Of a stretch of DNA of 64,000 nt, positions 1-64,000 are shown piece after piece. Under the pieces are notes generated by a model. The model saw only the letters and a program-made list of their open reading frames with translations. It ran no database searches and was not told the origin of the DNA. The DNA comes from Opitutia bacterium ISCC 52 (GTDB lineage Bacteria; Verrucomicrobiota; Verrucomicrobiia; Opitutales; UBA2995): NCBI GenBank assembly GCA_014529675.2, contig CP076040.1:1798001-1862000 (forward strand), written 5' to 3'. How positions within the stretch are numbered: position 1 is the stretch's first letter; every line of letters begins with the position of its first letter. A program made the translations under genes and the position numbers.

Positions 1-821
1 TGACCCGTTTTACAGACAAGGCGATTGATTGGATGGGGCAACAGACTCAGGAAAATCCTGAGAAACCCTTCTTCGTCTACTTACCCTTCACGTCTCCCCA
101 CTACCCAGTGGCACCGCTTCCTCGTTTCTGGGGTGAAGGTGAAGCCGGCGGTTATGGAGAGTTTATGATCGAAACAGATTTTCACGTTGGGCGCGTGTTG
201 GACTTTCTTGATCGAAAAGGCATCGCCGAAAATACCTTGGTGATTTTCTCCAGTGACAATGGTCCTGAACGAACCTGGGAGCAACGGATTGAGGAGTTTG
301 GTCACGACAGCTCTCACATTTATAAAGAAGGAAAACGCTCCATCTACGAAGGCGGTCATCGGGTGCCATTTTTCATGCGTTGGCCGGCGAAAATTCCAGC
401 TGGTTCTTCCTATGACGGTGTAGCCAGTCAAACTGATCTCCTCGCAACGTTTGCTGATATCGTAGGTGCTCAACTCAAGGACGATGAAGGCGAAGACTCG
501 GTGAGTTTGTTTTCGGCTTTGAAAAATCCTTCCCAGGACTTGGATCGATCCGCGATTATCAGTCATGCCTCGAATGGGCGGTTTGCTATCAGCGATGGGG
601 AATGGAAGTTGATTATGCCTCACGGCAAGCTCGACTACGAGCTCTACAACCTGAAACGCGATCCCGGTGAAGATAACAATCTATACGGTAAGCATTCCAA
701 AATTCAAAACCGCCTCGAGAAACGAATCACCACGATGGTGCAAAACGGTCGCACGACACCAGGATCCAAACAAAAGAATGATGTACCGTGGTGGCAGGAT
801 CTCACCTGGATCGCTAACTAA
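1..821 (+). CDS. Sulfatase, C-terminal part, truncated by window edge
   Basis: This is the C-terminal two thirds or so of an arylsulfatase-type enzyme that hydrolyses sulfate esters, probably on glycans. The frame is open to the left edge (first full codon at base 3, reading TRFTDKAIDWM), so the ATG at 33 is internal and the true start lies outside. Visible family motifs are FTSPHYPVAP, the metal-site motif SSDNGPE, and KRSIYEGGHRVPFFMRWP with the conserved basic and GG-R-VP residues. The C-terminal subdomain (LYNLKRDPGEDNNLY) is also typical. The catalytic Cys region is not in the window. A second sulfatase follows 14 bases downstream, suggesting co-transcription. Confidence 0.93.
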   Translation, partial: TRFTDKAIDWMGQQTQENPEKPFFVYLPFTSPHYPVAPLPRFWGEGEAGGYGEFMIETDFHVGRVLDFLDRKGIAENTLVIFSSDNGPERTWEQRIEEFGHDSSHIYKEGKRSIYEGGHRVPFFMRWPAKIPAGSSYDGVASQTDLLATFADIVGAQLKDDEGEDSVSLFSALKNPSQDLDRSAIISHASNGRFAISDGEWKLIMPHGKLDYELYNLKRDPGEDNNLYGKHSKIQNRLEKRITTMVQNGRTTPGSKQKNDVPWWQDLTWIAN

Positions 822-835
822 TTTACCAACATACT

Positions 836-2269
836 ATGGCTCTCAAAAACACGTTTACTACTTTCCTGATTTTCCTTTTAGCGTGGTCCGTTCTTTCAGC
901 GGATGACCGCCCTAACATCGTCTTCGTCATGGCCGATGACCAGGGGTGGGGGCAAGTGGGGTATTATAACCATCCATACCTTAAAACGCCGAACCTCGAC
1001 GCCATGGCCGCAGCCGGCCTGCGCTTCGATCGTTTCTATGCCGGTGGACCCGTTTGCTCACCCACGCGCGCATCCGTATTGAGTGGTCGCACGCACAATC
1101 GGACTGGAGTTTGGAATCACGGTGCTCCCTTTCGTCTGCAGGAAACAACCATCGCCCACGCGCTCAAGGAATTGGGCTATGCTACTGGCCATTTCGGCAA
1201 ATGGCATTTGAACGGTATTCGCGGTCCTGGAGTACCTGTGCTGGGTGATGATAGGACCAGTCCCGGTGCACTCGGATTCGAGCATTGGTTAACCGTGACC
1301 AACTTCTTCGATATCGATCCGGTTATGAGTCGCATGGGTAAGTTTGAAGAATTTAAAGGCGACTCTTCTGAGGTCATTGTAGGAGAAGCATTGAATTATA
1401 TGAAGAGACAGAAGGAGGGCCCATTCTTTACGGTGATCTGGTATGGCTCTCCCCACGACCCCATGGTGGCGAGCGACGAGGATCGAGCTCCCTTTGCTCA
1501 CCTTACAGATAAGGAGCAACATCACTATGGAGAGCTAGTCGCGCTCGATCGCAGTATTGGCACTCTAAGGAAGGGGCTTCGTGACATGGGCATCGCTGAC
1601 AATACGCTGATCTGGTACTGCTCGGATAATGGAGGCCTGCCTCCTTTTGGCCCGGCTACGGTAGGAGGACTTCGTGGATTTAAAGGATCCATGTGGGAAG
1701 GCGGTTTACGCGTTCCTGGTATCATCGAATGGCCTGCTGTTATCAAGAAAGGCCGTGTGATTAAGCACCCGGCTGGGGTAGTAGATATGTTTCCCACCGT
1801 ATTGGACATCTTGGGGCATGACTTGACTCCTATGCTTCAGCCCAATGACGGCATGAGTATTTATCATATTATTCAGGGGGATGACACTGAGGTGCGACCG
1901 AGGCCCTTGGGATTTCACTCCGATGGTCGTGCGGCTATTGTAGACAACGACTACAAACTGGTCGTCGAAAATATCGAAGATGGAATTCCTCAGCTCTTTG
2001 ATCTGATACAGGATCCCAAAGAATCGAAAAACCTCTTTTACGAGGAACCGGAAGTGGCCTCTGATATGATGCAAAAATACGCCGCTTTCAACAACTCGGT
2101 CCAAGGAAGCATTCGAGGTGAGGACTACCCGGAAGGTCGAGTGGATCCCAATCAGCCTCCGCGCATATTCTGGTGGGAGATGGAAGCGTATGAGCCTTAT
2201 TTCGATGAGTGGGCTAAGAGACCCGAATATGCCCCTCGTTTAAGAGCTTATATAAAATCTAAGAAGTAA
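836..2269 (+). CDS. Exported Cys-type sulfatase
   Basis: A complete 477-residue sulfatase with a signal peptide (residues 1-21, cleavage near VLSA). Metal ligands are in MADDQGWGQ (D34, D35). The formylglycine motif CSPTR starts at Cys74, followed by ASVLSGR. Later motifs are GKWHLNG, YGSPHDPM and CSDNGG. It should be activated by a formylglycine-generating enzyme, which is not in this window, and act in the periplasm or outside the cell. It lies between another sulfatase and an enolase-superfamily gene on the same strand, consistent with a glycan-catabolic operon. The sulfated substrate cannot be told from sequence alone. Confidence 0.95.
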   Translation: MALKNTFTTFLIFLLAWSVLSADDRPNIVFVMADDQGWGQVGYYNHPYLKTPNLDAMAAAGLRFDRFYAGGPVCSPTRASVLSGRTHNRTGVWNHGAPFRLQETTIAHALKELGYATGHFGKWHLNGIRGPGVPVLGDDRTSPGALGFEHWLTVTNFFDIDPVMSRMGKFEEFKGDSSEVIVGEALNYMKRQKEGPFFTVIWYGSPHDPMVASDEDRAPFAHLTDKEQHHYGELVALDRSIGTLRKGLRDMGIADNTLIWYCSDNGGLPPFGPATVGGLRGFKGSMWEGGLRVPGIIEWPAVIKKGRVIKHPAGVVDMFPTVLDILGHDLTPMLQPNDGMSIYHIIQGDDTEVRPRPLGFHSDGRAAIVDNDYKLVVENIEDGIPQLFDLIQDPKESKNLFYEEPEVASDMMQKYAAFNNSVQGSIRGEDYPEGRVDPNQPPRIFWWEMEAYEPYFDEWAKRPEYAPRLRAYIKSKK

Positions 2270-2303
2270 TGTTTTTGGCAGCAGGCCAGCTCTAACAGTT
2301 TTT

Positions 2304-3668
2304 ATGAAAATTTCCAACGTCCAACTCTACTTTCTTCCTGTAACGCTCCGTGTACCACTCAAGTTTGGCGCACAGGTCCTTGAGAACGTCACCTGTGCCC
2401 GAGCAAGGGTCACCTTAACAGCCGAAGATGGCTCAAGCTCCGAAGGCTGGGGAGAAACGCCCTTGTCGGTTCCCTGGGTGTGGCCCTCCGAAATCAGTTA
2501 CTCTGAGCGCGAAGAGGTTCTCAAAGGTTTTTGCATTCAACTGGCCAAGGAACTTCCCGATGCCGGCTTATCCGGGCATCCCATGGAAATCGGGTATGTC
2601 TTTATAGAGGGGCCACTGCACGCAATGCTGAATTCGGTGAATGCCGATCGCGAGGCGGAGGCGCATATGCCTCATTTGGCAGCGTTAGTTTGCTTTTCCT
2701 TATTTGATATTGCTGTGCACGATGCCTATGCCAAGGCCAAGGGAGTAGGGGTCTATGATTTATATACTGCCGAATATATGTCCCGTGATTTGTCACAGTT
2801 TTTTGAAGACGAGAAATTTTCCGGCCAATATCCTGCTGATTACCTGGTTAAGCCTGAGAGTAAAAAACTCCCCGTCTGGCATTTGGTAGGTGGTCTGGAT
2901 CCCATCTTAGAGGAAGAGCTTACAGGTAATGAACCCGACGATGGGTATCCGGTGTTGCTACGCGATTGGATTAAGGCGGATGGTCTAAATTGTCTTAAGA
3001 TTAAACTCCGTGGAAATGATGCCCCTTGGGATTATGATCGTTTGGTAGCCATTGGCCAAATCTGTGAAGAAGAAAACGTCGATTGGTTAACCACTGACTT
3101 TAATTGCACGGTCACGGATGTTGATTATGTGAATGACATCCTGGACCAATTGCGTGACGAGTATCCTCGGACGTATCAACGAATCTTGTACGTCGAACAA
3201 CCCTTTCCTTACGATCTCGAAGCAAACCCTATAGACGTCCATAGTCTGAGCGCTCGCAAACCCCTCTACATGGATGAAAGTGCTCACGATTGGCGTTTTG
3301 TGAAGATGGGTCGTGAACTTGGTTGGAACGGCGTTGCGCTCAAAACCTGCAAGACCCAAACCGGAGCCATTCTCAGTCTATGCTGGGCCAAGGCCCACGG
3401 AATGGGTTTGATGGTGCAGGACTTGACAAATCCCATGCTTGCTCAGGTTCCGCACGTCTTGCTCGCTGCGCACGCTGGCACTATCATGGGTGTAGAAAGT
3501 AATGGCATGCAATTCTACCCGGAAGCCTCGGCCCCGGAAGCAGTCATTCACCCAGGGATTTATAAGCGTAATGACGGCATCCTGGATTGGTCTACTTTGG
3601 GAGAAAAGGGTTACGGATATCGTGAAGATGTTGTTGATCGCCAGCTCCCGGACAGGATAGGCTCTTGA
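2304..3668 (+). CDS. Enolase-superfamily (mandelate racemase/muconate lactonizing-like) enzyme
   Basis: A cytoplasmic 454-residue member of the enolase superfamily, which abstracts a proton alpha to a carboxylate; many members dehydrate sugar acids. Catalytic features line up along the barrel: KIK (K232, K234) after strand 2, D265 with N267, E298 in YVEQP, D324-E325 in YMDES, and K347/K350 in LKTCKTQTG. The N-terminal capping domain is longer than usual and the barrel carries an insertion near residues 155-225, so the protein exceeds the usual 370-400 residues. It ends 3 bases before the next gene, which implies translational coupling with the LarA-like protein. Substrate unknown; a glycan-derived acid is an inference from the adjacent sulfatases. 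Confidence 0.88.
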   Translation: MKISNVQLYFLPVTLRVPLKFGAQVLENVTCARARVTLTAEDGSSSEGWGETPLSVPWVWPSEISYSEREEVLKGFCIQLAKELPDAGLSGHPMEIGYVFIEGPLHAMLNSVNADREAEAHMPHLAALVCFSLFDIAVHDAYAKAKGVGVYDLYTAEYMSRDLSQFFEDEKFSGQYPADYLVKPESKKLPVWHLVGGLDPILEEELTGNEPDDGYPVLLRDWIKADGLNCLKIKLRGNDAPWDYDRLVAIGQICEEENVDWLTTDFNCTVTDVDYVNDILDQLRDEYPRTYQRILYVEQPFPYDLEANPIDVHSLSARKPLYMDESAHDWRFVKMGRELGWNGVALKTCKTQTGAILSLCWAKAHGMGLMVQDLTNPMLAQVPHVLLAAHAGTIMGVESNGMQFYPEASAPEAVIHPGIYKRNDGILDWSTLGEKGYGYREDVVDRQLPDRIGS

Positions 3669-3671
3669 ATT

Positions 3672-4988
3672 GTGAAGACAAATAATCCCAGTTTCACCGT
3701 CCAGAACTTTGCCCCAACGATAGCCGACAAAGGGGAAGTAAGCATTCCTGATATGGTGGAGGTGAAACAATCCTTCCCGGATGATAAGGTAGCCGATATT
3801 CGTGCCACCGTGATGAAGGAACTGGCTCAACTTTCCGAATTGAAATTGAAGGGTAAGTCGATTGCGATCACAGCTGGAAGTCGCGGGATTTCTGGCATGG
3901 CGGAAACACTTCGAGCCATTGTCGATCAATTGATTGAGTGGGGAGCGACTCCATTTCTGGTTCCTGCTATGGGAAGTCATGGTGGAGCTACTGCTGAGGG
4001 GCAATTGGCCGTATTGGAAAATCTTGGAATTACAGAAGAATCAATGGGTGCACCCATCCGATCTTCCATGGACGTAGTTGAACTGGGTCAGATCCATGGG
4101 GATACACCCGTATGCTGTGATCGATTGGCTTATGAGTCGGATGGTATTATTGTTTGTAATCGCATCAAAGCACACACGAGTTTCGTGGGTGAGCATGAAA
4201 GTGGACTCGCCAAGATGATGGTGATCGGTCTCGGAAAGCATGTCGGTACCAATGGTATCCATCGTTTAGGCTTTAAAAGGTTTTCCGAAGTCATTCCTGA
4301 AGCGGCCTCAGTGATACTCAACAAGGCACCTATTCTGTGTGGGGTTGGTTTGGTGGAAAATGCCTATAATCAAGTCGCACGCGTCGAAGCCATTTCGCCC
4401 GAATCGATTTTTGAAAGAGAGCGCGAATTGCTTAAATACGCGAAATCTATCATGGGGCGCATCCTCGTTCCAGAGATGGATATTTTGGTGATTGATGAAC
4501 TTGGAAAAGATGTCAGTGGTGCCGGAATGGATCCCAATGTCATTGGACGCTCGGCCAGTGGTATTTCGCGAGAAACAGATCCCATTATCGGCACCATTGT
4601 TCTTAGGGATCTATCCAAGAAAACGGCTGGAAACTCCCTTGGTATGGGAATGGCGGATATCATCTGCAAAAGAGCCGTGGACAAGATTGAATTAACTAGC
4701 GTTTACACCAATGCCATTACGGCAGGTCTCTTTCTGGGGTCTAAGCTCCCGCTTGTAGCTGCTTCCGATCGGGATGCTATCTCCATAGCCTTACGGGCGA
4801 TTATTGGTTCCACGTCTTCGGAAAAACGCATCGTGCATATTCCAAGCACCAAAGCCCTCGAAACTATTTGGCTCTCCACTGCGTTTCTTGCGGAAATTGA
4901 AGGGCGTGAGGACATGGAGGTTATTGGCGACGCCAGACCTGCTAGCTTTGATGATTCCGGTGCCATGCTTTGGCCTACGAAACGTTAA
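3672..4988 (+). CDS. LarA-like (DUF2088) protein, lactate-racemase N-terminal domain type
   Basis: A 438-residue protein starting at a GTG three bases after the enolase-superfamily gene. It resembles the N-terminal domain of nickel-pincer lactate racemase LarA: PAMGSHGGATAEGQ with a candidate ligand His, then KAHTSFVGEHESGLAKMM and GLGKHVGTNGIH. LarA-type enzymes racemise or epimerise 2-hydroxy acids by hydride transfer through a nickel pincer cofactor, but many distant relatives have no known reaction. Coupling to the dehydratase-like gene suggests both work on one hydroxy or sugar acid. No lar cofactor maturation genes (larB, larC, larE) are in the window. The family call is good; the reaction is uncertain. 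Confidence 0.75.
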   Translation: MKTNNPSFTVQNFAPTIADKGEVSIPDMVEVKQSFPDDKVADIRATVMKELAQLSELKLKGKSIAITAGSRGISGMAETLRAIVDQLIEWGATPFLVPAMGSHGGATAEGQLAVLENLGITEESMGAPIRSSMDVVELGQIHGDTPVCCDRLAYESDGIIVCNRIKAHTSFVGEHESGLAKMMVIGLGKHVGTNGIHRLGFKRFSEVIPEAASVILNKAPILCGVGLVENAYNQVARVEAISPESIFERERELLKYAKSIMGRILVPEMDILVIDELGKDVSGAGMDPNVIGRSASGISRETDPIIGTIVLRDLSKKTAGNSLGMGMADIICKRAVDKIELTSVYTNAITAGLFLGSKLPLVAASDRDAISIALRAIIGSTSSEKRIVHIPSTKALETIWLSTAFLAEIEGREDMEVIGDARPASFDDSGAMLWPTKR

Positions 4989-5040
4989 GGCTCCTTCGAT
5001 TCGTTTATACTGCCTACTGCATTCAGTAGCAGCCGCCATT

Positions 5041-5374
5041 TATACCCGTTTTAATAGCCCCATCAGCGTCGTTTCCTGGTTCTATGAAACGCATGATTCT
5101 CACAAAACGCCCAAGTCTCATTTAATCATTCTTGCGGACATGGGCAACGATCCGGACAAGGAGTCGTAGATACATCTGTGTATTCGTTTTATAACTACGA
5201 TAAAGTGGGCGATTATGGCAAAGTGTTGGAGGTCGACAATGCCTCCTCGAAAAGAGGCAATTCAAGGTTTCCTCTGATGCGGCCAGCAAGGAAAATTACC
5301 AGGTGCTTGAGGTCAGGGATATCAATGAGATTGCCAGTCTGCACGATTATCGCCGGTTAGTTATCGATGTTTAG
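5041..5374 (+). pseudogene. Remnant of a DUF1593 (nucleoside-hydrolase-like) gene
   Basis: Two ends of a DUF1593-type protein survive with the middle missing. The N-terminal part reads KSHLIILADMGNDPDKE and stops at a TAG (5167-5169); family members start this way and continue with the ligand-bearing loop. The C-terminal part reads FYNYDKVGDYGKVLEVDNAS in another frame, then VSSDAASKENYQVLEVRD and LHDYRRLVIDV in a third frame, ending at TAG 5372-5374, as in the Ig-like C-terminal domain of the family. Three frames and a very large internal deletion make it a dead gene. Family identity comes from recall of the motifs, not from a search. Confidence 0.65.
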
Positions 5375-5380
5375 TAGTTT

Positions 5381-6400
5381 TCAGCCTTCGCCGCTGTGGC
5401 CTTCAATGTAATGAGTCACATCCGCCATTATTTTTTCCACCGTTTGTAAGGTGGCTCCGGTTCGTATGGTTCCCCAGTAGAAACCATGAGTTACGTCAGG
5501 ATAGGAGATACTTGAGATTTCTTTGCCGAGTCGTTTCATTTCGGGGATCAGGATTTCAAAGTTGGTTTTATAAAGACCGATGTGTTTACCTTGAAGGACC
5601 AAGACGGGGCAGTTGATCTTTTTCATCCAGGCATGCATTTCGTTCCTCCGGTCGGGAGTAAATAGAAGAGCTGGGTTTTTCATGAGTTCATTGTAGTCTC
5701 TGGGACTGGCTTCCTTACCGGTTTTTGGATCGAGAGGCACGATGGTTGCGGGCTCTCCAGCGATGACCCAGGCGAGATCTTTTTTGGAGGCCGTGGCAAT
5801 CGCGAGAATGGCTCCACCGCTTCCACCGTAGAGGACCACTTGGTTCGAGTCGACACCAGGTAGTGACTTGGCTTTCTCTACCACCAAGGCGGCATCGTCA
5901 ACTGCATCGTAAAACCCACTTGGACTACCGTCCTTCGTTTTCCAATACGGTCTGCGGGTAGATGCGATGGTGAGGTAACCGGCTTCGAGGAAACGCGTTT
6001 GGATTGGTTGATTCAGGAGATTGCTTTTTAAGCCATTGAGGTTCGATTGTCCTCCGCCTCCATGAAAAAATAAGATGGTTGGGAAGGGGCCTTTTCCTTG
6101 AGGAGCGCGATAGGCAAAACTCAGGTCTACGCCATCGGAAGACTCGAGCTTAACTGTTTTGACGGGCGAAATGGATTCCGGGATTTGAATCCCTTCGATA
6201 TGGGATCGGGATGCCAGGTTGTCTCCTCTAGATGGATCCGATTGTCGGTGAGATCGCGCTTCTTCACGGCTGAGTTTACCATCATCATTGGTATCTGCGG
6301 CGGGGTTTTGTTTGAGATAGCGTTCCAGCTGTTGCTCTGATTGTGCCCAGGTAGTGGTGGTTAGAATTAGAGAAACCAGAAGAATAGGGTAGATGTTCAT
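5381..6400 (-). CDS. Exported alpha/beta hydrolase with N-terminal EF-hand motif
   Basis: A 339-residue secreted hydrolase of the dienelactone-hydrolase/prolyl-oligopeptidase fold. Residues 1-19 are a signal peptide. One EF-hand-like calcium loop follows (DTNDDGKLSREE, about residues 36-47). The core has the oxyanion strand TILFFHGGGGQ, a nucleophile elbow LYGGSGGAILA (Ser in GGSGG) and the catalytic His in DVTHGFYWG. The strand that normally presents the acid reads VLVLQGKHIGLYKTN, without an obvious Asp at the usual place. Substrate could be an ester on a polysaccharide. It faces the DUF1593 remnant tail to tail. Confidence 0.82.
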   Translation of the reverse strand: MNIYPILLVSLILTTTTWAQSEQQLERYLKQNPAADTNDDGKLSREEARSHRQSDPSRGDNLASRSHIEGIQIPESISPVKTVKLESSDGVDLSFAYRAPQGKGPFPTILFFHGGGGQSNLNGLKSNLLNQPIQTRFLEAGYLTIASTRRPYWKTKDGSPSGFYDAVDDAALVVEKAKSLPGVDSNQVVLYGGSGGAILAIATASKKDLAWVIAGEPATIVPLDPKTGKEASPRDYNELMKNPALLFTPDRRNEMHAWMKKINCPVLVLQGKHIGLYKTNFEILIPEMKRLGKEISSISYPDVTHGFYWGTIRTGATLQTVEKIMADVTHYIEGHSGEG

Positions 6401-6548
6401 GATAGTAATCCTGAAGGAGTTGTAACGAAGTTAGTAGGGGAGGTCCCTAAAGGCAATACTATGAATTTGGATTGATTTGATTTGTTGGAAGCAGATACTG
6501 TTGTTGATCAGCCCTTAGAGGGTGATTACACCTATTTTCCAATCCCAA

Positions 6549-9500
6549 GTGAAAACTACCCTAAAAGTCTTCTTTATTACTGTATCCTGGTTGTGCGTGG
6601 TCTCTATTTCCTGGGCAAAAGTCGATTTTACTCGGGAAATTCTGCCATTGCTCTCGGACAACTGTTTCAAGTGCCACGGACCGGACTCGAATACGCGTGA
6701 AGCTGATTTACGGCTCGATACGCCTGAAGGAGCCTTTGGCGACCTGGGAGGTGGTTATTTTCCTGTCGTTCCAGGGAAACCTGAAGAGAGTGAGCTCATC
6801 TGGCATATTTCTGCTGAGGATGAAGAAGATTTAATGCCGCCGCCCGATTCTGAACTCACGCTTTCTGAGGCAGACAAGCAATTACTGCGTCAGTGGATTG
6901 AAGAAGGGGCGGAATGGGAGAGACATTGGTCATTTGAACCTGTCGCACGCCCAGTGTTGCCGGACGTGTATCAGAAGAAATGGCCGCGTAACGGGATTGA
7001 TCGCTTTATACTTGCTCGACTGGAGGAAGAAGGACTTTCACCCATTGAACAAGCGGATAAAGTAACTTTAATAAGGCGGGTGACCTTGGACCTCACCGGA
7101 TTACCTCCGACTCCTGGCGAAGTAGATGCTTTTCTGGCCGACAAAAGAGAGAATGCCTATGAGCGCTTGGTCGATCGTCTGCTCGATTCTCCACGGTATG
7201 GAGAGAGTATGGCTTTGCCGTGGTTGGACGCCGCACGCTATGCCGATACAGATGGCTACCAGAACGATGGTCCTAGAGATATGTGGCGTTGGCGTGACTG
7301 GGTGATTGATGCCTACAACAACAATATGCCCTTCGATCAATTTACGGTGGAGCAGTTGGCTGGAGACCTGTTGCTAAACCCAACCCTCGATCAGATCATT
7401 GCAACGGGGTTTAACCGAAACCATCGCTATAATTCGGAATCGGGATTGGTTCCAGAGGAGTTCAGATTAGAAAATGCCGTCGATCGGGTAGATACCACTT
7501 CTACGGTATGGATGGGATTAACCATGGCGTGCGCCCGTTGCCACGATCACAAATACGATCCCTTTTCGACCAAGGAATACTACCAGCTTATTTCCTATTT
7601 TAATAGCATCACCGAGTCGGGCAGGGCAGTAAAATTTGCAAACTCGGAGCCATTCATCACGACACCGACAAAGCAGCAGCAATCAATTCTGAAAAAGAAG
7701 GATCAAGGAATTGCTCGCGCACAGCGTGCATTGGAGTCCCAGCGGTCAGCGATTCAGCAGGCGCAGGTGCAATGGGAGTCAGCCAAGCCTGGTCATTTAT
7801 CGGAGAAGCATTTTGGGAAGCAGGGTTTGGTTCGGTATTACTCGTTTAATGGCAACGATGCGGGAGTCAGTGTTCTGCAAGGACAACCTCTGTTTAGTAG
7901 CGGTGTCATGGGGACGGCAGCTTACTTGGATGGCGATAGCCAGTTTATGGTCGAGAGTGATCCGATCTTGGTGACTGAAAAGCGCTGGAGCATTTCGTTT
8001 TGGATGAAACCTGATTCGCTTGAAGATTCGGTTATCATGTCGCGTCAGGAAGTCAGTACAGCCCGTCCTGGAGTTACCCTGGAGTTGAAGGACGGTCGTT
8101 TGCAGTTTTATGTGATGACGCGGTGGATCGCCGGCGTAAGTGCTGTTGAAACCATTCAAGACCTAACTCCAGGAGAATGGATACATGTGACAGTTTCCAA
8201 CGATGGATCTTATCGGGCCAAAGGGTTGAAGATTTATCTTGATGGAAAAGCTGTTCCTACTCGTGTGTTACATAACACTAATAGCAATAAGGGCGTATCT
8301 GCCAAAAATGCCAAATTCCGGGTGGGTGGCGGTGTAGTTGGAAACAATTACAAAGGTATGGTGGATGAGTTAAGGGTCTATGATCGGACGCTCTGGGATG
8401 ATGAAATAGTCCTGCTAGCTGCATCTGGTTCTATTGGTGAAATCCAAAGCTTGAAACCGAAGCATCGATCTCCTGGGGCTTCGGCAAAGCTAAGCGCTTA
8501 CTTTCTGGAAAATGTGGCCCCAGAGTCCTATCGAGCATTAGCGAGTGCCTTCTTTGACGCACGACTCGAGCGCTTGAAATACCACGACTCCCTCCCTACC
8601 ACTATGATTATGGAGGAGCTGGCTGCTCCAAGAGAGACGCATGTCCGAAGGCGTGGGGTTTATCATGATTTTGGAGAGAAAGTAGGGCGTGTACTTCCCG
8701 AGTTTCTAACGCCTGAAGGCGCTAACTTTGACCCAAATCGTTTAGGCCTGGCTAAATGGCTCGTAAGTGGAACGCATCCTTTGACGGGTAGGGTGGCGGC
8801 TAACCGGTACTGGTTGAAGTATTTTGGTCGAGGTTTGGTTAAGACCGCTGAGGATTTTGGTATACAAGGAGAAAGGCCCAGCCACCCAGAGCTGTTGGAT
8901 TGGTTGGCCGATGAATTTTTTCGTATGGATTGGGATGTGAAAGCGATGCAGAAACTCATTGTTATGAGTGCGACCTATCGACAGTCGTCGCGCATTACGG
9001 GTAAATTACTGGAGACGGATCCTGAGAATGTTCTTTATGCTCGTGGGCCTCGTCAGCGCCTCTCTGCGCATACGACTCGAGATCAGGCCTTGGCATTGAG
9101 CGGTTTGTTGGTGGAAACCATTGGTGGCCCATCGGTGAGTCCGTATCAGCCGGATAAACTATGGGAAGACTTGAGCAACATGAAGTATGAGCAGTCGAAG
9201 GGGGATGACCTTTACCGTCGTAGCCTGTATACCATTTGGAAACGCACCCTTCCTCCACCTTCCATGGCTGTCATGGATGCAGCAGATCGGGAGTCCTGCA
9301 TCGTTTCTCCGAAACGTACCAATACACCCTTGCAGGCTCTGACGCTGCTAAATGAAAAGGCCTTTGTTGAGGCTGCCCGTAATTTAGGTGAGCGCATTTT
9401 AACCGAAGGAGGAAGCTCGGTTCGCGATCAGGTTTTATTTGCCTTCAGAACCGTAGCCGGAAGGCGTCCGAAGTCAGCGGAGCAATCATTGTTGGAGACT

Positions 9501-9671
9501 GCTTACCGCGATTACCGCGCGTTATATGCTGAGGACATGGAGTCCGCTAAGAAATTAATTTCGGTCGGCGAATCCAAGCCTACCGCTGACCTGAATCCAA
9601 TTCAGCTTGCTGCAGCGACTACGTTTGCCAATATGCTGCTTAATTTAGATGAGGTTGTAACCAAGGAGTAA
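6549..9671 (+). CDS. PSD1-type protein: planctomycete cytochrome C, DUF1549, LamG, DUF1553
   Basis: A very large exported protein typical of PVC bacteria. I place the start at GTG 6549 because it gives a clean signal peptide (MKTTLKVFF to SISWA); a GTG at 6522 is also open in frame. Order of parts: heme-binding CFKCH with the planctomycete cytochrome domain (residues ~25-110), DUF1549 (~150-360, with [13 protein letters not shown] supplying a second CxxCH), a LamG/concanavalin-like domain (~430-630, [10 protein letters not shown]), and DUF1553 (~680-1000, [26 protein letters not shown]). It is followed 4 bases later by a DUF1501 gene, the standard partner. The pair is thought to act at the cell surface in polymer breakdown or electron transfer, but the function is not established. 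Confidence 0.92.
9663..9668 (+). promoter_or_regulatory. Ribosome binding site of the DUF1501 gene inside the preceding gene
   Basis: AAGGAG lies within the last codons of the cytochrome/DUF1553 gene (AAG GAG TAA) and 7 bases before the ATG at 9676. This supports the ATG at 9676 as the start and implies translational coupling of the two genes. Confidence 0.7.
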
Positions 9672-9675
9672 GATC

Positions 9676-11181
9676 ATGAACACCGATTCAAATCATAATT
9701 CTCATTCAGGTAATAGCGAGTGTCACAACTACACTCAGCTTTCGCAAAACCCGTTGACGATGACTCGCCGGTATTTTTTCGGTAAGGCGGCTAAGGGATT
9801 AGGGGGTGTGGCATTAGCATCTTTGTTGAATGAAAATTTATTGGGGGCTTCTTCGGATGGTAATGGATTGCCCGGGCTGCCTCACTTTGCTCCCAAAGCG
9901 AAACGAGTCATTTATCTCTTTCAGTCAGGTGGCCCATCTCAGCTGGAGCTATTCGATTACAAACCGCAGTTGAATAAGCTTCATGGCCAGGAGGTGCCAG
10001 CTTCGGTATTTAATGGTCAGCGATTGACGGGCATGACTGCCGGACAATCTTCGTTTCCTGTTGCTCGCTCAGTCTATGATTTCAAGCAAGTGGGTGAAAG
10101 CGGGATATGGATGAACACCGAGCTCCTGCCTCACTTGGCAAAGGTCGCTGATGATTTGTGTGTGATCAAATCCATGCACACCGAGGCGATTAACCACGAT
10201 CCGGCTATTACCTTTTTTCAAACCGGTTTTCAAATCGCCGGCCGGCCTAGCATTGGAGCCTGGATGTCTTACGGGCTAGGAAGTGAAAATGAAAACCTTC
10301 CTGCATTCGTTGCGATGACTTCAAGCGGATCCGGGGGTGGTGGGCAGCCCTTATACGATCGTCTTTGGGGTGCAGGATTTTTGCCTTCGAAGCACCAAGG
10401 TGTGAAATTTGCCGGAGGGAAAGATCCCGTCCTGTATTTGAATAACCCTGACGGGATGAGTAGCGAGGTTCGTCGCAAGACACTCGATCACATTGCCGCC
10501 ATGAACCGAATGAAGTTCGATGACTATGGCGATCCGGAAATTGAAACGCGTATCTCTCAATATGAAATGGCTTTTCGCATGCAGACATCGGTCCCTGAGT
10601 TGACCGATGTTAAAAGCGAGCCCGATAGCACTTTCGATTTGTATGGAGAGGATGCGAAGAAGCCTGGTAGCTACGCGAATAACTGTTTGCTTGCTCGGCG
10701 TCTCGTGGAACGCGGCGTTCGGTTTGTGCAGCTCTTTCACCGTGGTTGGGATGCGCACAACAATCTTCCCAGAGTAGAGTCTAGACAATCTGACGATACT
10801 GATCAGCCTACGGCAGGCCTCATTCAGGATCTGAAGCAACGTGGAATGCTGGATGACACTTTGATTGTTTGGGGCGGAGAATTTGGACGCACAGTTTATT
10901 GCCAAGGAGAATTAACACCGGTTAAGTATGGCCGGGATCACCATCCGCGCTGTTTCTCCATGTTTATGGCCGGAGGTGGTATTAAGCCGGGAATGACTTA
11001 CGGTGAAACTGACGAGTTCAGTTATAATATTACGGAGAATCCAGTTAGCGTTCACGATTTACATGCCACCATTTTGAATCAAATGGGCGTGAATCATAAA
11101 AAGCTCACCTACAAGTTTCAGGGGCGTCACTATCGGCTTACGGATGTCCATGGTAAGGTTGTGAAACCGATTCTGATATAA
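9676..11181 (+). CDS. DUF1501 family protein, Tat-exported
   Basis: A 501-residue DUF1501 protein, a sulfatase/alkaline-phosphatase-fold family common in PVC bacteria and encoded beside DUF1549/DUF1553 proteins. The twin-arginine signal [15 protein letters not shown] begins near residue 30, after a polar leader, which matches the family. Characteristic segments are [48 protein letters not shown] and WGGEFGRT, the last being a metal-site-like motif. It probably works with the preceding cytochrome protein in the periplasm; the reaction is not known. A strong ribosome site supports the start at 9676 rather than the internal ATG before TRRYFF. Confidence 0.93.
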
Positions 11182-11213
11182 TAATCGAAGTATGAGTCAT
11201 TGAATGAGATAGG

Positions 11214-11789
11214 GTGATGAAGGCTACTTGGCGCAAACTTTGGATATTGCCTCCAGCTCTTCTTGTGTTGGTGGCAACACTGCAGCTTCTTTTAGTTCAT
11301 TATAAAAATTTCGATCGATGGGAGGGTGGAGGATTCGGGATGTTTGCTTCTGTTGATCGTGAGGCTCTTAGATCGCACCGGCTGTTTGTGCAGACAGATG
11401 AAGGAGAGTTGCCTGCTTTGTTGGTTGATCTCGAAGCTGATCGAAAGCGACTCGTGACTCTGCCTAACACCCGCTTACTGGAGCGAGAGCTTGAGCGAAT
11501 TGCTAACAAGCTATGGTGCCTATGTGAAACAGAGCTTCACTGTTTAGAAGCAATAGATAGAACCTCCTTCAAGCAAGCTGATGTGCTCAAGGTTTTAACT
11601 TCGGATGCCAAAACAGAGCAACTTCCATATCCTCGTTATCCGAAAATGCTGATAGAGTATGGAGATTCGGAATGTGAATCGAATAATATTCCAGGGGTTA
11701 CGGGTCTTCGCCTTGAATTGCGACGGCTTGTTTATAACGGTGATGGGCGATTTAGTACTAGGTTATTGAATGGAGCTTCGAGAGAGTAG
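11214..11789 (+). CDS. Single-pass membrane protein of unknown function, partner of the HTTM-like gene
   Basis: A 191-residue protein with one N-terminal membrane segment (residues ~9-29, WILPPALLVLVATLQLLLV) and a soluble remainder. After the membrane segment comes FDRWEGGGFGMFASVD, a conserved-looking Gly-rich patch. The domain contains a cluster of cysteines (LWCLCETELHC). I do not recognise a named domain. It starts 32 bases after the DUF1501 gene and is followed within 40 bases by a multi-spanning gene, so the two likely form a membrane pair. The start codon is the second of two possible starts (GTG/ATG) in a row. Confidence 0.75.
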   Translation: MMKATWRKLWILPPALLVLVATLQLLLVHYKNFDRWEGGGFGMFASVDREALRSHRLFVQTDEGELPALLVDLEADRKRLVTLPNTRLLERELERIANKLWCLCETELHCLEAIDRTSFKQADVLKVLTSDAKTEQLPYPRYPKMLIEYGDSECESNNIPGVTGLRLELRRLVYNGDGRFSTRLLNGASRE

Positions 11790-11828
11790 GATGCGATCAG
11801 GAGCCCTTCAAATGATGCAAGAACAAGC

Positions 11829-12726
11829 GTGGACCTACCCATTCATAAAATGGTCATGAAGCTCTTGGATCGTTTTCTTAATACCGCTCGAAAGCTAAAG
11901 CCTTTCGATTGTGCTCTCTATCTTACTTTGGTTATATTGGTCATTGAGAGACCGCATGTTCAATCAGTGGTATTATTTAGTGCTATTGGGATAATTGCAC
12001 GACTGCTGTTGTATAGCTGGATATATTGGTCATTGTTAACCATTCTTTTTTATCGTGGTTTCCTGGCAGCCATGGTACGCCGTGCCCAATCATATTTACC
12101 TCCAAGCTTATTGGTGTTTGGCGATAGCTATCTGTTTACGATTTGAGAATAAAGAAGAGCTGCTTGCAAAGTCGGCCCGATGGTTAGCTGGGTTGGTTTT
12201 TCTGTATGCCGTCATTTGGAAGCTGCGTACACCTGAGTTTATCGATGGGAGATTTCTGGAGTTCTCAATTCTTACAGACTTTCGGTTAGCTCCCTTAGCT
12301 GGTATGTTTGGTATTGATATCGAAACCGTAATGCAGAATCGGCAATGGTTGAGTCACTATACCCAAGCAGGTGATGTGATGGGAGACGTCCAGTTGACAG
12401 CAGTTGAAGGGATTAGGGCAGTATCCCTATGGTTGAGTTGGTGGACCATCTTAATTGAATTCGCGGTTGCTCTAGTATTTTTGCTTCCCGATAAGAGAGT
12501 GAAGCTGGGATGCCGCCATGGCTGCTTTTTAGGATTTATTTTTAGCACCTACCTTTTAGCTCCGGTCGTAGGTTTTGGCTGGGCCTTAACAGCTATGGGA
12601 ATGAGTCAAGTCAAGTGTACCTCTAATTTCTTATGGACGGCACTTTATGTGCTTGGCTTTATATTAATTTTTCTGAGCAGAAACCCGGGGTTGGATGCGG
12701 TTTTTCTTCGATTGGGGCTTATGTAA
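11829..12726 (+). pseudogene. Frameshifted multi-spanning membrane protein, HTTM/gamma-carboxylase-like
   Basis: Two overlapping frames together encode one polytopic protein. The first frame (11829-12146) gives helices up to SWIYWSLLTILF, then runs out. The second (open from 12055 to 12726) continues SWQPWYAVPNHIYLQAYWCL and several further helices. Removing one T from the T6 run near 12045-12050 joins them as LTILFIVVSWQPW. The PNHIYLQAYW stretch resembles the W-NH-YL helix of HTTM (vitamin K-dependent gamma-carboxylase-like) proteins. Start could be GTG 11829 or ATG 11850. It is either a recent frameshift mutation, a slippery-site product, or a homopolymer sequencing error. Confidence 0.65.
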
Positions 12727-12737
12727 ATCTCTTTTGA

Positions 12738-13700
12738 TTAAAAAGTTGCAATCGGATTCAAAGGTGAACCCGTTCCACCTTCCACAGGAATTGGAGCCGT
12801 TGTCAGCAGAAATTCGTAACTGCCTAGCTCTTCGCATTGCTTTGCGAGTCGCTCAAGCTCGAGATTGTCCAGGATAGGCACGCCCATCACGTAGAGCATC
12901 ATCATGTGAATAGGTGAGCCGACACCTTCCACTTGCGAAGGGCTTACATCGCTTCCTCCATCGCTACCCATCACGGCGATATCTCGCTCTTTTAACCAGG
13001 GTGCGCAGGAAGCATGAAGTCCGGCTGCTCCAGATGACCAGGGTCCTAGTTCATCGCGGCGAGCCCAGCGACCTGTGTAGAGCAGTACTGCGTCGCCGGA
13101 GCGAATTTTGACTCCCGACATTTTCTCCCAGGCGTCCAGGTCTTCTGGATACAAGGGAGTTCCGGGTTCCAGGTACTTCACGCCTTTTAGTTTGGCGGCA
13201 TCGATGAGCACACCGCGGGTGAATATGCCTTCCTTGGCATTGCGGACATCCAGCTTAGCAGCTCCCTTTTCGGTTACCTCATCAGCGGAAAATCCATTGT
13301 ACAATTTCCCATTGTGCATGTAGTGGCAGAGGGCATCTAAATGAGAGTGTGCGAATCCGTGGTATGAGACTGAGTAATTATCTGAATTCCACTGCTTACC
13401 ATATCCTACCATGGTATGCATGAAGGGACGGGGGTTATCTGGCTCTATGGTTTTGATGACGTCCCTGGCGAGTGAAACCGAAATACCTTTTTTAACGAGT
13501 CCAGCTGCTTCAACGCGTTTGGCGGGGGTTATTAAGTTAAGAGCTCCCTTCTGATCGTCCGCTCCCCAGCGACCCCAGTTTGAGAGCTCGGCGGCCATGT
13601 CCTTAATGTCGTCTGCGTTAAGTTTTTTATGATGGTCTGCTGAAGAAAGAAGGGGGACAAAGACCACCGTACACAGAACGAGACAGAGTCGAAGGCGCAT
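12738..13700 (-). CDS. Exported cyclase-family (kynurenine formamidase-like) hydrolase
   Basis: A 320-residue member of the cyclase family (PF04199), metal-dependent hydrolases that include kynurenine formamidase and isatin hydrolase. An N-terminal signal peptide covers residues ~1-21. The metal-binding motif is FAHSHLDALCHYMHNG (HxHxD followed by His), preceded by a YHGF strand. Other family segments are DAVLLYTGRW and the late VEGVGSPIHMMML. The signal peptide puts it outside the cytoplasm, so a role in tryptophan degradation is unlikely; the substrate is unknown. It is convergent with the membrane gene to the left and 13 bases downstream of an exported TIM barrel gene on the same strand. 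Confidence 0.88.
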   Translation of the reverse strand: MRLRLCLVLCTVVFVPLLSSADHHKKLNADDIKDMAAELSNWGRWGADDQKGALNLITPAKRVEAAGLVKKGISVSLARDVIKTIEPDNPRPFMHTMVGYGKQWNSDNYSVSYHGFAHSHLDALCHYMHNGKLYNGFSADEVTEKGAAKLDVRNAKEGIFTRGVLIDAAKLKGVKYLEPGTPLYPEDLDAWEKMSGVKIRSGDAVLLYTGRWARRDELGPWSSGAAGLHASCAPWLKERDIAVMGSDGGSDVSPSQVEGVGSPIHMMMLYVMGVPILDNLELERLAKQCEELGSYEFLLTTAPIPVEGGTGSPLNPIATF

Positions 13701-13713
13701 AATAAGAATGGGG

Positions 13714-14652
13714 TTAAGAGTCTAAGGCAGAATCCAATTTCTTCAAATACGGAGGGATTTCCTTAAAGGCATCATCTTCTTCAAACTCAAGAACCACGTA
13801 TCCTTGGTAATTGGCTCGTTTGAGGATGTCCGCAATGCGATCAAAATCGGCCGGGTAGCGTTTTCGCTCCGGAGCGGGTGTTTGCATATTCACTTTCACC
13901 TGCACATTTACGGTGTGGAGCGCACAACGCTCGAGATCAATGTAGGGAGTATCGGAAAAGAAGTTTCCGGTGTCCAAGTTGATGCCAATCCATGGACTGT
14001 CGACTTTCTCAATGATTTCAAGCAGCAGGTCCGGCGTAATATCTCCATGATTTTCGACACCTACAAAAACGCCTCGCTCTCCTGCATAATCGCAACAGAC
14101 CTTTAATGATTCGACGGCGTTGTTGATACGGTCGCGTCCCTGGCTGAAGCCCTTTCCGGTTCCAGCAAAAAAGCGGACGTGGCCAGCCCCCAATGCGGCG
14201 GCTTGATCGAGTCCCGCCTTAGCGGCCTCAATCTGGTAATCCAGTTTAATTCCTTTAGGGAGGGAGAAATCGTTGCCAATCGCGGTGCCATGTATGGTTA
14301 CTCCACGAACATAGGCGTGATGCTTGAGCTGGTTGTAATAGGCTAGGTCGGCATCCACGGGAAAGAAGTAGGAGGTGAGCTCTGCTCCGTCGCAATTGTG
14401 ATCTGCGCAGAAGTCGATGAACTTAAACATGTCCATGGGCTTTGAGGCATCGGCAGGTGATTGTGGATTGCCCTTGAACCAGCTAAACTGCTTGCGAAAC
14501 GAATAGGCAGCTAGCGACAGCTTAAAGCGCGGCTGTCCGGGGCGAATAAAGGCTTCCCCGCCAGACAAGGAAAGTGGGAGTGTAGCGCCACCAGCCAAAA
14601 AGGCTGAAGCGAGGGTACTTTTTTGAAGAAATACGCGTCTAGATACTTTCAT
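13714..14652 (-). CDS. Tat-exported sugar phosphate isomerase/epimerase-like TIM barrel
   Basis: A 312-residue xylose-isomerase-like TIM barrel (AP endonuclease 2 family). It begins with a twin-arginine signal (SRRVFLQKSTLASAFLAGG). Barrel motifs include NCDGAELTSYF, GVFVGVENHGD (metal Glu), WIGINLDTGNFF (Asp) and YVVLEFEEDD (Glu), the usual set for a divalent-metal site. It lies just upstream of the cyclase-family gene, and the two probably share a transcript. Two further Tat-type TIM barrels lie in the window (30.8-31.7 and 43.2-44.1 kb). Export suggests action on free sugars, not sugar phosphates; this is inference. Confidence 0.88.
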   Translation of the reverse strand: MKVSRRVFLQKSTLASAFLAGGATLPLSLSGGEAFIRPGQPRFKLSLAAYSFRKQFSWFKGNPQSPADASKPMDMFKFIDFCADHNCDGAELTSYFFPVDADLAYYNQLKHHAYVRGVTIHGTAIGNDFSLPKGIKLDYQIEAAKAGLDQAAALGAGHVRFFAGTGKGFSQGRDRINNAVESLKVCCDYAGERGVFVGVENHGDITPDLLLEIIEKVDSPWIGINLDTGNFFSDTPYIDLERCALHTVNVQVKVNMQTPAPERKRYPADFDRIADILKRANYQGYVVLEFEEDDAFKEIPPYLKKLDSALDS

Positions 14653-14720
14653 GGGGTAGTTATTTTGTTTTTTATAGATTTGATTTCATGCATTCCGCAT
14701 TAGCAACCGTAATTCTTAAT

Positions 14721-14750
14721 TAGCCGCAAAAGAACGCAAAGAGCACAAAA
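14721..14750 (+). repeat. Left arm of the inverted repeat bracketing the GxxExxY gene
   Basis: About 30 bases beginning TAGCCGCAAAAGAACGCAAA and continuing with an A-rich CACAAAA tail. The first 22 bases are identical to the reverse complement of 15186-15207. The motif has a near-10-base period (CGCAAAAGAA / CGCAAAGAGC). It lies 40 bases before the start of the gene. Confidence 0.85.
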
Positions 14751-14790
14751 TTTCTATTTCTTAATGATGCTAAATTCCTAGAATGCATTT

Positions 14791-15171
14791 ATGACTGATG
14801 AAATAAAAATACTGTGTGATACAATAAGGGAAACTTCATATGCCATTCATGAATACCATGGACATGGGCACCTCGAAAAAGTTTATGAAAATGCACTCAA
14901 AAATCGGCTCTCGAGGATGGATCTTAATGTTATTCAGCAACATCCCCTCGAAGTTTTTGATGAAGATGGCACTGTGCTCGGTGAATATTTTACGGACCTA
15001 TTTGTAGAGAAGAAACTAATCGTCGAGATCAAAGCCGTCCGAGCCCTAGCTAGTGAGCATGAAGCTCAGTTAATTGGCTACCTCAAATCTAGCCGCGTCG
15101 AACATGGATTACTGATCAACTTTGGTTCCTTCGAATTCCAGATCAAGAAATTCGTACTCAGCCAACCCTAG
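14791..15171 (+). CDS. GxxExxY family protein, PD-(D/E)XK nuclease-like
   Basis: A 126-residue protein of the GxxExxY family (TIGR04256/PF13366), found in scattered copies in many bacteria and without a proven function. The name motif is present as GHLEKVY (G-H-L-E-K-V-Y). A PD-(D/E)XK-like core can be read: Asp in YFTDLFV, then VEIKA supplying E-x-K, followed by HEAQLIGYLK. This would make it a small restriction-endonuclease-fold protein. It has no operon partner: the only neighbours are two facing arms of an inverted repeat 40 bases upstream and 6 bases downstream. The arrangement suggests a mobile or repeat-associated unit. Confidence 0.88.
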   Translation: MTDEIKILCDTIRETSYAIHEYHGHGHLEKVYENALKNRLSRMDLNVIQQHPLEVFDEDGTVLGEYFTDLFVEKKLIVEIKAVRALASEHEAQLIGYLKSSRVEHGLLINFGSFEFQIKKFVLSQP

Positions 15172-15177
15172 ATCATT

Positions 15178-15207
15178 TTTTGCGATCTTTGCGTTCTTTT
15201 GCGGCTA
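15178..15207 (-). repeat. Right arm of the inverted repeat bracketing the GxxExxY gene
   Basis: This arm reads as the reverse complement of the arm at 14721 over 22 uninterrupted bases (15186-15207), then diverges into an A-rich tail. It begins 6 bases after the GxxExxY stop codon, so the repeat could also act as a transcription terminator-like hairpin only by long-range pairing. Confidence 0.85.
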
Positions 15208-15245
15208 AAAAAAGGGCGGGGAGTATAACCTTCATCGGTCTCACG

Positions 15246-15330
15246 ATCGATAGGTGAAGGAGCGCACATGGGTGCGTGACTGAGCCGGGAGTGAGGAACA
15301 ACCGGCATGTTGGCCCGAGGATGGGGGCAA
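15246..15330 (+). repeat. Structured ~80-bp intergenic repeat, copy 1
   Basis: This stretch closely matches 19368-19450 (roughly 80-85 percent by eye). Shared landmarks in order are GATAGG, GGAGCGCACATG, GGTGCGTGACTGAGC, GAGTG, GGAACA and GGCCCGAGGAT. GCGCACATGGGTGCG can form a short hairpin. No reading frame spans it. It lies between the GxxExxY unit and the KDG kinase gene. Type unknown: a REP-like repeat or a small structured RNA. Confidence 0.7.
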
Positions 15331-15417
15331 TCCGGATATCTGTGAGCTTCAAGTATTTTGCTTTGGTGCAATCACCAAATGAGTCCAATAATTGGCCCCA
15401 TCCGCCCCAGGCAGAAT

Positions 15418-16509
15418 CTACCGGACTACGCGGCCTGATCCGCCAGACTTGATCAGCGCTTCGACTTCCTCTTGGGTGGAGAAGTTGTAGTCTCCATAAA
15501 TCGAGTGGGCCAAGCAGGAGGAGGCTACTGCGAAATCAATGGCTGCTCCTGGCTCAGAAAGCTCCGGTGTATTGAGTGCGAATATGAGTCCAGCGCCAAA
15601 GGAGTCGCCGCCACCCACACGGTCTACAATATTGCGAATTTCAAAGGGCTCATAGTCAGCGCCATTATCGGGCGAGAAAACGCTTTGCTTGCTTTCGGCA
15701 TCGTAAAGCATGGCTCCCCAATTGTTATGCGAGGCAGAAATACTTTCGCGCAAGGTGATCGCTACCTTTTTTACGTTAGGAAATTGGCTTACGATTATTT
15801 CAGCAACTTGCTTGTATTTGGTCGCATCGATCTTTCCGGAATGTACGTCTGTATTCTCAGCGTGGATACTAAGCACATCTGAGGCATCCTCTTCATTGGC
15901 GATTACCACATCTACGTGAGGAAGTATGCGGCGAATTGTTTTTTGGGCCAGATCGTTGGCTGAAGTTCCTGGTTCCCAGCGCCAGAGTTTCTTGCGGAAA
16001 TTCAGGTCACAGGAAACGGTAAGGCCTGCTGCTTTGGCGCGTTTTACTGCTTCCAGGGTTGCCTCTGCGGATTGCTCTGAGAGGGCAGGAGTAATGCCTG
16101 TGGTGTGAAGCCAGCCGGCTCCGTCTGTGATCGCATCCCAATCATAGGCATCGGCTGGAGTCATGCTAACGGATGAGTAATCGCGATCGTAAATGACTCG
16201 GCTAGGGCGCTGGTTGGCGCCAGCTTCTACCCAATAAAGTCCCAGGCGGCCTTCGTCCGTGAGCACGATGCTATCTGAATCCACACCCAGTCCACGAAGG
16301 TTTGCCAGGCAAGCTTCCGTAACATCGTGTTTTGGAAGAGCTGTGACAAAACGAGCTTTGCCACCCAGCATACTTATCGAGGCAGCGACATTGGCTTCTG
16401 CTCCTGCAAAAGTAAGATTAATATCCCCAGGTAGAGTCTGGCGGAAGCGTTTGAAACCGAAAGGGCACAAGCGGCCCATAATTTCACCAAAAGTTACGAT
16501 CGTTTTCAT
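15418..16509 (-). CDS. kdgK: 2-dehydro-3-deoxygluconokinase (PfkB family)
   Basis: A 363-residue PfkB/ribokinase-family sugar kinase that most likely phosphorylates KDG to KDPG. The N-terminal signature is VTFGEIMGRLCP with FAGAEANVAASISMLGG, and the C-terminal signature is DRVGGGDSFGAGLIFAL with the catalytic Asp in GGGD. The length is a little above the 310-340 typical of KdgK. It follows the KDPG aldolase gene on the same strand with an 18-base gap, which fixes the assignment better than sequence alone. The pathway converts uronates or sugar acids to pyruvate and glyceraldehyde 3-phosphate. Likely controlled by the divergent IclR-type gene. Confidence 0.88.
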   Translation of the reverse strand: MKTIVTFGEIMGRLCPFGFKRFRQTLPGDINLTFAGAEANVAASISMLGGKARFVTALPKHDVTEACLANLRGLGVDSDSIVLTDEGRLGLYWVEAGANQRPSRVIYDRDYSSVSMTPADAYDWDAITDGAGWLHTTGITPALSEQSAEATLEAVKRAKAAGLTVSCDLNFRKKLWRWEPGTSANDLAQKTIRRILPHVDVVIANEEDASDVLSIHAENTDVHSGKIDATKYKQVAEIIVSQFPNVKKVAITLRESISASHNNWGAMLYDAESKQSVFSPDNGADYEPFEIRNIVDRVGGGDSFGAGLIFALNTPELSEPGAAIDFAVASSCLAHSIYGDYNFSTQEEVEALIKSGGSGRVVR

Positions 16510-16527
16510 AGGTCTAAAAAATAAAGG

Positions 16528-17172
16528 TTAAATGGAATCAGCAATGGTGCGGGCTTCTCGAGCGTTGGCTTCAATCGTGTCCCAGTCTTCAGCGTTAATA
16601 AAGTCCTTTTTGGCAATCCAGGATCCGCCAATGGCTGAGATGAGCGGAGACTTCAAGTAGTCCACCATATTGGTAGCATTCAATCCACCAAGTGGAATGA
16701 AATCCAGGCCGAGGTGTTGATAGGGAGCAACCATGCTTTGAAGGTGTTTCAATCCTCCGGATGTTTCGGCGGGGAAGAATTTAATCGTTCTGCAACCCAA
16801 CTCAATCGCTGCCTCAATATCGCTGGGGGTCATGATTCCGGGTCCAAACGGAAGGCCGCGATCTTGTGCGTATTTAACGATCTTAGCATTCATACCCGGA
16901 GCTACTCCAAATGCTGCGCCTGCTTCTACCACCTGGTCTACTTGCTCGGTAGTCAGAATGGTGCCTATTCCTGCAAGCATCTCAGGCACTTCAGCTTTAA
17001 TCGCTCTCAGGGCAGGTAAGGCTGCCTCTGTGCGCAAGGTGAGCTCCATAGCTCCTATTCCACCTCGGAGTATGGCTTGGGCTACGGGCACGGCGTGATC
17101 GGCATTGTCGATCACGAGCACAGCCACAACTTTGGATTCTTTGATTTTGGTATGAAGTTCTGCGGGAAACAT
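16528..17172 (-). CDS. eda: KDPG/KHG aldolase
   Basis: A 214-residue class I aldolase that cleaves KDPG to pyruvate and glyceraldehyde 3-phosphate. The Schiff-base Lys is in TIKFFPAET and the general-base Glu in MELTLRTEAAL; GIGTILT and GVAPGMN are also family segments. The frame remains open upstream to 17289, but that would overlap the divergent regulator. The ATG at 17172 gives the family N-terminus (FPAELHTKIKESKVVAVLV) and is preferred. It is first in a two-gene unit with the KDG kinase and is divergent from the IclR gene, with an operator-like palindrome between. Confidence 0.93.
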   Translation of the reverse strand: MFPAELHTKIKESKVVAVLVIDNADHAVPVAQAILRGGIGAMELTLRTEAALPALRAIKAEVPEMLAGIGTILTTEQVDQVVEAGAAFGVAPGMNAKIVKYAQDRGLPFGPGIMTPSDIEAAIELGCRTIKFFPAETSGGLKHLQSMVAPYQHLGLDFIPLGGLNATNMVDYLKSPLISAIGGSWIAKKDFINAEDWDTIEANAREARTIADSI

Positions 17173-17190
17173 GATTTTATTTGGATTATT

Positions 17191-17227
17191 TGTCAGTATA
17201 GTTGACAAAAAAGATTGAATAGTCGAC
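17191..17227. promoter_or_regulatory. Operator-like palindromes between eda and the IclR-type gene
   Basis: The 80-base divergent gap contains TGTCA-N7-TGACA (17191-17207), an inverted repeat, followed by the palindrome GTCGAC (17222-17227). TTGACA at 17202-17207 could double as a -35 hexamer for the rightward gene. IclR regulators often bind short palindromes next to their own gene, so this is a reasonable autoregulatory and eda operator. Inferred from position and symmetry only. Confidence 0.45.
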
Positions 17228-17254
17228 AGCTTGAAAGCTCGCATAGTATTGTCA

Positions 17255-17938
17255 ATGGAAACCAAGCACCTAGCTACCTCTTTATTCAAAGCTCTGGATG
17301 TCCTTACTCTTGTCAGCTCGAAGAGCCCCTCGGGCGTGTTGATTGCTGAAGTGATTGATGGAATGTCACTGCCTCGGAGTAGCCTTATCCGAATATTGGA
17401 CAGTTTAATCCACTACGGATTGGTGGAACGGCTGCCGGATCGTCGCTATGCGGTCACAACCAAATTCTATGACTGGAAGGCGGAGGATGCTGGAGCACAA
17501 TTGAAACGGCACTTCGATCCTTTGATGAAAAAAATCACAAACGAGGTCGGAGAGATGACGGTGCTTGGTCGATTGGTGGGGCGTCGTATTGAGCACATAC
17601 ATTGTGTAGAGCCCGAAATCCGTGTGCGTGTTATTCCACCGGTAGGTCGAAATTTTCAATTACACACCATGGCTATGGGCAAACTGGCATTAACCGTCCG
17701 GCCTGATCTCATTCCCGATGAGGTTTCACCTCGCTTAAAGAAGGAAATAAATGCTGCCACGAAAGAGGGTCATGCCTGGAATCGAGGAGATTCAGAAAAT
17801 GGAATCATTGCTTGGGGAACCTGGTTGGGAGAACCGTCTCCTTTGACTCCGATGATTGCTGTTACCTGGCCGGACTTTCGCTTTTCTGAGAAAGCGCTTA
17901 GGCAAGTGAAGAAGGTTTTGAGGGAGTCTTTGAAGTAG
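17255..17938 (+). CDS. IclR family transcriptional regulator
   Basis: A protein of about 227 residues with an N-terminal winged helix (residues ~5-65: LFKALDVLTLV, LPRSSLIRILDSLIHYGLVER) and a C-terminal effector-binding domain. It probably controls the divergent KDPG aldolase/KDG kinase unit, with KDG or a related acid as effector, as for KdgR-type IclR proteins. A TTG at 17231 is in frame, but the ATG at 17255 fits the family start better. The stop codon TAG is part of a REP element: the last codon plus stop give the GTAG that heads the repeat, so the repeat may define the C-terminus. Confidence 0.87.
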   Translation: METKHLATSLFKALDVLTLVSSKSPSGVLIAEVIDGMSLPRSSLIRILDSLIHYGLVERLPDRRYAVTTKFYDWKAEDAGAQLKRHFDPLMKKITNEVGEMTVLGRLVGRRIEHIHCVEPEIRVRVIPPVGRNFQLHTMAMGKLALTVRPDLIPDEVSPRLKKEINAATKEGHAWNRGDSENGIIAWGTWLGEPSPLTPMIAVTWPDFRFSEKALRQVKKVLRESLK

Positions 17939-17951
17939 CATAGGCATCTTG

Positions 17952-18185
17952 CTAGAACCTTATACACAAGCATTCGCGCAAAGAAAACTAACACAGTTTA
18001 GTATAACCAATAAGGCGCGCATACTCTTGGATGGTAGGGCTCGATCGCCGAGTGAGCCTTCTGATCATGGACCTAACTAAACACAGCGCCCTCGGCGAGG
18101 AGGCCCTACCTATAACGGAATCCAGAGAAGCCTAACGTTCTATAGCCCTTATAATGGCTCAGAATAGATATGTATAAGGCTCTAG
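17952..18185. mobile_element. MITE-like 234-bp element with terminal inverted repeats
   Basis: The left end reads CTAGAACCTTATACACA and the reverse complement of the right end reads CTAGAGCCTTATACATA: 15 of 17 match. Flanks show a 5-base exact or 7-base near-exact duplication (CATCTTG, CGTCTTG). It interrupts a CAGGC-family REP at the IclR gene's stop codon and carries a GGTAGGGC-family REP doublet inside (18032-18110). There is no coding capacity, so mobility would depend on a transposase elsewhere. Confidence 0.6.
18032..18110. repeat. REP doublet, GGTAGGGC family
   Basis: Left arm TGGTAGGGCTCGATCGCCGA (18031-18050) and right arm ending GGAGGCCCTACC (18099-18110) face each other. Each arm holds its own short hairpin with GTAG at the foot. 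It lies within the 234-bp element. A further single arm of the same family ends at 18248 (GCAATTGCCCTACC). Confidence 0.65.
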
Positions 18186-18264
18186 CGTCTTGCCTGTATT
18201 CTTCCGATGAACTTCGAGGCGGCATTGCGGGGACGCAATTGCCCTACCTGAAACGAAGGATCAT

Positions 18265-19239
18265 TTACTCCTTCAACGCTCGAGTACCTTCCTTGGGGTT
18301 TATCGTAATCGAATATTGATAGGTCCGTGACTGGCCTGCTGGTAACGCAATGAGGAAGTCTTTATCTTCTATGGCCAACGAAGTTTCTTGCAAGTCGTGG
18401 TGAGCGACCATCGGTTCTATAGCCGCGTAAGGCATTCCAGGGGGTGACCAAAGGTTGCTGTTGGGGAAATCGCCAAGATCTACCGTGATATAGGGTTTGC
18501 GGCCTTTCAAAGCGATGCCGATTTGTCGTGATGTGTTGTCGTAGAGAAACATGCCACCATTTGGAATGCGTTCGTCACCCAAAGCCAGTCGGTCTTCGTT
18601 TTTGAGGAAGTCGAGTTTGTTTTCTTGGATGAGGCTGTCGATGATCTCGTTTCGCTTTACGTGCATCTTTTCTGCGAAGACGTATTGGTAATTAGACCGT
18701 TTGCGCTTTTTTGTGAGTGGCGCATTAAATCCAGGGTGACCGCCTAAAGCAAAATACATCGTATCGGTACCTTTATTTATCACTTTGTATTTTTGAAGAA
18801 GCTTGAGCCCTTTTAACCGGGAGACGACTCTCAATTCGAAGGGGAAGGGGTAGTATTTAAGCGTGTCTTCTGACGACCTTAGAACTTGGACGACTTTCGC
18901 GTCTTTCTTTTTATCGCCTTCCTTAGCCAAAGTCTCAAATTCGGCAATGACCGCGAGTCCCATCCGAGGCATTTCGTATTCTTTGCCCTGATACGTGAAT
19001 CGGTTGTCTTTAAAACGAACATTCACCGGAAACATATTGGGGGACCGGTTAGCCCAATATTCTGGATCGCCCTGCCATAGATACTCAATGTCCGAGGGCA
19101 GGTGTTTGATGCTTTGGAGTTCAGCACCTTTGGTAGCGAGAGTTACAGAGAGCTCTTCATTTTGAATGGTCACCTGATGATGGGCAGCTTGAAGTGAAAC
19201 GGAAAGCAGTCCGATTGAAATGAAGATACTGGATTTCAT
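18265..19239 (-). CDS. Exported aldose 1-epimerase-like protein
   Basis: A 324-residue galactose-mutarotase-fold protein with a signal peptide (residues 1-18, ending SLQAA). Family segments are LATKGAELQSIKH, YLWQGDPEYWANRSPNMFPV, FALGGHPGFNAPL (catalytic His region) and AIEPMVAHHDL with a candidate catalytic Glu. The layout resembles the LacX-like subgroup rather than GalM. Such enzymes interconvert alpha and beta anomers of aldoses; the exported form would act on sugars released outside the cytoplasm. It is flanked by repeat-rich gaps on both sides, so it is probably transcribed alone. Confidence 0.85.
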   Translation of the reverse strand: MKSSIFISIGLLSVSLQAAHHQVTIQNEELSVTLATKGAELQSIKHLPSDIEYLWQGDPEYWANRSPNMFPVNVRFKDNRFTYQGKEYEMPRMGLAVIAEFETLAKEGDKKKDAKVVQVLRSSEDTLKYYPFPFELRVVSRLKGLKLLQKYKVINKGTDTMYFALGGHPGFNAPLTKKRKRSNYQYVFAEKMHVKRNEIIDSLIQENKLDFLKNEDRLALGDERIPNGGMFLYDNTSRQIGIALKGRKPYITVDLGDFPNSNLWSPPGMPYAAIEPMVAHHDLQETSLAIEDKDFLIALPAGQSRTYQYSITINPKEGTRALKE

Positions 19240-19367
19240 AGCCGATCAATTTATGGAGATTGATCGAAAACGGTCAATGGATAAGCTTTTGATTAAACGT
19301 TTTGATGTAGGTGCTCGCCGATCACGATGGAATCGCAGTTTTGACGGAGTAGAAGTGTTGGGCTTGA

Positions 19368-19450
19368 CGAGCGATAGGCGATGGAGCGCACATGGTGCGT
19401 GACTGAGCTGAGAGTGAAGGAACACGCAACAAATCGGCCCGAGGATAGGT
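19368..19450 (+). repeat. Structured ~80-bp intergenic repeat, copy 2
   Basis: The second copy of the element at 15246-15330, with the same landmarks in order (GCGATAGGCGATGGAGCGCA, GGTGCGTGACTGAGC, GGCCCGAGGATAGG). Both copies are in the same orientation. The 303-base gap that holds it (19240-19542) has nothing else I recognise. Confidence 0.7.
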
Positions 19451-19542
19451 GGAACTCGTTTGCCCGAGAGAATTAATCTGTGTTAAAGCTTAGGGCCTTA
19501 GGTAATACCTTTACTGTTATACCTATCCGATCAGGACTGCGA

Positions 19543-21048
19543 TTACTCGTAACGCCATTTAATGATCCACGGATCATCCATGACTTCTTGATATTCTTTT
19601 AGTTTAGCTTGTAGCCGCTCTAGGACTTTTGCGTACTTGGGGTTCTCTGCCAGATTCTCATCTTCGTATTCAAGTTTGCTGATGTCGTAGAGTTCCCAGG
19701 CCGGACGATTTACGTATTTGTCGACAGTCATCATTCCGTACTCGGTATCAGGGCCTTTGGCTAGTTGCGCTTGCCAAGTTGAGCTGGCCCAGAGGTCCGA
19801 AGCAAAGGGATAGGGGAGGCCAGCCGCGATATTCCATATCAACTTGTATTGGCCATCGTTGACCGAACGCATCGGATAATACATCTGGATTTCGTGGAAG
19901 GTGTGCGAGCCGAAGACGACTTCCCAGTGGTTGGCCTGGGGCTTGCCCAGGATTCCGATCCACGATTTGCCATGATAGCTGTTGTAGTCGTTCTTGCCCA
20001 TATTCTCCATGAATACGTAGTCCTTGTCTTTCCAGTAGTCACCCGCTTTGACCAATTTCTTTGGGGCATTTTTCTGTTTGTTTAACCCACCGGCGAAATC
20101 AAGTAGAGAGGGGGTGATGTCGATGTGGCTGATCATCGCCTCACTAACGACGCCACGGTTTTCTTCGTAGGGGTTGCGAACGACGAAGGGGACTCGAAGG
20201 CCACCTTCAAAGATGGTCGTCTTTGCTCCGGCGAAAGCCATACCGTGATCGGCGGTGAATACGATCATCGTTTTATCGTAGAGATCGTTTTCCTTAAGGA
20301 TTTCAATCAGGCGTGCGACTCCCTGGTCGATGCGTGCGGTGCTCTGGTAGTATTGGGCAAGCTCGCTTCGCGATTCTCGTGTATCGGGCAGAAACGGTGG
20401 AATGATGACGTCGTCTGGGCCGTAGAATTTCTCATCTACTCCTGGGAAGGATCCGCGGTTGGGTTTATTGCCAAACAGGTTAGGTTTAAACTTACCGTCC
20501 CAGCTTTCATCATCTCCGCCGCCCCGGTGAGGGTCGGTCGTTGCGAAATAGAGGAAGAAAGGCTTTGAGTCATCGGCGGTAATGAAATCCTCAGAAGCAT
20601 TGGCCATTTGGACCGCGTTGCGACCTTCACCCTTTAAGTAATGTTGGTAGTGGAAGACCTCTTCAGGCGCTACGTGGTATTTGCCAATTTGCGCGGTGCG
20701 GTAGCCTTCATTGGAAAGCACTCGTGGCAGTGAGAGACTCACTACGTTGCGGTAAGACTCAAATTTGTGGTAGTTGTGGGTGTGACCGTATTGGCCGTTG
20801 TGGTGATTATGTAGGCCGGACATAACAACCGAGCGGCTGGCCGAGCAACTGGCAGTCGTGGCGTATGCTCGTCTAAACATCGTGCCATCGGCCGCCAAAC
20901 TATCAACCGCAGGCGAGTAAGCCGTCGTATCGCCGTAGCACCCGAGGGTTGGACTCTGATCGTCCGTAATGATGAAAATAATATTTCGCTCAGCTGATTG
21001 AGCGGAGAGTGCGAAATATAGGGTAAAGAATAAACTGAGGTATCTCAT
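19543..21048 (-). CDS. Exported SGSH-like (heparan N-sulfatase-type) sulfatase
   Basis: A 501-residue sulfatase with a signal peptide (1-18). Metal ligands are in ITDDQSPTLGCYGD (D29, D30). The formylglycine motif is CSASR at Cys68, followed by SVVMSGLHNHHNGQYGH, which is typical of the N-sulfoglucosamine sulfohydrolase-like branch. FTADHGMAF gives the later Asp-His pair, with FEGGLRVPFVVRNP near residue 300. This subgroup often removes N- or O-sulfate from glycosaminoglycan-like or marine polysaccharides; the exact substrate is not determinable. It stands alone on the minus strand and is divergent from a VOC gene. Confidence 0.93.
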   Translation of the reverse strand: MRYLSLFFTLYFALSAQSAERNIIFIITDDQSPTLGCYGDTTAYSPAVDSLAADGTMFRRAYATTASCSASRSVVMSGLHNHHNGQYGHTHNYHKFESYRNVVSLSLPRVLSNEGYRTAQIGKYHVAPEEVFHYQHYLKGEGRNAVQMANASEDFITADDSKPFFLYFATTDPHRGGGDDESWDGKFKPNLFGNKPNRGSFPGVDEKFYGPDDVIIPPFLPDTRESRSELAQYYQSTARIDQGVARLIEILKENDLYDKTMIVFTADHGMAFAGAKTTIFEGGLRVPFVVRNPYEENRGVVSEAMISHIDITPSLLDFAGGLNKQKNAPKKLVKAGDYWKDKDYVFMENMGKNDYNSYHGKSWIGILGKPQANHWEVVFGSHTFHEIQMYYPMRSVNDGQYKLIWNIAAGLPYPFASDLWASSTWQAQLAKGPDTEYGMMTVDKYVNRPAWELYDISKLEYEDENLAENPKYAKVLERLQAKLKEYQEVMDDPWIIKWRYE

Positions 21049-21140
21049 GGCTCCATCAAGAATTCACGAGGTCAACTGTTCAACTCCATATTTCAAATGG
21101 CTGATTGAATTGGGGCTTAGAATGGTGCAAGTTAGCTCGA

Positions 21141-21524
21141 GTGAAATTTGAGCATTACGCGATTAACGTAGCGGACGCAGCAGCTGTATCCCACTGGTAT
21201 ATTAAAAACTGCGGCTTAACAGCCCGTGTAGCGCTAGAAAAGGAGCCATTTACCCACTTCTTGGCAGATGATACCGGTCGCGTATTTATTGAGATCTATT
21301 CCAATCCTGCAGCTCCGTTCCCTGATTATTCGGAAATGAGCCATTTCCTTTACCATCTCGCTTTCGAAGTATCGGATGTGGAGGCTAAGAAGGAGCGCCT
21401 CATGGCTGCTGGATGTACCTTTGTCGAGGAGTTAGGCGACGGAGATAAGACCCGCCTTGTAATGCTTCGAGATCCTTTCGGAATCGCATTGCAGCTTTGT
21501 ATGCGGGAGAAAAAGTTCTCTTGA
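21141..21524 (+). CDS. VOC (glyoxalase/bleomycin-resistance) family protein
   Basis: A small protein of about 127 residues with the paired beta-alpha-beta-beta-beta units of the vicinal oxygen chelate fold. It starts KFEHYAINVADAAAVSHWYI and contains FIEIYSNPAAP and LRDPFGIALQL, where a late metal-ligand residue is usually Glu but here is Gln. I chose GTG 21141 over the TTG at 21105 because it aligns with the family start. Possible roles are a dioxygenase, an isomerase or a lyase; it cannot be narrowed. It converges on the esterase gene with a 24-base gap. Confidence 0.8.
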   Translation: MKFEHYAINVADAAAVSHWYIKNCGLTARVALEKEPFTHFLADDTGRVFIEIYSNPAAPFPDYSEMSHFLYHLAFEVSDVEAKKERLMAAGCTFVEELGDGDKTRLVMLRDPFGIALQLCMREKKFS

Positions 21525-21548
21525 AACCTGCCTCTGGAAATGACCGCC

Positions 21549-22892
21549 TTACTTTGAGCGTAAGCCAACGCTGTTGATGGCGATTACCTCGTATTGGTAT
21601 TCTTTGTTGAACAAGGCTTGAGAATCAACGAACTCGAAGGACGGTAGTCGTTCCGGTGTGTCCCCGTAGCTGATTCCTTGAAGCAGGGGACTCCCGTAGG
21701 GATTGTTCAGGATTTCGGGAATGCGTCCGATAACTTTGCCGTCCCGTAAGATTTCAAAGGCTTGTATGTCGCTTTCGAAATCTATCTGAGCCTGCAAGTT
21801 AAGTCTACCATTGATCTTGTTTACTCTGAGGTCGGTTGGAGCAGGGGGAGGTGTTGTATCGCGAACAGTTCCGGTTTGGACAAAATCTTGCCAGGCTTCT
21901 GCGATCCATTGATTAGGTAACCAGTTGGCCTGTTTCTTGTCTCCTGAGTAATCATCAAATGGTATGGGCATGGTATCGCTCTCGAGGAGGACCAACCAAC
22001 CTTGGGATTCATCAATCGTTTTCAGCGGATCGCCCGGTTGGTCTGGTAATCGCAATTTGAGGCTGGCCTCAAAAAACGGAATAGACAGATGTCGGGAATC
22101 ACCATTTTGGTGTCCGGATTTTGGATCTGGCGTAAAAGCGATAGGGATACCCTTCGCCCGATAGTCGCGGGTCATCTCCAGGCTTCCATCCCAGGCTGTA
22201 TGAAACCTTTCGTGAGTTTTCTCCTCAATTCCTGGATTGGCAATCATGGGGATGTGGTAGGCGGCGGCCGGAAGATCCTGAAGAGTGAAGCCACCCTCTC
22301 TGCCATAGGCTGTGCCTGATTGATACCAAATGGCGACAATACGTTCAGGATAAAGCAGTTTTAAGGTACTTGCCCAATATCCACCTCCCGAATGCCCCCA
22401 CACGCACCAAGGTGCGTCGGCCACTTCCGGATGGCCGGATGCGGTCGCCAGTTTTCCCAGAGAATGAACTAACACTTCTGCGGAACCGTTTCGCGCATCA
22501 CACCAGAGACGGCAATCCTGTTCTTGTCGTTGCCGAAAACTGGGACCGAGCAACGCGCAGTCATTCCTTCTCGCGAGTTCTTGCCAGTGCAGATCATGTG
22601 CAGCGGTAACGCTCTTTGAGTTGGCTCCTTCTCCACAGCCATGTTGATGGATGATTATACCACGCACCACATCTAGCCCCTCCGGTATCCATAGCGTGTA
22701 TTGGACGGGGATTAAAAGTTGTCCAGGCTCTGGCTGATCGGGCCTTTGATAACTGACGGTGTAATAGGGTGCTGTATGAGATTCGGGAATGTAATGCAGT
22801 TCGAGGGGATCCGGCACTTTTTCAGCGATTAACCATCCGGTAAAGACCCATTGGAATAGAACGATAATAGGTAGGAGAGTTTTTACAGATAT
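21549..22892 (-). CDS. Exported alpha/beta hydrolase with no canonical start at its apparent 5' end
   Basis: An esterase-like protein. Core motifs are IIIHQHGCGEG (oxyanion region), GHSGGGYWAST (nucleophile Ser), and a C-terminal fibronectin-like tail (PAPTDLRVNKINGR onward). The first canonical start codon is GTG 22817, giving 422 residues without a signal peptide. However, the frame upstream encodes a convincing signal sequence (SVKTLLPIIVLFQWVFTGWL) reaching an ATA codon at 22890-22892, exactly where ATG would be expected. Either the protein uses a rare start, the ATG has mutated, or the base is an error. Substrate unknown. It lies last in a long minus-strand gene series. Confidence 0.7.
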   Translation of the reverse strand: MSVKTLLPIIVLFQWVFTGWLIAEKVPDPLELHYIPESHTAPYYTVSYQRPDQPEPGQLLIPVQYTLWIPEGLDVVRGIIIHQHGCGEGANSKSVTAAHDLHWQELARRNDCALLGPSFRQRQEQDCRLWCDARNGSAEVLVHSLGKLATASGHPEVADAPWCVWGHSGGGYWASTLKLLYPERIVAIWYQSGTAYGREGGFTLQDLPAAAYHIPMIANPGIEEKTHERFHTAWDGSLEMTRDYRAKGIPIAFTPDPKSGHQNGDSRHLSIPFFEASLKLRLPDQPGDPLKTIDESQGWLVLLESDTMPIPFDDYSGDKKQANWLPNQWIAEAWQDFVQTGTVRDTTPPPAPTDLRVNKINGRLNLQAQIDFESDIQAFEILRDGKVIGRIPEILNNPYGSPLLQGISYGDTPERLPSFEFVDSQALFNKEYQYEVIAINSVGLRSK

Positions 22893-22929
22893 GGTCGTGT
22901 TGGTTATTAATTACTGAAATCTGGGCCAA

Positions 22930-23673
22930 TTAGCATACAGTAGTTTCGGCCGCTGTGCGGTAGGCACGAATCCGTTCTGGTTTCACAACGGTCTTTTCGT
23001 ACTCAGGGGCGCCTGGGACTCCCATGAAAACTCTTGGATTTGTGTAGGTCATTTCGCTGGGGATTTGGTGTTTCCCCGTGACATGGCATTCTACAGCTTT
23101 GGTTTTGGAAACCAGTTCTCCAATATTGTCCTCTTTTATGCCACAGCCAGGAAGGATAATAATTCGGTCATCAGCTCGTTCTATCAACTGCTTTATTAGA
23201 TCGATCCCTTTATCGGTCGAAGGTTCCTGGCCCGAGGTGAGTATCCTGTCTACGCCAAGTTCAATGAGATCCTCAAAAGCCTCGAAGGGATCAATGGTCA
23301 TATCGAATGCGCGATGAAAGGTGACGCTTAATGGGCGGGACGCTTCAATAAGTTTCGCAGTGCGTGCTTTGTCGACTCGGCCATTGGGTGTGAGTAGGCC
23401 AAATACGACACCGTAGACTCCCAGTTTTTTCGCTTCCTCGACATCTCTAAGCATGATCTCGTATTCAAGATCTGTATACAGGAAATCTCCGCCGCGAGGG
23501 CGAATCATCATCATGACTGGAATGGAGACTCTTTCCAGGGTAAGGGCAACGGCACCTAGGCTCGGTGTCGTGCCGCCTTCCATCAGGTTGTCACAGAGTT
23601 CGACGCGATCGGCTCCGCCGGCTTCAGCGTTGATGGCTGACTCGGCCGATTCGATGCAAACTTCTAGAATCAT
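22930..23673 (-). CDS. cutC: CutC family protein
   Basis: A 247-residue TIM-barrel protein of the CutC family, named for copper homeostasis although its reaction is unproven. The hallmark start is LEVCIESAESAINAEAGGAD and RVELCDNLMEGGTTPS, followed by IMIRPRGGDFLYTDLE and LPGCGIKEDNI. Length matches the family. Its ATG overlaps the stop of the upstream VOC gene (ATGA), so the two are translationally coupled. In this setting, among ThuA, Gfo/Idh and isomerase genes, a sugar-related role seems as likely as copper handling; that is inference. Confidence 0.92.
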   Translation of the reverse strand: MILEVCIESAESAINAEAGGADRVELCDNLMEGGTTPSLGAVALTLERVSIPVMMMIRPRGGDFLYTDLEYEIMLRDVEEAKKLGVYGVVFGLLTPNGRVDKARTAKLIEASRPLSVTFHRAFDMTIDPFEAFEDLIELGVDRILTSGQEPSTDKGIDLIKQLIERADDRIIILPGCGIKEDNIGELVSKTKAVECHVTGKHQIPSEMTYTNPRVFMGVPGAPEYEKTVVKPERIRAYRTAAETTVC

Positions 23674-24092
23674 TGTCCGATGTCCTCCCAGTTGTGGTGC
23701 TGGTTAAAGAACTCGATCTCTTCTCCGTTGGGTCCCCAGACGAATGCCAGGGTCGCATGAAAGCCGTCGTCTAACTTCACAGTCTTCGGCTCCACCTTAA
23801 TTTTATAGCCCGCTTCACGACAACGCTCAATCGCAGCAGGTACATCATCGACCGCCAAGGCAAAATGCCAGATGGGCAACTCTTCCTGGTTGTGATCAAT
23901 AATCTTGGAGCTGCCATCATGGTTAGGTGAGAAGAGCTCTATAAGGCTGCCGTTTCCTAGATCGAGAAACAGTCCGTCTCGAACCGGGAATTTGACCGAG
24001 GCGACTTCTTTAAGTCCGAGCACTTCTGTGTAGAAGTGAACAGAGCGTTCAAAGTCCTTAGCCTGGATAGCGATATGGTGGAGTGTCGTCAT
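23670..24092 (-). CDS. VOC family protein (glyoxalase I-like)
   Basis: A 140-residue vicinal oxygen chelate protein: TTLHHIAIQAKDFERSVHFY (His ligand), GNGSLIELFSPNH (Glu ligand), IWHFALAVDDVPAAIERCRE and WGPNGEEIEFFNQH (Glu ligand). Four candidate metal ligands are present, consistent with an active metalloenzyme. The frame is open further upstream, but that region belongs to the frameshifted end of the ThuA gene, so ATG 24092 is preferred. It overlaps cutC by 4 bases and begins 22 bases after the ThuA frame ends, indicating one transcript. Confidence 0.87.
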   Translation of the reverse strand: MTTLHHIAIQAKDFERSVHFYTEVLGLKEVASVKFPVRDGLFLDLGNGSLIELFSPNHDGSSKIIDHNQEELPIWHFALAVDDVPAAIERCREAGYKIKVEPKTVKLDDGFHATLAFVWGPNGEEIEFFNQHHNWEDIGQ

Positions 24093-24114
24093 AGCTTGTC
24101 GTAAAATCGTTGGA

Positions 24115-24913
24115 TCAATCTTTGTGTTCTTTGCCCGCAGCCCAGTTGATTCCATCAAGCAAGTGTTGGATGAATTCCTTTTGGCGAAAATTTTCAGCGT
24201 AATGGCCCATGTTCGTATACCAGACACGTCCGCCCTTCATATTCCTGGGTCCAAGTAACTGGGTAATATTCGGGCAGAAGGGGTTGATTGGTTTTTACAT
24301 CAGCTGCAGCGATAATCTCTTTGCTGCTGAAATTTGGATGATAATTCCAGAAATACCATTCGACCTTATAAAGTATCCATTCCTCTGGGAGGCTTTGTGT
24401 CCAATCATCCGAAGCGTTAACTGACATGATTCGGTCAGCATAACCTCGTCGATCTTGAGGTCCTTCTTTGGGGCCTGATTTGTGGAGTACTCCCCAGAGA
24501 CCATACCAGAATGGCCACTCGGCTTCGTTGTTCTCTTCGATACCTTTATGTGCGTGAGTAGCTCCGTGAATCCCGACTACGCCTCCATCATTTCGCGCCC
24601 ACTTCTCGAAGGCCATTCTCTCCTCCTCGTTGAAGAGGATGCCTGTATTGTTATCAAGGATAATGACATCGATGCCCTTTAAGCCTTCATCGGTGAAAAT
24701 CTCGCTGTCACTGGATTGTGTGAAATCCCAGCCATGCTTTTTAGCCAGTTCTGGAAACACGCGCTGGGCTTCCTCCCTTGCCTCAGTATGATCAAAGCGG
24801 GGTGAGCTTTCCGAATCTGCTCCGAGTTTATCCGTTCTGTGGATACGGAGACTTGCGGAAGCCGATGTAGCTACGATTAGTGAAAACAATAGAATAAGAC
24901 TGAGCCGTGTCAT
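24115..24913 (-). pseudogene. ThuA-like protein gene with a one-base frameshift near its 3' end
   Basis: The main frame (24194-24913) gives a signal peptide and a ThuA-like (trehalose utilization, class I glutamine amidotransferase fold) domain: IDVIILDNNTGILFNEEER, GGVVGIHGATHAHK, PVTWTQEYEG. It then reads RTCLVYEHGPLR and stops. The adjacent frame carries the expected ending GGRVWYTNMGHYAENF and stops at 24115. Deleting one G from the GGG near 24238-24241 restores a full protein of about 265 residues. ThuA-like proteins are linked to oxidised disaccharide (3-keto sugar) metabolism. It may be a real mutation or an assembly error. Confidence 0.8.
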
Positions 24914-24928
24914 ATTGATTCAGGCTGA

Positions 24929-25879
24929 TTATTTCTCTTTTTTCATCAGCCTGCTATCCCCGTCAAACAACTGATTGCCGTTATCCGGATCGTATGCGGC
25001 ATATTGAAATCCGGGTTGAATACAGTAGGCTCCATATTCGCCGTTTTTATTCAATGCAAGAAAACCGACCTGGATATCTTTCCAGTCAGAGTTTTTAGAT
25101 ATGAGTCTTTCGACGGCCAGGCGACAAGCTTCTGTAGGTGAGTGTCCCTGTCTCATGAGTTCCACAACCAGGTGTGAGCCGCTTATTCGAATAACGGCTT
25201 CTCCCCAGCCTGTAGCAACGGCGCCGCCGACTTCATTGTCGACAAACATGCCGGCTCCGATGATGGGTGAATCTCCCACGCGGCCATGGATTTTAAATCC
25301 AGCCCCACTGGTCGTGCAGGCTCCTGATAGATTGCCATCTTTGTCTAAAGCGATCATACCAATGGTATCGTGATTTTCGGCATTGATTTCCTGCTTCTTG
25401 CCTTCCTCGTTCTCTGCCCGCCATTTTTTCCAGCGGGCCTCTGCCTTGGCAGTCAGTAGGTCAGCTTTTTCAAACCCCTGTTCATAGGCAAACTCCTCGG
25501 CACCTTTTCCCACCAACATAACGTGGCGGGTTTCTTCCATGACCTTTCGTGCCACGGATATCGGGTGTAGGATGTTCTGTAGAAAGGCGACGGACCCACA
25601 GTCACCTGTTTCGTCCATGATACAGGCATCCAAAGTAACATTCCCGTGCTCATCGGGTGTGCCTCCTATTCCAACGGATGCATTGTTCGGGTCGGCTTCA
25701 GTTACGCGCACTCCAGTTTCCACTGCATCTAATGCACGTCCGCCTTTGGAAAGCACTTCCCATGCAGCCTCATTGGCTTGCATGCCAAACTTCCATGTGG
25801 AAACAACTACGGGTTGCTTGGCTTGTGCCCAGGTGGACGCTGTTAGGAGGCAAGCAAAGAGTATAAGGTGTGCGTTCAT
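24929..25879 (-). CDS. Exported glycosylasparaginase-type Ntn hydrolase
   Basis: A 316-residue isoaspartyl peptidase/N4-(beta-N-acetylglucosaminyl)-L-asparaginase family enzyme with a signal peptide (1-20). It is an N-terminal-nucleophile hydrolase: self-cleavage before Thr in NHDTIGMIALD exposes the nucleophile. GRVGDSPIIGAGMFVDN and ATGWGEAVIR are the substrate-site segments. This class splits the GlcNAc-Asn bond of N-glycan remnants, which suits a glycan-feeding bacterium. The gene is 15 bases upstream of the ThuA gene and 15 bases downstream of the large SGNH/dehydrogenase gene on the same strand. Confidence 0.9.
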   Translation of the reverse strand: MNAHLILFACLLTASTWAQAKQPVVVSTWKFGMQANEAAWEVLSKGGRALDAVETGVRVTEADPNNASVGIGGTPDEHGNVTLDACIMDETGDCGSVAFLQNILHPISVARKVMEETRHVMLVGKGAEEFAYEQGFEKADLLTAKAEARWKKWRAENEEGKKQEINAENHDTIGMIALDKDGNLSGACTTSGAGFKIHGRVGDSPIIGAGMFVDNEVGGAVATGWGEAVIRISGSHLVVELMRQGHSPTEACRLAVERLISKNSDWKDIQVGFLALNKNGEYGAYCIQPGFQYAAYDPDNGNQLFDGDSRLMKKEK

Positions 25880-25894
25880 ATGTGAAGTGGGGGG

Positions 25895-28800
25895 TTACTC
25901 ACCCATAGGGTGTTCCTTCAGGATTTCCTCCACCATGTAGAAACCCTGACGATCTTTTACTTCGCCACGAATGCGGGTCACAACATCAGGATCAATCAAA
26001 GTTGCAGGCCGCCCTTTGATAGAGGCAAAGTTTTCGCGCACATAGAAAATCACCGCTGCTATTTCCTCGTCGGTCAGCATATCCTGGAAGCCAGTCATGG
26101 GCGGAACCCCGGTGGATGGGTCATAAGTCTTGCCGTTGACATCAATAGGGCCCCAAAGGCCTTTCATGATGACTTTGATTAAGCGTTCATCGTCTCCACG
26201 AATCCATTTGTTGTTATTGAGTGGTGGATAGATGTTGGCTACGGTGCCTTTGCCATCTTCGCCGTGACAGGTAATGCAGTGGGCATCTCGCGAATAGACT
26301 TCGCGACCCATTTCGAAAACCTTCAAAGCTGCAGCAGGCATATTCGTTTGAGGAGGGCGTTCGTATTTATTTTCGTATACGTAGGGTGTAAACTCCTCAC
26401 CCGATGCGTAGCTTAGTGCCAATGGATTATTGGAAAGATCGATACTGCCGCTTTGGTGCAGAGAGCGAATGTCATCACCCAAGGTTTCCATGATCGCCGT
26501 TATCGTGTGGCCCATCCATTTTGTGATTGGGTTCCGAAGCCCTTCGATAGTGATAAGAGCACCTTCTTTGTTATCCATCCAAGACGAAGCCACAATGGCT
26601 TCCAGACGCACTCGGGGGTGACTGTCGTTGGCGGCTTTGAGGAATAGCTCCATGTAGTCCTCGATTTTTTGATACGTGTAACGAAGCACGCGAACAGCGC
26701 CCGAACGAGTTTGGTGTTTCGTTTCGTTCAAGCATTGGCGAAGCAGTCCTTCATCCACTTGGTGGTGTCCCCAGGTGACCCACAGTGCTTCCAGTAAGTG
26801 GCGCTCATAATAAGGGTCGCTACGGTCAAGGCCGGCTGCCCATTTACGGACGGCGGGAAGGACGTCTTCTGTGTCACGTGCTTGTAGTTCACGCTGTGTC
26901 CGGTAGCGAGTGCGATACTCGGGGAGTTTCAAGTTTTCCAATAGATCGGGGATCTTGGCTCCAGCTACCTTGGCTGGCTTTACGAGTGGGCGGTCTGGAT
27001 AGGTTATGCGGTAGATGCGGCCGTGGTCATGGTCGCGATTGGGGTCGCGGGCCGAGTGCTGCATGTGGCCGATCAATGGGTTGTGCCAGTCGACAATATA
27101 AAGGGATCCATCGGGCGCAAACTCCAGGTCGACGGGGCGGAAGTTAGGATCTTTGGAATAGATTAAGTCCTGTCTTATTTCTCCTGTGAATCCGCCTTCG
27201 TCATCCTCCCAGACTTTGTGCTGTTTGGTGCCAAGGAAACCAATCGTATTGTTTATCAAAAAGTCTCCCTGGTGTTCTTCTGGGAAATGGCGTGAGTAAA
27301 CAAACTCTGCACCCGAGGTGGGTCGAACGCGGTGGGTGGTGAATTCGTCAACCTTTGCGATTTCGTATCCGTGAGGCACTTTAGCCGAAAGGGGAAGTGA
27401 CCACCAGTTATTGCCGCCAGAGGCGTCTGCCAGGTAATTTTGACCCCATTCATCGTAGGCGATTCCCCAGGGGTTGTTTACATCTGTCTGCATGAACCGA
27501 TCAAGTTTCCAGGAGTGAGGATCGAAGCGCCAGGCGCCACCATCGGTCATGCGTTCAGGACCGTAGGGAGTTTCTACCTGTGAGTGAAGGAAACGACCTT
27601 CGCACATATAGAATGCGCCGGAAGGATCACTGGTGTAGGCTGAGATGGCGTGATGGGTGTCAGCGGAATCGAAACCCGCAACCATAATCTCTGAGCGGTC
27701 GGCTCTGTCATCTCCGTCATCATCGATGAGTTTGATTAAGTTGGGTTCCTGCGTGACGTAAACGCCGTCTTGGGCGATTTCAAATCCCATCGGCAAGTGT
27801 AGGTTTTCTGCAAATACGATTTGTTTGTCGGCTACGCCGTCGTTGTTTGTATCTTCAAATATCAGGATTTTGTCGTTCGGAAGAGGGTCACCGGGTTCCC
27901 AGTGCGGGTAGGAGGGCATGACAGATACCCAGAGACGTCCTTTATTATCGAACGCCATTTGGACCGGGTTCTTCAGGTCAGGGAAACTTGAGTGGGAGGC
28001 GAACTGGGAGATCTTATATCCGTCGGCGACTGTAAATTCATCCATCACTGCCACATCATCGAGAAATTCAATCGGCAGGGTGTAGTTGGTTTCTACATTG
28101 ACCAGGTCTCTGGTCTTTTTGTCGTCAATGACCAGGTCGCGTTCGTTACCTTGAACGACGGCGTGAATCTTCTGATCCCGCAGAGAGGTCATCTCGCGGA
28201 GTTTGAGGATTTCCTCTGGGTAATTAACGTTACCGTAAGGTTTGTGGCGTCGACCGTGCACGTGCACATCGTTGAGCATGCGGTAATCGTTATACCAGTA
28301 CCAGTTCTTCTCTTGGACTGCTTCGTATGCTTTTTCGCGAGCGGTGCGAGACAAGGTTTTGGAATCCCTTTCGCCGGACAATGCAGCCAGTAATTCTTCA
28401 GCGAGGAGCTGGTGTCCTCGGTCATTTAGTAGAAAGCCGTTGATGGTGAGTGGTTCATCGGAATAACGATACCACTCACTGGATGGCCCATAGAGATCAA
28501 TGAATCCTATGCCTCGGTCATGAGCTACCTGACGCATGGTCTCGGTGTAAGCCGCTAGGCGTCGGTTTTCTTGATTGCCCGTGGGTAGGTCGAAATCGGC
28601 CGAGCGATCCTCAAATGCGATAGGCGAAACCAGAATGATGCGTGGCGCCGACTTTCCATTGTATGCCTGCTCGTTGGTATGGGTAATCCAAGCGTCCAAC
28701 TCGTTGTAGAAATTGTCGAGTCCTTCAAAGCCATCGAACGACTCATTGTAGCCAAAGAATGCCAGTATCGTGTCCGCAGCCACCGTAGTTAGCCACTCGT

Positions 28801-29137
28801 CTGGCATGGGATAGAACCCACGACCGTCGTGGAAAGTTTTGTCTGGGTGAAATTTCTCAGCACCGGGGAAGGCCCATTGGGTCTCGCGTGAGGAGTGTGC
28901 TCGAAATCCCGGTGTATCCCCGGGGAAGCAGAGGTTCCGAACGATGAGTTCGTCCTTAGGGAAACGACGCTGCAAATCGGTTTCAAAATAGGGAAAGTGA
29001 ATCATCCGCTCGCCGAGGCCATTTCCAAGAAGGACGAGGTGTTCGCCTTTTTTGAATTTGAGTGGCAATGAATCGGCGAATGCAAAAGTGCTTACCAGCG
29101 TGGTTAGGGTAATGAGCGCGAGGCTTTTTAACTTCAT
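25895..29137 (-). CDS. SGNH hydrolase - PVC-type membrane-bound dehydrogenase - HEAT - cytochrome c fusion
   Basis: An exported 1080-residue multidomain protein. Residues 1-21 are a signal peptide. Residues ~25-260 form an SGNH/GDSL-like domain (LVLLGNGLGERM, FFGYNESFDGFEG). Residues ~370-720 form the PVC-type dehydrogenase beta-propeller (NKGRLWVSVMPSYPHWEPGD, PVDLEFAPDGSLYIVDWHNP). HEAT-like helical repeats follow (~750-900), then a C-terminal cytochrome c domain with CITCH and the distal Met in PPMTGF. Such proteins are numerous in PVC bacteria and are thought to oxidise sugars or alcohols in the periplasm. Here the natural partners are the glycosylasparaginase, ThuA and Gfo/Idh genes on the same strand. 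Confidence 0.9.
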   Translation of the reverse strand: MKLKSLALITLTTLVSTFAFADSLPLKFKKGEHLVLLGNGLGERMIHFPYFETDLQRRFPKDELIVRNLCFPGDTPGFRAHSSRETQWAFPGAEKFHPDKTFHDGRGFYPMPDEWLTTVAADTILAFFGYNESFDGFEGLDNFYNELDAWITHTNEQAYNGKSAPRIILVSPIAFEDRSADFDLPTGNQENRRLAAYTETMRQVAHDRGIGFIDLYGPSSEWYRYSDEPLTINGFLLNDRGHQLLAEELLAALSGERDSKTLSRTAREKAYEAVQEKNWYWYNDYRMLNDVHVHGRRHKPYGNVNYPEEILKLREMTSLRDQKIHAVVQGNERDLVIDDKKTRDLVNVETNYTLPIEFLDDVAVMDEFTVADGYKISQFASHSSFPDLKNPVQMAFDNKGRLWVSVMPSYPHWEPGDPLPNDKILIFEDTNNDGVADKQIVFAENLHLPMGFEIAQDGVYVTQEPNLIKLIDDDGDDRADRSEIMVAGFDSADTHHAISAYTSDPSGAFYMCEGRFLHSQVETPYGPERMTDGGAWRFDPHSWKLDRFMQTDVNNPWGIAYDEWGQNYLADASGGNNWWSLPLSAKVPHGYEIAKVDEFTTHRVRPTSGAEFVYSRHFPEEHQGDFLINNTIGFLGTKQHKVWEDDEGGFTGEIRQDLIYSKDPNFRPVDLEFAPDGSLYIVDWHNPLIGHMQHSARDPNRDHDHGRIYRITYPDRPLVKPAKVAGAKIPDLLENLKLPEYRTRYRTQRELQARDTEDVLPAVRKWAAGLDRSDPYYERHLLEALWVTWGHHQVDEGLLRQCLNETKHQTRSGAVRVLRYTYQKIEDYMELFLKAANDSHPRVRLEAIVASSWMDNKEGALITIEGLRNPITKWMGHTITAIMETLGDDIRSLHQSGSIDLSNNPLALSYASGEEFTPYVYENKYERPPQTNMPAAALKVFEMGREVYSRDAHCITCHGEDGKGTVANIYPPLNNNKWIRGDDERLIKVIMKGLWGPIDVNGKTYDPSTGVPPMTGFQDMLTDEEIAAVIFYVRENFASIKGRPATLIDPDVVTRIRGEVKDRQGFYMVEEILKEHPMGE

Positions 29138-29262
29138 AGATAAGAGGTGTATGTAAAGTGCTTGGATTGGGAAAGAGGATTTTTTCGGGATATCTTAATA
29201 GCTATGACCGGATGATGGATATCCTGTGAACACAGGACAAAATTGAGTTTGGTTTAGCTAAA

Positions 29263-30627
29263 TTAGCTTTGTTTCCAAAGCTCGTCACCCATCTCCCAGC
29301 CTCGACGCACCGGTTCCTTGATAAATGTGTTGAGCTCCGGCTGATCGGACACCTCCATTTTCTCGGCATCCCATTCGAAGCTTTTGCCTGTTTTCTGAGC
29401 GAGAACGCCCAGTAGGCCAACTTCTGTCAGGCGGCTGGCGTAATCAAAATTGGATCCCGGTTTAGGGCCTTCGTGCTTGATCGCCCGAACCCATTCGTCC
29501 ACCTGATTGCCCTTGATACGTTCGAATGTCTTGGGCGGCAGGTTTTTGCGGAAATCTTGCCAATATTCTTCTGGATACAGGCGGGGGCTGTTGGGGCGGT
29601 TATTGTGAGCAATGACTCCTTTATTACCGACCATCGCCATGTTGAAGTCGTCGTCCCATTCTCGTTCGCCATTGGTGGGATTGGTGAGTGGCTTGCGGCC
29701 TTCATACCAGGACACTTTGAGCGGGGACTTGCCCTTGCGAGGAAAAGTCCATTCCACAACAGAGCTCTGCGCTACGATCCCAGGATAGGGGTTTTCTATG
29801 TCCCTGACCTTGATTGAGCTGGGCATCCCGAGCTCCAGTGCCCAGAAGGGGGCATCGAAGGTATGGCAGATCCAATCTCCTAACTGACCGTTGCCGAATT
29901 GGAAAAAGCTGCGCCAGGATTTGGGCAGGTAAATATTATTGTATTTGATGTCGCTTGCTGTGGGACCTTTCCAAAGATCCCAATTCAGGTGTGTTGGTTC
30001 TGCTTCTGGTTCAGGAGGTAATGTGGAAGGTAGACGAAAGGACTTGTCCGGACCAAACAACGGACCTCGGTTGTAAATGATCACTTCCTCAATGTCTCCA
30101 ATAGCCCCGGCCTGATACCATTCTTTGACGTAGCGGATGCCTTCTGTGGCATGCCCCTGGTTTCCCATTTGGGTGACGACATCGTAGTAGTTGGCTGCTT
30201 TACGAAGGGTGCGAGCCTGCCAGACGTTGTGAACGAGGGGCTTTTCTGTTAGGACATGTTTCCCCATGGCCATCGCCGAATAAGTGGCCACGAAATGAGT
30301 ATGGTCTGGGGTGGCAATTACAACGGCATCGATTTCTTTGTCCTGCTTGTCCAACATTTCGCGGAAATCCTGATACTGAGGAATCATAGGAAAATCCTTA
30401 TAAGTGCTGGCACCATTTTTCTCATCCACATCGCAAAATGCGACGAGGTTCTCATCGACCAGAGCATTGATTGAGGCACGTCCGCGTCCGCCAGCTCCGA
30501 TCACGGCAACATTGAGTTTGCTGTTGGCCGATGCACCTGCACTGCCAATGGCGAATTTGGGGAGACTGACAGAAGCCGCCACTACGGCAGCTCCTTTCAT
30601 GAAGTTTCTTCTGTTGAGGTTATTCAT
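29263..30627 (-). CDS. Tat-exported Gfo/Idh/MocA family oxidoreductase
   Basis: A 454-residue NAD(P)-dependent sugar oxidoreductase. The twin-arginine signal is NRRNFMKGAAVVAASVSLPK. The Rossmann motif is VAVIGAGGRGRASI, with DAVVIATPDHTH and the catalytic EKPLVH (Lys of the EKP motif). The middle and end follow the PVC-type pattern (GNQGHATEGIRYVKEWYQAG, FGNGQLGDWICHTFDAPFWAL). The frame opens further upstream, but ATG 30627 with the AGGAAAA site in front is preferred. Export with bound cofactor by Tat suggests periplasmic glucose-fructose-oxidoreductase-like chemistry. Its closest relative in the window is at 32948-34387. Confidence 0.92.
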   Translation of the reverse strand: MNNLNRRNFMKGAAVVAASVSLPKFAIGSAGASANSKLNVAVIGAGGRGRASINALVDENLVAFCDVDEKNGASTYKDFPMIPQYQDFREMLDKQDKEIDAVVIATPDHTHFVATYSAMAMGKHVLTEKPLVHNVWQARTLRKAANYYDVVTQMGNQGHATEGIRYVKEWYQAGAIGDIEEVIIYNRGPLFGPDKSFRLPSTLPPEPEAEPTHLNWDLWKGPTASDIKYNNIYLPKSWRSFFQFGNGQLGDWICHTFDAPFWALELGMPSSIKVRDIENPYPGIVAQSSVVEWTFPRKGKSPLKVSWYEGRKPLTNPTNGEREWDDDFNMAMVGNKGVIAHNNRPNSPRLYPEEYWQDFRKNLPPKTFERIKGNQVDEWVRAIKHEGPKPGSNFDYASRLTEVGLLGVLAQKTGKSFEWDAEKMEVSDQPELNTFIKEPVRRGWEMGDELWKQS

Positions 30628-30680
30628 GTTGTTTTTCCTAGGGTAACAAAGTTTCGGGGTTAAATATTTGGGTATTCGTT

Positions 30681-30753
30681 CGGCGCGGCAGGGATGCCGT
30701 CTCCCTACCATCTTGTATGAGAAAGGTAGGGCAAGAGCGTCCTCGCTCTGCCA
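30681..30753. repeat. REP doublet, GGTAGGGC family, tail-to-tail
   Basis: The first arm GGCAGGGATGCCGTCTCCC runs into CTACC (ending 30709) and the second arm GGTAGGGCAAGAGCGTCCTC begins at 30725. Each arm is a hairpin with GTAG at its foot. The orientation is opposite to the doublets at 18032 and 44231. It fills most of the gap upstream of the oxidoreductase gene. Confidence 0.75.
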
Positions 30754-30764
30754 TTCTGATCTTC

Positions 30765-31703
30765 TTAGTACGTAAACGCATCTCGTAATAGCTTCAAACT
30801 TTTAGGAATGGCCGTGCGGTAATCTTCCATGCCTTCAAATTCCAGGGAGATCCAGCCATGGTAATTGTTTTTATGTAACATCTTGGCGACTGCCGGATAA
30901 TCGATATCCAACTCATACCATTGACCACCACCGTAGTAGGTCTTGGCCTGAACGAAGAATGCGCGTTCGGCCATGACCTCGAGTTGTGCGGTTCGATTTT
31001 CCAAAAAGTTTCCGGTATCGAGGGTGACTTGCAGCCAGGGAGAATCGATGGCGTCGACTATGCGCAATACACCTTTGGCTGTCAGGCCGAGTCCCCAGTG
31101 ATTTTCCAGTCCCATGACTACGCCGTGTTTTTCTGCAGTGGGTAGACATTTTTCAAAAGCTTCAATGACCCAGGGAAATGCATCGTCCTCAGTGTAACCT
31201 GGTAACGGAGGCTCGATACCCTTATCGGCCATCAGTTCGTTGAAACTTCCAGATGTACCCCAGCGGCCGGTGTTTACTCGCATGGCTGGTATACCGAGTC
31301 GTCCACAAATCTCGATCTGTCCAATGGTCAGATCTATATTGCGTTGTCGCTCTTCCTTGTCCGGGGAAACAAACCCCTGGTGTGTGGACATGGCGCACAA
31401 CGGAAGGCCTTGACGAAAGGCATGCCGTTTGAGCGACTGCATGTAGGAATTGGAGAGCAGATCGTTTTGCTCAAATTGGTAAAGGAGAAGTTCTACACCA
31501 TCAAATCCATACTCGGCTGCGATATCGATACACTTATGAAGGTCTCGCAGTTCGTCATTGCGGAACCGCCAGAGTGAATAGGTGGAAAGTGCTATCGGAT
31601 TGGAGCGCCTCGATGAAGCATGGGAGGCGGCATTTCCGACGGTAGCCAATCCGGCAAGGGGTAGGGCAGCCAGGGAAGATTGAAGAAAAGATCTGCGATT
31701 CAT
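30765..31703 (-). CDS. Tat-type exported sugar phosphate isomerase/epimerase-like TIM barrel
   Basis: A 312-residue xylose-isomerase-like barrel. The signal sequence is NRRSFLQSSLAALPLAGLA. Metal-site segments are GVVMGLENHWG (Glu), WLQVTLDTGNFL (Asp), VQAKTYYGGG and GWISLEFEG (Glu). It sits upstream of a Gfo/Idh oxidoreductase on the same strand, separated by a REP doublet, and downstream of the PepSY wreck. The oxidoreductase and isomerase pairing is recurrent in this window and in PVC genomes, and suggests oxidation followed by isomerisation of a sugar in the periplasm. Confidence 0.88.
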   Translation of the reverse strand: MNRRSFLQSSLAALPLAGLATVGNAASHASSRRSNPIALSTYSLWRFRNDELRDLHKCIDIAAEYGFDGVELLLYQFEQNDLLSNSYMQSLKRHAFRQGLPLCAMSTHQGFVSPDKEERQRNIDLTIGQIEICGRLGIPAMRVNTGRWGTSGSFNELMADKGIEPPLPGYTEDDAFPWVIEAFEKCLPTAEKHGVVMGLENHWGLGLTAKGVLRIVDAIDSPWLQVTLDTGNFLENRTAQLEVMAERAFFVQAKTYYGGGQWYELDIDYPAVAKMLHKNNYHGWISLEFEGMEDYRTAIPKSLKLLRDAFTY

Positions 31704-31800
31704 TAATAACCGAATAGTCGATTGTTTGAAGAACGTCCAGAAGACTTGTTTGATCCTAGGATTTTAATCAGTGAATTGGACCAGCTCCTAAACCTGGAGG

Positions 31801-32895
31801 CTAACTGGCTCTTCGTTTTACCCGCCTCCAACGCTTCACTGAAACCCACAAACCGGTAACCACCAACACGGTTCCGCCAATGGACAATAATCCCCAGATG
31901 AATTGAGGAATCGTTCCATAGGTTCCAAAGGTATGTAGTCTCCCAAAGTTGCGTCGATACCAGGCAACCATGCCTTTCGCTTTTATGCTGCCGTCTCGAC
32001 GTTCCAATTCTTCACCCGTGTAAGGGTTCATGTAGAGTTGTATGTTGTTGTTCGAACCCTCGCTGAAGAAGAAGGCATGAGCGGCGCTTTCACGGTTGGA
32101 AGGTTGGAAACCCGTCCACCGAACATCGGCCATCAGTGATTTTACTTTTTCAACTAAAGGATCGATCGGGAGTTTCTCGACCCCTGCCGGTGCGGTCACG
32201 GTGGGCCGTGGGGGTTGGCTAGGAGTATCCTGCATCTTGTCTAATAACGGCCAGACATGGCGACCCTAGGTAAAAGTGAGGCCCGTTATCCCCATGATGA
32301 TGAGCGGAACCAGTGCGACTAATCCCAAGGCATTGTGCCAGTCGAGGGCCTGGCCTCGTTTCCAGGCACGGACGAACGTGCGTCCTCGTAGTGGCCACCA
32401 AAGGACCAGGCCAATTATACAGGTTAAGGCGAGGATTAAGGAGCTGATCGCTGCTAATTGCTGACCGATTTTTCCTGCGGCCAAATGTCTGTGAATATCA
32501 ATCATTAGATGACTGATCGAAAACCCATCATTTAAGCGGATGAGTTCTCCTGTGTAAGGGTTCAAGAACACACGTCCACCTGAGGTATAGGCACTATAAG
32601 CATGTTCTGGAGATCTGGGAATCCCTAGGTGGTTGACCCGCAACGGAGGATCAGCTGTTCGATAGGCATCTATAACTTCCGCAACCGAGAGCGGATCTTC
32701 AGTAACTTCCAGTTGGAACAATTCTTTTTGTTCCAACTGGAAAATTTCCTGTTCAAAAATTAAGATGCCTCCAGTTAAACAAATGAGCGCAATAGGGATA
32801 GCAGCAATCCATCCAATCCAGAAATGCAGATGAAACCAGATGGAACGATTCTTTTGGGATCCTTCCGTGGTGAGATGCTTATTCGTGGGGTCCAT
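31801..32895 (-). pseudogene. PepSY-domain membrane protein interrupted by an in-frame TAG
   Basis: The 5' part (32895 to the stop at 32266-32268) encodes an N-terminal membrane helix, a PepSY-type periplasmic domain (AYTSGGRVFLNPYTGEL), HRHLAAGKIG and further helices to ITGLTFT. The 3' part (31801-32265) continues in the same frame: GRHVWPLLDKMQDTP, then a second PepSY-like region (NIQLYMNPYTGEELERR) and a last helix (LLSIGGTVLVVTGLW). Replacing the amber codon with Trp or Tyr gives one 364-residue PepSY_TM protein, a family linked to siderophore reduction. A TTG at 32907 is also in frame, but ATG 32895 is preferred. Probably inactivated by one nonsense mutation. Confidence 0.8.
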
Positions 32896-32947
32896 GTGTA
32901 GAAGCAAGAAATGTGAATGGACTAGTCAAACTAGTCAAAGCTTCCTG

Positions 32948-34387
32948 TTATGATTTCACAAATTTCCCAGCTGTCTTTGCAGTCAAATCCTGTGCTCGCC
33001 ATCCTTTGCGAGCTTTTACATCGACCAACTTAGCGGCTTCAGAATTGTCATTGGTGATCTTCATTTTCATCGGATCCCAAACAACTGACTGGCCGGTGCG
33101 AATCGCCATCGTTCCCAGAACAATAACTTCGGTCAATGGTGCCGCGTAGTTGAAATTTGAACACGGTTGTTCACCCGTGTTTAGGCCATTCACCCAATCT
33201 GCAAAAATTCCATCCACACGCGGAATGGTTTTGGGAACCCGCTTACTCGGATTCTTCCGGTATTCCTGCCACATGGAGTCGGGGAGAAGTTGCGGGCTGT
33301 TGGGGCGCATTCCAGGATGGTAGATGGCTCCTTTGTTTCCGATCATGATCATGCCATCCACCGGCATCTTCTTTTCGCCGAGTAACTGAGGCTTGATAGG
33401 TACCGTAGGGCCTTCGAACCAGCGAAGTCTTACTGGAGGCTGACTACCGCGTTTGGGGAATTCGTATGAAACGATGGAGCCGTTAGGAGTTACCAGTGGA
33501 TCGACTCGCTCCACATCGACATCAATCCGAGTTGGGTAGCCTAAATCCAGTGCCCAGTAAGGTGTATCAATCGTGTGGCAGCCAATGTCGCCTAGGCCAC
33601 CGCAACCGAAGTCCCACCAGGCACGCCAGGTGAAAGGATGCAGGTCGTCGCTATAGCCTACTTCTTTTTCAACGGGTCCTTTCCAGGCGTCCCAGTCGAT
33701 GTCCTTGGGGACTTTCACTTTGGGAGGAAAGCTCTTTGAAGTGAGTCCCTTAAAGCCAAAACCTTTTTCCGGACGATTGGTCCAACAAATGACTTCTTCT
33801 ACATCACCAATCAGTCCGGCTTGATACCATTCCTTAATCAGGCGGGCTCCTTCGAAGGAGTGGCCTTGATTACCCATTTGGGTAATCAGGTTATTCTGAT
33901 TGGTCAGTTGTTGTAGCGTGCGCAATTCCGTCACCGAATGAGCAAGTGGCTTTTGAATAAATACATGCTTGCCCATCGACATGGCCAGGTGAGCGGCGGC
34001 AAAGTGAGAGCTGTCGTGAGTGGCGATACCCACCGCATCGATTTTGTCACCCATCTCAATGAACATCTTGCGGAAGTCCTGATAAATTTTTGCACCTGGA
34101 TAAAGTTGTTTGCATCCATCGATGAAATTCACCGGTTTGCCATCGATATGTATAGGAGTGCGGCTAGGGTCATTGCGAAGATCCACATCGCAGAGCCCTA
34201 CGATATTGCAGGCACCAATAAAGTTTCGAAGATTACCGATGCCTTGTCCTCCGAGTCCGACCCAGGCCAGGTTGGGCTTTTGGGCTGCATGGGAAGCACC
34301 GATTCCGAGATTTGGCAAAATGAATGGGGCCGCCATGGATGCGGCTGCGGTTTTAGTAAATTGTCTGCGACTTAGGATCTGTTGCAT
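32948..34387 (-). CDS. Tat-exported Gfo/Idh/MocA family oxidoreductase
   Basis: A 479-residue paralogue of the oxidoreductase at 29263-30627. The twin-arginine signal is SRRQFTKTAAASMAAPFILP. The nucleotide-binding strand reads LAWVGLGGQGIGNLRNF, a variant of GxGxxG, followed by VGIATHDSSHF and QKPLAHS (EKP-like motif with Gln before KP). GNQGHSFEGARLIKEWYQAG and DFGCGGLGDIGCHTIDTPYWAL are PVC-subfamily signatures. An insertion of about 25 residues near residues 80-105 (NFIDGCKQLYPGAKIYQDF region) extends it. Likely a periplasmic sugar oxidoreductase; substrate unknown. Confidence 0.9.
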   Translation of the reverse strand: MQQILSRRQFTKTAAASMAAPFILPNLGIGASHAAQKPNLAWVGLGGQGIGNLRNFIGACNIVGLCDVDLRNDPSRTPIHIDGKPVNFIDGCKQLYPGAKIYQDFRKMFIEMGDKIDAVGIATHDSSHFAAAHLAMSMGKHVFIQKPLAHSVTELRTLQQLTNQNNLITQMGNQGHSFEGARLIKEWYQAGLIGDVEEVICWTNRPEKGFGFKGLTSKSFPPKVKVPKDIDWDAWKGPVEKEVGYSDDLHPFTWRAWWDFGCGGLGDIGCHTIDTPYWALDLGYPTRIDVDVERVDPLVTPNGSIVSYEFPKRGSQPPVRLRWFEGPTVPIKPQLLGEKKMPVDGMIMIGNKGAIYHPGMRPNSPQLLPDSMWQEYRKNPSKRVPKTIPRVDGIFADWVNGLNTGEQPCSNFNYAAPLTEVIVLGTMAIRTGQSVVWDPMKMKITNDNSEAAKLVDVKARKGWRAQDLTAKTAGKFVKS

Positions 34388-34727
34388 TTGCGTTGTGGGG
34401 TTAATCGATGTGATTGATTAAAAGGGTTGTGCTACGGAAGTGTTTATTGGTTCTCCTGAGAAGACATTTCTAGCAGGTTTGTCAGATCCGATGTAAACAG
34501 AATGGTTTCTCGGCTGGTAGATATGTGGTTGAAAAGATTTTTCTAAGACACGGCGAGTATAAAGAATCTCGTTTTATTTAATGTCGATACCTTGAACGAT
34601 TTAAGCCTTCGAAGTTGGGCGTTTTTAAGTTTACTGTTCGTGAGCATTTGTAAACCAAAGTTAATATTTGCAGCTCTTTGTTTTGCTGAATGATCCCACT
34701 TTCTTTGGATATTCCATCGCGGAACAA
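34388..34727. other. Intergenic stretch with no recognised feature
   Basis: Between the oxidoreductase gene and the small plus-strand ORF I see AT-rich sequence without a credible gene, hairpin or repeat. It probably contains the promoter of the minus-strand oxidoreductase gene, but no hexamers stand out. Confidence 0.4.
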
Positions 34728-34952
34728 ATGTCGAATGATGACATGCAAAGTAATATTTCGGTAGTCGATTTTGCTGGTTTTCTCCATGAGAATCCTGGCG
34801 CACGGAGAGTTTGGGAAGCGCGTGAAATGCGCATTCTCAAATACAGAAGAATATTAAACCCGGACCAGGAAGATTTTTCCTTTTGGAGGAAAGCCATCCT
34901 GGCTCACCTTAAACAGTTGGATCAAGAGAACTCTATGAGCAAAACGCAATGA
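34728..34952 (+). CDS. Small hypothetical protein, possibly a gene remnant
   Basis: An ORF of 74 residues from ATG 34728 (open upstream to a TTG at 34668). The sequence is hydrophilic, with FAGFLHENPGARRVWEARE and FSFWRKAILAHLKQLDQ as its most protein-like parts. There is no signal peptide or recognised domain, and no clear ribosome site. It lies just upstream of the DUF6090 genes and could be the 3' remnant of a longer gene, since the segment looks like a helical C-terminal tail. Coding status is doubtful. Confidence 0.35.
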   Translation: MSNDDMQSNISVVDFAGFLHENPGARRVWEAREMRILKYRRILNPDQEDFSFWRKAILAHLKQLDQENSMSKTQ

Positions 34953-35040
34953 TTATTTCTTAACCGCTCCAACTACGCTAAAGCTACGATGGACACGTAA
35001 TCACGCTAATGAATCCTAAATTTTTAAGACGCCAAAAACT

Positions 35041-35092
35041 TCACCCTGTAATCTTTGTTACCTCCGTTTCATTGAGCGCAAGCGACTGTTCA
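35041..35092 (+). repeat. Repeat copy flanking the DUF6090 genes, left
   Basis: The segment reads AATCTTTGTTACCTCCGTTT then TTGAGCGCAAGCGACTGTT (35072-35090). The 19-base end is identical to 36713-36731 on the other side of the DUF6090 pair, in the same orientation, so the two genes sit between direct repeats. Confidence 0.7.
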
Positions 35093-35142
35093 AATTCTGA
35101 TTTAACCTACCGATGATCACCGATTACTGAACACTAAGACTC

Positions 35143-35895
35143 ATGCTCTTTATCCTCCGCCAACTCCGCCGTTCATTTTTCCAGCCAGGGAAGTTAAAAA
35201 CCTACATCGCTTATGCCGTCGGCGAGATATTGCTCATTGTGATCGGTATTCTAATCGCTGTGCAGATCGGGGATTGGAAGGAAGCGCGGAAGTTGGACCG
35301 ACAACGACTGGAGTTAATCGAGAACTTAAAAGCCGATTTTAAAACCAATTTAGAACGGTTGGACGGAACCCTTGCGGTCGTTGATTCCAGTATGGAAGAC
35401 CTCGGTCTATTTCTTGATGTGGCTGCTGCCGATAGCAGTCATTTGTCCCTAGAAGCGTTACAAGACTTGGCCTCAAAAACGTGGACTCCCATCACGTCTC
35501 GGCCGGCCATGGGTACTTATAACAGTGCAACGGATGATGGCTCAATCAGCTTGCTGCAAGATGGAACATTGATGGAGCTGTTTATTGATTTTGAGAAACA
35601 TGTCAGCTACTACGTCATCAATCAAGATCTGCAGCAAGATGCTAATATAACTGGGGAAGTGATGAATATCCGTAGGCGTCTTGGCACGATGGCAGTTCTC
35701 AGAGGAGACCATCCTATTCTTAAAACACCAGAATCGTATCGTCTGAACGACGAAGAATTCCCTGCCTTGATTGCCGAAAAAGATGTGTATGCTTATTTCC
35801 GGACCGTATACGCTTTGCAGGACAATCAGCGTAACCGTCTCCAAGATGCCAAAGGCAAAACCGTGAAAATTCTAAACCTCCTCAACGAACTCTAG
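35143..35895 (+). CDS. DUF6090 family membrane-anchored protein
   Basis: A 250-residue protein of the DUF6090 type: a conserved N-terminal block FILRQLRRSFFQPGKLKTYI leading into one membrane helix (YAVGEILLIVIGILIAVQIG, residues ~27-46), then a long, mostly helical soluble part. The function of the family is unknown; it is common as tandem copies in Bacteroidota and Opitutae. This copy appears intact. The next gene is a close N-terminal paralogue that has decayed. Both lie between direct copies of a repeat, which suggests the pair arose or moved as a unit. Confidence 0.82.
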   Translation: MLFILRQLRRSFFQPGKLKTYIAYAVGEILLIVIGILIAVQIGDWKEARKLDRQRLELIENLKADFKTNLERLDGTLAVVDSSMEDLGLFLDVAAADSSHLSLEALQDLASKTWTPITSRPAMGTYNSATDDGSISLLQDGTLMELFIDFEKHVSYYVINQDLQQDANITGEVMNIRRRLGTMAVLRGDHPILKTPESYRLNDEEFPALIAEKDVYAYFRTVYALQDNQRNRLQDAKGKTVKILNLLNEL

Positions 35896-35920
35896 TCCTC
35901 TCGCCCCTGGTCTCGAACTA

Positions 35921-36637
35921 ATGCTCTTTATTTTTAGAAAACTCCGCCGCTCCTTCTTTCAACCAGGAAAGTTTAGAACTTACATCGCTTATGCCATTGG
36001 TGAGATCCTCCTGATCGTCATCGGTATCCTGATTGCACTGCAGATTCAGAATTGGAACTAGGGCCGTTTGGACCGCATCGAAGAGCGCTACCTCTTATAA
36101 GAACTCGTCGACAACCTGAACCAGGAAGCCGAGCCACTGGAGTTTGGCATTGAAATGATCGAAAAGCAACTCGAAGCCTTTTCGGGAATACATGCCTTCT
36201 TTGAGGCCGATTCAGTAATACAAGATCAGCTTCAAGAACAGCTGAGGTTGTGGGGTAGTCATTTTGCTTTTAATCCTAATACCTAAGCTTACGAGACGAT
36301 GAAAAACACGGACCTGGGTTTTTCCAATCGTGAATTGAAAGCAAGGCTCGTTGAGTATTATGCTGTAGAAAAGGTGTTATTAGTGGAACGCTTAAGGATA
36401 CACAAAAATTTAAATGAGGAATTCGTCAGGCCCAATGCCATAAAATATTTCAACTGGGATCCAGCGCTCGGAAAGTGGATTACGAAGGATATCCACGATC
36501 CGGAGTTCAAGGCTGCCCTCATAGAGCCTCTGGGTTTTTTATCCGTTAATGTAAGTTTAGAGCTTACGGCTTGTCAGCATATTATGAAGATGAACCAAGA
36601 AATCCTCGCGGTAGTGGAGTATGAACTAGAAAACTAA
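35921..36637 (+). pseudogene. Second DUF6090 gene with three in-frame stops
   Basis: The frame starts FIFRKLRRSFFQPGKFRTYI and IGILIALQIQNWN, nearly the same as the preceding gene, but is broken by TAG at 36059-36061 (codon 47), TAA at 36098-36100 (codon 60) and TAA at 36284-36286 (codon 122). No frameshift is needed anywhere across 238 codons, and the sense codons in between still read as sensible protein (ELVDNLNQEAEPLEFGIEMI, AYETMKNTDLGFSNRELKAR). The residual ORF from 36299 is therefore a fragment and not a separate gene. Confidence 0.85.
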
Positions 36638-36650
36638 AAACAGAAAAGAG

Positions 36651-36732
36651 GCAGCCGCAAAAGAACACAAAAATCACAAAAAGAAGAATAAACCTTTGTT
36701 TCCTTGGTTACCTTGAGCGCAAGCGACTGTTG
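36651..36732 (+). repeat. Repeat copy flanking the DUF6090 genes, right
   Basis: It contains a CGCAAAAGAACACAAAAATC arm of the type that flanks the GxxExxY gene, then CTTTGTTTCCTTGGTTACC and the 19-base TTGAGCGCAAGCGACTGTT shared with the left flank at 35072. It follows the dead DUF6090 gene by 13 bases. Confidence 0.7.
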
Positions 36733-36877
36733 TATCTCGTTTAATTGTTCTGCTGTTAGTGTGATAGGATGCTAGTGAACAATTTTTAAATCATCGGAAG
36801 TTCGATTTTTTCTGTTCTAGTTTCTTCGCCCCTTGATTTACAGGTTTTTGGGTGTAAGATGAGGTAGTTTTTATTGC

Positions 36878-37819
36878 ATGATGAATCTATTAACTGCAAG
36901 CCGAAACGATAAGCCTTTTACCGCGAGCGTCAGTGGCATTGCTGGTTGGCGACTCGATATGGCGTTTGTGCTCGCTCTCTTAGCCATCTTTAATCCGCTT
37001 TCATATATGGTTGCTGCTGACACGATTGCTTCCTTTGAAGACCCCAGGTTTATTGAAGACTGGGCCGTAGTGAATGATACGGTAATGGGCGGTGTCTCCC
37101 GGAGTCGTATCGATCAAACAGATACGGGGAATCTACTTTTTACAGGCGAGCTGTCTCTGCGAAACAATGGCGGCTTCGTATCAATACGCAGTCGCCCCAG
37201 CCGGCTTTCTCTACAAAACGCGGGTGGCATTGCACTCTGTGTGCGAGGAGACGGACGTACTTACTATCTTGATCTAAGGGCGGGCGACCAAATGCGAGGA
37301 GGCTCCTTTCGGGCCCCCTTTACCACGCTCAGGAATGAATGGACCGACGTATTTATTCCGCTCTCTGATTTCTATGCGCAATCCTTTGGTCGCGTGTTGC
37401 GCAGCGTCTTGCTTGATCCAAGCTCGATTAGTTCCATCGGATTTACTCTTTCGGATAAGACGCCGGGGGCTTTTCGCTTGGAGGTTGAATCGGTCAAACA
37501 CGCTGATGCCGGATCGTTAGATGTCTCTCAGTTGCAAGAATTTAATCCATCTGATCAACCACGAGTCCTCATCGAACTCGCCATCGCTAAAGGTGTGCCG
37601 CTGTTTAACGATGGCAATGAAGCGGCCTGTGCGGCTGTGTACGAAATTGCCTGTACGGCCCTCCTTACTATGCCCGGGGTTTCTGATGCGTCCATCAATC
37701 GACTGCGTCGGGCGCTTAATGAAATATCGGGAATTTCCTCTCAGGCACAAAAAGCATGGGTCCTACGCTACGCCCTCGACGATACCTATCAAAGCTTGGC
37801 GATCAGCGAAGTGAATTGA
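36878..37819 (+). CDS. CIA30-domain protein with N-terminal membrane anchor
   Basis: A 313-residue protein. Residues ~28-48 (MAFVLALLAIFNPLSYMVAA) form a signal or anchor helix. Residues ~50-210 match the CIA30 (complex I intermediate-associated protein 30) jelly-roll: WAVVNDTVMGGVSRSRI, LSLRNNGGFVSIRSRP, YYLDLRAGDQ, FIPLSDFYAQSFGR and IGFTLSDKTPGAF. Bacterial CIA30-domain proteins are small-ligand or carbohydrate-binding-like and are not tied to complex I. The C-terminal ~95 residues (IELAIAKGVPLFNDGNEAAC onward) form a separate helical domain I do not recognise, with a possible Cys pair (AACAAVYEIACTAL). Confidence 0.82.
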   Translation: MMNLLTASRNDKPFTASVSGIAGWRLDMAFVLALLAIFNPLSYMVAADTIASFEDPRFIEDWAVVNDTVMGGVSRSRIDQTDTGNLLFTGELSLRNNGGFVSIRSRPSRLSLQNAGGIALCVRGDGRTYYLDLRAGDQMRGGSFRAPFTTLRNEWTDVFIPLSDFYAQSFGRVLRSVLLDPSSISSIGFTLSDKTPGAFRLEVESVKHADAGSLDVSQLQEFNPSDQPRVLIELAIAKGVPLFNDGNEAACAAVYEIACTALLTMPGVSDASINRLRRALNEISGISSQAQKAWVLRYALDDTYQSLAISEVN

Positions 37820-37870
37820 TCTTCGTAATGATTTTGAGTGGTACCCAGTAACTCTCATCAGATCTACTAA

Positions 37871-37950
37871 GCCTCATATCATCTAAAGTCCGGAACAGCT
37901 CTCTCTAACCTTGTAAGAGCATCAAAGGATGCTTCGCTGATACCTTGCCA
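37871..37950 (-). pseudogene. Possible degenerate copy of the nitrilase gene 3' end
   Basis: On the plus strand this segment begins CTCATATCATCTAAAGTCCG and can be aligned with 39081-39150, the 3' end of the nitrilase gene, at roughly two-thirds identity by eye, with one gap. Translated on the minus strand it reads GISEASFDALTRLERAVPDF before a stop, similar in spacing to the nitrilase ending VSAEVSIDSLQAWRDDFRAL. It may be a leftover of a duplication. Weak evidence. Confidence 0.3.
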
Positions 37951-37968
37951 TCGTTGGGATGGACCTGA

Positions 37969-39063
37969 TTAATTGGCGGTCTCTACTGGCATGCTGAACG
38001 AACGGATAAACACGGGTTGGCCCCAGGCGTAGTGTTCTTCATAGCCATCATCGGCGTTCTTTTGAGTCAAGGTGACGCGGGCGCGAACATAAGCTTGTTT
38101 CCAATCGATCTGATAGCTGCTCTGGGTTCCGTGTTCCGTCTGCAATACCTGGCGATTGGGTCCGAAGAAATCAATGCGGTAGCCTTCCGTTCCATTGTCC
38201 GTTTTTAGACCACTCCAGGCGGGTAGATTCGCGAGCATGATTTGCGTCTTCTCCTCATCGACCTCGATCGTATAAGAGTCGGGGGTTTTCTCATAGGTTT
38301 TTAGATAGACTCCATTGCTGGCATAGAAATCCCCCGAGCGCATTGCTTCGGTGATGGCATCTGGAGTCAGGTCCTTAGCGCGCACCATAACCCAGCCTAA
38401 TCCTGGATTGGATTGATTGGGACCAATGGTTTGAAGGATGTGTGCATCGTCAGATCCCACGCCATAGATATGCATACCTTTAGTAAGTAGCTCATCCCAC
38501 AGCGGTTCCGCAGTCCGGGGGTAGCCCATGCCTTTTCGTTTGTAGATGTTGTTCCGCCGGGTGCTGGCATTGTATACCTCCATCATATGGACATTCTTCG
38601 CTGGTAGAATGTCAGGTGCCTTGAGGTTGGATCCTCCATGTGGGTGATTGAGAATGGCGGTTCCTCCGGCAGCTTCGGTTCGTTGGATGTGATTTTCAAT
38701 AACTTCCGAGACTGACACTCCTTCATCTTTCCAAGCGACCAGTCCGTCGATATTCATGGCCGTCGTATGGACACGTTCACCTGTGATTTCCTGTCCGGGA
38801 ATAAGAATGAAGTCTTTCCGTTTATTTGCCGGCATTGCCACCGTGGCTGGATCAATGAACTTGTTGTGCTCGCTTAAGATGAGGAAATGATAACCTAAAT
38901 CGTGATAGGTTTTCGTGACATGCTCTGGAGTAGAGTCTGCATGACCACAAAGCTCAGTGTGCGCATGGGTGTTGCCGCGGTACCAGGTGTCCTGATCTGC
39001 ACACCCTTGTAGAATGAGCAGGACTAGGATGGCGAAAAAGGAGTTTTGGGTAGTCATAGGCAA
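37969..39063 (-). CDS. PHP-domain-like metallohydrolase, lipoprotein
   Basis: A 364-residue protein with a lipoprotein signal (ILVLLILQGCADQD, lipobox Cys near residue 21). The PHP-type metal site is RGNTHAHTELCGHAD with LGYHFLILSEHN, followed by LIPGQEIT, ILNHPHGG (His), and VGSDDAHI (Asp-His). PHP hydrolases cut phosphoesters with two or three metals; secreted forms in PVC bacteria may act on nucleotides or sugar phosphates, but this is unproven. It shares the minus strand with the nitrilase gene 10 bases upstream. Confidence 0.85.
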   Translation of the reverse strand: MPMTTQNSFFAILVLLILQGCADQDTWYRGNTHAHTELCGHADSTPEHVTKTYHDLGYHFLILSEHNKFIDPATVAMPANKRKDFILIPGQEITGERVHTTAMNIDGLVAWKDEGVSVSEVIENHIQRTEAAGGTAILNHPHGGSNLKAPDILPAKNVHMMEVYNASTRRNNIYKRKGMGYPRTAEPLWDELLTKGMHIYGVGSDDAHILQTIGPNQSNPGLGWVMVRAKDLTPDAITEAMRSGDFYASNGVYLKTYEKTPDSYTIEVDEEKTQIMLANLPAWSGLKTDNGTEGYRIDFFGPNRQVLQTEHGTQSSYQIDWKQAYVRARVTLTQKNADDGYEEHYAWGQPVFIRSFSMPVETAN

Positions 39064-39073
39064 TGATTGCTTC

Positions 39074-39850
39074 TTAAGTCTTCATATCATCCAACGCGCG
39101 GAAGTCATCTCGCCAGGCTTGTAGGGAATCGATGGATACTTCGGCTGAAACGCAGGTTTCATCGCCTTCATTTATTTCAAGAATTTCTCCCTGGTGGTCA
39201 ATGATTTGACTGTGGCCGATATATTGAAACTTGGGGTCAGCTCCGACGCGATTGTTCCCCACCACAATCGCCTGGTTTTCAATGGCTCTTGCTTGGAGTA
39301 GAGTATCCCAATGATGGGTGCGCGTGGATGGCCAGCTGGCGATGACGGTGAAGAGGTTGGCTCCTGCTTTGACTCCACGGCGGTAGAGCTCGGGGAAGCG
39401 CAGGTCGTAACAGATGGTGGGGCAGATGGTAAATCCCTGCCACTCGAAGGTGAAGATCTCCTCGCCGGAAATATAATGATCCGTTTCTCCAGAGTAACTG
39501 AAGCAGTGGTTTTTTTGATAGCCGCCGATCTTGTTTCCATCAGGTCCGAACACGGATAGGCAATTCAGGCCTTTCCCAGATTCGTGTTTGAATACTAGTC
39601 CGCCGATAACACAGCTTTTGTAATGGGCAGCCAGATTGGCCATGAAAGTTTCTGCATCTGAAGGTTCGTTTTCCTTCACCCGGTCCACATTCATGCTGAA
39701 TCCACTGGCGAACATTTCAGGTAGGACAATCAATGAACCTTCTGGAATCGTGTGTTCAGATAGAAGCGCGCGAACCTTGTCCAGGTTTCCCGGACGGTTT
39801 TCCCAGAGGATGTCAAATTGGCAGGCAAAGATGTGCATGTTCGAAGACAC
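39074..39850 (-). CDS. Nitrilase-superfamily amidase (omega-amidase YafV-like)
   Basis: A 258-residue cytoplasmic carbon-nitrogen hydrolase. The catalytic Glu is in LIVLPEMFASGFSM, the Lys in GGYQKNHCFSY, and the Cys in TICYDLRFPELYR. These motifs and the length fit the omega-amidase/YafV branch, which hydrolyses 2-oxoglutaramate-type amides in metabolite repair. VIASWPSTRTHHWDTLLQAR is also typical. The start at 39850 has no competitor. It is 10 bases upstream of the PHP-type gene, so the two probably share a transcript. Confidence 0.9.
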   Translation of the reverse strand: MSSNMHIFACQFDILWENRPGNLDKVRALLSEHTIPEGSLIVLPEMFASGFSMNVDRVKENEPSDAETFMANLAAHYKSCVIGGLVFKHESGKGLNCLSVFGPDGNKIGGYQKNHCFSYSGETDHYISGEEIFTFEWQGFTICPTICYDLRFPELYRRGVKAGANLFTVIASWPSTRTHHWDTLLQARAIENQAIVVGNNRVGADPKFQYIGHSQIIDHQGEILEINEGDETCVSAEVSIDSLQAWRDDFRALDDMKT

Positions 39851-39887
39851 TTTACAGATAGCTGCAAAGTTTCAACGGTGAAGGTGA

Positions 39888-40121
39888 ATGAACGCCGAAG
39901 AAGAACAACAGATCGAAAAGCTACTCAGAGATAAAACCAATCCCTGCAACCATAACGCTGCCTTGACCTGGTTGATTAATTACTTGGAAGAGGGGGATAT
40001 TCTAAACCTACCTCCTTCTAAGCGCACCCTGGATGCTTTGAAAACCTATAGTGCCGATCGATCCGCTGATAAGCTCCTGAAATCAAAAGCGAAGAAAGCT
40101 ATAAAAACATATCAGCGGTAA
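39888..40121 (+). CDS. Small hypothetical cytoplasmic protein
   Basis: A 77-residue charged protein with no signal peptide. A good ribosome site (GAAGGTG) lies 3-9 bases before the ATG. Composition suggests helices: EEEQQIEKLLRD, AALTWLINYLEEGD, then SKRTLDALKTYSADRSADKL and a Lys-rich end. It is divergent from the nitrilase gene. I do not recognise a family. The presence of a ribosome site and no overlap with other genes favour a real gene. Confidence 0.6.
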   Translation: MNAEEEQQIEKLLRDKTNPCNHNAALTWLINYLEEGDILNLPPSKRTLDALKTYSADRSADKLLKSKAKKAIKTYQR

Positions 40122-40150
40122 CCGTATTCTTTAGAGTAAGATTTTAAAGA

Positions 40151-40242
40151 AGTTAACCACTAATGGACACGAATTATAGGAAATAAAGCGCAGAACTACT
40201 TTAGGAATTATTCGTGTACATTAGTGTCCATTCGTGGTTAAC
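40151..40242. repeat. Inverted pair of 10-nt-period repeats (GGACACGAAT type)
   Basis: The left arm AGTTAACCACTAATGGACAC (40151-40170) is answered by the right arm ending GTCCATTCGTGGTTAACT (40225-40242). The arms are separated by about 35 bases and could form a long hairpin. Related arms recur at 48469, 51221 and 53919. Confidence 0.8.
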
Positions 40243-40326
40243 TTATATTAGTATTATTGCCAATTTTTGGTTCGCTAGCGAGAAATAGGAGGCCCAGGAT
40301 GAAGATTCAAAATCCTTTATTCTGTT

Positions 40327-41211
40327 ATGATCTACCCTAAAACTCTTCGTTTCGTTCTTCTTGTTGGTTTAACGTTTTCAGTCGGACTCTTTGCCCAATC
40401 GGACAAACCACTCCGTGTCATCTGTTTCGGTGCTCACCCGGATGATCCTGAACTCCGCATGGCGGGTGTCTCCGCTCTCTGGGGAGACAAGGCCGAGGTC
40501 AAATTTGTATCTTTGACTAATGGTGATATCGGACACTGGAGAGAAGCAGGTGGTCCTTTGGCTATTCGACGCACCCACGAAGTAAGCAAGGTCGCTGAGG
40601 CCGTAGGAGCATCGTCCGAGGTGCTTGACATTCATGATGGCGAGCTGATGCCGACTTTGGAAAATCGCAAAACCATCATTCGCCTGATCCGTGAGTGGGA
40701 TGCCGATATTGTTTTGAGTCACCGCCCCAACGACTATCACCCAGACCACCGGTATACGGCGGTGCTCGTGCAGGATGCCGCTTTCATGGTTGCCGTTCCA
40801 TTTATCGTGCCGAATGTGAAACCGCTCGATAAGAACCCGATTTTTCTCTACTACACAGATCGCTTTCAGAAACCGAATCCGTCAACGGCAGATGTCGTGG
40901 TGAATCTGGATCCGGTCATCGATCAGACCGTAGATGCCTTGTCTATTATGGAGTCGCAGTTTCTTGAAGGAGGGGCCTTGGGTTCGGAAGAAAATCTGTG
41001 GGACTCCGAAGCTGAAAAGCAGGAGAAGGTCAAGGAGATGAAATCCAATTTCAAGAGACGCTATTCTCGCGTAGCGAATAAATGGCGTAGTGAACTCGTC
41101 GAACGCTTCGGTGAGAAGAAAGGCAAAGCCATCAAGCACGCCATCGCCTTTGAACTCTGCGAATATGGGCGTCAGGCCAGCCGGGAGGAATTGGCCAAAT
41201 TATTTCCTTAA
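40327..41211 (+). CDS. Exported PIG-L family deacetylase
   Basis: A 294-residue LmbE/PIG-L zinc deacetylase with a signal peptide (residues 1-20, ending GLFAQ). The zinc motif is CFGAHPDDPELRMAG (AHPDD with a following E), and the third ligand lies in SHRPNDYHPDHRYTA. Members remove acetyl groups from N-acetylglucosamine-type sugars. Secretion and the sulfatase-rich context suggest glycan processing; substrate unverified. The gene is preceded by an inverted repeat pair and followed at 70 bases by the TIGR03546/03545 fusion. Confidence 0.92.
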   Translation: MIYPKTLRFVLLVGLTFSVGLFAQSDKPLRVICFGAHPDDPELRMAGVSALWGDKAEVKFVSLTNGDIGHWREAGGPLAIRRTHEVSKVAEAVGASSEVLDIHDGELMPTLENRKTIIRLIREWDADIVLSHRPNDYHPDHRYTAVLVQDAAFMVAVPFIVPNVKPLDKNPIFLYYTDRFQKPNPSTADVVVNLDPVIDQTVDALSIMESQFLEGGALGSEENLWDSEAEKQEKVKEMKSNFKRRYSRVANKWRSELVERFGEKKGKAIKHAIAFELCEYGRQASREELAKLFP

Positions 41212-41280
41212 GAAGCCACGCCCGGTATTGATTTGTAAGAGGGCTTTCAATTTTCGAACAAAGCTCGCTTCGACGGGTCT

Positions 41281-43071
41281 CTGATTTTTACGCGCAAAAT
41301 CGGTAAACTAGTCCGTGGTAACACCACACCTTTTCAGGTGTATGCAGCTGCATCGTTAGGGGCCTTTATTGGGTTTACCCCTGGGTTAGATCACTCGCCT
41401 GGACTCATCCTCTTCTGGTCATTCCTGCTATTGATCTTAAATGCCAACTTGTTCCTTGCTGGATTGATTGGGTTGCTCAGTAAGCTGATTTACCTCCTGA
41501 CTTTGCCCGTCGCCTTTAGTCTGGGGCGTTTTCTGATCGAGGGGCCAACTCAAGGTCTCTTCAGTTCCTTGTACAACGGACCCGTCACGGCGTATTTCGG
41601 GTTGGATTACTACGTCGTACCAGGAGGTCAATTATTGGGGCTATTTGTGGGTATCGCCTTTGGCTATCTATTCTCCCGTGGGCTCAAGGGGTATCGCAAC
41701 AAGATGGCCAAGCGCGAAAGTGAGCGTGAAGGGCCTTCCCAGAAAAAGGCCTGGGTCAAAACCATGGAGTTTATCTTTGTCGGAAAGAAAAGTAAGAAGA
41801 GCTATGACGATTTCTTGGCACGTAAGGTTGGGTACCCGATTCGGGTGCTCGGTCTCATTATCGTCGTGGTGTTTGGCTGTATTCTTTACGGTGCAACCAT
41901 ACTATTTTCCGATGCAGTGATCGCATCCATGGCTCGGGACGGATTGTCTAATGCGAATGGAGCTACTGTGGACCTGGAGAGCGTTAATCTGAACCTCGAC
42001 GAAGGAAAGCTCGAGCTCCTGGGGATTGCCTTTGCTGACCCCAATAATTTGGAAACAGATATCATGCGGGCCAAACGGATCGTGGCCGATGTCAGCGCGG
42101 CTGATATTCTTCGTAAGCGCTTTTCAATGGATAAGTTGGTGGTGGATACTGCGACCTCTGGAGAATCAAGGTCATCACCTGGAAAACATGTAGGCCCACG
42201 CTACGACAGTGATCAGAAACCAGTGTTGGAAATGCCGGACTTCAAAGATCTGGATAGTGTGATCGAGAATGGAAAAGTCTGGAAAGAACGCTTGGCTCAA
42301 GTCCGTCGTTGGCTTGATCGTATTTCATCGGCCAAGCAAGACATTCTAAAAACGCCTGGCAAATGGGAAGAGGAGCTGGCGAGTCGTATTCGTGCGGTCG
42401 GTCATGCCAATGTAAAAGCGGACATGCTCACTCAGGATAGCCCTTTGGTTCTCATTCGGAATTTTGAAGCTTTTGGTGTGGAAGCCAAGCAACTTGAGGG
42501 TCGTCTTATCGATATTGAAGGCAACAATCTGTCGACACACCCGCATTTGGTGCAAGATAGCCCGTCTATTTCTATTAATTCACAAGATGGTATTATCAAA
42601 GCTGCCCTGTCACTTGGCTTGGCTGCGGGGCGCGATAAAAACGACCTCGATTTTGCGTACAAAAACATTCCCACCAGCGCACTAGCCGAAACGGTGCAAG
42701 CCGATGGAAAGCCGCTTCTAGGAGGTGGATCGATTGATTTCAAAATTACGGGCGATCTCAATGCCGTGGATTCCGACTTACTCGGGGAAGCGACTTTCAA
42801 AGATGTCAATCTGATGGTGGCTGGTTCTCAGGTAAATCTCAATGGAATGGAATTACCCATCCATATTCGTGGTCCGATTGATTCACCGAGTATCAAGATG
42901 GATACCGACTTCCTGCAAAACGCTCTCAAGCAAGCGGGAAAGAAGAAGTTGCTTGAAAAAGCCGGAGAAGAATTGGGAATCGATCTGGGCGATGATACCA
43001 GTAGTGAAGGGCTCAAGAAAGCAGCTGAAGGTTTGCTAGGTGGATTTCTGAACAAGAAGAAGGACGAGTAG
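41281..43071 (+). CDS. TIGR03546-TIGR03545 fusion membrane protein (AsmA-like C-terminal part)
   Basis: The N-terminal ~150 residues are a TIGR03546-type polytopic segment (TPFQVYAAASLGAFIGFTPG, VPGGQLLGLFVGIAFGYLFS). After a basic linker comes a TIGR03545-type part: one helix (RVLGLIIVVVFGCILYGATI) and an AsmA-like region beginning VDLESVNLNLDEGKLELLGI. In other bacteria these are two adjacent genes. The first canonical start is GTG 41338, but it would cut into the domain; homology extends upstream through FTRKIGKLVRG to CTG 41281 or ATT 41284, with a stop at 41236. The stop codon TAG is the start of a REP element. A role in the cell envelope is likely. Confidence 0.8.
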   Translation: MIFTRKIGKLVRGNTTPFQVYAAASLGAFIGFTPGLDHSPGLILFWSFLLLILNANLFLAGLIGLLSKLIYLLTLPVAFSLGRFLIEGPTQGLFSSLYNGPVTAYFGLDYYVVPGGQLLGLFVGIAFGYLFSRGLKGYRNKMAKRESEREGPSQKKAWVKTMEFIFVGKKSKKSYDDFLARKVGYPIRVLGLIIVVVFGCILYGATILFSDAVIASMARDGLSNANGATVDLESVNLNLDEGKLELLGIAFADPNNLETDIMRAKRIVADVSAADILRKRFSMDKLVVDTATSGESRSSPGKHVGPRYDSDQKPVLEMPDFKDLDSVIENGKVWKERLAQVRRWLDRISSAKQDILKTPGKWEEELASRIRAVGHANVKADMLTQDSPLVLIRNFEAFGVEAKQLEGRLIDIEGNNLSTHPHLVQDSPSISINSQDGIIKAALSLGLAAGRDKNDLDFAYKNIPTSALAETVQADGKPLLGGGSIDFKITGDLNAVDSDLLGEATFKDVNLMVAGSQVNLNGMELPIHIRGPIDSPSIKMDTDFLQNALKQAGKKKLLEKAGEELGIDLGDDTSSEGLKKAAEGLLGGFLNKKKDE

Positions 43072-43176
43072 CATAGGCATCTTGCCTGTGTATTTCGATT
43101 GAGATCGATGGATAAGGAGTAGCTGTGCTGTGCGGGGTGTTTCCTTGAAAACAAACAGGCTGGAAGCCTGTTCCAC
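43068..43176. repeat. REP doublet, CAGGC family, overlapping a stop codon
   Basis: The left REP GTAGCATAGGCATCTTGCCT starts at 43068, so bases 43069-43071 are also the stop codon of the TIGR03546/03545 gene. The right REP is inverted (43153-43176; AACAGGCTGGAAGCCTGTT then CCAC, which gives GTGG, not GTAG). The hairpins could also end transcription. Confidence 0.8.
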
Positions 43177-43213
43177 TTTACATTGGCAACGAGAGTAAGA
43201 TCAGGAGGAAGAG

Positions 43214-44092
43214 TTAGCTAATCCCCAGCGCCTTATTCATGCGCTCAACCACTTGGGTTAACCGGTCAAGTCCTCCACCGGATACCTCTGCTGTTGCCCA
43301 GCCGGTAAAGTTGATGCGCTGGATCTCTTCTCGGACCTTATCCCAGGGGACATTGCCATCAAATAGATCACAATTCTTCTTTCGTTCGGTGGAGTGACCT
43401 TTCACGTCGAGCTTCACAATGCGATGACCCACCGCTCTAAGCCATTCGGCGGCACCTCCGCGACTGTGGTGGTTTCCAATATCGTAGAAGGCTCCCACCC
43501 AAGGGCTTTCAAATTGATCGATGTATTTATTCCAAAGATCTGGCTGGTAACAGAAATCATTGCCTACGTTTTCGAAAAGAATGCGTACGCCCAATCGAGA
43601 GGCTAGGGGTAAGGTATCGCTGATCGCTTCAGTGGATCGCTCCCATACCTGGTCATGGTTTTCATTTACTGGATCGGTCACCTTTCCAACCACCAGTAGA
43701 ATGGAATCGGCCCCCACATCATTCGCAAAACGGATGGTGTCTTGCATATCTTGTTTGGCTTGTTTGCGCACACTTGGGTCTGGATCGCTGAGACGAACCT
43801 TCCAGTGGTAGGCGTCATTGACGTTGTGCACGGGTAGCCCCGTTTTGTCCTGAGCTTTTAAGACCTCTTTCGCGGTGACCCAGTCATGCCCCATAAGAGA
43901 CATGCCGTCGAAGCCAGCTTCTATGGACATCTGAAATTTGTCGAGGACTGGCATGTCGCCTTTGATCATGGTCCACTTCACTGCGTTGTAGATGCGCTTC
44001 TCATTGGGACCTTTAGAGAATCCTGGCAAAGGGTTGATCGCACTTGCAGCTAGTCCAAGACTACTTGCTTTAAGAAATTGTCGCCTATCCAT
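43214..44092 (-). CDS. Tat-type exported sugar phosphate isomerase/epimerase-like TIM barrel
   Basis: A protein of about 292 residues, the third exported xylose-isomerase-like barrel in the window. The signal is MDRRQFLKASSLGLAASAIN. Metal-site segments are GVRILFENVGND (Glu), WVGAFYDIGNH (Asp), IVKLDVKGHS (His) and GWATAEVSGGG (Glu). An in-frame ATG at 44128 would add residues ahead of the twin arginines; ATG 44092 fits the signal better. Related to hydroxypyruvate isomerase-type proteins. No direct operon partner: a REP doublet lies on each side. Confidence 0.87.
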   Translation of the reverse strand: MDRRQFLKASSLGLAASAINPLPGFSKGPNEKRIYNAVKWTMIKGDMPVLDKFQMSIEAGFDGMSLMGHDWVTAKEVLKAQDKTGLPVHNVNDAYHWKVRLSDPDPSVRKQAKQDMQDTIRFANDVGADSILLVVGKVTDPVNENHDQVWERSTEAISDTLPLASRLGVRILFENVGNDFCYQPDLWNKYIDQFESPWVGAFYDIGNHHSRGGAAEWLRAVGHRIVKLDVKGHSTERKKNCDLFDGNVPWDKVREEIQRINFTGWATAEVSGGGLDRLTQVVERMNKALGIS

Positions 44093-44230
44093 ATCACTGA
44101 ATCTGACACGAAGGTGATGACTTGTCACTTCTCAAGTATGGGAGAGGGTTCTTAACTTAATACAGCCTTCATGAGCTTTGAGAATCTGTTCAATATCAAA
44201 TGCATTCGAGAAGTGTCGTTTAACTAGGAT

Positions 44231-44309
44231 GGGTAGGGCAGGAGCATCCTTGCTCCGCCGCATATCTGTGGCTTACGTAACGGCAGAGCGGGGACGCTCT
44301 TGCCCAACC
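44231..44309. repeat. REP doublet, GGTAGGGC family
   Basis: The left arm GGGTAGGGCAGGAGCATCC (44231-44249) continues into TTGCTCCGCC. The inverted right arm runs CGGCAGAGCGGGGACGCTCT then TGCCCAACC (44281-44309). It lies in a 299-base gap between the TIM barrel and allantoinase genes that has no other recognised feature. Confidence 0.8.
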
Positions 44310-44391
44310 TTTTATTGCTCAGATATAGAGTTTATATTTAATTTCCCTAGGATCTCCTGGTGAAAGAATGACTGAAGAAACCCAGGTACAT

Positions 44392-45747
44392 TTATTTCTC
44401 AGAACGTGTAAATTGCCCTCTGAGCTCTTCGCTGAAAGTCCCTTGGTCGTATACCGATCGCCCTCTAACCATTGTCTGCTTCACTTGCATGGGGAAAGTC
44501 ATTCCCAGGTAAGGGGAGTGCGGATTTTTATAGTGAAGCTGTTCTCTTCTGATGGCTTGGCTATCATTGAAATCAATGATCGCTAAGTCGGCATCCTTGC
44601 CAAGGGCGATGCTTCCTTTGTTGGGGAGATTGAATCGTGCGGCTGGATTTGAACTTAGAAGTTTAGAGATGTCGCTCAGGCTTAGGTTCAGGTCATCCTT
44701 TAATATACTATAGCTGATCACAGCTGCATGCTGTAGGCTGGAAATTCCGCCCCAGGCATCAAAAAAGGTATTCCCGTTTTTCATGCTTTCAGGACACGGA
44801 GAGTGATCTGAACCAATGGTATCGAACTCACCCTTACGCAACTTGAAGCGTAAAGCCTCCACGGCAGATGCATTACGCAAGGGAGGTGCACACTTGGCCA
44901 GAGGTCCAACGGTTTCTAAGATGGAACTATTCAAGGCAAAGTAATGAGGGCAGGTTTCTACCGTGATATCTACGTCTTGTTCTTTCGCCTCGGTAATCAG
45001 GTCAATTCCTTCTGCACAACTGACGTGGACAATATGAATGGGGCAATTTGTTTCTTTTGAAATCTCAATGGCGCACTGAATAGCTAAGAGCTCAGCTTCG
45101 ATAGGGCGTGAGTCGAGGAAGTCCTGGTAGCTTGTTTGACCTGAATCGACACACTGCTGACCCAGTCGTCCGGTGAGCTCATTATCTTCCGCATGTAGCG
45201 CCAATCGCATGCCAGGAAGCTTGGCGATTGTCTCCATACCTTTCTTCAGTTCCTCCGCATCAACACAGGGAAATTCTTCCAGTCCGCTGTTTGACATGAA
45301 TCCTTTGAATGCGATGACACCTGCCTTGTACAGGGCTTCGAGTTGATCCTGGTTGCCCGGAATTAATCCTCCATAGAGCGCGAAGTCACAGCGACAGTTA
45401 GCCTGAGCTCTTTCCAACTTTTTCTGCAAGCCATCCAAGTCGACCGTTGTCGGAATCGAATTGAGGGGCATGTCGAAAAGACAGGTAACTCCGCCAGCCA
45501 AGGCTGCTTTCGAGCCCGTATCAAAACCCTCCCAATCTGTATTGCCTGGTTCGTTGATGTGGACATGGCTATCGATGATTCCTGGTATGACAATGTCAGC
45601 GCTTGCATCGATCTCCGTGGCACCTTGGCCAGACAGTCCTGATTCTATGGTAGCAATCTTGCCATCGAGAATGCCTAGATCCTTTTCAATCTCTCCGTCG
45701 GGCGTTACGAGTTTACCGCTGAGAATGACTGTGTCGAATTCTGCCAT
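44392..45747 (-). CDS. allB: Allantoinase
   Basis: A 451-residue amidohydrolase that opens allantoin to allantoate. Binuclear metal site: DSHVHINEPG (HxH), the carboxylated Lys in FKGFMSNSG, LALHAEDNE, IVHVSCAEG and GSDHSPCP. The EPG and SDHSP forms favour allantoinase over dihydroorotase, and the neighbours (HIU hydrolase, OHCU decarboxylase, urate/xanthine-type permease) settle it. ATG 45747 is chosen over GTG 45750. No allantoate amidohydrolase or ureidoglycolate enzyme is in the window, so the pathway must continue elsewhere. Confidence 0.93.
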   Translation of the reverse strand: MAEFDTVILSGKLVTPDGEIEKDLGILDGKIATIESGLSGQGATEIDASADIVIPGIIDSHVHINEPGNTDWEGFDTGSKAALAGGVTCLFDMPLNSIPTTVDLDGLQKKLERAQANCRCDFALYGGLIPGNQDQLEALYKAGVIAFKGFMSNSGLEEFPCVDAEELKKGMETIAKLPGMRLALHAEDNELTGRLGQQCVDSGQTSYQDFLDSRPIEAELLAIQCAIEISKETNCPIHIVHVSCAEGIDLITEAKEQDVDITVETCPHYFALNSSILETVGPLAKCAPPLRNASAVEALRFKLRKGEFDTIGSDHSPCPESMKNGNTFFDAWGGISSLQHAAVISYSILKDDLNLSLSDISKLLSSNPAARFNLPNKGSIALGKDADLAIIDFNDSQAIRREQLHYKNPHSPYLGMTFPMQVKQTMVRGRSVYDQGTFSEELRGQFTRSEK

Positions 45748-45878
45748 CACCCAACCGTTTCAAACGCCTTCAAAAGTGCAAGAGGTATAATGTTTAAATA
45801 CAATGAGATACCAAATCTGTTATTGTTTTTCATATTCCCTCCCGTAGTGAACTTTTTAGATGAGCACTTTTGTAGGCT

Positions 45879-45994
45879 AAAATCGACATGCGCGATAAAC
45901 TGCGTTCCGGTCCTCAGCCGCTTGGTCACGTAGTTATCTACGCTCCCGCACTTGCTTGAGAACTGCACCTTGTTTCTCATCACATCTCGATTTT
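45879..45994. repeat. 116-bp imperfect palindrome upstream of allantoinase gene
   Basis: The outer arms AAAATCGACATG (45879-45890) and CATCTCGATTTT (45983-45994) are near-perfect complements. The inner arms TGCGTTCCGG/TCAGCCGCTTGG and their partners pair imperfectly. The centre CGTAGTTATCTACG lies at 45929-45942, exactly midway. It could fold into one long cruciform or an RNA hairpin. An ORF drawn across it is not credible. The type is unknown to me; similar palindromes occur in other bacteria, to my recollection. Confidence 0.65.
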
Positions 45995-46012
45995 TTGAAT
46001 CAATTGGGGCAA

Positions 46013-46360
46013 TCAACTGCCTCGATACATGCTATAGCTCCAGGGTGACGCGAGTAGGGGGACGTGATAGCCGGCTCCGGCATCGTTGATGCGAAACTGA
46101 ACGGGGACGGAACTTAAGAACGGTGCCTCATCGGCTGAATCGTAGAAATAATCACCAATATGGAAGATGAGTTTGAAATCACCTGCGCGCATCGCTTCTC
46201 CATCCAGCAAGAGTTCGTCGGTTCTTCCATCGGCGTTGGTTTGGGTCGATTTGATATGAACTTCTTTTCCTTCAATCAGTTCAAATAGATCGATTATAAC
46301 TCCTTCAGCTGGAGTCCCGTTTTTTGTATCTAATACGTGGGTACTTAATTTTCCGCTCAC
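46013..46360 (-). CDS. uraH: 5-hydroxyisourate hydrolase (transthyretin-like)
   Basis: A 115-residue HIU hydrolase that converts 5-hydroxyisourate, the product of urate oxidation, to OHCU. The three diagnostic motifs are present: LSTHVLDTKNGTPAEGV at the N-terminus, a central Arg region (ADGRTDELL), and the C-terminal YRGS. Length is the family norm. It lies 12 bases downstream of the OHCU decarboxylase gene, an obvious operon. Cytoplasmic; no signal peptide. Confidence 0.95.
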   Translation of the reverse strand: MSGKLSTHVLDTKNGTPAEGVIIDLFELIEGKEVHIKSTQTNADGRTDELLLDGEAMRAGDFKLIFHIGDYFYDSADEAPFLSSVPVQFRINDAGAGYHVPLLASPWSYSMYRGS

Positions 46361-46372
46361 AGTGAATGTGGG

Positions 46373-46876
46373 TTATTGGATTAAATCATTCAAACGGTGC
46401 CAGGCTATCCGCTTGATTTGGTAAAGGGCGGCTTCCTGTTCCGCATTGGCATCATTGTCTACGCGTTCTTCAAAGTGTTCGAAGATGCTAGACTGAGTGT
46501 GCTCTTTAACGCAGATGATAAACGGGAATCCAAATTTGTCTTTATACTGCTGGTTGAGTCTGGACATGCGTTCAAATTGCTCGACTGTTAGCTGGTCCAG
46601 TTGAGCGGAGGCTTGTTCGGCGGTGGAGAAATCGGTCAGCTCGCCCGATATAGCCAGCTTTCCAGCCAAGTCCGGGTGAGCCCGAATGAGGTCCAGTTTG
46701 TGGGGGGAATCGGAGGCATCCAAGGTCTTGCAGAGCTTATCATGCAAATCCTCGATGGAGTCAAATGGGCGCGCAGACCATGTTTCCTTGGGAATCCAGG
46801 GTGAGTGTTCAAAGATATCGGCGAGGGCTTTGGTGAGAGCCGTTTGATCCAATTCGTTTAGAGAACTTAGTTCCAT
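46373..46876 (-). CDS. uraD: OHCU decarboxylase
   Basis: A 167-residue enzyme that decarboxylates OHCU to S-allantoin. Signatures are RAHPDLAGKLAI (catalytic His in HPDL), LNQQYKDKFGFPFIICVKEH and the C-terminal RIAWHRLNDLI. The frame opens upstream to 46975, but ATG 46876 gives the family start (ELSSLNELDQTALTKALADI) and avoids reading through a REP doublet. It is immediately upstream of uraH, and the pair performs consecutive steps. Promoter probably in or above the REP-containing gap to the permease gene. Confidence 0.94.
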   Translation of the reverse strand: MELSSLNELDQTALTKALADIFEHSPWIPKETWSARPFDSIEDLHDKLCKTLDASDSPHKLDLIRAHPDLAGKLAISGELTDFSTAEQASAQLDQLTVEQFERMSRLNQQYKDKFGFPFIICVKEHTQSSIFEHFEERVDNDANAEQEAALYQIKRIAWHRLNDLIQ

Positions 46877-46940
46877 GTGATTTATATTCGGAGCCTTGGT
46901 CTTGGCTGGCAAGTATCTCCTACGATTTTGAGTATTCCGA

Positions 46941-47015
46941 GGCGGCAGAGCTGGAAGCTCTTGCCCTACCATCATTGATCGTTCGAGTGTGGTAGGGCAA
47001 TTGCGTCCTCACTAC
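46941..47015. repeat. REP doublet, GGTAGGGC family, tail-to-tail
   Basis: The first arm GGCGGCAGAGCTGGAAGCTC, followed by TTGCCCTACC (46941-46970), faces outward from the second arm GGTAGGGCAATTGCGTCCTC (46991-47010). It lies between the permease and uraD genes. Confidence 0.75.
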
Positions 47016-47123
47016 CAAGGAACGAAAGTGACGACACCTCAACGAACGAAGTGAGAAAAACATGCCGAACAATGTTGAAGGGAGGAAGCTTCGTTGTTTA
47101 TATTCTGTTTTGTAGATGCCCAT

Positions 47124-48446
47124 TTATTTCGGTTTTGTCAAAACAGCGTTTAAGACAATCGCGGTCACACCGCCGCTGGTGATTCCAGAAGAGAAAATTC
47201 GTTCCACTGCATCGGGCAATGGGGCCAGCACATTGGAATCAAATCCGACAATGACACCTACCCCTAAGGAAACGGCGAGGATGGTTATGCTTCGGTTGTC
47301 GAGTGGAGTGCGAACCAGGATGCGGATCCCTGCGGTAGCGATGAGTCCAAATAGTAGAATGGTTAATCCGCTCATGACCGGAGGGGGCACGCTGGCTAGC
47401 CAATTGCCTATCCCAGGTACTAACCCAAAAAAGATGAGTATACCGCCTGCGTAAAATCCTACCTGACGGGAGGCGATACCCGTGAGTTGGATGATACCAT
47501 TGTTTTGGGAAAAAGTGGTATTAGGGAAACAATTCAGGCACGCCGCCACCGCGCTGTTGATCCCGTCGGCCATAACTCCCCCACGAATGCGTTTCCAATA
47601 GAGCGGGCCACTGGTGGGTTCTCCTGAGATTTCTGAACAGGCGGTAAAGTCACCCACACTCTCAATGGTCGTGACCATGTAAATAAATGCGAAAGGCAGG
47701 ATGAGCGTCCAATCAAAGGCTAGGCCGTATTTGAAGGGAACGGGTATCGCAATCCAGCTGGAGTGTGTTTCAGGGATTTGAACCAGGCCCAGGAACATGC
47801 AAATGAGGTATCCAGAAAGCAGAGCCAATAACGCCGCTGACATACGGGCCCATGGAATTTGAATAGAGCTGAAGCCCAAGACGACCAATAACACGCCAGC
47901 TGCGATGGCTAAATTGGTGATTGGGTGGAAGGAACTGCCATCAGATGGAATCAGACCGTAAATGGTCGTTGGTATCAGCAAGAGCCCGATGAGCAGTACC
48001 ACTATACCTGTGACCAACGGTGTGATGATCTTTTTCAGTTTGGGTAAAAAGATAGCCAGGATGACTTCGACCGGTGACAAGAGCAGAGCCATACCAAACA
48101 TCAACGGCAGTCCACCTATCTCGCCTGCGTGAATCAGCGGAGTGACAAAGGCGAAGCTGGTTCCAGTCATTGAAAGGAGTCCCGAGCCGATTCGTCCAAA
48201 CGCAGCGACTTGCACCAGTGTTCCGAGCCCGCTGCAAAGCAGAGACATACTAATTAAATAAGCCTTCTGCTCAAACGGCATCTCCAAAGCGGATGCCACG
48301 ATGGTGGGGGGCGTGATAGTTCCAACGAACATGGCAAGCACCTGCTGCATGGCAGCGAGGAATGCCTTCGGTGCCGGTAGCACATCATTCAGTCCAAATA
48401 GGATTGTTCTGGGAGCGGCGTTCTTGGTGGGTTCGGGTTCAGTCAT
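47124..48446 (-). CDS. NCS2 family permease (urate/xanthine type)
   Basis: A 440-residue polytopic transporter of the nucleobase-cation symporter-2 family. The NCS2 signature appears as SQNNGIIQLTGIASRQVGFY, corresponding to the substrate-site Asn/Gln region and conserved SR. About 12-14 membrane helices can be read (for example IITPLVTGIVVLLIGLLLIP). Its place next to uraD, uraH and allB suggests import of urate or xanthine by proton symport. The distinction from uracil transport rests on context. Start is ATG 48446; the upstream gap carries an inverted repeat pair. Confidence 0.9.
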   Translation of the reverse strand: MTEPEPTKNAAPRTILFGLNDVLPAPKAFLAAMQQVLAMFVGTITPPTIVASALEMPFEQKAYLISMSLLCSGLGTLVQVAAFGRIGSGLLSMTGTSFAFVTPLIHAGEIGGLPLMFGMALLLSPVEVILAIFLPKLKKIITPLVTGIVVLLIGLLLIPTTIYGLIPSDGSSFHPITNLAIAAGVLLVVLGFSSIQIPWARMSAALLALLSGYLICMFLGLVQIPETHSSWIAIPVPFKYGLAFDWTLILPFAFIYMVTTIESVGDFTACSEISGEPTSGPLYWKRIRGGVMADGINSAVAACLNCFPNTTFSQNNGIIQLTGIASRQVGFYAGGILIFFGLVPGIGNWLASVPPPVMSGLTILLFGLIATAGIRILVRTPLDNRSITILAVSLGVGVIVGFDSNVLAPLPDAVERIFSSGITSGGVTAIVLNAVLTKPK

Positions 48447-48468
48447 TGAGGAAACTTAGAGGATAGAA

Positions 48469-48615
48469 ATTAACCACGAATGGACACGAATAGACACGAA
48501 TTCCTTAAGCCCTCGCATACCTGTATTCCCGTTTTCATTCGTGTTCATTGGAGGGGTGTCGCGTTGCTCGGTAGTGTCCATTGTCGGGGTGTCATTTATT
48601 CGGCAGTGGTTACGT
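48469..48615. repeat. Inverted pair of 10-nt-period repeats with an inserted block
   Basis: The left arm TTAACCACGAATGGACACGA (48469-48488) continues with ATAGACACGAATT. The right arm begins TTTTCATTCGTGTTCATTGG (near 48532) and ends GGCAGTGGTTACG. A block GGGTGTCG...GCTCGGTAGTG lies inside the right arm; the same block, inverted, lies in the left arm at 51221-51270. Confidence 0.7.
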
Positions 48616-48679
48616 TATTGGTAAAAAATAATGTTCAGTTATAGAAAAATACCTTCAACTGGGATTCAGCGACTCTGTT

Positions 48680-50302
48680 TCATTGATCTGCCTGAAGTTC
48701 CGCCCTTGTTAGCCAAGGAGTCAGGAGCAGAATAAAACTGACCAGTGAGTAACCGACGGCATACTCCCAGGCAGGGAACAAAGTGGATAACTCTGGAGCG
48801 TCTCCTGAAAGCAACTGAATAAGTGGAAGATGGATAATGGAATCATTCCCAGTTAATTGGTAGGAATGCATGAGGCCTAGAATGGAGAGGACGGCTCCTG
48901 TCAGGCTCCAGAATGCGGCCCGCTTAAATTCGCGATCTACGATATAGACCACTATGGCCGCCCAGATCATGGCCGAGTAAAGAAACCCCTGTTCGAGAGC
49001 AAAGCCACCTCCGATGAATGCTCCAGAGCTGCGCGTTTGATTCAGAATGACTTCGGTGATGGCCGGCCCTTTTTCAACGACTGCCGATACGGAATTCATC
49101 GATGCCTTTATCACCAACATCGTCCAGGCGGCCAATCCGGGCATCAACCCCATCACAACGGCAACCATATGTTTCCGATCGGTGACTTCAAAAGCCTGAC
49201 TTGTTATGATGATGCCGATCCAGAGTATGATCGCCAGACCCGCTTCAGCAGGAATCGCCCAGGTCAAAACCGACATGGTGCCAGTCAGGCAAACCAGGGT
49301 CAGAAAAACTCCATTGAGAACGGAGTAACCCGCTCGAGCGCCGAGTGATTTCCAGGCGGGATGGCCGATGTAGATCGAGGTGGGAAATGGGGATCCACAA
49401 AATGACGCTGCAATGGTTCCAAGACCATTGGTGATCAAGCTCGGTCGTACCGGATAGTCGTCTCCGGCCGCTGCCGCTGACTCAATATTTTGCAGGGAAG
49501 CGAGCACCCCCAGAAAGCTGATAGGAATGATGACCGACAGGTAAGGGAGAATATGACCTTCCGCCAGGGCTGGTATCAGATCCAGTAACACGGCCTTGGG
49601 AAAATGGAAACCGACCTCTGCCCAAGGTGATACATCGGAATTGACGACTGGTGCCAGTCCAGTCAGCCAACAAAGAGCAGTCCCTACCACCAGGACAATG
49701 AAAGTGGCCGGTAGTCTTCCTATGAATTGAACTTTTCCGAAGTAGGCGAGGAAGACGAGGGCGATGGTCGTCATGCCAACAATGGGTGAGGCAAAGGATT
49801 GAAACAAAAACCCGAGCCCCAGAAATCCAAGTCCAACCCCACCGAGTGTGGCCAGCATGGCTGCTCGAGGAGTGATGCTCCGGATACGAGCGGCAAAGAA
49901 TGACATGGAGAACTCAACCAGTCCGCCTGCAAAGGTGGCGACCAGTCCTGCTTGCCAGGCCACGCGCTCCGGATCGGGAAGTCCTTGTTCAATGGCCAGG
50001 AGCTTGGCCGGTAGCATGACGAGGAAGATATGGGCAAACAGGCCCGGTGTGCTGATTCCGTAGGGCAGGGCACACACGTCATCGCGTCCTTCCTTTTGAG
50101 CCAATTTCAACGCCTGCCAGGCGTAAAAAAGATTCCCAACCAGGAACGAGATCGCTACGCCCGGAAGGATAGTGCCGAAGATGAGCTTGGGTGAGAATCC
50201 AAGCACCACCATACAAAGCGGAGCCAGGATGAGCAGCTGTACCAGGTTATTAATGAAGGCGGCAAAGAAACCCTCCCAATCTCCTCGAGTGAAGAGCTTC
50301 AT
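48680..50302 (-). CDS. AzgA-like NCS2 purine permease
   Basis: A 540-residue polytopic transporter resembling the adenine/guanine/hypoxanthine (AzgA-like) branch of NCS2. Features are an early amphipathic segment (FTRGDWEGFFAAFINNLVQL), CALPYGISTPGLFAH, a conserved AASFCGSPFPTSIYIGHPAW (the NCS2 substrate region), and many hydrophobic helices. It overlaps the upstream nucleosidase-like gene by 4 bases (ATGA), so nucleobase release and uptake appear coupled. The likely substrate is a purine base; the exact base is not inferable. Confidence 0.83.
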   Translation of the reverse strand: MKLFTRGDWEGFFAAFINNLVQLLILAPLCMVVLGFSPKLIFGTILPGVAISFLVGNLFYAWQALKLAQKEGRDDVCALPYGISTPGLFAHIFLVMLPAKLLAIEQGLPDPERVAWQAGLVATFAGGLVEFSMSFFAARIRSITPRAAMLATLGGVGLGFLGLGFLFQSFASPIVGMTTIALVFLAYFGKVQFIGRLPATFIVLVVGTALCWLTGLAPVVNSDVSPWAEVGFHFPKAVLLDLIPALAEGHILPYLSVIIPISFLGVLASLQNIESAAAAGDDYPVRPSLITNGLGTIAASFCGSPFPTSIYIGHPAWKSLGARAGYSVLNGVFLTLVCLTGTMSVLTWAIPAEAGLAIILWIGIIITSQAFEVTDRKHMVAVVMGLMPGLAAWTMLVIKASMNSVSAVVEKGPAITEVILNQTRSSGAFIGGGFALEQGFLYSAMIWAAIVVYIVDREFKRAAFWSLTGAVLSILGLMHSYQLTGNDSIIHLPLIQLLSGDAPELSTLFPAWEYAVGYSLVSFILLLTPWLTRAELQADQ

Positions 50303-51081
50303 TTAGCCGAGCGAAGTTCTCCGAGGTAGTTTACAAAGTGAATGGTCCAGCGTGCGGCTGCCGAGGCTGCGGTTTGTCCGACTTTTCGATAGGCGTCTCC
50401 AGGATTCACCTGGGTGCGATTGCTTCCGGCGCGAAATACGACGTGTGGTGTGCCTAGCTGATGGCAGACCTGGGCGATCGCCGCGCTCTCCATTTCCATA
50501 ATGTCTGGATTCAGCTTCTTGCGCATGTCGTTGATCTTGGCCTGGGACACACCAAATAGATCGCTGGCCGAAACCACACCGGGAAATACAGAAGGCGTGT
50601 AAGTTTTGCCATCAACGGTGACGGACTCGGGCTCGTAGCTTTTGACCGCTGCTTTGGCTAATTTGAAAAGTTTAGGATCGGGTGGGTAGGCCCAGTGGGT
50701 CATCTGGTTGGGTAGCGGCCCACGAACCTTACGGTAGATCATGCCCTTGGCAGTCAGTGTGCCGGCCGCGTGGTGAATCGTCTTTTTTGAAATAAGAGTA
50801 TCGCCGGTTCGGATACGCGGGTTGAAGAGAGATCCGGTGCCTGAGACGATCAATTCGGTCGGTTGGAAGTGATGGATGAACAGGGCGGCAACCATTGCTC
50901 CGTTCGTGACACCGACGCCTGTGACGGCGACTACGACTTTCTGCTTCCCAATCTTCCCTTGGTAGTAGGGGAAGCACTCTAGCTTACCCTCACTGCGGCG
51001 GGTCAGCCGCTCGTTTATGAGCCGTACTTCCGACGGCATTGCTCCCAGGATGAGTGTAGGTGGAGACGAAGATCGAGACAT
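50299..51081 (-). CDS. Nucleoside phosphorylase/MTAN-like protein
   Basis: A 260-residue purine nucleoside phosphorylase/uridine phosphorylase-fold protein. Recognisable parts are ILGAMPSEVRLINERL, VVVAVTGVGVTNGAM, ELIVSGTGSLFNPRIRTGDT and VMEMESAAIAQVC-like (here DIMEMESAAIAQVCHQ), with FRAGSNR near the end. The Glu and acid residues fit the MtnN/nucleosidase branch, which releases a base from a nucleoside. Coupling to an AzgA-like permease and the ureide genes suggests purine nucleoside salvage. No signal peptide is evident. Confidence 0.85.
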   Translation of the reverse strand: MSRSSSPPTLILGAMPSEVRLINERLTRRSEGKLECFPYYQGKIGKQKVVVAVTGVGVTNGAMVAALFIHHFQPTELIVSGTGSLFNPRIRTGDTLISKKTIHHAAGTLTAKGMIYRKVRGPLPNQMTHWAYPPDPKLFKLAKAAVKSYEPESVTVDGKTYTPSVFPGVVSASDLFGVSQAKINDMRKKLNPDIMEMESAAIAQVCHQLGTPHVVFRAGSNRTQVNPGDAYRKVGQTAASAAARWTIHFVNYLGELRSAK

Positions 51082-51220
51082 AGTCTCTACTCAGCAGATT
51101 CCGAGCCGTCCTTACAAGTGTTAAGGTTTTTTTGCAGTTTCCGAATTTCCTATATCGTCTTAAAGATTATATTTGGTCACCTAGTCAGTGTTTATGGTTG
51201 GAGCAGTATTTTAGAAAAGG

Positions 51221-51377
51221 CATTAACCACTACCGAGCTTTCGACACACCGCCAATGGACACTTCACGAATAAAATGAGAAGGCCGGACAATTGACACCA
51301 ATAACAACCAAACAACTTAAGCTAATTTTATTCCTGATCCTAATGTTCGTGTACATTCGTGTCTATTGGTTGTTACT
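51221..51377. repeat. Inverted pair of 10-nt-period repeats with an inserted block
   Basis: The left arm CATTAACCACTACCGAGCTT (51221-51240) continues through TCGACACACCGCC to AATGGACACTTCACGAAT. The right arm ATGTTCGTGTACATTCGTGT (51342-51361) ends CTATTGGTTGTTAC. It occupies most of the 306-base gap between the nucleosidase and SIMPL genes; nothing else is recognised there. Confidence 0.7.
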
Positions 51378-51387
51378 TTATAAAATT

Positions 51388-52107
51388 CTACCCTCCGATC
51401 TCATACTCCAGGGTCACGACCATCTTAACCACCTTCTCGATCGTCTCCGTTTCGTAGATGCCGTAGCTGGAGGTGGCGCTGGAATTCTTTTTGGTGATTT
51501 GAATGACTCCTTGCTGGGCGGAGGTAAGGGCTCCAAGGGTTTCGCCGGAACTTTTGGCCATGAGCTTGGCCCGCTGTTTGCCATTGGTGGTCGCGCTTTC
51601 AACAAGGTCGAGTTTAATTGGATCTAGATTGGATACAAAGAAGTCAGGACCCGCCAGAGTGATTCGAATACCTTCGGAATTAAGATCGTAAAGCGCGCGT
51701 CCCAGTTTTTGAAGGGCTTCTACATCGACCGTATTGATACGAATCTTGCGAGTGGCTGCATAGTAATCGATGACATTCATCTTCTGTCCTTTCTCGTTGG
51801 TTTTAAGGATTTCGCGAACGGAGGTTTGTAATTCGACGATCTCGACCTGGTTGACCAGGTTTGTGTGAGTAACCGCGATTACCTTTTGCAGTTTCTCTCC
51901 TGCCTTTTCATAGGCTTCTGCATTGGTGGGTCCGGTGGCGGTGACCAAAGCCATCAAGCTGCCAGCATCGGCGTGGACTAATTTTTCGGCATAGCCTTTT
52001 ACAATGATAGGTTTGGCGTGACGGATGGTCACCCAAGGTTTGGCGATAATAAGGGCAGAACCTAGAAGTCCGACCAAGGAGAGAATAGCAATGAGTGCAG
52101 TACGCAT
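51388..52107 (-). CDS. SIMPL domain (DUF541) protein
   Basis: A 239-residue exported or anchored protein with one N-terminal helix (ALIAILSLVGLLGSALIIA) and a SIMPL/DUF541 domain: IVKGYAEKLVHADAGSLMAL, then TNLVNQVEIVELQTS, GIRITLAGPDFFVSNLDPIK and a late AKSSGETLGALTSAQQGVIQ. SIMPL proteins form oligomeric periplasmic rings and have been linked to stress tolerance, without a clear reaction. The gene lies alone. Its 3' end is next to the right arm of an inverted repeat. Confidence 0.88.
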   Translation of the reverse strand: MRTALIAILSLVGLLGSALIIAKPWVTIRHAKPIIVKGYAEKLVHADAGSLMALVTATGPTNAEAYEKAGEKLQKVIAVTHTNLVNQVEIVELQTSVREILKTNEKGQKMNVIDYYAATRKIRINTVDVEALQKLGRALYDLNSEGIRITLAGPDFFVSNLDPIKLDLVESATTNGKQRAKLMAKSSGETLGALTSAQQGVIQITKKNSSATSSYGIYETETIEKVVKMVVTLEYEIGG

Positions 52108-52351
52108 GTACGGCGCCTTTCTGTAATGAGGGACAAGAAAGCTGGATGGGCTTCCAAATTCCCGGTGTTATAGGATGAAGTTGAGGCGCGCTCGGATACT
52201 AATTCAATGTGAGCTTGTAGGACCTGGAGAGCAAGGGTGAAGCACTTTGAAAAGGAACAAATATAGATTTTGTTGTTTCAAAATATTTTGGAATGACAAG
52301 CCGGGTTCTACGTCTCAACCTATATACTCATAATTTCAGCTCAGTTTATTT

Positions 52352-53038
52352 ATGAAACCATATCTCTTTTTTATTCTTTGCGTATCCTTGTTTAGCTTGC
52401 AGGCCGCTTGTCAGCCCGTGAATCAAACGACGGCCGATTCCAGTATTGTTCCGCAGACGGAGCTGGATCCGATTGAAGTGCCACTTGATAAGAATGGAAA
52501 AGCCCGGGCTTATTTTGCCAGTGGTTGTTTCTGGTGTGTGGAAGCGGTTTACGAAAGTGTGCGAGGAGTGGATGAATCCATTTCCGGCTATAGCGGTGGA
52601 CACACGAAAAACCCCACTTACGAATCCAGTAACACGGGGCGCACGGGACATGCCGAAGCGGTAGAGATTATCTACGACCCTGAAGTGGTCAGTTTCAGTC
52701 AGCTGGTGGATGTTTATTTTGGCTCTCAAAACGTGACTCAGGTCAATGGCCAGGGTCCGGATCGTGGTTCTCAGTATCGATCCATTCTCTTTTATCAGAA
52801 TGAGGAACAGAAGCAGATCATTGAGGAAAAGATCGCCGCGATAAACAAGGCTCTCGGTGGGAATAAGGTGGCTGCTGAGGTGTATCCCTTCCGCAAATTC
52901 TGGCTTGGCGAAGACTACCATCAGGATTACGAGAGAAAGCACCCCAACCATCCATATATTCGTGGAGTCTCCGTTCCGCGTCTGAAACGTTTCCAGGCAA
53001 AATTCCCAGAGCTACTCAAAGACGGCGCGAAGCACTAA
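52352..53038 (+). CDS. msrA: Peptide methionine sulfoxide reductase MsrA, lipoprotein
   Basis: A 228-residue MsrA that reduces methionine-S-sulfoxide in proteins. The catalytic Cys is in ASGCFWCVEAVYESVRGVD. Other hallmarks are GYSGGHTKNPTYE, GHAEAVEIIYDPE, FGSQNVTQVNGQGPDRGSQY and AEVYPFRKFWLGEDYHQDY. The N-terminus is a lipoprotein signal (FILCVSLFSLQAAC), so the enzyme protects envelope proteins. There is a plausible MsrB-free single-domain layout. Start is ATG 52352, divergent from the SIMPL gene across a 244-base gap with no recognised feature. Confidence 0.97.
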   Translation: MKPYLFFILCVSLFSLQAACQPVNQTTADSSIVPQTELDPIEVPLDKNGKARAYFASGCFWCVEAVYESVRGVDESISGYSGGHTKNPTYESSNTGRTGHAEAVEIIYDPEVVSFSQLVDVYFGSQNVTQVNGQGPDRGSQYRSILFYQNEEQKQIIEEKIAAINKALGGNKVAAEVYPFRKFWLGEDYHQDYERKHPNHPYIRGVSVPRLKRFQAKFPELLKDGAKH

Positions 53039-53217
53039 GGGTTTTCTGCAGAACAAAGCTTAGACTTTTGCTTTGTCTACTGTAAATAATCGTCAGCAAG
53101 CTACCTTCCTACATATAGATACTGGTATCCTGGGAACGCTGAGCACCAGCTCGGCAAAAAGTATATCGATGGCTTTTCACGTTGACCTGCCAATTCGGTG
53201 ACCAATCGTTCGTTGGA

Positions 53218-53955
53218 ATGAAACTAGGTGCATTGTTCGATTGGGATGGGGTAGTGATTGATTCTTCGAAGGCTCATGAAGAGAGCTGGGACCTACTGGG
53301 CGACGAAGTAGGGAAACCACTGCCAGAAGGGCATTTCAAAAAAGGGTTTGGTCGTAAGAATCAAGTGATCATTCCTGAGATTCTCGGATGGACGAATGAT
53401 TCTGAAGAGATCGAGCGTCTGGGAAATCGGAAGGAAGCACTTTACCGGGAGATTGTAGCCGAGAAGGGAGTCGACCGTATTCCTGGAATTGAGGCGTTCC
53501 TTCAAAATTTAAATGCAGTAGGTATTGGCTGCGCGGTTGGTTCGTCGACCCCGAGAAAGAACGTCGAGACGATTCTCGAGATGGTCGGGTTTGGTCCTTA
53601 CTTTCAAGCCATAGTCTGTGCGGAAGATGTGACCCAAGGGAAACCAAACCCCGAGGTCTTTCTAACTGGTGCCTCCAAGCTTGGTCTCGAGGTTGGAAAC
53701 TGTGCCGTTTTCGAAGATGCCTATGCGGGACTTCAAGCTGCTAAAGCAGGCGGTATGAAAGCAATCGCACTTTCCACGACCCATCCAGCAGAGGCGTTAA
53801 AGGCTGAGTCACCCGATCTTATCCTGGAGAATTTCTTGGGATTTGAGTTTGAGAAATTCAGTCATCTTTTTAAACGCAGATCCACTCAGATTAACACAGA
53901 AAAGAATTCCGATTTTCCAAATTATTCGTGTTCATTGGTGTCCATTCGTGGTTAA
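53218..53955 (+). CDS. HAD-superfamily phosphatase (beta-phosphoglucomutase-like)
   Basis: A 245-residue HAD hydrolase. The nucleophile motif is LFDWDGVVIDSSKAH (DWDGV instead of DxDxT), motif II VGSSTPRKN, Lys in VTQGKPNPEVFL, and the metal motif FEDAYAGLQAAKAGG. The cap domain is helical, as in beta-phosphoglucomutase/GPH-type phosphatases. ATG 53218 is preferred to the earlier in-frame start. The last ~28 codons (from about 53871) are repeat sequence: two repeat arms supply the tail KRRSTQINTEKNSDF and the stop, so the natural C-terminus probably ended near FEKFSHLF. Confidence 0.87.
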   Translation: MKLGALFDWDGVVIDSSKAHEESWDLLGDEVGKPLPEGHFKKGFGRKNQVIIPEILGWTNDSEEIERLGNRKEALYREIVAEKGVDRIPGIEAFLQNLNAVGIGCAVGSSTPRKNVETILEMVGFGPYFQAIVCAEDVTQGKPNPEVFLTGASKLGLEVGNCAVFEDAYAGLQAAKAGGMKAIALSTTHPAEALKAESPDLILENFLGFEFEKFSHLFKRRSTQINTEKNSDFPNYSCSLVSIRG

Positions 53956-53956
53956 C
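53871..53956. repeat. Two different 10-nt-period repeat arms inside the 3' end of the HAD gene
   Basis: The left arm TAAACGCAGATCCACTCAGA (53871-53890) continues TTAACACAG and matches, inverted, 57726-57757. The right arm ATTATTCGTGTTCATTGGTG (53921-53940) ends TCCATTCGTGGTTAAC and matches the GGACACGAAT type. The coding frame runs through both and stops in the right arm. Confidence 0.75.
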
Positions 53957-53985
53957 TCCTTAGCTTTCATATCAATCTCGCCTCT

Positions 53986-55422
53986 ATGTTCGATAAAAAG
54001 AAACTTAGTCTAACTGCCAAAATCCTCATTGGGATGTTTACCGGTATTGCTCTTGGTAGTCTTATCAATGCGTTTCTCTCTGGGAATGTTATGGTGGAGA
54101 ACTACCTGGTGGAAGGGCTGTTCGCCATCATCGGCACCATCTTTATTAATGCGCTCAAGATGCTGGTGGTTCCCTTGGTGCTGGTATCGCTGATTTGCGG
54201 AACGGCTGCCTTGGACGATGCACGAAGGGTAGGGACTGTCGGAATTAAGGCGGTCGGATTGTACCTGTTTACAACAGCGGTCGCCATTACTTTGGCCCTG
54301 TGTTGTTCCTTGATTGTTAATCCTGGTAAAGGGATCGATCCGGATAAGTTCATCGAAAAGAAAGCGCCCGTAAGATCTGCGGTTGAGCTGCAAGTCGACG
54401 ATCTGGAAAGTGAACTGGTTGCGGTAAAAGCGGTGATCAATGAGGTGGCGACTAATCAATTGCAAGTCGTGCCGCCGTTTCAGCTCGAGGACAATGCCGA
54501 GGATGAATCAGTAGTCACTTTCACGCCTGCCAAAGCGCCTCCACTCAAAGAGGTGATTATTAATTTGTTTCCCAGCAATCCCTTCCAAGCGATGGCTCAG
54601 GGCAATATGCTCCAGATCATTGTATTCGCTGTGCTCTTCGGGATCGCGCTGACGATGTCGGGGAAAAAAGGGCAACGCGTGCTTTCCATATTTAAGGATT
54701 TGAATGAGGTGGTGATGAAGCTGGTTCTCATTCTGATCGAGCTGGCTCCTTATGGGGTCTTTTGTTTGGTTAGCCGTACTTTCGCTACTCAGGGCTTTGA
54801 TGCGATTTGGCCGCTGGCTAAGTATTTCTTCCTCGTAGTCGGTGTACTGCTCATTCACGCCTCATTGACCTATCCTTTACTACTAAAATTCCTGACTGGG
54901 TTGAGTCCTTTTACCTTCCTGAAAAAGATGCGCGAAGCACAGATCTTTGCCTTCAGTACTGCGAGTAGCAATGCCACGATTCCAGTGACTCTGGAAACAG
55001 CGGAAAAGGATTTGGGAGTGAATAACTCAATTGCCTCGTTTACGGTTCCACTGGGTGCCACCATTAATATGGATGGCACGGCTGTCATGCAGGGAGTTGC
55101 CACCATCTTTATTGCTCAAGCCTACGGTATTGACCTGACCTTTGGAAATCTGATGACCGTGATTGTAACGGCCACGCTGGCCTCAGTCGGGACGGCTGGT
55201 GTTCCCAGTGCCGGACTCATCATGCTTTCCATTGTGCTTATACAAATCGGCCTTCCAGTCGATGCGATCGCCATCATTTGGGGTATTGATCGCTTACTCG
55301 ATATGCTGAGAACCTCCGTCAATATCACCGGTGATGCCATGGTAACCACGATCGTTGGAAAGTGGGAAGGGCAGTTGGATAAAGACATCTTTAATAATGA
55401 CACGTCTTCGTCTGAAGGATGA
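53986..55422 (+). CDS. Dicarboxylate/amino acid:cation symporter (SDF family)
   Basis: A 478-residue sodium- or proton-coupled carrier of the glutamate/aspartate/dicarboxylate family. Conserved substrate-site segments are AFSTASSNATIPVTLE (HP1 serine-rich loop), GATINMDGTAVMQGVATIF (NMDGT motif) and TLASVGTAGVPSAGLIML (HP2). Eight helices and two hairpins can be traced. An extra hydrophilic insertion of about 70 residues (VDDLESELVAVKAVINEVAT to TFTPAKAPPL) lies in the loop after helix 3. The gene begins 30 bases after the HAD gene, with the repeat between. Confidence 0.93.
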   Translation: MFDKKKLSLTAKILIGMFTGIALGSLINAFLSGNVMVENYLVEGLFAIIGTIFINALKMLVVPLVLVSLICGTAALDDARRVGTVGIKAVGLYLFTTAVAITLALCCSLIVNPGKGIDPDKFIEKKAPVRSAVELQVDDLESELVAVKAVINEVATNQLQVVPPFQLEDNAEDESVVTFTPAKAPPLKEVIINLFPSNPFQAMAQGNMLQIIVFAVLFGIALTMSGKKGQRVLSIFKDLNEVVMKLVLILIELAPYGVFCLVSRTFATQGFDAIWPLAKYFFLVVGVLLIHASLTYPLLLKFLTGLSPFTFLKKMREAQIFAFSTASSNATIPVTLETAEKDLGVNNSIASFTVPLGATINMDGTAVMQGVATIFIAQAYGIDLTFGNLMTVIVTATLASVGTAGVPSAGLIMLSIVLIQIGLPVDAIAIIWGIDRLLDMLRTSVNITGDAMVTTIVGKWEGQLDKDIFNNDTSSSEG

Positions 55423-55440
55423 GAACTATACAAGGAATTG

Positions 55441-55603
55441 AATAAACCACTGATAACACTGATAAGCACTGATCTATAACTTCGTGAATTGCTCTGAATA
55501 AATTATAGGAGCGTATCTAAATTGTATCATCTGCGCATTTGGTTGTTCATTTATTACTCCGCTTCCTCAGTATCAGTGTAAATCAGTGCCTTCCGTGGGT
55601 TAA
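55441..55603. repeat. Inverted pair of 10-nt-period repeats (CACTGATA type)
   Basis: The left arm AATAAACCACTGATAACACT (55441-55460) continues GATAAGCACTGAT. The right arm CTCAGTATCAGTGTAAATCA (55566-55585) ends GTGCCTTCCGTGGGTTAAA, three bases before the uvrB start codon. The gap between the arms is about 90 bases. Confidence 0.75.
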
Positions 55604-55605
55604 AA

Positions 55606-57630
55606 ATGTCATCCTCCGAAAAGTTTAAGTTAGCAGCTGAATACACCCCTCGTGGAGACCAACCAGAGGCAATCGATCAGTTGGTGAAGTCGATTCAGGA
55701 CGGGAACCGTTTTCAGACTTTGTTGGGCGTTACGGGATCGGGGAAGACCTTTACGATGGCCAATGTGATTGAGCAGATTCAGCGGCCGACGCTCATCATG
55801 TCGCATAATAAGACCTTGGCGGCTCAGCTCTACTCGGAGTTTAAAAACTTTTTCCCGGACAATGCCGTCGAGTACTTTGTCAGCTACTACGACTATTATC
55901 AGCCGGAGGCCTATGTGCCGGCAACTGATACCTATATCGAGAAAGATTCCTCCATTAACGACGAGATCGAGCGCCTGCGGATTGCTGCGACTAGCTCGTT
56001 GATCAGTCGGAGGGATGTGTTGGTGGTAGCCAGTGTGTCTTGCATTTATGGCCTGGGATCACCTGAAGATTATCAGGAGCTCATGATTCCATTGCGCATT
56101 GGTTCAGACATCGGGCGTGATCCACTCCTGCATCGCCTGGTAGACATTCAGTATAATCGAAATGACGTAGACTTGTCTCGAGGGAATTTTCGTGTGCGTG
56201 GCGATGTAGTGGATATCTTTCCAGCCTACATGGAGACATCCATTCGTGTTGAGTTCTGGGGGGATGAGATCGATAGCATCAAGGAGCTAGATCCCTTGAC
56301 GGGTGACACAGGGGCTTCGCTCAATCACTTTGATTTGTGCCCGGCCAATCAATACCTGACGACCAAAGGAAAAGTTGAGGGATCCATTGACGGTATTAAA
56401 CAGGAGTTGGAAGAACGGGTTGCTTACTTCGAATCTCGTGGGCTGCTTCTGGAGGCGCAACGTGTCCGCATGCGAACCGACTACGACCTGGAGCAATTAC
56501 AAGAACTTGGGTTTTGCAGTGGAATTGAAAATTATTCTCGCTGGTTCAGTGGTAGGAAGCCCGGAGAACGACCTTTCTGTCTAATTGATTTCTTTCCGGA
56601 TGACCTGCTGATCATGTTGGACGAGAGTCACGCGACGCTCCCACAGATTGGTGGAATGTATCAGGGAGATCGTTCTCGGAAAACTACCCTGGTTGAGCAT
56701 GGATTTCGTTTACCCTCTGCGTTGGATAATCGCCCGATGAATATTGAGGAATTCATGGAGTTGGCCAAGCAAGTGATGTTTGTCTCCGCGACACCACGAC
56801 CCTTCGAGATGGAAAATTCGGCGGTAGTCGCTGAACAGATAATTCGGCCCACCGGACTGTTGGATCCGACGATGGAAATACTACCAACCAAAGGGCAGGT
56901 GGAGCATTTGATCGGGGAGATTAAGAATGCAGTTGATCAGGAAGAACGGGTGCTCGTGACAACCTTGACCAAGCGCATGTCCGAAGATCTGACGACCTTT
57001 CTTAGAGAGGCTGAAATCCGTGTAGAATACCTGCACAGTGATATTGATGCGATTGAGCGTGTGGAAATCCTTCGCAGACTGCGTGCGGGAGATTTTGATG
57101 TTCTGGTTGGCGTGAACCTATTACGCGAGGGACTGGATTTACCCGAGGTAGCGTTGGTCGCGATTCTAGATGCAGACAAAGAAGGCTTTTTGAGAAACTT
57201 CACCAGTCTGGTTCAAACGGCTGGCCGGGCTGCCCGTCATGAAAAGGGCCGGGTATTGCTCTATGCCGATAAGCTGAACGATTCTCTAAAGAAGACGATC
57301 GCAGTAACGGCCTATCGACGAGATAAACAGGAAGCCTACAACGAGGAACATGGCATCACCCCCAAAAGTGTGGTGCGTCCTGTGCAATCCAGTTTGGTTT
57401 ACCAAACCAAAGAGGAAGATACCGGGCTGGTCGCAGAAGCATTGGGTGGGGATGAACGCAAACAGGTCATTGCGGAAATGGAGCAGGAAATGCTTGAGGC
57501 GGCCGATAGTCTGGAATTTGAGCGTGCTGCATTGTTGCGTGACCAAATCTCCCTGCTTCGATCCGGAAAGGACGGGGCACCTAAGAAAAAGGGAAGAAGT
57601 CGCGGCTACGGTAGACGCGGAAGAAGATAA
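55606..57630 (+). CDS. uvrB: Excinuclease ABC subunit B
   Basis: A 674-residue UvrB, the damage-verifying helicase of nucleotide excision repair that loads UvrC. Walker A is GVTGSGKTFTMANV; the beta-hairpin is SYYDYYQPEAYVPATDTYIE; Walker B is LIMLDESHAT; motifs V/VI are VGVNLLREGLDLPEV and QTAGRAARHEKGRV. The UVR domain at the C-terminus (IAEMEQEMLEAADSLEFERA) contacts UvrC. A short basic tail (KKKGRSRGYGRRGRR) follows. No Shine-Dalgarno site precedes the ATG; the leader is a repeat arm. A degenerate REP begins 1 base after the stop. Confidence 0.98.
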   Translation: MSSSEKFKLAAEYTPRGDQPEAIDQLVKSIQDGNRFQTLLGVTGSGKTFTMANVIEQIQRPTLIMSHNKTLAAQLYSEFKNFFPDNAVEYFVSYYDYYQPEAYVPATDTYIEKDSSINDEIERLRIAATSSLISRRDVLVVASVSCIYGLGSPEDYQELMIPLRIGSDIGRDPLLHRLVDIQYNRNDVDLSRGNFRVRGDVVDIFPAYMETSIRVEFWGDEIDSIKELDPLTGDTGASLNHFDLCPANQYLTTKGKVEGSIDGIKQELEERVAYFESRGLLLEAQRVRMRTDYDLEQLQELGFCSGIENYSRWFSGRKPGERPFCLIDFFPDDLLIMLDESHATLPQIGGMYQGDRSRKTTLVEHGFRLPSALDNRPMNIEEFMELAKQVMFVSATPRPFEMENSAVVAEQIIRPTGLLDPTMEILPTKGQVEHLIGEIKNAVDQEERVLVTTLTKRMSEDLTTFLREAEIRVEYLHSDIDAIERVEILRRLRAGDFDVLVGVNLLREGLDLPEVALVAILDADKEGFLRNFTSLVQTAGRAARHEKGRVLLYADKLNDSLKKTIAVTAYRRDKQEAYNEEHGITPKSVVRPVQSSLVYQTKEEDTGLVAEALGGDERKQVIAEMEQEMLEAADSLEFERAALLRDQISLLRSGKDGAPKKKGRSRGYGRRGRR

Positions 57631-57631
57631 G

Positions 57632-57757
57632 GTAGCACAAACGTCTCACCTGGGTGTTTTCGAGGAAGAGAAAGAGTAGGAGGAAGAGAAAGATTCATGA
57701 ATACTTCCATTCTGGTGTTTGAAAATTTGTGTGAATCTGTGTAGATCTGCGGTTTAA
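57632..57757. repeat. Degenerate CAGGC-family REP and a 10-nt-period repeat arm
   Basis: GTAGCACAAACGTCTCACCT (57632-57651) is a worn REP of the CAGGC family. GGAAGAGAAAG-type purine repeats follow. Then TTTGTGTGAATCTGTGTAGA (57727-57746) continues TCTGCGGTTTAAA, an arm matching, inverted, the one at 53871. Confidence 0.6.
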
Positions 57758-57774
57758 AAAAAAATACTACCCCT

Positions 57775-59184
57775 ATGTTTCGAAAAATCGCTTCTCATAC
57801 TTGGTTCCTAATCCTGGCATTCACCTGTGGTCATTACGCTCTCGCAGACGATCGCCCCAATATGATCGTCATTTTTATCGATGAGCTTCGTTGGGATGGC
57901 CTTGGCATTACTGGTCACCCCTTTGTCGAAACCCCTCATATCGATCGTTTGGCTCGTGAGGGTATGCTAATGGACAACGCCTTTGTTGTGACACCTCTCT
58001 GTGGTCCCAGTCGTGGGAGTCTGATGACAGGGCAGTATGCCCATACGAATGGGAGTTATAAAAACCAGGCTCCTAAGGGACATACCAAGCTTTTGAGAAC
58101 TTATCCGATGCTGTTGCAGGAAGCTGGTTACAAAACTGCGTTTATTGGAAAATGGACCACGGGTCGCAATGGAGACAAATCGGTGCATCCGGGCTTTGAT
58201 CGGTGGTTTTGCTCGGGCGTGAATCGGGATTATAAAATGAATCCCTCTGTCAATGTGGATGGTGAGTGGATTCAGTATATGGGGCATGCCACGGATATTG
58301 ATTCGATGGAAGCAGTTCGCTTCATTCGTGAAAACAAAGACGAAGCCTTCAGTATCTCACTGTGGCATCGATCCGTGCACACCAGTTACGGCGATGAGGA
58401 TTTACTCGCTGCCGAGCGGAATCGTGAGCTTTACAAAGATCAACCCATCCAACGTAGATTGAGTGCACAACCTGGTTTTGAGGTTCAACCTTCTCTCAAA
58501 GGCTTCGCTCAACGTCCGCCTACGGATGAAGACATTCGCAACATTGCTCGCATGACCGTGGATATCGACGACGGAGTGGGAGAGATCTACCGGGCTCTGG
58601 AGGAGGAAGGCATATTGGATGAGACCATGATTATCTTTTTGGGAGACAATGGTTTCTTCTTTGGAGAACATGGACTCACCGAAAAGCGATTGGCCTATGA
58701 AGAATCGATTCGTGTGCCGTTTCTGGTTCGTTACCCGCCTTTGATCAAAGCGGGAACTCGATCAGAGGTAGGCGTGCTAAATATAGATGTGGCTCCGACC
58801 TTTTTAAGATTGGCAGGCGTCCCGGTTCCGGAGGACATGCAGGGGCAGGATTTCTTGCCCGTGTTTCAAGGCGGACAATTGGAAGAACCCCGTGAGGCCT
58901 TGCTCTTTGAATTCTGGTCGGAAACCGATCTACCTGGCCAAGCCTGTTGGTGGAAAGCGGTTCGCAACGATCGCTGGAAATACATCCACTACTACAAAGA
59001 ACCGTTTTACGATGAGCTTTATGACCTGGAGAATGATCCCTACGAGATGAATAATCTGATCGAGGATAAGGAGTATGCTGAGACCTTGAAACACCTGCAA
59101 AGTGAGTTAAAGCGGCTGATGGAGAAATATGATGACAAGGAGATGGATTATGAGTTCTGGAGTGGAGTTGAGTTTGAGGGTTAG
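57775..59184 (+). CDS. Exported Cys-type sulfatase
   Basis: A 469-residue sulfatase with a signal peptide (1-24, ending HYALA). Metal ligands are in FIDELRWDGLG; the first of the usual Asp pair is kept but the second is Glu. The formylglycine motif is CGPSR at Cys76, followed by GSLMTGQYAHTNG. Later motifs are GKWTTGRNGDKSVHPGFDRW, LWHRSVHTSYG and LGDNGFFFGEHGL with EKRLAYEESIRVPFLVRYP. The pattern resembles the choline-sulfatase/N-sulfatase-like branch. It stands alone between uvrB and the YcaQ-like gene; a REP starts 2 bases after its stop codon. Confidence 0.93.
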   Translation: MFRKIASHTWFLILAFTCGHYALADDRPNMIVIFIDELRWDGLGITGHPFVETPHIDRLAREGMLMDNAFVVTPLCGPSRGSLMTGQYAHTNGSYKNQAPKGHTKLLRTYPMLLQEAGYKTAFIGKWTTGRNGDKSVHPGFDRWFCSGVNRDYKMNPSVNVDGEWIQYMGHATDIDSMEAVRFIRENKDEAFSISLWHRSVHTSYGDEDLLAAERNRELYKDQPIQRRLSAQPGFEVQPSLKGFAQRPPTDEDIRNIARMTVDIDDGVGEIYRALEEEGILDETMIIFLGDNGFFFGEHGLTEKRLAYEESIRVPFLVRYPPLIKAGTRSEVGVLNIDVAPTFLRLAGVPVPEDMQGQDFLPVFQGGQLEEPREALLFEFWSETDLPGQACWWKAVRNDRWKYIHYYKEPFYDELYDLENDPYEMNNLIEDKEYAETLKHLQSELKRLMEKYDDKEMDYEFWSGVEFEG

Positions 59185-59185
59185 A

Positions 59186-59296
59186 GTAGAACAGGCGTCT
59201 CGCCTGTTTATTGCTCCTCGATGGTCACAGATTGAATCGAACCGTTTAATTGTGTTGAGTGTCTTTGAAAAAACACAGGCAAGATGCCTGTGCTAC
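59186..59296. repeat. REP doublet, CAGGC family
   Basis: The left REP GTAGAACAGGCGTCTCGCCT starts at 59186, 2 bases after the sulfatase stop codon. The inverted right REP AACACAGGCAAGATGCCTGT ends GCTAC at 59296 (GTAG on the minus strand). It spans the whole sulfatase to YcaQ gap and may serve as terminator. Confidence 0.85.
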
Positions 59297-59308
59297 TTTA
59301 ATTAAGCG

Positions 59309-60466
59309 ATGGAATCTATTACCAAAGCTCAGGCTCGTCGCCTAGCCATCGCCAGCTCTCTTAACGGTAATGGTAAAGGTCGAGGTAGGCAGGCGGCCTT
59401 AAAAACGGTGAAGCACCTGGGCTATGTTCAAATCGATACCATCTCGGTGATTGAACGGGCGCATCACCATGTTTTTTGGTCCAGGCAGGAGAGTTACCAG
59501 ACGGATTATTTAAATGATCTATTGGCTAAAGATAGATCTGTATTCGAACAATGGGCACATGCAGTCGCCTATATGCCGATTGAGGACTATCGATACTACC
59601 TCCCCAAGATGGAGGATGAGCGAAAGCCACCGACTAATAAGTGGCAGCGAAAGCGTTTCGAATTGGCTAAAACTCACATTAAAAATGTCATGAAACGTAT
59701 TCGTAAGGAAGGTCCGCTTTCTTCGAAGGATTTTGACCATGATGGAAAGAAGAGCTCTGGAGGATGGGGACCATTGAAGCCGGCCAAATTGGCCCTGGAT
59801 ATTTTGTATAGCCAAGGTGATCTCATGATCTCCTCTCGGCGAAATTTCCAACGAGTCTTTGATCTGACCGAACGGGTACTGCCGGAGGGTCTGGATCTTT
59901 CGATGCCTGATCCTGAGGACTGTGCGAGACACCAGATCCGACGAACGTTGACTGCCATGGGATTAGCTCGTGAGTCAGAAATTAATAAGCACCTTCAGTT
60001 GGCAGACCGAAAAACTATCCATTTTGTGATCCAAGATATGCTTGAGGCTGATGAGGTCATTTCTTTGAAGGTAAGAGGGATTCCAGATGAGGTTTATTAC
60101 GCGCTGCCAGATACTCTGAATCAATTATCGAAGCTTCGGGTTTCCAAGCAGATCCGCATCCTGTCTCCTTTTGATAATATGGTGATTCAGCGTGAAAGGA
60201 TGAAGTTGCTTTTTGATTTTGAATACACGATCGAATGTTACGTGCCAGCAGCTAAGCGTGTATTCGGCTATTTCGTATGTCCAATTTTCTGGGGAAGCGA
60301 ATTGGTCGCCCGCATTGATATGAAAGCGGACCGGAAGACAAAGACCTTGATGGTCCAACAGTTGCATTATGAATCACATTTGAAGGATCAAACGGCCTTT
60401 GATTCTGCTTTGGAAAAGGCCCTTGAAGAATTTGCCCAATTTAATGGATGTGAAGAAGTAAGGTAG
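59309..60466 (+). CDS. YcaQ/AlkX-type winged-helix DNA glycosylase family protein
   Basis: A 385-residue protein of the crosslink-repair DNA glycosylase YcaQ family (DUF1006). The start is SITKAQARRLAIASSLNG, and the QxD catalytic motif appears as VQIDTISVIERAHHH. Other conserved parts are FEQWAHAVAYMPIEDYRYY and LSPFDNMVIQRERMKLLFDFEY. Three winged-helix-like domains are expected. E. coli YcaQ unhooks interstrand crosslinks, so a repair role fits beside uvrB. Its stop codon TAG forms part of the GTAG of a REP. Confidence 0.87.
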   Translation: MESITKAQARRLAIASSLNGNGKGRGRQAALKTVKHLGYVQIDTISVIERAHHHVFWSRQESYQTDYLNDLLAKDRSVFEQWAHAVAYMPIEDYRYYLPKMEDERKPPTNKWQRKRFELAKTHIKNVMKRIRKEGPLSSKDFDHDGKKSSGGWGPLKPAKLALDILYSQGDLMISSRRNFQRVFDLTERVLPEGLDLSMPDPEDCARHQIRRTLTAMGLARESEINKHLQLADRKTIHFVIQDMLEADEVISLKVRGIPDEVYYALPDTLNQLSKLRVSKQIRILSPFDNMVIQRERMKLLFDFEYTIECYVPAAKRVFGYFVCPIFWGSELVARIDMKADRKTKTLMVQQLHYESHLKDQTAFDSALEKALEEFAQFNGCEEVR

Positions 60467-60604
60467 CACAGGCATCTTGCCTGTGTATTGAAATGGTACC
60501 GCTGGAAAAGTATCTAAATGTAATTGAACTTGCATGGCGGTGCGAAGTTTTAGGACTCTATCCAGACGTCGTTGGTAAAACACAGGCAAGGATGCCTGTG
60601 CTAC
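60463..60604. repeat. REP doublet, CAGGC family, overlapping a stop codon
   Basis: The left REP GTAGCACAGGCATCTTGCCT begins at 60463; bases 60464-60466 are the stop of the YcaQ-like gene. The inverted right REP AACACAGGCAAGGATGCCTG ends CTAC at 60604. Both stems are nearly perfect. A short unrelated stretch of about 90 bases separates the arms. Confidence 0.88.
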
Positions 60605-60652
60605 TCTATTTTAGTATCGCATTTGGAATGCGAATTTTCATACATTGCTTTT

Positions 60653-62191
60653 ATGAAGCGAAGATTCCCCTGGTTCGCTACTTTCTCGTTCTATGGTTTG
60701 TTCTGTTGCCTGCAGGCACAGGAAACGGTTTCTGTACGAGGACGTATTGTAGACGCTGATACGCGTGAAATGTTACCCGCTCGATTGTACATCGAATCTG
60801 CGGTGGGTGAGTTTTTTCACGCAAAATCGAGAAATAGGAATGGAGACGCAGTTCCCTATTCCAAGATTCGACCGAATGGGAGTGTCGAAGTTCATACAAG
60901 CCTTTCGCCCCATTCCTTTGTCGTGGATTTAGTACCTGGTGAATACACCCTTACCGCTGAGCGTGGTAAAGAATACTGTTCGGTTTCTAAAACTATTACC
61001 GTAGAACCTGGCGAGCCGTTGGTTGTTTCTCTGAGGCTCAAGCGATGGATTAATATGGCCGAACGTGGTTGGTATAGTGGTGAAACTCATGTTCATAGAA
61101 CGGTTGAGGAACTTCCGACTCTGATGTTGGTTGAGGATCTTAATGTGGCATTTCCGCTGACTGCCTGGGTAACCGACACTCAAAGCACTCCGGCCGAGAG
61201 TATAAAGAACCCAGATTCCATTCCAGCCCCAGAGTTGATGAAAGTGGATTCCACTCATGTCATATGGCCAGTGAACACGGAGTATGAAATCTTCACTGTA
61301 AGCGGCACCCGTCATCCCCTGGGCGCAGTGTTTATTTTAAATCACAAAGAGGCGTTTGAACTGGCGGTTCCTCCAGCGACTCCTGTGGCTGAAGAGGCAA
61401 GACGACAAGGAGGGATTCTCGAACTCGATAAGCACAACTGGCCTTGGTCAATGATGTTGGTGCCGGTGATGAAGGTCGGCTTATTTGAACTTACCAATAA
61501 TCATATCTGGCGTACTCAGTTTCAGTTTAAGAACTGGTATTCGGAATATGCAGGTGAATACATGGACATCGAAATGGAGGAAGGGGGATTCACTGAAGAT
61601 GGCTGGATTAATTTCGGTTTTAAAAACTACTACGCCTTACTCAATTGTGGGTTTGATATGAAGCCGACAGCGGGAACTGCTTCCGGGGTGCATCCAGTTC
61701 CTTTGGGGTATGGACGGGTCTACGTGAAGGTGGCCGGTGAATTTAGTTATGACAAATGGCTGCAAGGACTGACCGAAGGCAATAGCTTCGTGACCACCGG
61801 GCCCATGTTGGAAAGTCGCTTTGAGTGGAATGGCTCTTCGGTGGTTGTTTCAGGACGTTATGAGACTTCTAGTTCTAAACATGGAACTGTAGAGGTGATT
61901 CAAAATGGCGAAGTGACACCCTTCATCGATATAGGAAGAGATGGCTCATTCGAAAAAAGTTTCCCGCTCAGTAATACGAGCTGGTTTGCCGTTCGAGTGA
62001 TTGAGGAAGGCCGCTCTCGCTTTGCCCATAGCGCGCCCAAGCATTTCAAGGTCCAAGGTAAGCCCCTAAACCCAAAGCCTACTGAAGTGGATTACTTAGT
62101 GAAGCGCGTGGAGGATGAAATTGCACGTCACTCGGGCGTATTGGAAGAAGACGCGATGGCCGAGTATCGGAAGGCATTGGAGTTTTATTAG
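60653..62191 (+). CDS. CehA/McbA-family metallohydrolase-like exported protein
   Basis: A protein of about 512 residues. I place the start at ATG 60653, giving the signal RRFPWFATFSFYGLFCCLQA; the frame is open upstream to 60572, but that would read through a REP. After the signal comes a carboxypeptidase-regulatory-like beta domain (VRGRIVDADTREMLPARLYI to LTAERGKEYC), then a PHP-like hydrolase domain: RGWYSGETHVHRTVEE (HxH), ILELDKHNWPWSMM, FELTNNHIW and a C-terminal TEGNSFVTTGPML. CehA/McbA proteins hydrolyse carbamates, but this family is broad in PVC genomes and the substrate is unknown. Confidence 0.78.
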   Translation: MKRRFPWFATFSFYGLFCCLQAQETVSVRGRIVDADTREMLPARLYIESAVGEFFHAKSRNRNGDAVPYSKIRPNGSVEVHTSLSPHSFVVDLVPGEYTLTAERGKEYCSVSKTITVEPGEPLVVSLRLKRWINMAERGWYSGETHVHRTVEELPTLMLVEDLNVAFPLTAWVTDTQSTPAESIKNPDSIPAPELMKVDSTHVIWPVNTEYEIFTVSGTRHPLGAVFILNHKEAFELAVPPATPVAEEARRQGGILELDKHNWPWSMMLVPVMKVGLFELTNNHIWRTQFQFKNWYSEYAGEYMDIEMEEGGFTEDGWINFGFKNYYALLNCGFDMKPTAGTASGVHPVPLGYGRVYVKVAGEFSYDKWLQGLTEGNSFVTTGPMLESRFEWNGSSVVVSGRYETSSSKHGTVEVIQNGEVTPFIDIGRDGSFEKSFPLSNTSWFAVRVIEEGRSRFAHSAPKHFKVQGKPLNPKPTEVDYLVKRVEDEIARHSGVLEEDAMAEYRKALEFY

Positions 62192-62220
62192 GGGCTTTTG
62201 CCCAAATAGCTCCAGGCAAA

Positions 62221-62326
62221 AAGTAGCCGCGGTGGATACACCGTGGATGGGTTGTCTGAGCCTCTTGAATATTCGACGGTGTTGTTAGGCCTTTTCCCTT
62301 TGGTTGTGAACCACCGTCGCTACTTG
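62221..62326. repeat. REP doublet, GCGGTGG family
   Basis: The left element AAGTAGCCGCGGTGGATACA (62221-62240) continues CCGTGG. The inverted right element AACCACCGTCGCTACTTG spans 62309-62326. GTAG precedes each stem, as in the other REP families. It lies in a 228-base convergent gap. Confidence 0.7.
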
Positions 62327-62363
62327 TGGGTTACCAACAAGCGCCGAATTGAATACGGTTTTA

Positions 62364-62393
62364 GAGGAAGAGGAAGAGGAAGAGGAAGAGGAA
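62364..62393 (+). repeat. Hexanucleotide microsatellite (GAGGAA)5
   Basis: Five perfect copies of GAGGAA at 62364-62393, just downstream of the acyltransferase gene's stop on the opposite strand. Such tracts can change length by slippage. It is noncoding here, so phase variation of a protein is not implied. Confidence 0.9.
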
Positions 62394-62419
62394 GGTATGC
62401 GAATCAGCTATTGGACTGA

Positions 62420-63313
62420 TTACTCGTCCCTCCACCTCCGGTGTGCCCACAGGTATTGTTCGGGAGCCTGGCGTATACTGTTCTCTAGCTCTTTATTCAG
62501 GCGATTAAGAATGGCCATGACATCTTCCTGTTTGTTCCCGCTAAGTGCTTGCTGAATCAAGGTGGAGGTTTTGATTTCAAATTGCATGGGGCCGGTTCGA
62601 ATGCAATGGGCGTAGACTACGGGGGTCTTCGTTACCAGGTGCATCATGGCAATGGTCTTGTGGGTAGAAGCGGGGTGACCAAAGAAGTCGACCATGACTC
62701 CTTGTTTCCCGGCATGTTGGTCAAATAGAAGTGCCAGAATTTCCTTATCGTCCAAGACTTCGATTAACCTGCCAGGGTTGCTTTCCCGTTTAGGGATGGG
62801 GCGAAAGCGGTAGCGTCCTTTTCGACTTTTGATGAGTTTCTCCATGAGTGGATTGTTCATGGGACGCGTAATTCCAGCTACCGGTTTGAATTGTGAGATC
62901 AGGTGAGCTGCGATTTCCCAATTGCCGAAGTGGCCAGCCGCAAGGATCAGGCCTTGGTCTGGGTTTTTCAGAACCTCCATGACATCGGGTTCGATCTTTA
63001 GTGTGATGTAGTCGCGCCAGGTGTCGTCCTCGAGAATGTTTGATGACTTGAGTGATTCGAGTACGAGGATACTGAAAGTTTGTATGGAAGTCTTAGCGAT
63101 CTTCCTGGCCTTGGCCGGGTCGGTTTCGACTCCACTTCTTAGTATATTCTGGACGGCTACCTTTCTTCGTCTTGCATCCACCCACCACCAGAGCGTGGCA
63201 GCTCCTCTAGCCAATCCACGAGTGAAACTTATGGGTAGGTAGTCGAAGAAGAAGAGCAGGACTCGAGCGAGTCCGAATTCGATGCAATGCCGTATATGTT
63301 TGAGAAACGCCAA
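62420..63313 (-). CDS. LpxL/HtrB-like lysophospholipid/lipid A acyltransferase
   Basis: A 297-residue membrane-associated acyltransferase. An N-terminal helix (LARVLLFFFDYLPISFTRGL) precedes the domain. The catalytic HX4E motif is AGHFGNWEIA. GITRPMNNPLMEKLIKSRKG and FDQHAGKQGVMVDFFG are the LpxL/LpxM family blocks. It transfers an acyl chain from ACP to lipid A or a related lipid. Upstream on the same strand are an ACP gene and a ketosynthase gene, so it probably belongs to a fatty-acid or aryl-polyene-type cluster extending beyond the right edge. Confidence 0.9.
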   Translation of the reverse strand: MAFLKHIRHCIEFGLARVLLFFFDYLPISFTRGLARGAATLWWWVDARRRKVAVQNILRSGVETDPAKARKIAKTSIQTFSILVLESLKSSNILEDDTWRDYITLKIEPDVMEVLKNPDQGLILAAGHFGNWEIAAHLISQFKPVAGITRPMNNPLMEKLIKSRKGRYRFRPIPKRESNPGRLIEVLDDKEILALLFDQHAGKQGVMVDFFGHPASTHKTIAMMHLVTKTPVVYAHCIRTGPMQFEIKTSTLIQQALSGNKQEDVMAILNRLNKELENSIRQAPEQYLWAHRRWRDE

Positions 63314-63328
63314 AAGTATCAGGCCGGA

Positions 63329-63586
63329 TCAAGCGCCTTTCTCGACGAGCAGGTCAGTTATCTCACCGATGTTGGTGACGGTGACCACATCTTTGGCTGC
63401 TAGTTCGATTCCGGTCTCTTGCTCGATATCGTAGAGCAGGTCCAAAATGGTGAGTGAGTCAAGGCCCAGGGATTCGATAGTAGTACTTCGACCGAAGTCA
63501 GTCAGATCACGCTCTTCCGTCGCCGTGTCTTCCATGATGCCTTTTAGTTTACCAATGATGGTAGCTTCTTTTTCTGAATCGCTCAT
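63329..63586 (-). CDS. Acyl carrier protein
   Basis: An 85-residue acyl carrier protein. The phosphopantetheine attachment site is Ser44 in LGLDSLTILDLLYDIEQETG. It follows the ketosynthase gene by 8 bases and precedes the acyltransferase gene by 15, so it carries acyl chains between those enzymes. It is less acidic in the second half than housekeeping AcpP and has an acidic N-terminus (SDSEKEATI), suggesting a dedicated ACP of this cluster. Confidence 0.93.
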   Translation of the reverse strand: MSDSEKEATIIGKLKGIMEDTATEERDLTDFGRSTTIESLGLDSLTILDLLYDIEQETGIELAAKDVVTVTNIGEITDLLVEKGA

Positions 63587-63594
63587 ATAAATAC

Positions 63595-64000
63595 TTAATT
63601 TTTGGGGCCGATTATAAGGACTCCGTTGCCTCCGCCAAATCCAAAACTGTTTTTCATGGCAGGTCCTTTAGAGATGCTGGTCGGAGTAGGACCGGCCAGG
63701 TTGACCGAACATTCCGGGTCCGTTTTATCGAGATTTAAATTGGGTGGAATGGTTTCTTGTTCCAGTGCCATCAGCGTAACGATGGTTTCAAGTGCACCTG
63801 ATGCGCCCAGGGTATGCCCGAAAAAGCTTTTGTTGGCTACCACTGGCACTCGGTCTGTTGAATCGCCCAAAACCATGCCAATAGACTTGCTCTCGCAGGC
63901 ATCGTTGCTGTTAGTGGCTGTTCCGTGGGCATTGATATGGCTGAGTTCCGACGGATTAACTCCAGCTTCATTGAGTGCCATACGCATGGCTTTGGCCTGA
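63595..64000 (-). CDS. Beta-ketoacyl-ACP synthase II-like, C-terminal part, truncated by window edge
   Basis: The C-terminal ~135 residues of a FabF-type condensing enzyme; the frame is open to the right edge (reading QAKA before the internal ATG 63987). The two catalytic histidines are in INAHGTATNSND and KSFFGHTLGASG, and GFGGGNG is the late glycine-rich loop. The active-site Cys lies outside the window. With the ACP and acyltransferase it forms a three-gene unit. It may be a housekeeping FabF or a specialised ketosynthase for aryl polyene-like or other fatty products. Confidence 0.92.
   Translation of the reverse strand, partial: QAKAMRMALNEAGVNPSELSHINAHGTATNSNDACESKSIGMVLGDSTDRVPVVANKSFFGHTLGASGALETIVTLMALEQETIPPNLNLDKTDPECSVNLAGPTPTSISKGPAMKNSFGFGGGNGVLIIGPKN

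Follow-up and report, generated by a model that had tools for sequence, protein, structure and literature searches.

Two described systems come closest to the element analysed here, each in a different respect. REPIN/RAYT (TnpA-REP) systems are the closest in population structure, since both consist of facing repeats around one gene, many gene-free facing pairs and a repeat number tied to the gene, all in intergenic positions. The RAYT protein is, however, a tyrosine transposase of the HUH type and each REP a single palindrome that bears a tetranucleotide tag, whereas the element described below carries a predicted PD-(D/E)XK nuclease of the GxxExxY type between arms that are each a tandem array of three cores of about 7 nt. 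The closest in build is the S23-type intervening sequence (IVS) found in the 23S rRNA of Coxiella and Leptospira, with a length of about 430 nt, one small ORF and 28-bp terminal inverted repeats, and proposed to be selfish (PMC4990558). In the Coxiella IVS, the 28-bp terminal stem and the one small ORF are accompanied by short tandem GACAGAT heptamers that adjoin the start codon, and the origin of S23/IVS is still described as unclear (PMC4990558). Its ORF encodes a four-helix bundle, its repeat unit is 7 nt and it lies in 23S rRNA, whereas the GxxExxY elements are intergenic and have a core spacing of 8-11 nt. Heptamer repeats of unexplained origin have also been described in Beggiatoaceae and others, a repeat-binding mobile protein being one suggested possibility (PMC4679880).

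Other known systems share some traits. IS elements and MITEs have inverted-repeat ends and come in autonomous and non-autonomous forms, but the GxxExxY element lacks a DDE transposase, its ends are three-core arrays and no target-site duplication was seen. Homing endonucleases of the PD-(D/E)XK type (such as I-Ssp6803I) are selfish genes with the same nuclease fold that spread by break and repair; they sit in introns and split their target, unlike the GxxExxY element, in which the arms on both sides of the gene are intact. Cas4/RecB-type nucleases share with the GxxExxY protein the fold and the D, ExK and QxxxY residues, but the latter is a minimal one-domain protein (about 126 aa) with no adjacent cas genes in the window. 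The GxxExxY element is thus different in protein and ends from each of the systems compared. GxxExxY proteins have had no role; in the open-access literature searched two papers name them, at least one of these only in passing, and the search returned no report of these arm sequences in a bacterial context.

The element lies in a 64,000-nt stretch of the genome of Opitutia bacterium ISCC 52 (contig CP076040.1, positions 1,798,001 to 1,862,000), referred to here as the window, and has three parts:

14720 to 14750, plus strand: left arm, CGCAAAA-GAA-CGCAAAG-AG-CACAAA, with three cores, preceded by TTAGC
14791 to 15171, plus strand: GxxExxY gene, 126 aa, predicted PD-(D/E)XK nuclease of the RecB/Cas4-like type
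15178 to 15208, minus strand: right arm, inverted copy of the left, reading CGCAAAA-GAA-CGCAAAG-AT-CGCAAA on the minus strand

A preliminary description of the window had reported a PD-(D/E)XK-like GxxExxY gene tightly enclosed by inverted, matching arms, and both the arrangement and the identity of the gene were borne out. The arms (31 nt, 427 nt apart) are 94% complementary and their first 23 nt are identical; the gene starts 40 nt past the left arm and ends 6 nt short of the right one. The fixed 10-nt period that had been assigned to the arms is replaced by a core of about 7 nt and a short spacer of variable length: in the window element the cores CGCAAAA, CGCAAAG and CRCAAA are separated by 3 and 2 nt, and their starts are 10 and 9 nt apart. 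The facing score of the pair is 26, and none of 2926 random placements of the same geometry within the window exceeded 15, hence the pairing is not due to chance. No family match to a DDE or other known transposase was obtained for the element, which has a single ORF, and an HUH tyrosine transposase is absent from it, its sole gene being that of the PD-(D/E)XK protein. Immediately to the right, at 15243-15325, is a dispersed repeat (about 80-100 nt) for which dozens of matches were obtained in the genus but none in Rfam.

The protein matched the profiles PF13366 (PDDEXK_3; 8.6e-31) and TIGR04256 (1.4e-33), with scores of 107.2 and 115.7 bits against curated cut-offs of 22 and 35, respectively. 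In an AlphaFold2 model (mean pLDDT 95.9) its best match among solved folds was the Cas4 protein SSO0001 (4ic1; Foldseek E 1.9e-4, Z 10.0, rmsd 4.6, 104 aligned residues), followed by other PD-(D/E)XK nucleases. RecB-type nucleases have the residue set D...ExK...QxxxY; the residues E29, D69, E79, K81, Q93 and Y97, each shared by 90% or more of 109 sequences, fit this set. The modelled fold is that of a PD-(D/E)XK nuclease of the RecB/Cas4-like kind, and the predicted active-site residues are in place. Kinship with T7 endonuclease I was considered and dropped (sequence E about 0.5, and absent from the fold matches listed). Intact GxxExxY genes are under strong purifying selection, with a dN/dS of 0.03-0.15 in intact gene pairs with unsaturated synonymous sites; in the broken pair L010/L088 the ratio was clearly higher. 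Carriage by phages or plasmids was rejected, as a PHROG search gave no real match for the family and only eight of 72,556 plasmid records contained it, and so was a role as an anti-phage defence system, PADLOC returning only weak partial matches (best 16.6 bits).

The window is part of one contig of 4.8 Mb, in which eleven GxxExxY matches represent about ten genes. When the flanks of all of them were read, facing arms were found around nearly every gene; the arm sequence varies from gene to gene, and the two arms of any one gene match. The following arm types were seen at other genes of this genome:

L008: CACGAAT cores
L010: CGCAGAT cores
L001: ACTACGAAA/CGCTAAA cores
L002 and L004: AACGAAGG cores
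L005 and L006: CACAAAA cores

The exceptions are L003, where the gene is broken and arms are absent, and L011 (1644-2000), where it is truncated and only a left arm is present. The sequence adjoining the truncated L011 gene looks, by eye, like the start of an IS3-type transposase.

Across elements an arm consists of three cores of about 7 nt (CRCRRAD-like) spaced mostly 8-11 nt apart; autocorrelation of GxxExxY arms peaks at lags 9-10 and the best period per element is mostly 8 to 11. Arms match within an element and differ between elements. The commonest differences between arms are A-G changes, and in both GxxExxY sets taken together 175 mismatches were G-U-compatible versus 204 that were not. 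Since this reveals no G-U-directed bias, the arm sequences are more likely read as DNA than as RNA. At orthologous elements 44 positions mirrored between the two arms were counted versus 7.6 expected, of which about a dozen come from well-aligned pairs; because several alignments were out of register, a concerted change of both arms is suggestive only. On many contigs of genome G044 we observed about 20 near-identical arms (AACCACGGATCACACAGATGTTCACGGA) that are probably part of a longer high-copy element.

The preliminary description had raised the question whether GxxExxY genes are bracketed by facing repeats more often than other small genes, and this proved to be the case, with a facing score of 14 taken as a cut-off of our own choice. 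In the same order 61 of 76 GxxExxY genes reached at least 14 compared to 3.4% of cross-locus flank pairs (median 20.8 within a locus, 8.5 across loci). A separate collection from many phyla gave 59 of 78 loci versus 1 of 417 random placements (medians 19.3 and 9.0 within and across loci); the cross-locus rate of this set is higher (9.4%), many elements having arms of the CACAGAG type in common, and therefore random placements are the cleaner control there. These frequencies refer to loci most of which are the best matches to the family, in related genomes that are not independent and many of which are MAGs, and the 80 loci of a contig profile scan over-represent the GPGLLES-type subfamily, since an alignment of closer relatives was used for that scan. 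Among other small ORFs of the same loci 3 of 92 scored at least 14, and by sequence these three were the second GxxExxY copy of genome G006 and two S23 four-helix proteins; of the 89 unrelated small ORFs none did, by which the explanation that any small gene would do was rejected. The arms are thus shown to be general, nearly constant companions of GxxExxY genes that mark the ends of a unit, which measures 466 nt from arm edge to arm edge (median, interquartile range 451-510, n = 128). Of 103 elements, 61 have the GxxExxY gene in the same direction as the genes on either side, and 7, the window element among them, have it opposed to both.

Facing arms also surround genes of S23 four-helix-bundle proteins (TIGR02436), for which 20 of 32 loci scored at least 14 (median 16.5 versus 8.0 across loci), with autocorrelation peaks at 7 and 14. 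At L114-L142, L019 and L020, and also at L202 (929-1259) and L171 (827-1139), the arms are heptamer repeats, for example AGGCTGTAGGCTGTGGGCTGT and GGTTCTGGGTTATG. An exception to the correspondence of protein and period is L118 (in G006), where an S23 gene has arm units of 9 nt (GGCACAAAG) that are GxxExxY-like and not heptameric. The bracketing of S23 genes may link intergenic heptamer repeats with the rRNA IVS elements.

A dependence of repeat number on the gene, raised as a possibility at the outset, was evident when a strict three-core pattern was counted in 88 genomes of the order, 45 with and 43 without a GxxExxY gene. All but nine of its 1142 occurrences (1133) were in gene-carrying genomes, and the reversed pattern occurred 8 times. 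Arms were present in 39 of 45 genomes with the gene versus 4 of 43 without it (Fisher p = 4e-14), and in 25 of 28 versus 2 of 22 genera (p = 8e-9); the association also held when only genomes with a size of 2 Mb or more were compared (p = 6e-8). Six gene-carrying genomes have no arms of the strict AACC pattern, and the four gene-less genomes with arms have a few of them. Arm similarity moreover rises with protein identity (Mantel r = 0.29, maximum of 500 permutations 0.17). The rarer ACTACGAAA arm type was counted 20 times in G001, 9 times in G002, 4 times in the organism's own genome and at most 3 times elsewhere, being most abundant in genomes in which such a gene had been observed, a test that is partial because the arms of the genes were read only for some genomes.

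Gene-free relatives of the element within the window, which had been described before, were confirmed as a facing pair at 40150 and related arms at 36656, 48475, 51221, 53871 and 55441. Those with further features are:

36651 to 36681, plus strand: solitary arm of a type shared with the window element (CGCAAAAGAACACAAAAATCACAAA)
40150 to 40174, plus strand: left arm belonging to a gene-free element; its type, CACTAAT/CACGAAT, is that of L008, a gene of this genome
40220 to 40244, minus strand: right arm, partner of the arm at 40150 across a loop of 45 nt
48469 to 48502, plus strand: arm of a gene-free element, CACGAAT type
53871 to 53957, no strand assigned: gene-free element with a left arm of CGCAGAT type and a right arm of CACGAAT type

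No facing partner was found for the arm at about 36651. The congener G005 (about 85% identical) lacks the arm of 48469 in the same intergenic stretch, and at the site of 53871 it has a gene-free element too, with CGCAGAT-type arms on both sides, the arm types thus differing between the species. These gene-free pairs alongside bracketed genes support the earlier suggestion of a gene-carrying and a gene-free form of one element. We also observed a CACTGAT-type facing pair at 55385-55625, at the place of which G005 has a ACTACGAAA-type arm amid remnants of the older pair. The window contains two further kinds of repeat: a dispersed one of 260 nt (45749-46008) with many copies in the genus, which G005 cleanly lacks at the orthologous position (45735 to 46011 versus 14 nt), and three related copies of 21-34 nt (AGCACAGGCATCTTGCCTGTG) in alternating orientation at 59270-59303, 60456-60489 and 60591-60611.

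The proposal that the gene is spread together with its repeats is supported by copies within one genome that match over the whole unit, both arms included, and whose similarity stops at the outer arm edges, as seen in a pair of G001 (L071/L075, 86% identical) and a pair of G006 (93%). Empty sites in close relatives, which the preliminary description had suggested looking for, were found in part: G005 has the intergenic region in which the window element lies, but not the element itself. The left flank is kept to 14714 and the right one from 15243, and some 160 nt of unrelated sequence separate the two, but the right flank is rearranged and the site is not a clean empty one. At another site (L002/L085) the element is inverted relative to flanks that are 83 and 89% identical to G005, and at a third (L062/L065) flanks of 91 and 87% identity enclose different elements with differing arms and clearly diverged proteins. 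In G058 a gene-free TGCCCGCGAAG arm pair, the type of its own gene L112, is nested inside a CACAGAG pair. Inspection of five pairs of element ends by eye revealed no target-site duplication, and no clean insertion scar was found at the sites examined. The unit thus occurs at new places within a genome and is missing, inverted or replaced at orthologous sites, and we take these comparisons as signs of its gain, loss, inversion and overwriting.

We consider it probable that the window element is a minimal mobile element in its autonomous form, about 450-510 bp long, with one nuclease gene and facing arms as its ends. That gene-free units of one genome have mostly unrelated loops speaks against this reading, as it is unlike the plain copying of one unit, and we know of no precedent for a nuclease as the sole mobility protein. 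The strongest of the rival explanations is that it is the arms which move or recombine, through the action of a host enzyme or some other one, with the GxxExxY gene as only a frequent passenger. A nuclease alone has no known joining activity, the arms far outnumber the genes in most gene-carrying genomes, and some gene copies are broken while their arms remain, all of which speak for a passenger. Against it stand the lack of any unrelated small gene between such arms, an arm type that tracks protein relatedness, the near absence of arms from gene-less genomes and the strong purifying selection on intact genes, and we judge this explanation unlikely.

Two further explanations are weaker. The facing arms could act as RNA, forming a long transcript stem around the gene that serves in protection, termination or RNase III excision as in rRNA IVSs; any facing pair is able to pair in RNA, the terminal stem of the S23-type IVS (28 bp) is cut by RNase III (PMC4990558), and the GxxExxY gene is often co-directional with both neighbours, as in the 61 of 103 elements mentioned. 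The mismatches between arms are, however, not biased to G-U, an RNA stem does not need a tandem core array in each arm, and Rfam recognised no known RNA family in the window. With the missing G-U bias we rejected an RNA stem as the main cause of the arms, and the explanation as a whole appears very unlikely. Least probable, to our judgement, is a domesticated host system in which the nuclease processes or limits chromosomal arm hairpins, with little spread today, similar to the host role proposed for RAYTs. It would agree with the purifying selection, with the strong co-occurrence of gene and arms and with a location that is chromosomal rather than on plasmids (eight of 72,556 records), but it is at odds with the patchy presence between congeners and several diverged copies per genome, and with decayed and interrupted copies as well as same-genome duplicates.

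Under the mobile-element reading, we infer that the nuclease itself moves the arms. The GxxExxY protein would recognise the cores of about 7 nt, three per arm, probably acting as an oligomer that bridges both arms, and would nick or cut at the arms or at the hairpin or cruciform that these can form. Host repair or replication might then copy the unit, in either orientation, into another intergenic position or over a resident element related to it, and arm pairs that lack the gene would therefore be mobilised in trans. Such a break-and-repair process between arm pairs, rather than classical cut-and-paste transposition, is what the inversion and the replacement seen at fixed sites suggest. It is conceivable, though we hold it to be somewhat doubtful, that GxxExxY and S23 elements together form a widespread class of minimal bacterial elements with one of the two as the sole gene (on spaced cores of 8-11 nt and on 7-nt cores, respectively) and facing tandem-core arms that change together, which spread by break-and-repair rewriting of arm pairs with no known transposase chemistry.

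GxxExxY proteins span many bacterial phyla, often with several per genome, and the link to facing repeats gives this family a testable job and, conversely, a class of abundant intergenic repeats an origin, with a shared design with the S23/IVS elements being indicated. If the nuclease is indeed the only mobility protein, this would represent an unrecorded mode of DNA spread, in which the core sequence is apparently read by a small, variable protein.
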